From positions 1 through 22,924 of the IMG/VR virus record IMGVR_UViG_3300030103_000572: a stretch of 22,924 nucleotides of DNA; one strand, given 5' to 3'. Of the stretch, positions 1 through 22,924 are shown one piece after another; positions within the stretch are counted from its first letter, which is position 1; each line of letters begins with the position of its first letter. The translations under genes and the position numbers were made by a program. This DNA comes from a virus. The notes under the pieces are model-generated. The model was not told the DNA's origin. It saw only the letters and a program-made list of their open reading frames with translations, and made no database searches.

Positions 1-1
1 T

Positions 2-163
2 AACAAGATGTTCCAAGAGGTAAAACGAATACAGATACTCCTTAACAAGACACGAGAAGAATATGCACGTAAGGATGACGTTAAGGATGATATGCACGAG
101 TTGATGGATGCACTAAGAAGATTAGAAGATAAGTTGGATAAGGTATTAATAGGAAATAGATAA
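2..163 (+). CDS. C-terminal end of a charged coiled-coil protein (5' partial)
   Basis: The first 162 bases are open in one frame from the window edge to a TAA at 161-163, giving the last 53 residues of a protein whose start lies outside. The sequence is rich in Lys, Asp, Glu and Arg with leucines at heptad-like spacing, as in a coiled coil, and has no Cys or Trp. Its stop overlaps the next start as TAATG, so it belongs to the same operon as the virion genes downstream. I do not recognise the family. Small proteins with such tails occur around phage lysis and tail genes, but nothing here shows which role applies. Confidence 0.7.
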   Translation, partial: NKMFQEVKRIQILLNKTREEYARKDDVKDDMHELMDALRRLEDKLDKVLIGNR

Positions 164-1512
164 TGGCAACAATAACATCAGATGATCAACTTACCACAGA
201 GATAGGTAAACAAGCAGTAGGTCAGGGCAATGTTCCTAAAGTTGAAGCCGTCACACAAACTGAAACTACAGGAACAATACAACCTACTCAAGGTACATTA
301 CTTGACACTGACCCACTTGCACCAACAGCATTGGCTGATACAAGTCAATTACAGGTTACTGCTCCTACTCAAACAACACCTGATGCAGGACAAGTAAGTG
401 CTATTGAAAGAATAACACCTAACGTAACTCAAGCACAAAATGCACAAATAGCTTCTAGAGATAGCTATGTTGATATGACAGGAGTTGAGGGAACAGTTAG
501 TCCTGAAGCTATGGCTGTTGCTCAAACAGAAACTCTCGATCCAAAAGCAACAGTTCAGTATCAGCTTGGTGAGTTGATGTCTAGTATAGAAGAAGGTAAA
601 CCATTACCTGCTTGGGCATCTCCTGCCGTACGTAAAGTATCTGCAGTTATGCAAGCAAGGGGTATGGGTGCATCTAGTATGGCCGCAGCAGCGATGACTC
701 AAGCTGTGATGGAATCAGGTATAAATATAGCTGTACAAGACGCAAACAAATACGCAACAATTCAGTTGCAAAACTTGAACAACAAACAAAAAACAGCGTT
801 ACAAAATGCACTGACTGTTGCAGGAATAGACAGAGCTAATCTATCTGCAAGACTACAAGGTTCAATTACAAACGCACAAGCTTTACTTACAGTTGATGTT
901 AAAAACTTAGATGCTGCACAAAAAACAAACACAATAAACTTCAACGCTTTGACACAGGGTTTGTTTAAAGACGCTGCAGAAGAAAACGCAAGACAGCAAT
1001 TTAATGCAAAGAATCAAATGCAAGTGGACAACTTTTTTGCAGAGTTAGAAGCACAGGTAGAGACTGCAAATAAGAATCGTGTATCAGCTATGGCACAATA
1101 CAATGCAGGTGAAGCCAATTCCGTTGCACAATTTAATTCATCACTCCGAGACGCACGAGATAAATTTGACTCTAATATGCAATTTGCCGTAGATCAATCT
1201 AATGTAAATTGGAGACGACAAGTAAATACAGCAAACACAGCCGTGCAAAATGAAACAAATAGAATTAACGCACAAAATCTATATAATGCAAGTCAAAATG
1301 CTCTTAACAATCTGTGGCAAAAATACAGAGATAACGCATCTTGGAACTTTCAAAAGTCTGAATCATTCTTGCAAAGACAGCACGAGGTTGGTATAATGGG
1401 AATGGAATTTGCTAACTCTCAACAGATATATAGTCAAAAACAAAAAGACAATTTAGCCACAGGTGTAGGTAATTGGATTGCACAATGGATGGCAGGCAGT
1501 AAATCAGATTAA
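163..1512 (+). CDS. predicted internal virion (ejection) protein, gp14-like by position
   Basis: This encodes 449 residues. Roughly the first 130 are Thr/Gln/Pro-rich and look disordered. Around residues 148-180 is an Ala/Met-rich helix (short motif MAAAAM near 173). The rest is a long Asn/Gln/Ala-rich helical stretch with no obvious membrane span or catalytic motif. The ATG overlaps the preceding stop (TAATG) and has AGGA about 8 bases upstream. It is followed by proteins of 706 and 1672 residues, and this order and rising size matches T7 gp14-gp15-gp16, which are ejected to form a channel across the envelope. The role is inferred from gene order and composition, since no sequence motif proves it. 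A scaffold or tail-associated protein is the alternative. Confidence 0.6.
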   Translation: MATITSDDQLTTEIGKQAVGQGNVPKVEAVTQTETTGTIQPTQGTLLDTDPLAPTALADTSQLQVTAPTQTTPDAGQVSAIERITPNVTQAQNAQIASRDSYVDMTGVEGTVSPEAMAVAQTETLDPKATVQYQLGELMSSIEEGKPLPAWASPAVRKVSAVMQARGMGASSMAAAAMTQAVMESGINIAVQDANKYATIQLQNLNNKQKTALQNALTVAGIDRANLSARLQGSITNAQALLTVDVKNLDAAQKTNTINFNALTQGLFKDAAEENARQQFNAKNQMQVDNFFAELEAQVETANKNRVSAMAQYNAGEANSVAQFNSSLRDARDKFDSNMQFAVDQSNVNWRRQVNTANTAVQNETNRINAQNLYNASQNALNNLWQKYRDNASWNFQKSESFLQRQHEVGIMGMEFANSQQIYSQKQKDNLATGVGNWIAQWMAGSKSD

Positions 1513-1522
1513 AGGGTAGAGT

Positions 1523-1966
1523 ATGGATTTATTTAGTTTAGCAACAGTCGCTTTAACATTTGCAGGGGGTTTTGGAGATCAGGGTGATCCAAAAGGAGGA
1601 AGTGGTGGAATGGACATTGCATCAAAAGATACAAAAGGTTCATCATTTTTAGATTTTAATTTTCTTAAAAGTGGTGCAAAAGCATACGTAGCATCTAGAG
1701 ACAAAGAAGATAAACCTTTTAAAACTGCAGAATTTCCAAAGACAAGATCAGTAAGTCAATTAACAAGTCCACGTAGATTGACACCGACTCCTACCAATCA
1801 AAGAGTAGGTTACGCAAATCCTGACGTACAAAATGCTATGAGAATGTTATCTAACTCATCTAACAGAGATATAATAAGACTAATGCCTGTAGACGTTGTT
1901 TCCCCTATAAGAAAACAAAATAGAAATATAGCATTAGGACCTAGCACTTTAGGAAAGATACAATAA
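1523..1966 (+). CDS. small basic conserved-type phage protein of unknown function
   Basis: This encodes 147 residues. A short hydrophobic N-terminus (MDLFSLATVALTFAGG) leads into a Gly/Ser/Asp-rich linker, and the C-terminal half is basic and rich in Arg, Pro, Asn and Thr. The N-terminus could be a weak membrane anchor, but it is too short for a confident transmembrane call and shows no clear signal-peptidase site. A purine-rich sequence (agggtagagt) precedes the ATG. Its TAA overlaps the next ATG (TAATG). It lies between the putative ejection proteins, so a minor virion or assembly role is likely. I do not recognise the family. Confidence 0.55.
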   Translation: MDLFSLATVALTFAGGFGDQGDPKGGSGGMDIASKDTKGSSFLDFNFLKSGAKAYVASRDKEDKPFKTAEFPKTRSVSQLTSPRRLTPTPTNQRVGYANPDVQNAMRMLSNSSNRDIIRLMPVDVVSPIRKQNRNIALGPSTLGKIQ

Positions 1967-2511
1967 TGGAAGAGATTATGCCACCACAGGGTACGATAGA
2001 AGCAAAAGATAATTTTGCTCCTGCACCACCCGGACATTCATTAACAGAAGATAATACTAAATGGGCGTGGGGTAAACCCCCCAAAGTTGCAGATCCTGAA
2101 CAAGCTCTTGAACAAGCAATAAACTCGTTGAAAGAAGATCGAATACAGCTTGAGTTGGTTAAACTTCTGTTGGGTGGTGCTTCTATTGAAATGATCGTTG
2201 AAGGGTACTTGTTTCAAGGCTTTCAAGAGGGTAGATTTTCTCCTGACGTTGCAGTGCTTATCAAAGCACCTTTAGCATTTTACATTGCAAGCATAGCTGA
2301 AGAAGCTAACATTCCGTATAGATTTTTTGAAAACAAAGATGCACTCGATGAAGGCACTATGGATGACGATACATTACTTGAGATGATGCAAGAGAACAAT
2401 CCAAGTATGTTTAACTTTATACGTGAAAAAATAAATAAAGATATACGCATGGGTGGTAAACCACCAAAAGGTGCAGAAGGATTCTTAGGTATGCAGGGAG
2501 GTAAGAAATGA
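1966..2511 (+). CDS. conserved-type marine phage structural-operon protein
   Basis: This encodes 181 residues. A Pro-rich N-terminus carries a PPGHSL motif and a WGKPP motif near residues 22-39. An acidic helical domain follows (about 43-125) with hydrophobic stretches around LVKLLLGG and KAPLAFYIASIAEEA. The C-terminal tail is Gly/Lys-rich. From memory, proteins with a PPGHSLT start and this helical layout recur in marine podoviruses beside the internal virion genes, but I know of no assigned function. A second in-frame ATG lies four codons downstream. Its end overlaps the next gene by four bases (ATGA), which suggests coupled translation. Confidence 0.6.
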   Translation: MEEIMPPQGTIEAKDNFAPAPPGHSLTEDNTKWAWGKPPKVADPEQALEQAINSLKEDRIQLELVKLLLGGASIEMIVEGYLFQGFQEGRFSPDVAVLIKAPLAFYIASIAEEANIPYRFFENKDALDEGTMDDDTLLEMMQENNPSMFNFIREKINKDIRMGGKPPKGAEGFLGMQGGKK

Positions 2512-4628
2512 GTTTTTTAGTATCATTAGCGACTGGCTTCCTCAATGAAAGCACCGAGATAATGAGAAATCAGGCTGAGTTTGATAGAGAGCAAGCTGAA
2601 AAAACTACTCTTAAAAAACAAGAGTTAGCAAAAGAGAACAGAGCTTTTGGCAGAGAGCTTATAAAAAAGAATTTAGATGCTAGTTTTAAAACTCAACAGC
2701 AATATTTAAAAGACATTGCAGCAGGGAATATAAAACCTGTGAGTTTAAAAACCAAATCAGGCAGCATGTTAACTGCTATGGATATGTTTGGAATAAATCA
2801 ATCATACATATCTCAAGGTAAAGCTCCAATATATAATGTTCCGTCTTTGTATGAAAGAATAGAAAAGGTTGAGAACTTTGGAACTATGGTAGGTAAGGGT
2901 GTAAACTCATTTAACTTTCGTAGTGAGTTTCAAACTAAACCAACTTGGATAAACTCATCTAGTCTTTTACAACAAATGAGTAGTGATCTTGGTAACAATG
3001 AAGGAGAACTTGCTAGATTAAAAAATTCACCTCCAGAAGTTAAAGCAATGATAAAAGGTGTATTACAAGGTGCAACTCAAACTTATAAAGATGGTTTTCA
3101 TAAAAATACTATAGGTGATTTTAATCCCAAAGATACACTACAGATATATCCATCTGAATCTATGTATCAAGAAGGAAACGTTTTCTCAGGAATTAACAAA
3201 ATAAAACAAGCTTTAGGTATGTCTACAGGAATTGAAAGTGATATCATAGAAGCTGTAGATGGTGTTGCAAATAAAAAAGTTGAATCATCAGAAAGTGGGG
3301 GAGTTCAACAAAAATATCAAACATATTTTATCGCAAACAATAAATCTTACGGTGGTTACAATTATCCTCAAGAACAAAAGGTAGGCATGGAGATAGTATC
3401 AAAAATAGCACCTGCTAATAATTTTAAATATGCAGGAGCAGCGTTTTTAGCAGAATCAAGTATACAAGATTTAACAATAAACGATGAAGAAAAAATAAAA
3501 CTTTTTAATCGTGGAGTGGCTGTAGCAAGTTTACCGGGTGCTAGAGGTTTAGACCCAAACAGAGCTTTACTAACATATAACCAAGAAGAAATAACAAAAT
3601 TTAATAACGAAATATATGATGGTAAAATTGTAAAACAAGGGAACATAAAATTAGCTGCAGCAGTTTTGATGCCCATAATGGAAATTCCTGATGAAGATAA
3701 GACATCCTCATATAATAGCAGGTTTATTAACTATAGTGGTGCAGACTACATGTCTTTACAAAGATTTGGATCTGTGCCTAAAGGTGATAAAGCTAAAGGA
3801 GATTTAGCTACAAGATTTAATGCTCTTAAAGATTCTGTTGCTGACTTAGAGAGTTTACAATTAAAAGTTGCAGGACTAGATACCACTGCAGCTTATAGTC
3901 AATTTAGAGAAACTATCATAGGTGTATTTAGTCCTAGTAAAGGTTTTGTGGGTGATATAATTAAAGAATTTCAAAATGATAGTGAGTTAAAAGTAGGTGG
4001 AAAGTATGATGATGGAAAAGACGCAATAACTCAAGATTATCTTAAAAATTTACAAGACGGAGTTGATAAAAAAACAGGATTAGCTGCAGAAATAGAAGCA
4101 CTTCGTATTTCACTGGCTTTTAAAATGGCAAGAGCCGCAGATCCATCAGGTCGTTTATCTAACCAAGATATTGATTTACAGCTACGAAGATTAGGTGGTG
4201 CAGCTTTTGCCACTCCTGAATTTGCTGTTGCACAAATAGATATGGTTTTAAAAGATTTTAGAAGAGAAAGAGACTCCGTTGAAGTATTTTACAAGTATGG
4301 TCAAAAACTAAGTAGATTAACAAAAAATGAAGCACGATTTATAGACGGAGTTATTGCTGCAAACTATATTAATAAAAAAATGCAAGAGTACAATAATCCA
4401 AGCACAGGAGTAGGAAGTGATGCTCCTAGTGTTGGAGTAATTACTTTTGATAATACATATAAACCTGCACAAGGTTATGTTAATATTTTTACAAAAGACG
4501 ATGACTTAAATTTTTATAGAAAAACAGGAGAAACAGAGGATGGTAAAATTTTAGGTGTGATAATACCAAAAACTAAAGAAAACGAAATGCTATCCAAATT
4601 TAGAATTAAAGCTGAAGGTACATCTTAA
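2508..4628 (+). CDS. predicted internal virion (ejection) protein, gp15-like by position
   Basis: This encodes 706 residues. The N-terminus is an amphipathic segment (MSFLVSLATGFLNES) followed by a highly charged coiled-coil stretch up to about residue 75. A long mixed domain without Cys or a recognisable enzyme motif follows. A strong ribosome binding site (GGGAGGT, 5 bases before the ATG) and a four-base overlap with the previous gene fix the start. Size and position, directly before a protein of more than 1600 residues, match T7 gp15, which forms the periplasmic tunnel of the ejectosome with gp16. The function is inferred from synteny. The product is probably packaged in the capsid core and ejected with the DNA. 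Confidence 0.6.
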   Translation: MSFLVSLATGFLNESTEIMRNQAEFDREQAEKTTLKKQELAKENRAFGRELIKKNLDASFKTQQQYLKDIAAGNIKPVSLKTKSGSMLTAMDMFGINQSYISQGKAPIYNVPSLYERIEKVENFGTMVGKGVNSFNFRSEFQTKPTWINSSSLLQQMSSDLGNNEGELARLKNSPPEVKAMIKGVLQGATQTYKDGFHKNTIGDFNPKDTLQIYPSESMYQEGNVFSGINKIKQALGMSTGIESDIIEAVDGVANKKVESSESGGVQQKYQTYFIANNKSYGGYNYPQEQKVGMEIVSKIAPANNFKYAGAAFLAESSIQDLTINDEEKIKLFNRGVAVASLPGARGLDPNRALLTYNQEEITKFNNEIYDGKIVKQGNIKLAAAVLMPIMEIPDEDKTSSYNSRFINYSGADYMSLQRFGSVPKGDKAKGDLATRFNALKDSVADLESLQLKVAGLDTTAAYSQFRETIIGVFSPSKGFVGDIIKEFQNDSELKVGGKYDDGKDAITQDYLKNLQDGVDKKTGLAAEIEALRISLAFKMARAADPSGRLSNQDIDLQLRRLGGAAFATPEFAVAQIDMVLKDFRRERDSVEVFYKYGQKLSRLTKNEARFIDGVIAANYINKKMQEYNNPSTGVGSDAPSVGVITFDNTYKPAQGYVNIFTKDDDLNFYRKTGETEDGKILGVIIPKTKENEMLSKFRIKAEGTS

Positions 4629-7600
4629 ATGTCAGAGTTAGAAATACAACAAAATCCTGAACAAACAACTCCTGATGCTATTAAAGCAGAACCTATAAAT
4701 CAATTTGAAAAAGATCAAAAAGAAGCTTTAAAAAGAGCAGATGAAACAAGAGTTAAGTTAAATCCTGAACAAGATAGAAAAGAAGATTCTTTAATACAAA
4801 AGATAGGCAAAAGAGCTAAACTTGCAGAGGATGTACAAACTTACGGCCCTGTTGCTGCACCTTTAGTTGGTGCTGATATTCTTGCTCAAGCTACGGAAGG
4901 AATTGTTGGAGGTGATCTTGATGCGAAGGGTAAACAAAGAATAACGCAACAAAGAGACATAGGAACTCTTAGTTACAATGATTTTAAAGAAGGGATAAGA
5001 AACAACTCTATACAGGAATATCAGGGTAAAAACTTTTTACCTTCAATGGCAGAAAAAGATGATGCTCTACTGAAGTGGTGGAGTCAAAATATAGGTAAAA
5101 AACAAACTGTTAGTGATGACGGAAAAATATCTATAGCTAAAACATATTTAGAAGGTGCAGACGTTACACCTGAAGGTAAATATGTTCCTAGAAAAAATTT
5201 TTTAGAAACACACGATCCATACTTATTCAAAATATTTAACAACTCTAAGGAAAGACAACTTACTTTTCAAACTAAAGTATTAAGTCTTGTCAAAGATAAG
5301 ATAGGTGGAAACACAAATATTGATTCAGTTGGTCAAAACAGAGTTCAACAAATACTTGTTAACAACATATCTAACACAGAGTTTATACCTGTTCTTCAAG
5401 AAAGACTAAAAGAAATAAGTAGAGGTACTTTTTTAGAATTACCTGCACTCGCAAAAGATTTTGGTGTAGGTTATGTAGATGAGTTAGCTGAAAGAATAAC
5501 AGAATTAAGATCTGCAACAGGTGCTTCTTTTCTTGAAGCATGGTCAATGACTGAACCGTTCAGAAATAAAAAGACTGCTGAATTCCGAAAAAGTTTTGCT
5601 GATATAGGTGTAACTCAGTTATCAGATGTTATAAATAAAACTATTATAGAAGATTTAGAGCAACAAAAAAACGATGGAATTATAACTCCACAAAGATTTG
5701 AACAACTCACTCAAACAAAATTATCTGATGGCACAGTGTTACCTACTCAATTTGTATCAGAGTCAGACGCACAAGGCATATTAGAACTATCTTTTGAATC
5801 ACTTAATTCACCAGAGCAATTCGCAACTATTTTAGGCGAAAATATAATGTCTATGATATCTATAGGTGGTGCAAGTCAAGCTCTTGTTAAAAAGTTTGGA
5901 TTTGATCAAATAGAGATAGTAAAGCAAGCAATGAAAAAAAATCCAGAGCTTGCTAAATTAGGAGTTGCAGGAGCTGCCTTCAGATTAAAATCAGGTTCAG
6001 CAGCAGGTAAATTAAATTTAGTTGCGATAAAAAGAGGATTAGAAACTCAAAAACAAGAAGCCTATCAAATACGTCTGTCTAACACCATAGAAGAAAAAAG
6101 AGGTGAGCTAGACGTAATGTTATTATCAGGAAAAGCAGACAGTGCAGATTTCAAAATACTTAAAAATGAAATAGATGAATTAGTTACAAAAAGATATGTA
6201 GATAAAATTAAGTTAAGCACGTTGCCTATAGTCAGATCTACAGTTAAAGAAGCTTTTCCACTGAGTCTAGGGCAATACTACTTTGGAGAAGCTTATCAAT
6301 TTTTTAATCCTGAGATGAGTCAATTTGAAGGAGAGATGTGGGGTGCATTGACTTACATAGCAGGTGGTGGCTTTACTATGAAGGCTGTAGCAGGTAAAGT
6401 AGGTAGAGGTTTAGGAAATGTATTTTATAATCCTACTGCAACACGAAGTAGAATAGTTAAAAATTTAGGAGACTTTTTAGCTAATAATAAAGTTACATCA
6501 GGTCTTGTTGATTTTATAAGAACTAATCAATTTATTCAAGTAGGAAAAGGACTGATATTTCCTAACGCAGATTTACTTAAAAGATACAATCAAAAGCTGA
6601 TTGATGATAGAGGTTTTGGTTTAAGTAAAGATGAGTTTAAATCTTCAAGATATGTTCTTGAATTAGCAAGTGTTATGGATGAAAAGAATTTAGACAGAAC
6701 TCTTGATACTATAACACAATACACTACTATGGAAACTAAATTTATAAATTCATTCCCAGAAGAAGTCAGAGATACCGCTGCAGATTTATACAGATCTAAC
6801 TTTGCACAAGCATCAGGTATAGGTGCATTAGAAGCAGCAAGTGCTTTAGTAAATAACAAAATGAATTTTAGAGATGTTAAATCTTTAAAACATGTAGACG
6901 AAATGATTGATTTAGATAATTTAAATACAGAGCAAGTTCGTAAAAATAATTTTGCGATAAAAACATTTAGAGACATGTTAAAAGATAAAGGTATAGACAT
7001 CACAACTAATCAAGCAGGATTACAAATGCTTGATGTTCTAGAACAAGCAAACATAAATTTTATAAAAAGATTAGATGATCAAATGATCACTCTAGATAAA
7101 ACTCTAAAACAAATGAAAAGAGTTTATTTTTCAGATCCAACAAAAGACATACCTGAATCATTTCACGAAAATGTTTCGTTATTAGAAGAAAGAATAGGGG
7201 ATAGGATAACAAAGATAAAAGGCATGGAAGCAGACTTTGCCGATATTGAAAATCAAGCAACAGATGTCAACAAATTTTTCTTAGATAGAATAAATAAATT
7301 AAACACTATGGCAGATAAAGATGAAGCTTACATAAACGGAACAAGATTACTTGTAGAAGAATTTATATCTCATACTATGGGAGCAGGCAGAAGATATGCA
7401 GCACGTGGTTACAGAGAAACAGAACAGTTAGCTGAAAAATTAAATGTAAAGATAGATTTAACTGACTCCATATTTGCTATGAAAAATATGAAACAGGAAC
7501 TCGCAGCCATCCCTTTAAAAATGTTGTTTTCAAAAGAAGGTGCATTTTTTAACAGTGTCATGGGTAGAAAAGCTTACGTTTCGTTTCAAAGGATGGCTAG

Positions 7601-9647
7601 AAACGGACTTAATGATTTAGACCCAACAGTCAGAGTTGATTTGGAACAGATGGCTACAAATCCTAAGAGTGAACATTTCATAAGTCAAGAAGCCACTGAA
7701 CTTGACATAGCATTATATTGGTCTGATTGGTTTAAGAAAAATGGCACAGCCGATGCACCTGTTAAATTTCAACCTTTTCTTGCAACACCGAAAGATATAA
7801 ACACAATGCAAACTGCATTTGTTGAATTTGGTTATAAGATTGGTGATGAATCTTTAGCAAAACAATATATTGATTACGGAGAATCTTTAGGTGATTTAGT
7901 AACAGCACAGTCTGCAGAGCTAGGTGCGTCTTATAAAAAAGCTGCAGAATTATATCAAAACGAATACTTTGATAGAATAAGAAAAGGATTTATGGGCAAA
8001 TTAATAACAGCAAGAGATGGGCCTAGAACAGTTGCAGGTAAATTAAAAGGTGAAGATATAGCTAAAATGGCTAGAGAAGAAGGCATTGACTTAGACAAAG
8101 ATTCACTAAAAATACTTAAAGGAGATGTTGCATTTAAGTTTGCCTATAAGAACAACATGAATCCTCTGACTGCTTTTAAACCAATGGTTGATCAAATAGT
8201 AAAATTATCCAAAGAAAAGAACGCTGTAGCAAGTTCTGAATTAAAAGAAGCATTTAGTAACTTACAATTTAATTTTGGTGGAAGAGTTGGTGGTAAGCCT
8301 GTGTTTGATTTAACAACTCCTAAAGGTAGACAAGACTTTAATATGATCACTGGTCTTGTAAGCACAATGGTGAGAGCAAACTGGGCAACTAAAGCAACAA
8401 GCGAATTAAAAAAAGCGACAAGTCCTAGAGCAAGAATAGCTTTAAGAAAACAAGAAGGTTACGATTTTACAACTTATGAAAACTTAGATTCTATATCGAG
8501 TAGTTTAACATTTAAAGTTCGTGAGATTGATGAAAACGGAAATACTGTTATACGAAAAAAACAAGCAATAGATCTTACCAGTATTCTATCTCAACAAAAG
8601 GATATCGTTGCTCAGATGGGTAAACATGAGGAACTACGTGATGAGTACGGAAAATTAGTAAATAGGTTTGAGGATCAAAAAGACGAGTTAATAGCCACAA
8701 CAAAAACTGACAGTAAGATAGAACAATTTATATTTCAAGAAGTTGAAAAACTTGGGAATATAGGAGGTGATCCTGAAAAGTTTTATGATGAATATGTAAC
8801 AAGAGGTAGACCTGAAAAGCTAAGAAAATTAAAAGATAAAATATTAAAAGAATTAACTTCAGATCCTAACATGACAGAAGCTGATTTAGAGGTTACTCGT
8901 AAAAAAATAAACGATGGCATAGCTTCTCTTATAGCAAAGGGAGGATTAGCACGAGCAGGTTTAAGAACTGGTAAGGGTATGGTAAGAGATGAAGACGTGC
9001 CTGACGTATTCTTTGATCCTAAGATTGAAGGTAAAGATACTTTACCTTTTAATTTATCTTCTAGAACTAAGATAGGGATTGATGGTCAAAAACATCCTAT
9101 ACAAGTTTTACAAACTCCTCAAGATTTAGTTTTAGATTTACAAGATGCAAACAAAAGAGCCGTATTTCAAGAAGTAATGGATCAAGAACATTTTTCATAT
9201 TTTGAAAATATGGTAGGATATATGGCTCTTGTAGAAAAAGGAGATTTTAGCAGAGTCAAGCTTGAAGGATTAACTAGAGGTATATCCACAAACGAAGCTA
9301 TCAGTAGAGCGTTTAACTTAGCTAGAGGTATGGTTAGTCCAACATACGTGGCCGCAGAGTTTGCAGTTCGCATAGCAGAAATGAGGGGAATACAATTACT
9401 TGGACTTGTTGCCCAAGACAAAGAAGCTGCTAGAATTATGAAAGACATGTTTACGATAGGTGTTAAACCTTCTGAAAGAGATGTTGGAAAGTTATCAGAG
9501 TTAATTGTTAATTTTGTTTTTAAAGACTTAGCTAGAGCAGGATTAGAACCACCTAAATATGTTCCAACGACTGAAGCAGAGTTAGCTGAAGCAGAAGAGA
9601 AATTAATTGAGCAATATAAAAAAGAAAAAGAAGAAGAGGAAAGTTAA
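4629..9647 (+). CDS. giant internal virion (ejection) protein, gp16-like by position
   Basis: This encodes 1672 residues, the largest gene in the window. Its ATG directly follows the preceding TAA. The N-terminus is Gln/Glu/Lys-rich, and there are Ala/Gly-rich moderately hydrophobic stretches near residues 73-95, 398-420 and 443-460. Much of the middle is helical with coiled-coil character, and the last 25 residues are a Glu/Lys tail. I see no lysozyme or lytic transglycosylase signature near the N-terminus, where T7 gp16 carries one. As the last large protein after a gp14/gp15-like pair it fits the inner-membrane-spanning ejection protein. Coding-strand composition is very A-rich, unlike the minus-strand operon. 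A tail-associated tape-measure-like role is a less likely alternative for a podovirus. Confidence 0.6.
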   Translation: MSELEIQQNPEQTTPDAIKAEPINQFEKDQKEALKRADETRVKLNPEQDRKEDSLIQKIGKRAKLAEDVQTYGPVAAPLVGADILAQATEGIVGGDLDAKGKQRITQQRDIGTLSYNDFKEGIRNNSIQEYQGKNFLPSMAEKDDALLKWWSQNIGKKQTVSDDGKISIAKTYLEGADVTPEGKYVPRKNFLETHDPYLFKIFNNSKERQLTFQTKVLSLVKDKIGGNTNIDSVGQNRVQQILVNNISNTEFIPVLQERLKEISRGTFLELPALAKDFGVGYVDELAERITELRSATGASFLEAWSMTEPFRNKKTAEFRKSFADIGVTQLSDVINKTIIEDLEQQKNDGIITPQRFEQLTQTKLSDGTVLPTQFVSESDAQGILELSFESLNSPEQFATILGENIMSMISIGGASQALVKKFGFDQIEIVKQAMKKNPELAKLGVAGAAFRLKSGSAAGKLNLVAIKRGLETQKQEAYQIRLSNTIEEKRGELDVMLLSGKADSADFKILKNEIDELVTKRYVDKIKLSTLPIVRSTVKEAFPLSLGQYYFGEAYQFFNPEMSQFEGEMWGALTYIAGGGFTMKAVAGKVGRGLGNVFYNPTATRSRIVKNLGDFLANNKVTSGLVDFIRTNQFIQVGKGLIFPNADLLKRYNQKLIDDRGFGLSKDEFKSSRYVLELASVMDEKNLDRTLDTITQYTTMETKFINSFPEEVRDTAADLYRSNFAQASGIGALEAASALVNNKMNFRDVKSLKHVDEMIDLDNLNTEQVRKNNFAIKTFRDMLKDKGIDITTNQAGLQMLDVLEQANINFIKRLDDQMITLDKTLKQMKRVYFSDPTKDIPESFHENVSLLEERIGDRITKIKGMEADFADIENQATDVNKFFLDRINKLNTMADKDEAYINGTRLLVEEFISHTMGAGRRYAARGYRETEQLAEKLNVKIDLTDSIFAMKNMKQELAAIPLKMLFSKEGAFFNSVMGRKAYVSFQRMARNGLNDLDPTVRVDLEQMATNPKSEHFISQEATELDIALYWSDWFKKNGTADAPVKFQPFLATPKDINTMQTAFVEFGYKIGDESLAKQYIDYGESLGDLVTAQSAELGASYKKAAELYQNEYFDRIRKGFMGKLITARDGPRTVAGKLKGEDIAKMAREEGIDLDKDSLKILKGDVAFKFAYKNNMNPLTAFKPMVDQIVKLSKEKNAVASSELKEAFSNLQFNFGGRVGGKPVFDLTTPKGRQDFNMITGLVSTMVRANWATKATSELKKATSPRARIALRKQEGYDFTTYENLDSISSSLTFKVREIDENGNTVIRKKQAIDLTSILSQQKDIVAQMGKHEELRDEYGKLVNRFEDQKDELIATTKTDSKIEQFIFQEVEKLGNIGGDPEKFYDEYVTRGRPEKLRKLKDKILKELTSDPNMTEADLEVTRKKINDGIASLIAKGGLARAGLRTGKGMVRDEDVPDVFFDPKIEGKDTLPFNLSSRTKIGIDGQKHPIQVLQTPQDLVLDLQDANKRAVFQEVMDQEHFSYFENMVGYMALVEKGDFSRVKLEGLTRGISTNEAISRAFNLARGMVSPTYVAAEFAVRIAEMRGIQLLGLVAQDKEAARIMKDMFTIGVKPSERDVGKLSELIVNFVFKDLARAGLEPPKYVPTTEAELAEAEEKLIEQYKKEKEEEES

Positions 9648-9986
9648 ATGAAAATGTACAATAACGGACAACGCCCACAAAAGATGTATGGTGGTGGTAT
9701 GGCTATGCCACGTAAACCAATGATGTTAGGTGGACTTGCTGATCAAAATAAATCTCAAGGCACTATGTCAGCTAAGACACAAGATGCTATGGGTATGATG
9801 ACTCAACAAAAGAAGTTTGGCATGGGTTACAATCTCGGTGGAGCAATTAAGAAGTTTGAAAAGAAAAGCAATGGTGGTAAAGCAGGTGGCATACCTAAGA
9901 CACCAAAACAAAAAAAGTTTGCGGCCCTAGCAGAACCAAAAGACAGAATAACTTTAGCAGATAGAATAAAGGGTGCGACAACTTAA
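9648..9986 (+). CDS. small Met/Gly/Lys-rich phage protein, last gene of the virion operon
   Basis: This encodes 112 residues, strongly basic and dominated by Met, Gly, Lys and Gln, with repeated Gly-Gly and Met-Gly steps such as MYGGGMAM and KFGMGYNLGG. It is low-complexity and probably disordered. The ATG follows the previous TAA directly, with AGAGGA about 8 bases upstream. From memory, similar short Gly/Met/Lys-rich proteins often end structural operons in marine phages, with no known function. Its basic charge would suit binding to DNA or to an acidic virion protein, but that is speculation. The TAA lies in a TTAA that also provides the stop of the converging gene. Confidence 0.6.
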   Translation: MKMYNNGQRPQKMYGGGMAMPRKPMMLGGLADQNKSQGTMSAKTQDAMGMMTQQKKFGMGYNLGGAIKKFEKKSNGGKAGGIPKTPKQKKFAALAEPKDRITLADRIKGATT

Positions 9987-10204
9987 ATATAGTTTCGTGA
10001 TCCACTCATTATATCATCTGCACATTTCCTAAGATAACGGAGCAGTGATGCAACCTGACTTGTGCCACTGTACATAGGCAAACCAGTATTCAACTCTCGT
10101 TCGAGATCTTCAGGTTTGACTGCTTCGTAGTTCATCTCCACATTCCCCTCTTTATTTAAATATGCTTCTAACACAAATAACTTTGCTCTAGTTTTTGATT
10201 TCAT
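9983..10204 (-). CDS. 73-residue protein of unknown function, last gene of the replication operon
   Basis: This encodes a 73-residue mixed alpha/beta protein with a basic N-terminus and one Cys. It overlaps the end of the upstream nuclease-like gene by 17 bases, so translation is probably coupled, and no strong Shine-Dalgarno is seen. Its N-terminal stretch (VLEAYLNKEG at residues 11-20) and a later SLLRYLRK (53-60) resemble VLKSYVDKEG and ILLYLQK in the 84-residue protein at 19898-20152, so the two may be distant relatives. I do not recognise the family. Its stop shares a TTAA palindrome with the stop of the converging gene. Confidence 0.55.
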   Translation of the reverse strand: MKSKTRAKLFVLEAYLNKEGNVEMNYEAVKPEDLERELNTGLPMYSGTSQVASLLRYLRKCADDIMSGSRNYI

Positions 10205-10673
10205 GGCAAGGACTCAACTTATCTATTCGTAGATTGTAGCAATCGGCTTTGAATGTATAGCCGTTGTCTAAATCGATATCCCCTTTTCTGTACAGAGTGG
10301 CTTCTTTGTAAAAGTTTTGCTTGGAGATGCCACCAAGAATCCAAGCTTTACTCATATCTGTGAGTATGCGAACAAACACATACGCATCACAATCTTGTTT
10401 AGTTCCATGCAACGCTACAGAACAATCATAGTTAGGTAACGGTTTGGTGTTGCAACGCTTGGTCTTAACATCAATACGCATCCCATCCTTAACTAGATCA
10501 TAATCGTATGTATTTATTTGCTTTGCATTAATACTATCAGCAACGACTAACTCACCTATCGCACCTACAACGTTGCTAGTGCCACCTGTAATACTTCCCT
10601 GCAATATGCCCACAGTAGAAGCTTTTTCCCTCGCACGGTTCATATAGTCGTCATTGATCGATATCTCTATCAT
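10188..10673 (-). CDS. PD-(D/E)XK nuclease-like protein
   Basis: This encodes 161 residues. The pattern GAIGE (Glu41), then YDYDL (Asp57/Asp59), then RIDVKTK (Asp68, Lys70) is the core arrangement of the PD-(D/E)XK nuclease fold: a helix Glu, then two acidic residues and a Lys on adjacent strands. The C-terminal half includes several Cys (84, 95, 145, 156) that are not spaced like a known zinc motif. The ATG overlaps the nrdJ stop as TAATG, so it is co-translated with the reductase. A role in cutting branched, host or damaged DNA is likely. Such small nucleases are common in podovirus replication operons. Substrate and activity cannot be read from the sequence. Confidence 0.6.
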   Translation of the reverse strand: MIEISINDDYMNRAREKASTVGILQGSITGGTSNVVGAIGELVVADSINAKQINTYDYDLVKDGMRIDVKTKRCNTKPLPNYDCSVALHGTKQDCDAYVFVRILTDMSKAWILGGISKQNFYKEATLYRKGDIDLDNGYTFKADCYNLRIDKLSPCHEIKN

Positions 10674-12601
10674 TAGCTTGCACTCAAGTCCACGACTTCA
10701 CAGGCATCTGCAGTGCATGCTAACTCACGAGATCCACTTGTATTATCTTCCTTTTCATACATAGAGAACTTAGTCCAGTCGAGTGATGTCGGCACACGCC
10801 CATTCCATTCGAGATATTCATCTGCATCTATGTCCTGATAAGGAGCTTGTTGATAGGTGTGATCGGAGAACGGTAGAAAAGATACCCCTGATGCAATATC
10901 AAAGTTATCATACAACCATGCACCCACTTCCATCCACTCTTCTTCCTTTACAGAAATAGTAACGGATGGTTTGTGTTCACACCAGTTAAGTGCATAAAGT
11001 TTCCATAACTCTAGTTGCTCTATTGCACTCATCTCTGTTCTAGTGACTGCACCACTAGGAGATTTCATAGGAAACGAAAACACAGTAACACTATCAGGTT
11101 TTGTGATATCAGCTTCGTTAGGTATACCCTCCTCTTTCATAAATTGTGTGAGTGGATCTTTGTTATCTCCACGTACAGTTCTTATATAAAAAGGATTGTG
11201 TCTAGCGTGTATACCTGACGCTGAATCAGTAAGCTGTGATACTGTACCACTTGGCTTTACACATGTGATAGCCGTGCTTCTTGGTATGCCAATAGCATCT
11301 GCATACTCTCTGTTTGTATCGACTGCAACTTGTTTCATTTCTTGTAACCAAACTTTTGAGTCCGTCATTCCTGACAAGACATTGTGATCCATGATACCAG
11401 TTAATGATACACCAAGCAACCTTTCTTCTTCTGTGTTTGTTTTCCAAACTCTACGTAAATATTTTAAATCTGTAAGAGTAGATTGAAACGTACCCAAGAT
11501 CGTTGCAACTCTTACCTTAGATCGTAAACTCAACAGGTCATCGCCCTCACGAACTACAACCTCTGATAGATTACAGAACTGATAAGGTCTGAGGATAATC
11601 TCACTACATGGATTAGTACCCCACATGTGACCAGTCTGTCGTCTACCATTCTTTGCGACTTGATCGTCTGCAGCTTTGCGATTAAACATACCACGCTCAC
11701 CTGACTTTGACTCATACAAAGCTAACCACTCTCTCATGTAAGTTTCCATAGCAGGCTTGCCTTTGTAAGCCACAGAGTTGTTTGCTAACGCTCTTTGACC
11801 GTTGTTGTTCCACCACTCTCCTGCTTTTGCGTGAGCCATTTGATCATCGTTCAAGTTAGATAGACTGATCAGTGCAGATCTACGTACTCCACCTACTACA
11901 ACAACCTCTCCAACTTTGCACATAATATCGTGACATTCTACTGGAAATAACTTTCTTCCCTTTGCACTCTTGAATTTATCAATAGTGAACTTAAATAAGT
12001 TAACAAGAGGATCAGGTCCTGATGCTCTCCCACCCATAATCTTCAGCTTTGCACCTGCAGGGCGTATCTTAGATACATCCCAAGACGGTATCATTCCTGA
12101 ATAGAGTAAAGCCACAAGCTCACGAAATGCTTTTGCCCACCCTGCTTTACTATCATCCACAACAATCACTACATCAGACTCTTGCATGTTTTCGCTAATG
12201 ATAGGTAGCTTGTCTACGTTTTCTCTTTCTACAGAGAACCCTACACCTGTGCCACACATAAGAATGTACATGGCTTCATCGAAAGATCGTGGACTATCTA
12301 CTGGAAGATAACTACAGTTGTAACCACAGACGTTATCTCGTTTTAATGCAGGTCCTGCAGTCATCAATGCTCTCATAGATGGCATGACGCTTAGATTAGT
12401 TATGTATTCATCTATGGCTTGCTTATCGCCCTTTTTCATTTTGTAGTTGTGCTTTTCTAACAAAGCTTCTTCCATAAAGTCTACGTATCTAGAAACTGTT
12501 TCACCCCAGTTCTCTCTTCTTCCCTCTTCTTCGAGCCAACGAGCATATCTAGATTTGTGTATGAACTCTTGGTAGGATGTTGGTAACATGTTAGACGACA
12601 T
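10673..12601 (-). CDS. nrdJ: adenosylcobalamin-dependent (class II) ribonucleotide reductase, monomeric RTPR type
   Basis: This encodes 642 residues. It reduces ribonucleotides to deoxyribonucleotides using a cobalamin-generated thiyl radical, supplying dNTPs for phage replication. The active-site loop TNPCSEI gives Asn330, Cys332 (thiyl) and Glu334. Cys343 follows 11 residues on (QFCNL), the same spacing as Cys408/Cys419 in the Lactobacillus leichmannii enzyme. Cys96 (GYNCS) is the likely N-terminal redox partner. The C-terminal pair Cys629/Cys634 (CTADAC) matches the shuttle cysteines Cys731/Cys736 in spacing. No radical-tyrosyl subunit gene is nearby, as expected for class II. It is shorter than the 739-residue reference but complete, with no intein. 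A GGGGA site precedes the ATG, which overlaps the DUF3310 gene by 11 bases. Confidence 0.93.
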   Translation of the reverse strand: MSSNMLPTSYQEFIHKSRYARWLEEEGRRENWGETVSRYVDFMEEALLEKHNYKMKKGDKQAIDEYITNLSVMPSMRALMTAGPALKRDNVCGYNCSYLPVDSPRSFDEAMYILMCGTGVGFSVERENVDKLPIISENMQESDVVIVVDDSKAGWAKAFRELVALLYSGMIPSWDVSKIRPAGAKLKIMGGRASGPDPLVNLFKFTIDKFKSAKGRKLFPVECHDIMCKVGEVVVVGGVRRSALISLSNLNDDQMAHAKAGEWWNNNGQRALANNSVAYKGKPAMETYMREWLALYESKSGERGMFNRKAADDQVAKNGRRQTGHMWGTNPCSEIILRPYQFCNLSEVVVREGDDLLSLRSKVRVATILGTFQSTLTDLKYLRRVWKTNTEEERLLGVSLTGIMDHNVLSGMTDSKVWLQEMKQVAVDTNREYADAIGIPRSTAITCVKPSGTVSQLTDSASGIHARHNPFYIRTVRGDNKDPLTQFMKEEGIPNEADITKPDSVTVFSFPMKSPSGAVTRTEMSAIEQLELWKLYALNWCEHKPSVTISVKEEEWMEVGAWLYDNFDIASGVSFLPFSDHTYQQAPYQDIDADEYLEWNGRVPTSLDWTKFSMYEKEDNTSGSRELACTADACEVVDLSAS

Positions 12602-12845
12602 CTTTTTTCCCCTTTTTTATTTCTATTAGTTTGTTTAAATACCATCGTGCTTTTTCTAAATCTTCTACGCCATTCTTGTATGGGTATCTACAAAGATACT
12701 TCATGATGTTTCCTTGTAAATAAAATTCAAATCCATCTCCAGTTACAGAAGCTATCATATCTATAGTTTCTATATTGGTTGCGTTATAATGTGGTGGATG
12801 GTCAACCATATTATTCATATCTTCTTCTCTCAATCTTTTTAACAT
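12591..12845 (-). CDS. DUF3310 protein, T7 gp1.7-like (nucleotide metabolism)
   Basis: The family signature is clear: DHPPHYN followed by IETIDMI, then LQGNIMKYLCRY, then DLEKARWYL near the C-terminus. This is the DUF3310 domain found in T7 gp1.7, reported as a nucleotide kinase, although here the domain makes up nearly the whole 84-residue protein and lacks the rest of gp1.7. It sits directly before nrdJ and overlaps it by 11 bases, which fits a shared role in dNTP supply. The start is uncertain. I take the ATG at 12845; a TTG at 12866 would overlap the upstream stop as TTGA and add seven residues, and a later ATG at 12818 would still keep the domain. Kinase activity is not shown by any visible P-loop. 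Confidence 0.85.
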   Translation of the reverse strand: MLKRLREEDMNNMVDHPPHYNATNIETIDMIASVTGDGFEFYLQGNIMKYLCRYPYKNGVEDLEKARWYLNKLIEIKKGKKDVV

Positions 12846-12862
12846 ATAATCGTAGTACCCTA

Positions 12863-13210
12863 TCAATTTTTATTACCGAAATCAACTTTAATTACGTTAT
12901 CTTTATATTTTATTTTTTCACCGTTTTCATCTTCTATCTCACCAAATATTCTTTTGCTTGTATAGTTGAACGCAAGCTCTGACATACCAAAGTTAAATAC
13001 CTCTTCACTTTTACCAGTAAGTATTCCAACAAGACCCTCATGTATAACTGATCCAACGCTGTGATCCATTTCATTTTCGTACTTGTTACCAGTTGTATCG
13101 TATGCGTGCATCTTAAATTTATCATCACCAACATCGGTAAGTATGATGTAGTAATGACCTTTCTTTAAATCCATTTTCTTTACAAATTTTATTATCTCAT
13201 CTTCATCCAT
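12863..13210 (-). CDS. acidic protein of unknown function (115 aa)
   Basis: This encodes 115 residues from the ATG at 13210, rich in Asp, Glu, Lys and Gly, apparently alternating strands and helices (YYIILTDVGDD, then IHEGLVGILTG). There is no Cys, membrane segment or known motif. A longer reading to 13279 exists but would overlap the endonuclease I gene by 77 bases. The ATG at 13210 overlaps that gene by only 8 bases and has GGAG about 10 bases upstream, so it is preferred. It lies between the endonuclease and the DUF3310 gene and is surely co-transcribed with them. I do not recognise the family. Confidence 0.55.
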   Translation of the reverse strand: MDEDEIIKFVKKMDLKKGHYYIILTDVGDDKFKMHAYDTTGNKYENEMDHSVGSVIHEGLVGILTGKSEEVFNFGMSELAFNYTSKRIFGEIEDENGEKIKYKDNVIKVDFGNKN

Positions 13211-13574
13211 TTTTAAACCACTCCACAGGTATTGACTTCTCTGCCCACCTGAAGTCATGCTTAAGACACCAGTCAGCATAGGTTGTTTTACTACCTTTGT
13301 ATATCTTATTACGTGCGTTCATAAAAACAAATCGTATGTCAAGATCTTTGTGTTGTTGCTTAACCAAAGCCATCTTCACTCTGTCTGCTTTATCTAGATG
13401 ACCTTTTGCTTCTATATAGATATCACTTTCGACTAGATAGAAATCAGGTGTGTAAGTTCTTGGCTTCGGCACATACAAAAATTTCTTAGACTCGTATTCA
13501 AACTTGACTTTGTTATCAGCCAAACCTTTTGCGAGATGCAACTCAAATCGTGATCTAAATCGTAGTCTTTTCAT
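13203..13574 (-). CDS. T7-type endonuclease I (Holliday junction resolvase)
   Basis: This encodes 123 residues from the ATG at 13574. The catalytic set matches T7 gp3: Glu11 (SRFE), Asp44 in YTPDF, Glu55 and Lys57 in IEAKG. The later conserved stretches LDIRFVF, KIYKGSKT and IPVEWFK follow in the usual order. The enzyme resolves four-way junctions and branched DNA during phage replication and packaging, and in T7 it also helps degrade host DNA. The chosen start overlaps the upstream stop as ATGA and has GAGGA 7 bases before it. An upstream ATG at 13688 with AGGG would add 38 residues but overlap the neighbour by 118 bases. Pairing with an ssDNA-processing nuclease upstream fits recombination-dependent replication. 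Confidence 0.92.
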   Translation of the reverse strand: MKRLRFRSRFELHLAKGLADNKVKFEYESKKFLYVPKPRTYTPDFYLVESDIYIEAKGHLDKADRVKMALVKQQHKDLDIRFVFMNARNKIYKGSKTTYADWCLKHDFRWAEKSIPVEWFKNG

Positions 13575-13957
13575 AGTGGCATCCTCAATCCTAACGACTG
13601 TATCCGTTTGTTCACGTACCCTGCCAGTTTGGGGGATTGTTTTTCTATTGTAATAAGTTCGTTTGTTAATTGGAATATCGGCAGGCATATTATTTTACCC
13701 TGACTAGTAACGTATCGTATTGTTTGAAATTCATTTTCTACTTTCATTATATCTCGTTGTTCAGTGAGAGAGGTGAGAGTTCCATTGTCTGAAAAGTTTT
13801 CACGAAGAGTAAGGGGAATACCTCTTTCATGTTGACGTAAAAAAACAATATCTCTCCCACCCCCAGTCTCCACATGGGAGTCTATATAAACGTGGTACAA
13901 GTCCTCGTTTAAATCCATAAGATCTTTTTGATATTCACGAACATAAATAATCGACAT
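13571..13957 (-). CDS. protein of unknown function between two nucleases
   Basis: This encodes 128 residues from the ATG at 13957, which overlaps the upstream stop as TGATG. A GTG one codon earlier is also possible. The N-terminal half is acidic with a Gly-Gly-Gly turn (VETGGGRD). The C-terminal 40 residues look like a basic helix (KLAGYVNKRIQSLGL). There is no Cys pair, nucleotide-binding loop or membrane segment. It ends in ATGA with endonuclease I, so the three genes are probably translated together. I do not recognise the family. Its place between a Cas4-like nuclease and a junction resolvase suggests a DNA-processing accessory, by association only. Confidence 0.5.
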   Translation of the reverse strand: MSIIYVREYQKDLMDLNEDLYHVYIDSHVETGGGRDIVFLRQHERGIPLTLRENFSDNGTLTSLTEQRDIMKVENEFQTIRYVTSQGKIICLPIFQLTNELITIEKQSPKLAGYVNKRIQSLGLRMPL

Positions 13958-14871
13958 CACAATGCTTTCTTTTTTAATTTAGAGTACCAAACTTGTGGTG
14001 GCTGCTTAGCCTTTGATGTTACCTTATCATGTAACACTGCATCTTTCCAACAATGTGCCTTAAAACTACACATACTGCAAGGCTTGGGTAGTACTTTATT
14101 TCCAGTTCTTACTTCTTGTCCATCTTGCTTGTACGTTTCAAAGACATCTTTAAATGGTACTTTGAACTCTAATGACTCATCAGTCAACACTTTAATTCTT
14201 TTCTTGGCATCAGCCAAGTATTCTTTTCTATCATCGCCCTGCCAGTCAGGTGCTTCAACAACAGCAACTTCTCCACTTGATTTGTTTATAACTATCCAAC
14301 CACCAAACGGCAGTCCAGTTGCTTCACCATACAAATGACCTTGCATGATGTATCCAAACGGATCATCTTCTTTAATCTTTTCATACCCACCGTAACCAGT
14401 GTACTTAAACTTGTATGCCCACTCACTAGCAGACTTTATATCCCAAACTTTCTCTTGTCCAAATTCATCACGTATAATCAAATCCAACGTGCCACTTACA
14501 TCTGTTCCGTCTATCGTAAGCTTGACTGCTTTCTGTTTAGCCACAATATCAATGCCTGCTTGTTCAAGCACAAGTACAGCGATTGACTCTACTATATCTC
14601 CGAATAAAAATCTGAATAAAAGGTTGTAGGGTGTTTCTTGTTGGATGCCACGTTTCTCAAGTAGTTGCTGACACACTGGTCTGCCCAAACCTGACATACG
14701 TATCTTATAACTTTTCTCTTTGTTTAGCTGTACAGACACAGCATCTTTGCACGAATTTGCAAAGTCTAAAACGGCTTCAGGGGGAAGAGTTACTTCCCCC
14801 CTACTAGCACGTTCCATATAGTCTTGGATTTTAAACTGGAGAAGCATTGAAATCGTTTGCCAAGTTATCAT
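13957..14871 (-). CDS. Cas4/RecB-like Fe-S PD-(D/E)XK exonuclease
   Basis: This encodes 304 residues. The nuclease core is visible as Glu95 (GDIVES), Asp130 (SGTLD), Asp144 and Lys146 (WDIKS) and the QhxxY-like motif around Gln177 (YIMQGHLY). One Cys before the core (Cys67, RPVC) and three after it (Cys265, Cys268, Cys274; PCSMC then C) form the four-Cys pattern that holds a 4Fe-4S cluster in Cas4 and AddB-type nucleases. The likely role is end resection or removal of DNA strands during replication and recombination, taking the place of T7 gp6. It overlaps the upstream gene by 41 bases; later ATGs at 14847 and 14817 lack a ribosome site. No CRISPR array or other cas gene is present, so an adaptation role is unlikely. 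Confidence 0.85.
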   Translation of the reverse strand: MITWQTISMLLQFKIQDYMERASRGEVTLPPEAVLDFANSCKDAVSVQLNKEKSYKIRMSGLGRPVCQQLLEKRGIQQETPYNLLFRFLFGDIVESIAVLVLEQAGIDIVAKQKAVKLTIDGTDVSGTLDLIIRDEFGQEKVWDIKSASEWAYKFKYTGYGGYEKIKEDDPFGYIMQGHLYGEATGLPFGGWIVINKSSGEVAVVEAPDWQGDDRKEYLADAKKRIKVLTDESLEFKVPFKDVFETYKQDGQEVRTGNKVLPKPCSMCSFKAHCWKDAVLHDKVTSKAKQPPQVWYSKLKKKAL

Positions 14872-15685
14872 CTGCTTCTACGATTTGTAGCTTAGATGAA
14901 TCTCTGCTTTGCTCTAAGACAGATTGATTGGCTGCCTTAACAGTATCAGCAAACTTTTTCATTAACTCCTTATCTTCATCGGATATATCTGTTTCGCTTT
15001 TCAGAGTTGGCACTGGTGTCCAGTATGTAACCGACCCTCTCTTCTGTTTAGCCGTTGCCATGTTGATCCAACATTTCTGCATGATCTTCTTTTGTTTGGT
15101 TAGGCTTTCAATAAAATTCTTCATTGGTACGAACCCTGACTTTTTGAAGTAAGCGACTACTGGGTGACTTTTAATCTTGACTGGTTCTTTATTAGCTTTT
15201 GTAAACTCGCCACTAATAACACAGTACAATACCTGATTGCAAACTGCAGTACGTGATCGTAACTTGATTGGATCATCATCACTTAGTTTCTCTTCTTCTG
15301 ACGCAGATAGACGACCACATTTGTTGCCACCCTCTGTATCAGGAAAGTCACCTGACATTGTTGGCTTCTGAACAGACTTGCAGGAAAAGTTTCCTAACTC
15401 CTGATCAAAAACGCTCCACTCATAGGTTCGTAATATTGGTCTAATATTAACTGTCTTGGCGTAGACCATTTCGCCTTCAAACATCATCTTCCAGTCACCA
15501 CGAGTAAGTGTCTGACCATCTTCAGTCTCTACATCGTAGTTGATGTTTAGTCTTGATAATCCTTGATTAGATTTAGAGACCGTGCTTTGCCCAGTCAAGT
15601 TCATCAAAGATTCTATGTCGTCATTACTGAAAGATCCAACAATGTTATCAATTTCAGTATTCATAGTTTGTACGTTTGTGTCCAT
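14831..15685 (-). CDS. candidate ssDNA-binding protein (Cys-containing)
   Basis: This encodes 284 residues. A disordered acidic N-terminus (about 1-40) leads into a central domain with aromatic residues (RTYEW, YWTPV) and four Cys at 102, 123, 149 and 155 (FSCKS, NKCGR, AVCN, LYC) that could bind zinc. The C-terminal tail contains acidic residues (VEADDN). It lies between DNA polymerase and the resecting nuclease, as T7 gp2.5 (ssDNA-binding protein) lies among replication genes, and the acidic tail fits that class. I cannot show an OB fold, so the assignment rests on position and composition. AGGA lies about 8 bases before the ATG, and a 46-base gap separates it from the polymerase gene. Confidence 0.5.
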   Translation of the reverse strand: MDTNVQTMNTEIDNIVGSFSNDDIESLMNLTGQSTVSKSNQGLSRLNINYDVETEDGQTLTRGDWKMMFEGEMVYAKTVNIRPILRTYEWSVFDQELGNFSCKSVQKPTMSGDFPDTEGGNKCGRLSASEEEKLSDDDPIKLRSRTAVCNQVLYCVISGEFTKANKEPVKIKSHPVVAYFKKSGFVPMKNFIESLTKQKKIMQKCWINMATAKQKRGSVTYWTPVPTLKSETDISDEDKELMKKFADTVKAANQSVLEQSRDSSKLQIVEADDNLANDFNASPV

Positions 15686-15731
15686 AAAATTTATCCTTTT
15701 CTATTTAGTTTAAGGTTAACGTAATCAGAGG

Positions 15732-17261
15732 TTACAGACTTACTTCAGATAAGTCAAGCCAATTTTTTCCTATCTTTAATTCTATGCCGACTGGCATGTC
15801 ATACTCTATGCCGTACCTACGTTTTGTCTCACTTGGCAAACAAAGCATGGCATCTTTTAACATCAATATTATATCTATCTTTTCATCAGGATGAACATCA
15901 ACAACTATGGAATCGTGTACTGTGTTGCATATAACAGACTTCATTCGGTTGTTTCTTATCTGTGTATCTAACCTTACCAACGCAATGGGCAATAGATCAG
16001 CCGTAGCGAACCCCTGAACAGGGTAATTACAGATAGCAGTACGATTGGTAGCTGAACCCCATTCTGTCCACCTAGCGTCAGGAAACGAGTATTCTCTACC
16101 TGATGGTAATTTAACGAGTTTTGTGGTGACGGCTTCTTTTTCTAGTTGTTTGTGCCACTCACTCACTTGTTCGTACTTCTCTTTGAACTTTTGATAGTAT
16201 TGTTGCTGACTGCGTGTGCCACTCACACCACCATACAAAGGTTTAAATGTGTGTGCTTTTGCTTCTTGTCGAGAACAACCAATGATGGATGCTGTATAGC
16301 TATGAACATCTGTGCCTTTTTTTACATCATTGTACACTTGTTTATCTTTTGCAAGAAAGCCTGCCACCCTGAACTCCAACTGTGAGTAATCACCCTCAAG
16401 TATGAATCCGTTTTCAAATCTACTTTCAACAACCTTACGTATTGCAAACGTTGAACCTCGTGGCATGTTTTGAAAGTTAGGATTGCGACTAGATAGTCTA
16501 CCAGTTGCAGTTACACATTGCATGAACTCAGGATGAATAAAGCTATCGTCATCCACATTGTTTTTCATACCCTCAACAAAGGTAGACAGATAGGTACGCA
16601 AAGCATTGTATCGTACATAAGCTTCACAGAACTCACGAGCGTTGCCGTCTAGTTCAGATAGCCTATCTTCTAGGGTTACCTTGTCTGTCTTGAAACCTGC
16701 TGATGCAGTGTCTCTTACTGTACGTGGTATGAGCTTGAACCCTGCCACCTCACCAGTAGATGTGTAGGTAACGCCCTTGCCTATACAAACTTTGCACACT
16801 CGTTTTGCCTTGCCAACACTACCATCTTTCTTTAGTGGAGTTGTGCGGCCTGAACCACCACAAGTCTGACACTGGCGACCTATAGTCTTGTATACCACAT
16901 CAGTCATGCGTCTTACACACCTGACAAACTCTGTATTCTTCATACGAGTTTTCATCTTGGGTTTGATTGTGTTGCCACGCATCTCGTGTCCAAGATTAAA
17001 TGTCATTGACCACAAAGCTTTGTCTTTTACTTTACGTGAGTAAAGCAACATGCTTTTGTCGTCAGGACTGGCTAAGTTTATGGGAGTGTCACCCATAGCT
17101 TCTTTTGCCAGTTCGTGTAGCCGAGTTTCTAGCTCGTGCATCTCATCTTCGTATTCTTTTTCTATCTTGTCCAGTGTATCTAGATTAACTTTCAATCCGT
17201 TGTGTTCTATCCTAGATAGTACGTTTGTCATTTCAAACGATAACTTTAATGTTTCCTTCAT
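15732..17261 (-). CDS. family A DNA polymerase, polymerase part, with inserted DnaJ-type zinc finger
   Basis: This encodes 509 residues from the ATG at 17261, which has GAGGA five bases upstream. A TTG at 17273 would add four residues. Palm motif A is at 290-297 (GDYSQLEF, Asp291, Glu296). The O-helix runs Arg331, Lys335, Phe339, Tyr343; Phe339 aligns with E. coli Pol I Phe762. Motif C is VHDS with Asp450. Between thumb and palm lie two CxxCxGxG units (Cys131/Cys134 and Cys156/Cys159), the DnaJ central-domain pattern, as I recall described for the HMO-2011 phage polymerase. There is no exonuclease domain in this ORF. It is encoded by the overlapping upstream gene in the other frame. Together they give about 700 residues, close to T7 gp5. 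Confidence 0.93.
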   Translation of the reverse strand: MKETLKLSFEMTNVLSRIEHNGLKVNLDTLDKIEKEYEDEMHELETRLHELAKEAMGDTPINLASPDDKSMLLYSRKVKDKALWSMTFNLGHEMRGNTIKPKMKTRMKNTEFVRCVRRMTDVVYKTIGRQCQTCGGSGRTTPLKKDGSVGKAKRVCKVCIGKGVTYTSTGEVAGFKLIPRTVRDTASAGFKTDKVTLEDRLSELDGNAREFCEAYVRYNALRTYLSTFVEGMKNNVDDDSFIHPEFMQCVTATGRLSSRNPNFQNMPRGSTFAIRKVVESRFENGFILEGDYSQLEFRVAGFLAKDKQVYNDVKKGTDVHSYTASIIGCSRQEAKAHTFKPLYGGVSGTRSQQQYYQKFKEKYEQVSEWHKQLEKEAVTTKLVKLPSGREYSFPDARWTEWGSATNRTAICNYPVQGFATADLLPIALVRLDTQIRNNRMKSVICNTVHDSIVVDVHPDEKIDIILMLKDAMLCLPSETKRRYGIEYDMPVGIELKIGKNWLDLSEVSL

Positions 17262-17808
17262 AGAGTTCCTCAAATGTTAAGCCAAAGGCTTCTAGTTGTT
17301 TTAATGCAACCTCTTCTGTTGCGACTACATCGGCAATGCCGTATTCTTTTACTATCTCTGCAGGTATGTCGTAGAACGTTTTGCCCTCTTTAAGATACGG
17401 TGTAACCAAGTCCGTTTCTTTTTGGGTAACGTTATAGCGTTTTGCAAGAGCATCAAGTGCCAAAGACCAACGCCTTCCTTTCGACCGAAGATATTCTGCA
17501 ACCATCGTATCATATAAAACTCCCTTGTAATCAAAACCACATGATCTCAACCATGTTATGTCAAATTTAATATTTTGTCCAACAAGCACATCAGCTTCCC
17601 AAAGATCTTTTTGTATACGATCCACGATTGATGACTCATAATTGTACTCACTGTCCTTGTGATAGAAAAACTCATAGTTAACGTGATCGTTTAATAACCA
17701 CTTCCAACCCACTGATACCAAACGATTATTGAAGTAGGGCAACGCAGTAGTGCCACCCCCAACTTTATCTTTGTGTGTAGTTTCTACATCAATAGTTAAC
17801 ACATTCAT
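17233..17808 (-). CDS. 3'-5' exonuclease (proofreading domain of the split family A polymerase)
   Basis: This encodes 191 residues from the ATG at 17808, whose A is the last base of the helicase stop (TAATG). The DEDDy exonuclease motifs are all present: Exo I TIDVETT (Asp7, Glu9), Exo II GQNIKFD (Asp83) and Exo III YGIAD (Tyr156, Asp160). This is the proofreading module that normally forms the N-terminus of the polymerase. Here the frame stops 31 codons after Asp160, just past the polymerase ATG, with a 29-base overlap. The product may act with the polymerase as a separate subunit. A longer reading to 17862 would overlap the helicase by 55 bases and adds no conserved sequence. Confidence 0.9.
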   Translation of the reverse strand: MNVLTIDVETTHKDKVGGGTTALPYFNNRLVSVGWKWLLNDHVNYEFFYHKDSEYNYESSIVDRIQKDLWEADVLVGQNIKFDITWLRSCGFDYKGVLYDTMVAEYLRSKGRRWSLALDALAKRYNVTQKETDLVTPYLKEGKTFYDIPAEIVKEYGIADVVATEEVALKQLEAFGLTFEELYEGNIKVIV

Positions 17809-19034
17809 TAATAATACACTCCCCTGCTTATGTCTATTTGGGCATTGATCATACCATGCCACCCATTAATTTTATTTTTTGAAATACAGATATGCCTGAC
17901 TATGTTGTCCACCTCACTTGAACCAGTCTTGCCTATGCCAATTATTATATCTGCTTCTCCTGCCTTGCCAGTCTTTGAGTTGTCTAACATGGCATAGTCG
18001 ATGAACTGTCTGTCGTGAGCATCATAACTAGCTTGGCTAACTGCCCAAACAAGACACGTATTACGTTTAGCTATTTCTCTTGCACACACGTAAGTTTCCT
18101 TGAGACGCTCATCACCACGATTGTACTCACCTTTTATCCTGAACTTGTCTAGCTGATCACAAAACATTATATCAGGTTTGTTTAACTTAGCGTAGTCATC
18201 TACTTCTTCGATCGATGTACCCACCGAATCCATGATAGTCAGGTACGGTTCTATCTCTTTCTTGTATACCTCAAGCAATTCAAACCTCTGTGCAACCATT
18301 TCTTCTTTTGTCAGTCCAAAGTAAGACTGTATTATTCTTAATTTTATTCGTGCAGCAGGTTCTTCGTTCGCCCAATAAACCACCTGAAACCCTTGTCTTA
18401 TGTATGACGATGCAAGAAAGCAACAAAACGTAGTCTTACCTACTTCAGGTCTTGCAAACAAGATACCCAAGTTGCCACGATCTAAACCCCTGATGTTCTC
18501 ATTTATTAAGTTGAACGTGAATGGGAAATCATTGTCACCTGCTACCTCTGTCAGCAGTTCATTCAGATCTTTGTCAACCACAGTGTAAGTTGTCTTGTCA
18601 CCTATCCTGCCGTCATCTACACTTTCGATTAGCTTCTTTAACTCACCGAACTCATCACTGTCACCAGTGAATATGTCTAAGGCTTTCTCACCTATCTGTC
18701 TAGCTTTGTCACGTAACCACAAATTGTTTACAATGTCAGTATGTAACTCATCACTTTCTTTTGGTGCAACGAGTTGTTCAACCATCTCTTGTACACGCTT
18801 ACGTGCAGAGTCAGGCATGGCAGGATTACGATCATTAAATATTGTTGATAGTTCAGACACAGATAAACTACGATTGTACTTGGTATGTGAATAAACTATC
18901 GTATCGAATATATCTTTAAGTTCATTGTCGAACATAGTCCGATCAATTTTATTTTTTACTTTGTTGAAAAAGTCAACGTTAAGACAGAAACCTAATACTT
19001 GTCTGTCAATCGATATAACGCCTGATGAACTCAT
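17808..19034 (-). CDS. DnaB/T7 gp4-type replicative DNA helicase
   Basis: This encodes 408 residues. The N-terminal 130 or so residues are helical, like the DnaB N-domain. The RecA-like motor follows, with Walker A ARPEVGKT (Lys200), a catalytic Glu in WANEEP (224-225), Walker B DIMFCD (Asp293), a sensor-type Gln334 (AVSQAS) and ISKNK near 384, typical of the hexameric SF4 family. It unwinds DNA 5'-3' ahead of the polymerase. A strong site (GAGGGGAAAGAA) precedes the ATG, which lies inside the end of the primase gene with a 29-base overlap. Unlike in T7, primase and helicase are separate polypeptides. The Walker A motif has Ala where Gly is usual at its first position. Confidence 0.92.
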   Translation of the reverse strand: MSSSGVISIDRQVLGFCLNVDFFNKVKNKIDRTMFDNELKDIFDTIVYSHTKYNRSLSVSELSTIFNDRNPAMPDSARKRVQEMVEQLVAPKESDELHTDIVNNLWLRDKARQIGEKALDIFTGDSDEFGELKKLIESVDDGRIGDKTTYTVVDKDLNELLTEVAGDNDFPFTFNLINENIRGLDRGNLGILFARPEVGKTTFCCFLASSYIRQGFQVVYWANEEPAARIKLRIIQSYFGLTKEEMVAQRFELLEVYKKEIEPYLTIMDSVGTSIEEVDDYAKLNKPDIMFCDQLDKFRIKGEYNRGDERLKETYVCAREIAKRNTCLVWAVSQASYDAHDRQFIDYAMLDNSKTGKAGEADIIIGIGKTGSSEVDNIVRHICISKNKINGWHGMINAQIDISRGVYY

Positions 19035-19791
19035 TTCTTTCCCCTCTTTCCATATCTTTTAAATCTTTGTTCAAAACAATTAATTTAGTTGGAACATAGT
19101 TCCGTAGTTTTCTCATCATAATGTATGCCTTAGATGTTGCATCTTTGTCAAGAGCAACAAATACTTTTTTGTAATTTTTTATTACATCAACGTGTTCATC
19201 GAGTAATGTTGTTCCCATCAACGCCAATCCGAAAACGCTGTCACTAACACAGCAAGCACTAGGGCAATCTTCGACAATAAATAAGTCCAGTCTATCCCTG
19301 CCACATACGTAAGGGTATTTGCTTCTTCCATATCTTCTCCATTTTGGTTTTCTCCCATTTAAACTTCTACCAGTTGCATCAACAATCTTGTTGTTGTGTT
19401 TAACTAAATAGACTACTCTCTCTTGTTGAAAGTCATATCGTATATCTGCTAATCCATTTAGATAAGCATCGTACGATCCGACTCTCTTCACATACGCTTC
19501 TGCAACCTTGCTACGTGACAAAGAGACAAACGTATCAGGAACGACAAACTCTGTGTCGCTTGTTTGTTTAGTAAAGCGTTCCTTAAATGCAACCTTTGAG
19601 TTCTCTTTTGTCAGTTGCACTCCAGTTGAACCTTTCGTGTGGCAATCTGCATGAAAGCAATACCACAATCTTTCAAATCCTGTATCTGTTACGCTAAAGG
19701 TATTATGCCTAGCACAAGCAGGGCAATCCCCCCTATAACGCCCATAAGATACAATATGTAAATTTCCCACATAGTTCTTTATCCATTCCAT
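19006..19791 (-). CDS. DNA primase, T7 gp4-like zinc-binding plus TOPRIM domains
   Basis: This encodes 261 residues from the ATG at 19791, preceded by AAGGG at 7 bases. The N-terminus has a zinc-binding site, Cys23/Cys26 (DCPAC) and Cys45/Cys50 (YCFHADC), used for template recognition. The TOPRIM catalytic fold follows, with Glu174 (FIVED) and Asp215/Asp217 (ALDKDA). It makes RNA primers for lagging-strand synthesis and sits first in the leftward operon, with helicase, exonuclease and polymerase after it. A TTG start at 19827 would add 12 residues, but its TTGACA could instead be a promoter element. The C-terminus is short and basic and has no helicase motor. Confidence 0.9.
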   Translation of the reverse strand: MEWIKNYVGNLHIVSYGRYRGDCPACARHNTFSVTDTGFERLWYCFHADCHTKGSTGVQLTKENSKVAFKERFTKQTSDTEFVVPDTFVSLSRSKVAEAYVKRVGSYDAYLNGLADIRYDFQQERVVYLVKHNNKIVDATGRSLNGRKPKWRRYGRSKYPYVCGRDRLDLFIVEDCPSACCVSDSVFGLALMGTTLLDEHVDVIKNYKKVFVALDKDATSKAYIMMRKLRNYVPTKLIVLNKDLKDMERGERNEFIRRYID

Positions 19792-19897
19792 TTCTGAACC
19801 CTTACTACACAATAAAAATACTGTCAAACAAAAAAATAATTTGACGTAATTTTAAATCCGTGATATGTGTGTGAAACCCTTTGGGAGATACACGATT
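19792..19897. promoter_or_regulatory. divergent promoter region between replication and small-gene operons
   Basis: These 106 bases separate divergent start codons and are AT-rich with an A-tract (19830-19836). A perfect 6-base inverted repeat, GTCAAA at 19823-19828 and TTTGAC at 19840-19845, places two -35-like elements back to back: TTGACA reading left (19827-19822) and TTGACG reading right. The leftward one has no convincing -10 at normal spacing. A TAAAAT on the minus strand (19854-19849) is another possible leftward -10. All leftward replication genes must be transcribed from here or from inside the small-gene operon. The region could also serve as an operator or a replication origin, which the sequence alone does not show. 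Confidence 0.55.
19841..19869 (+). promoter_or_regulatory. predicted sigma70-type promoter for the small-gene operon
   Basis: TTGACG, a 17-base spacer and TATGTG, with TGA directly before the -10 (extended -10). Transcription would start near 19876, leaving a leader of about 20 bases with GGGAG before the ATG at 19898. The -35 matches consensus at five of six positions and the -10 at three, helped by the extended motif. No phage RNA polymerase gene is in the window, so host polymerase is the natural reader. Confidence 0.5.
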
Positions 19898-20152
19898 ATG
19901 GCTAATAAAATTAAAACAAAATTAAAATACGTTCTTAAAAGCTATGTAGATAAGGAAGGCTTTGACGTAAATGGCATAGGCGACTATACCTATGTCGAAG
20001 AACAATATCAAAGTTTTGATTCTAAAGAAGAAATTTTGTTATACTTACAAAAAAATATTTGGTATGAAAATAGAGAAACTAAACCTAATTTTAAAACTTT
20101 AAAAGAATATTGTGACATGTTTGATTTTGAATTGTATGAGAGGATAGAGTAA
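19898..20152 (+). CDS. 84-residue acidic protein of unknown function
   Basis: This encodes 84 residues starting at the ATG at 19898 (GGGAG ten bases upstream). An earlier ATG at 19865 lies within the predicted -10 element and is rejected. The protein has a basic N-terminus, a VLKSYVDKEG stretch (residues 12-21), an ILLYLQK helix near 46-52 and an acidic aromatic C-terminus. The first two stretches resemble parts of the 73-residue protein at 9983-10204. It is the first gene after the divergent promoter and is followed by a small DNA-binding-like protein, the position of an early host-interaction gene. I do not recognise the family. Confidence 0.6.
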   Translation: MANKIKTKLKYVLKSYVDKEGFDVNGIGDYTYVEEQYQSFDSKEEILLYLQKNIWYENRETKPNFKTLKEYCDMFDFELYERIE

Positions 20153-20153
20153 T

Positions 20154-20366
20154 ATGCCAAGACCAAATAAATTATTTAAAGAAACAATGTCATACAATTT
20201 GACAATAGAAAAAAAAGATTACGAGGAGCTAAAAAACTTCTCGACAAAAGAAACAAACACGTTTAACATGCAAGTAAGTATTGCAGATCTTATTCGTACA
20301 TCTGTTAAACTTTACATAGAGGATTTACGTAAAGAATATGAAAGAAAAGAAAGACACACAGACTGA
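20154..20366 (+). CDS. ribbon-helix-helix-like small DNA-binding protein
   Basis: This encodes 70 residues with the ribbon-helix-helix (Arc/MetJ) layout: a beta strand (SYNLTIEKKD), helix A (YEELKNFSTKE), a turn, then SIADLIRTSVKLYIEDL as helix B. Such proteins dimerise and bind palindromic operators with the strand pair. A Pro/Arg/Lys-rich arm precedes the strand. The ATG lies one base after the upstream TAA, with AGGA about 9 bases before it. A regulatory role on the divergent promoter nearby, possibly autoregulation, is likely but inferred. The insert between helix A and the SIADLIR helix is a little longer than in typical members. Confidence 0.6.
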   Translation: MPRPNKLFKETMSYNLTIEKKDYEELKNFSTKETNTFNMQVSIADLIRTSVKLYIEDLRKEYERKERHTD

Positions 20367-20613
20367 CATAACACAACGTAGCGATGGCATGTGGATTGTC
20401 GATGCAAAGTTGTCAGCAGTAAGAATAGGATTACAAGATAAAGAATTTGTCAAGCGAGGACACAATCTAGACTACAGATTATGGATTACGTGTTTTGTCG
20501 CTAAGTCAAAGAAGGCTTGTGTTGATTGGTTAAGAGACAATATGGTTATGCTAGATAAGCGAAGTCAGAAGTACTCTGTCAATGTCAAACAACATAAGGA
20601 AAGCATCGGTTAG
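20338..20613 (+). CDS. 91-residue basic protein of unknown function
   Basis: This encodes 91 residues rich in Lys, Asp and Arg, with a hydrophilic N-terminal 20 residues and a core of alternating strands (WIVDAKL, YRLWITCFVA) and a helix (KKACVDWLRDNMVML). It overlaps the ribbon-helix-helix gene by 29 bases and has only a weak ribosome site. A start at 20389 would remove the overlap but lacks a site. Its last codons and stop form the left arm of a long hairpin (20599-20642). It is the third gene of the small early-type operon, and I do not recognise it. Confidence 0.55.
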   Translation: MKEKKDTQTDITQRSDGMWIVDAKLSAVRIGLQDKEFVKRGHNLDYRLWITCFVAKSKKACVDWLRDNMVMLDKRSQKYSVNVKQHKESIG

Positions 20614-20642
20614 TTTTTTCCTTTCGATTAACTGGTGCTTTC
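20599..20642 (+). other. 13-bp RNA hairpin spanning the stop codon of the preceding gene
   Basis: GAAAGCATCGGTT (20599-20611) pairs with AACTGGTGCTTTC (20630-20642) over all 13 positions, two as G-U, around an 18-base loop. The stop codon (TAG, 20611-20613) sits at the top of the left arm. No T-tract follows, so it is not a standard terminator. Part of the left arm (AAGGAAA, 20596-20602) could instead pair with TTTCCTT (20617-20623) within the loop region. Possible roles are mRNA 3' stabilisation or RNase processing before the terminator 28 bases downstream. Confidence 0.5.
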
Positions 20643-20669
20643 AAAGCTATGTTTTCTCCTTGATACTAG

Positions 20670-20708
20670 AGGGGAGTGACCGTAAAAAAGTCACTCCTCT
20701 TTTTTTTT
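20670..20708 (+). terminator. strong rho-independent terminator
   Basis: AGGGGAGTGAC (20670-20680) and GTCACTCCTCT (20690-20700) form an 11-bp stem with one G-U pair and a 9-base loop, followed at once by eight T residues. It ends the three-gene small operon before the next promoter, which begins two bases later. The minus-strand reading lacks a T-tract, so it works in one direction only. Confidence 0.93.
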
Positions 20709-20709
20709 G

Positions 20710-20739
20710 TTGACAGATGTTTTTAGTTAGTTGTATAAG
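20710..20739 (+). promoter_or_regulatory. near-consensus sigma70-type promoter for the methyltransferase operon
   Basis: TTGACA (20710-20715), an 18-base spacer and TATAAG (20734-20739). The -35 is perfect and the -10 matches five of six bases. Transcription would start near 20746. It lies directly after the terminator, so the 77-residue gene, methyltransferase and following gene can be expressed separately from the upstream small operon. Confidence 0.75.
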
Positions 20740-20746
20740 TTACCCT

Positions 20747-20761
20747 GAGTGATACACACTC
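20747..20761. promoter_or_regulatory. short palindrome at the predicted transcription start (possible operator)
   Basis: GAGTG and CACTC flank a five-base centre (ATACA), giving a 15-base dyad that covers the predicted transcription start. This is a typical operator position, but a 5-bp arm can arise by chance. No second copy of the full dyad is seen at the other promoter. Confidence 0.3.
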
Positions 20762-20796
20762 CCTATACTAAGAACAGTTAATTGAAAGGAAACAGT

Positions 20797-21030
20797 ATGG
20801 CTAAGAAAGAAAAATGGGAAATAGAAAGAGATAAAGAGAATAAGCTAAAAACAGATGCTATGAAGTCTCTTACCAAAGATCAATTAGATGCAATCAATCT
20901 AACTCATAAAGCTATTGAAGATGCTCTTTTAAACATAAGAGAAATAGAAGATCTATATTTATCTGATATAAAGAATTTAGATATTGCTTTTTGGAGATTA
21001 AGAAATCAATTTAATTTAGGGGATAATTAA
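20797..21030 (+). CDS. 77-residue helical charged protein of unknown function
   Basis: This encodes 77 residues from the ATG at 20797, with AAGGA six bases upstream. The protein is almost entirely helical by composition: a Lys/Glu-rich N-terminal third, then an amphipathic region (AIEDALLNIREIEDLYL) and one Trp in AFWRL. There is no Cys or Gly-rich loop. A TTG at 20782 would extend it by five residues but overrun the ribosome site. The TAA overlaps the methyltransferase start as TAATG, so the two are co-translated. I do not recognise it; a partner or regulator of the methyltransferase is possible from position only. Confidence 0.6.
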   Translation: MAKKEKWEIERDKENKLKTDAMKSLTKDQLDAINLTHKAIEDALLNIREIEDLYLSDIKNLDIAFWRLRNQFNLGDN

Positions 21031-22181
21031 TGAACTGGCTTAATTTATGTAGTGGTGGCGAGATAGGTCGCCAAGCAGTAAAAGAACTAGGACTACCAGT
21101 GACTAACTGGTTTAGTTCTGAAATAGATAAGTTTGCTATCAAGGTAGCTCAAGATAATCACGATGACATAACCCATCTAGGTGACATAAAAAACATAATG
21201 AAGTTTTGGGATTGGAATAGATTTCCAAAGATAGATGTCATTCTATGTGGATCACCTTGTCAGGGATTTTCTGTGGCAGGCAAAGGTTTAAATTTTGAAC
21301 ATCCTCAATCGAAGTTGTTCTTTGAGTTTGTCAAGATATACAAGTATCATTTCAAACGTAATCCAAAGTTAAAACTGTTATTTGAAAACGTGCGAATGAA
21401 AAAAGAATGGCAAGAGATTATTGTCAGCACATTACAAGACATAAATCCTAAACTAAAAATGCACATGATCAATTCATCTATCGTATCTGCACAGAATAGA
21501 GTACGTATGTACATAACTGATTTTGAATTTGATATACCTGAAGATAGAGGTATCAAGTTAAAAGATATAATTGAATGTGGTTGTGTAGATAGAGACAAGT
21601 CATACTGTCTAGATGCTAATTATTGGAAAGGTGGTAACTTGCGAACTTACTTTGAGAAGTCACGTAGACAGTTGGTATTTGGTGATGGTTGCAAACAAGT
21701 TGGTGTAGCTGATCTGAATGGACATGACATATTAAAGCGTGTCTACTCTATCGAGGGAAAGTCACCCACATTGAATACTTGTGGTGGTGGCAATCGTGAA
21801 CCAAAGATTGTCTGTGGAGATAAACCACTTCGCTCTGCTTCGGTAAAAGGCAGACGCATTAATCAAGATGGAGTACGAAAGGATAACGACAAGTCTATTC
21901 CACTTGTACAGACACTTGAAGTTTACGACAACGATAAGTCACGGTGTCTATCTACAGTAGACAAAGACGCAGTAGTTTCACCACTACCAGTTGGTCGCTA
22001 TCCACACGCTTATACAGATAGTGCTTTACAATGGCGTAAACTTACTGTAAGGGAATGTTGTAGGTTGCAAACGTTACCTGATGATTATTGTAAATCTGTA
22101 AGCAACAGTCAGGGATATAAGATACTTGGGAACGGTTGGACTAACGAAGTCATTAAGTTTATATTGAAAGGAAAAAGCTAA
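21030..22181 (+). CDS. orphan DNA (cytosine-5) methyltransferase
   Basis: This encodes 383 residues. The C5-methyltransferase motifs occur in order: motif I for S-adenosylmethionine (LCSGGEIG, 6-13), motif IV GSPCQGFS with catalytic Cys77, motif VI FENV (Glu119), motif VIII QNRVR (155-159), a variable target-recognition region at about 185-330, motif IX around RECCRLQTLP (341-350) and motif X ILGNG (365-369). It transfers a methyl group to cytosine C5. No restriction endonuclease gene is adjacent, so it most likely protects phage DNA from host restriction or marks it for timing. The target sequence cannot be read from the protein. Start and stop are both TAATG overlaps with neighbours. Confidence 0.93.
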   Translation: MNWLNLCSGGEIGRQAVKELGLPVTNWFSSEIDKFAIKVAQDNHDDITHLGDIKNIMKFWDWNRFPKIDVILCGSPCQGFSVAGKGLNFEHPQSKLFFEFVKIYKYHFKRNPKLKLLFENVRMKKEWQEIIVSTLQDINPKLKMHMINSSIVSAQNRVRMYITDFEFDIPEDRGIKLKDIIECGCVDRDKSYCLDANYWKGGNLRTYFEKSRRQLVFGDGCKQVGVADLNGHDILKRVYSIEGKSPTLNTCGGGNREPKIVCGDKPLRSASVKGRRINQDGVRKDNDKSIPLVQTLEVYDNDKSRCLSTVDKDAVVSPLPVGRYPHAYTDSALQWRKLTVRECCRLQTLPDDYCKSVSNSQGYKILGNGWTNEVIKFILKGKS

Positions 22182-22924
22182 TGAAAGTAAGTAAATTAAT
22201 TCATGATCTACATGAAAAGGTAGAAAATCTTGAGAAAGAAAAAATTGATCTGAGAAAAAATCAAGATCAAGATGATCTGAATAGAAGATTAAGCTCTGCT
22301 AGAATAGGTAACGTTATACATGAACGTACTATTGAAGATTTGAAAATGGAGAACGAAAGTTATAAAAGAGAAAATGTCGAGCTTAAAAGTAAATTAAAAG
22401 AAAGTAGTGAGTTTAATGTTGGTAACGTAAATAATAACGAAAAGATGAAGAGGTTAGAATATCTAGAAAAGGTATTTGCTTCTAATCGTTATGTGTTTAG
22501 CGAGATACCTAACACACCTGAGAATTTAAAGATGGTCAAGATGATGAAGAAGTATGTCAACAAAAGAAGATACAATCTGAGATGGCGTGGTCAATATCTT
22601 GTCGAGGGAGAAAATTGGAAAAAATATACAGATGGACAACCATTGTCAAAGTCCAAATGTATTCGTGTCTATATAGATAGCTTAACTCATGCAATCGACA
22701 CAGTTGAAGGATTTAACGCAGAAGAGGTAGACGTTATACTCGGTGGCTTGTACAAAGAAGAAGATCAAAGCGAAGAGTTTATTACAAGCTTTGAAGTAAA
22801 GGGAGAAGAAAACGCTGAAATAGACGATGAGAAAAAGATACTTGACGTTACAAGACAGTTAATAAAGTATTTCAAGTCTATGCAAGTACATCTTCAAAAC
22901 TCTGCTTCAACACCTATCAAAGAT
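22181..22924 (+). CDS. coiled-coil protein of unknown function (3' partial)
   Basis: An ATG overlapping the methyltransferase stop (TAATG) opens a frame that stays open for 248 codons to the window edge, so the C-terminus is missing. GAAAGGAAAAAGCTA provides an AGGA site before it. Residues 5-80 are Glu/Lys/Leu-rich coiled coil. A basic aromatic segment follows (about 95-150, with NKRRYNLRWRGQY), then an acidic region and another helix. There is no Cys-rich site or nucleotide-binding motif. Being in the methyltransferase operon suggests an early, DNA-related or host-directed role, but the family is not recognised. Confidence 0.75.
   Translation, partial: MKVSKLIHDLHEKVENLEKEKIDLRKNQDQDDLNRRLSSARIGNVIHERTIEDLKMENESYKRENVELKSKLKESSEFNVGNVNNNEKMKRLEYLEKVFASNRYVFSEIPNTPENLKMVKMMKKYVNKRRYNLRWRGQYLVEGENWKKYTDGQPLSKSKCIRVYIDSLTHAIDTVEGFNAEEVDVILGGLYKEEDQSEEFITSFEVKGEENAEIDDEKKILDVTRQLIKYFKSMQVHLQNSASTPIKD

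Follow-up and report, generated by a model that had tools for sequence, protein, structure and literature searches.

Does the phage described here make its replicative DNA polymerase as one protein or as two? In textbook family A polymerases, proofreading and synthesis reside on one chain. The window, by which we mean the whole stretch of DNA analysed (an IMG/VR virus record of 22,924 bases, i.e. a fragment of 22.9 kb), has on its minus strand the gene order primase, DnaB-like helicase, exonuclease ORF and polymerase ORF. A first-pass annotation, made from the letters alone, had placed all exonuclease motifs in one ORF and all polymerase motifs in the next, and had offered four explanations: a real two-subunit polymerase, a programmed +1 shift, a recent mutation or a sequencing indel. 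The features that bear on the question are as follows.

17808..19034, minus strand: DnaB-like helicase gene (phrog_19, 6e-54), immediately upstream of the exonuclease gene
17233..17808, minus strand: exonuclease gene, predicted stand-alone 3'-5' proofreading exonuclease of 191 aa (Pfam DNA_pol_A_exo1, 3e-9)
17782..17790, minus strand: Exo I (DVE), D7 and E9 invariant in 42 exonucleases
17560..17574, minus strand: Exo II (NIKFD), N79 and D83 invariant in 42 exonucleases
17329..17343, minus strand: Exo III (YGIAD), Y156 and D160 invariant in 42 exonucleases
17267..17271, minus strand: Shine-Dalgarno sequence GAGGA within exonuclease codons, 5 nt upstream of the polymerase ATG
17233..17261, minus strand: overlap of the exonuclease and polymerase genes, 29 nt, polymerase frame one base forward (+1)
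15732..17261, minus strand: polymerase gene, predicted thumb, palm and fingers of a family A DNA polymerase, 509 aa (Pfam DNA_pol_A, 6e-55)
16773..16871, minus strand: DnaJ-type zinc-binding insertion with two CxxCxGxG motifs, both present in 122 of 123 relatives
16368..16391, minus strand: polymerase motif A (DYSQLEFR), found as DY.QLEFR in 123/123
16230..16271, minus strand: polymerase motif B (RQEAKAHTFKPLYG), Phe762 type, 123/123
15912..15917, minus strand: polymerase motif C, HD followed by S (TVHDSI), TVHDSI in 123/123

Each set of motifs proved to be complete in its own ORF. The exonuclease ORF spans 17862–17233 (minus strand) with the ATG at 17808 as likely start, which overlaps the helicase stop by 1 nt. 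Its product has the motifs Exo I–III of a DEDDy-type 3'-5' exonuclease, but carries them as a separate protein; invariance of the motif residues was scored across 42 diverse sequences. The AlphaFold2 model is that of a complete domain (pLDDT 91), and its best match in the PDB is the exonuclease domain of DNA polymerase I (8oo6, TMq 0.71). The sole badly disordered stretch of the model is its last block (pLDDT 35).

The polymerase gene has its own ATG at 17261, and its stop ends at 15732. Motifs A, B and C place the product in family A, with motif C in the form HD-S, not HD-E. The HD-S form in place of the usual HD-E is shared by every one of the 123 split polymerases checked and by the fused HMO-2011-type relatives. 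Here, too, AlphaFold2 predicts a complete domain (pLDDT 89), the first helix of which starts at residue 2; the best PDB matches are Bacillus DNA polymerase I fragments. Judged from sequence divergence, both genes are under purifying selection: dN/dS is 0.05–0.10 for the polymerase and 0.08–0.23 for the exonuclease, the latter mostly about twice the polymerase value.

The window phage is an HMO-2011-type marine phage. The cultured phages closest to it by polymerase belong to this type (HTVC033P with 48% identity; CRP-3, HMO-2011 and others with 37–41%). Two CxxCxGxG motifs are a hallmark of HMO-2011-type polymerases (PMC9038755) and are found at residues 131–138 and 156–163 of the window polymerase. 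Relatedness of capsid, portal and TerL was scored on the contigs of four near-full-length split relatives (52.7–56.3 kb), in which identity to HTVC033P is 50–51% for TerL, 52–56% for the portal and 60–63% for the coat protein. HMO-2011, HTVC033P and the CRP phages share with the window the gene order primase, DnaB helicase, polymerase as well as both CxxCxGxG motifs, and HMO-2011-type polymerases are 37–48% identical to that of the window over the whole polymerase part. What differs is the number of chains: all HMO-2011-type isolates examined have one chain of about 680–715 aa, and single chains of 540–779 aa are recorded in surveys, whereas the window has 191 + 509 aa in two genes. The host cannot be named from GTDB genomes, which gave three loci only (the full-length one with 42% identity, the best partial one with 49%).

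The layout of the junction was as first annotated, with the polymerase frame one base forward, an overlap of 29 nt (17233–17261) and a GAGGA five bases before the polymerase ATG (17271–17267). The earlier claim that no residues are missing across the junction also holds: in alignments with single-chain relatives, the break falls in the variable linker that connects the Exo III helix to the first helix of the polymerase. Since the boundary lies within this flexible linker, each protein is a complete domain. The exonuclease residues encoded by the overlap correspond to the disordered tail and are variable in relatives.

A search of related phage and metagenome contigs for the same split, as the first-pass annotation had suggested, showed it to recur in public contigs with 124 distinct junction sequences, which is far beyond chance. 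Among the first 80 relatives (72–92% identity), the split is present in all 77 loci that cover the exonuclease, always with a +1 offset, and in a second ring of relatives the count is 71/71. Pooled, 148 of the 148 exonuclease-containing loci among the first 154 relatives retrieved, from many independent metagenomes, are split. The nearest relative, L404, stems from another metagenome and has a junction of identical layout; its polymerase is 97.4% identical to that of the window, and its exonuclease 100% over residues 51–191. A single continuous ORF in every close relative would have spoken against the split; the opposite was found, as only more distant relatives are single-chain.

The split and fused types sort by relatedness. 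A scan with a DNA pattern common to both revealed 48 split and 47 fused loci; nearly all polymerases at least 52% identical to that of the window are split, while those nearer to HTVC033P are fused. The 80 loci closest to HTVC033P are all fused except L232. This HTVC033P-like contig (2459–2774) is broken within the exonuclease domain, probably through an error or as a pseudogene, and was set aside as a candidate for a true split because of the position of the break.

The polymerase start is conserved among the 124 distinct junctions, with ATG in 111, TTG in 11 and GTG in two. A Shine-Dalgarno sequence lies 3–12 nt upstream of this start in 119 of the 124, compared with 11% at random positions of the exonuclease gene (kinship uncorrected). 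An in-frame start with a Shine-Dalgarno sequence occurs at the homologous place in 125 of 130 split loci versus 13 of 127 fused ones, again without correction for kinship. The Glu codon within the Shine-Dalgarno sequence is GAG in 121/121 sequences, while GAG accounts for 680 of 1698 Glu codons (40%) elsewhere in the exonuclease gene, likewise uncorrected for kinship. Codon-position variability was compared in three junction groups, with 17, 42 and 20 sequences. Upstream of the polymerase ATG, variability peaks at the wobble position of the exonuclease frame, and downstream of it at that of the polymerase frame. This switch at the ATG indicates that polymerase coding begins there and that the exonuclease tail in the overlap can vary freely.

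Other properties of the junction are not fixed. The genes overlap by 1–68 nt or are separated by gaps of 245–1243 nt, the frame offset is +1 in 117 of the 124 junctions and +2 in seven, and the exonuclease stop differs in type and place. In L284 (4419–4859) and the related loci L395–L401, a gene for a PD-(D/E)XK nuclease (Pfam PDDEXK_14, 2e-37) lies exactly between the two halves, in L284 with short overlaps to both of them; it possibly represents a free-standing mobile nuclease. In L287 (1081–2417) and L321 (2286–3631), several small ORFs lie between the halves, one of which has a helix-turn-helix-like match. Where the contigs allow this to be judged, the exonuclease and polymerase genes strictly co-occur; they almost always lie side by side with an overlap.

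A tree built from 89 polymerase parts unites every true split sequence with one fused sublineage of 10 rows in a single clade (SH-aLRT 99), amid otherwise fused HMO-2011-type phages. The fused sublineage comprises L285, L356, L386, L392 and L413–L419; its place inside the split clade possibly reflects re-fusion, a second split elsewhere or an error of the tree. The tree requires two changes, but a topology with all split sequences forced into one clade is not rejected (p-AU 0.38). One split with or without later re-fusion and two splits are possible histories.

Comparison at the sequence level establishes a conserved gene pair, separately started, with the catalytic residues kept in both members. 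It supports the earlier proposal of a real two-gene phage polymerase with independent but coupled translation. We consider it highly probable, taking the account as a whole, that two adjacent, overlapping genes, separately started and coupled, encode the family A replicative polymerase of this phage. Ribosomes would translate the exonuclease gene. Polymerase synthesis would be initiated independently, at an ATG 29 nt upstream of the exonuclease stop, using the GAGGA embedded in exonuclease codons (translational coupling); the gene boundary falls in the flexible linker that joins both domains in single-chain relatives. The exonuclease may then bind the polymerase non-covalently as its proofreading partner, rebuilding a Klenow-like enzyme, and the coupling may keep the ratio of the two proteins balanced. 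The split would have arisen within one HMO-2011-type subclade. Two separately started, coupled genes are very likely; a two-subunit enzyme whose products bind each other is likely. The junction RNA showed no structure that would enforce coupling, folding no better than shuffled sequence. Many exonuclease stops lie 29–41 nt past the polymerase start; this fits de novo initiation in the course of translation better than a strict stop-and-restart.

The alternative that survives best accepts two proteins but no complex: the polymerase would work unproofread and the exonuclease would have another job, e.g. in the processing of host DNA or of ends. The several genes parting the halves in L287 and L321 would agree with this, as would the mostly twofold higher dN/dS of the exonuclease. 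We nevertheless consider it improbable, as it leaves aside the strict co-occurrence and nearly constant adjacency of the two genes, and the exonuclease is a direct homologue of the proofreading domain in fused relatives.

Programmed +1 ribosomal frameshifting, which would yield a fused polymerase alone or alongside the separate proteins, is much less probable still. The commonest offset is indeed +1 (117/124), and a fusion would be seamless. The +1 frameshift signal of the RF2 type includes an internal Shine-Dalgarno sequence, and such a sequence is present here. A frameshift gene should, however, have a conserved shift site and a fixed offset, whereas stop position, overlap and frame vary in this clade and whole genes intervene in some relatives; no shift signal could operate in all of these layouts. 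What is conserved instead is a start codon, present at every chosen junction (111 ATG), together with the Shine-Dalgarno sequence. In addition, the exonuclease stop of the window lies 29 nt beyond the polymerase ATG, not beside the Shine-Dalgarno sequence as in RF2, and the RNA structure of the junction is unremarkable. The frameshift listed by the first-pass annotation was thus rejected in favour of separate initiation, with a slight probability left for a low-level fusion beside the separate proteins.

An indel from sequencing or assembly, or a mutation that recently inactivated the gene in this one phage, has a negligible chance of being the explanation. One extra or missing base would suffice to produce the observed frames, cultured relatives have one continuous ORF, and L232 looks broken in this way, though within the exonuclease domain. 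Such an accident does not account for a break at the same linker in each of the 148 close relatives whose contigs include the exonuclease, from many independent metagenomes, nor for the shared junction of L404, the conserved GAG codon and Shine-Dalgarno sequence or the purifying selection on both genes. Equally remote is the idea that the ORFs are exons joined across an intron, as the MEP401 authors suggested for another split phage polymerase (PMC10580990) and in line with known group I introns in phage polymerase genes such as that of Pf-WMP3 (PMC3428280): the window ORFs overlap and leave no room for an intron, in relatives, the DNA between the halves carries ordinary ORFs, and translation of the polymerase begins at a start codon of its own.

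Other phages are already known to encode exonuclease and polymerase separately, and the split in HMO-2011-type phages is a variant of that arrangement. All phages of the LUZ24 group, of which the Pseudomonas phages LUZ24, PaP3, tf and UFV-P2 are named, have separate genes for a 3'-5' exonuclease and a family A polymerase (PMC3517423). The window resembles them in having the two as separately started genes, with the proofreading exonuclease as a gene of its own downstream of the helicase gene. In LUZ24, however, gp25 and gp34 are separated by about 2.3 kb and many genes, whereas the genes of the window clade are overlapping and coupled; this clade also differs from the LUZ24 group by the DnaJ-type zinc insertion and by having single-chain sister lineages. 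Separate exonuclease and polymerase genes are also reported for Escherichia phage phiEco32, as cited in PMC3517423; by that report it is like the window in gene separation, but it belongs to a different phage group.

A split family A polymerase has been described for the MEP401-type OM43 phages (Zobellviridae; PMC10580990), which are likewise marine and have related replication genes. In them, the polymerase domain itself is interrupted, a small ORF separates its parts, the exonuclease is joined to the N-terminal polymerase part, and the DnaJ-type insertion is lacking. For HMO-2011-type phages, no report of a split polymerase was found in the open literature searched, subscription papers being outside that search. 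Surveys of this group report one chain and retained polymerases only if they exceeded 540 aa and reached at least 80% coverage (PMC9038755). As a polymerase of 509 aa, out of about 680, is below both limits, the window clade was probably filtered out. Surveys that use the length of the HMO-2011-type polymerase as a marker thus have a blind spot for the uncultured split clade.

The clade provides a natural series within one abundant group of ocean phages, from the single chain to overlaps of 4 nt and 29 nt and to genes that are apart, with fused sisters alongside. This makes it testable whether proofreading needs a covalent linkage and how gene fission becomes fixed via an internal start site. 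A further reading, which we regard as rather doubtful, is that the proofreading domain may be a dissociable subunit across this whole marine phage clade, its amount set by its own start site, in principle like DnaQ of bacterial polymerase III. If this were true, the fused and split states within the clade would allow loss and regain of the covalent link to be traced.

Some observations concern other genes of the window. A protein of 1672 aa (4629–9647) without a PHROGs match is possibly a large internal virion protein. A ribonucleotide reductase gene (10673–12601; phrog_367, 8e-184; Pfam class II insertion domain) lies near the end of the replication operon. Recoding in the ribonucleotide reductase and TerL genes of the related contigs G005 and G006 was considered and rejected, as the flagged in-frame stops are the genes' own ends or neighbouring stops. 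A gene for a C-5 cytosine DNA methylase (21030–22181; Pfam DNA_methylase, 3e-37) is encoded on the strand opposite to the replication genes.
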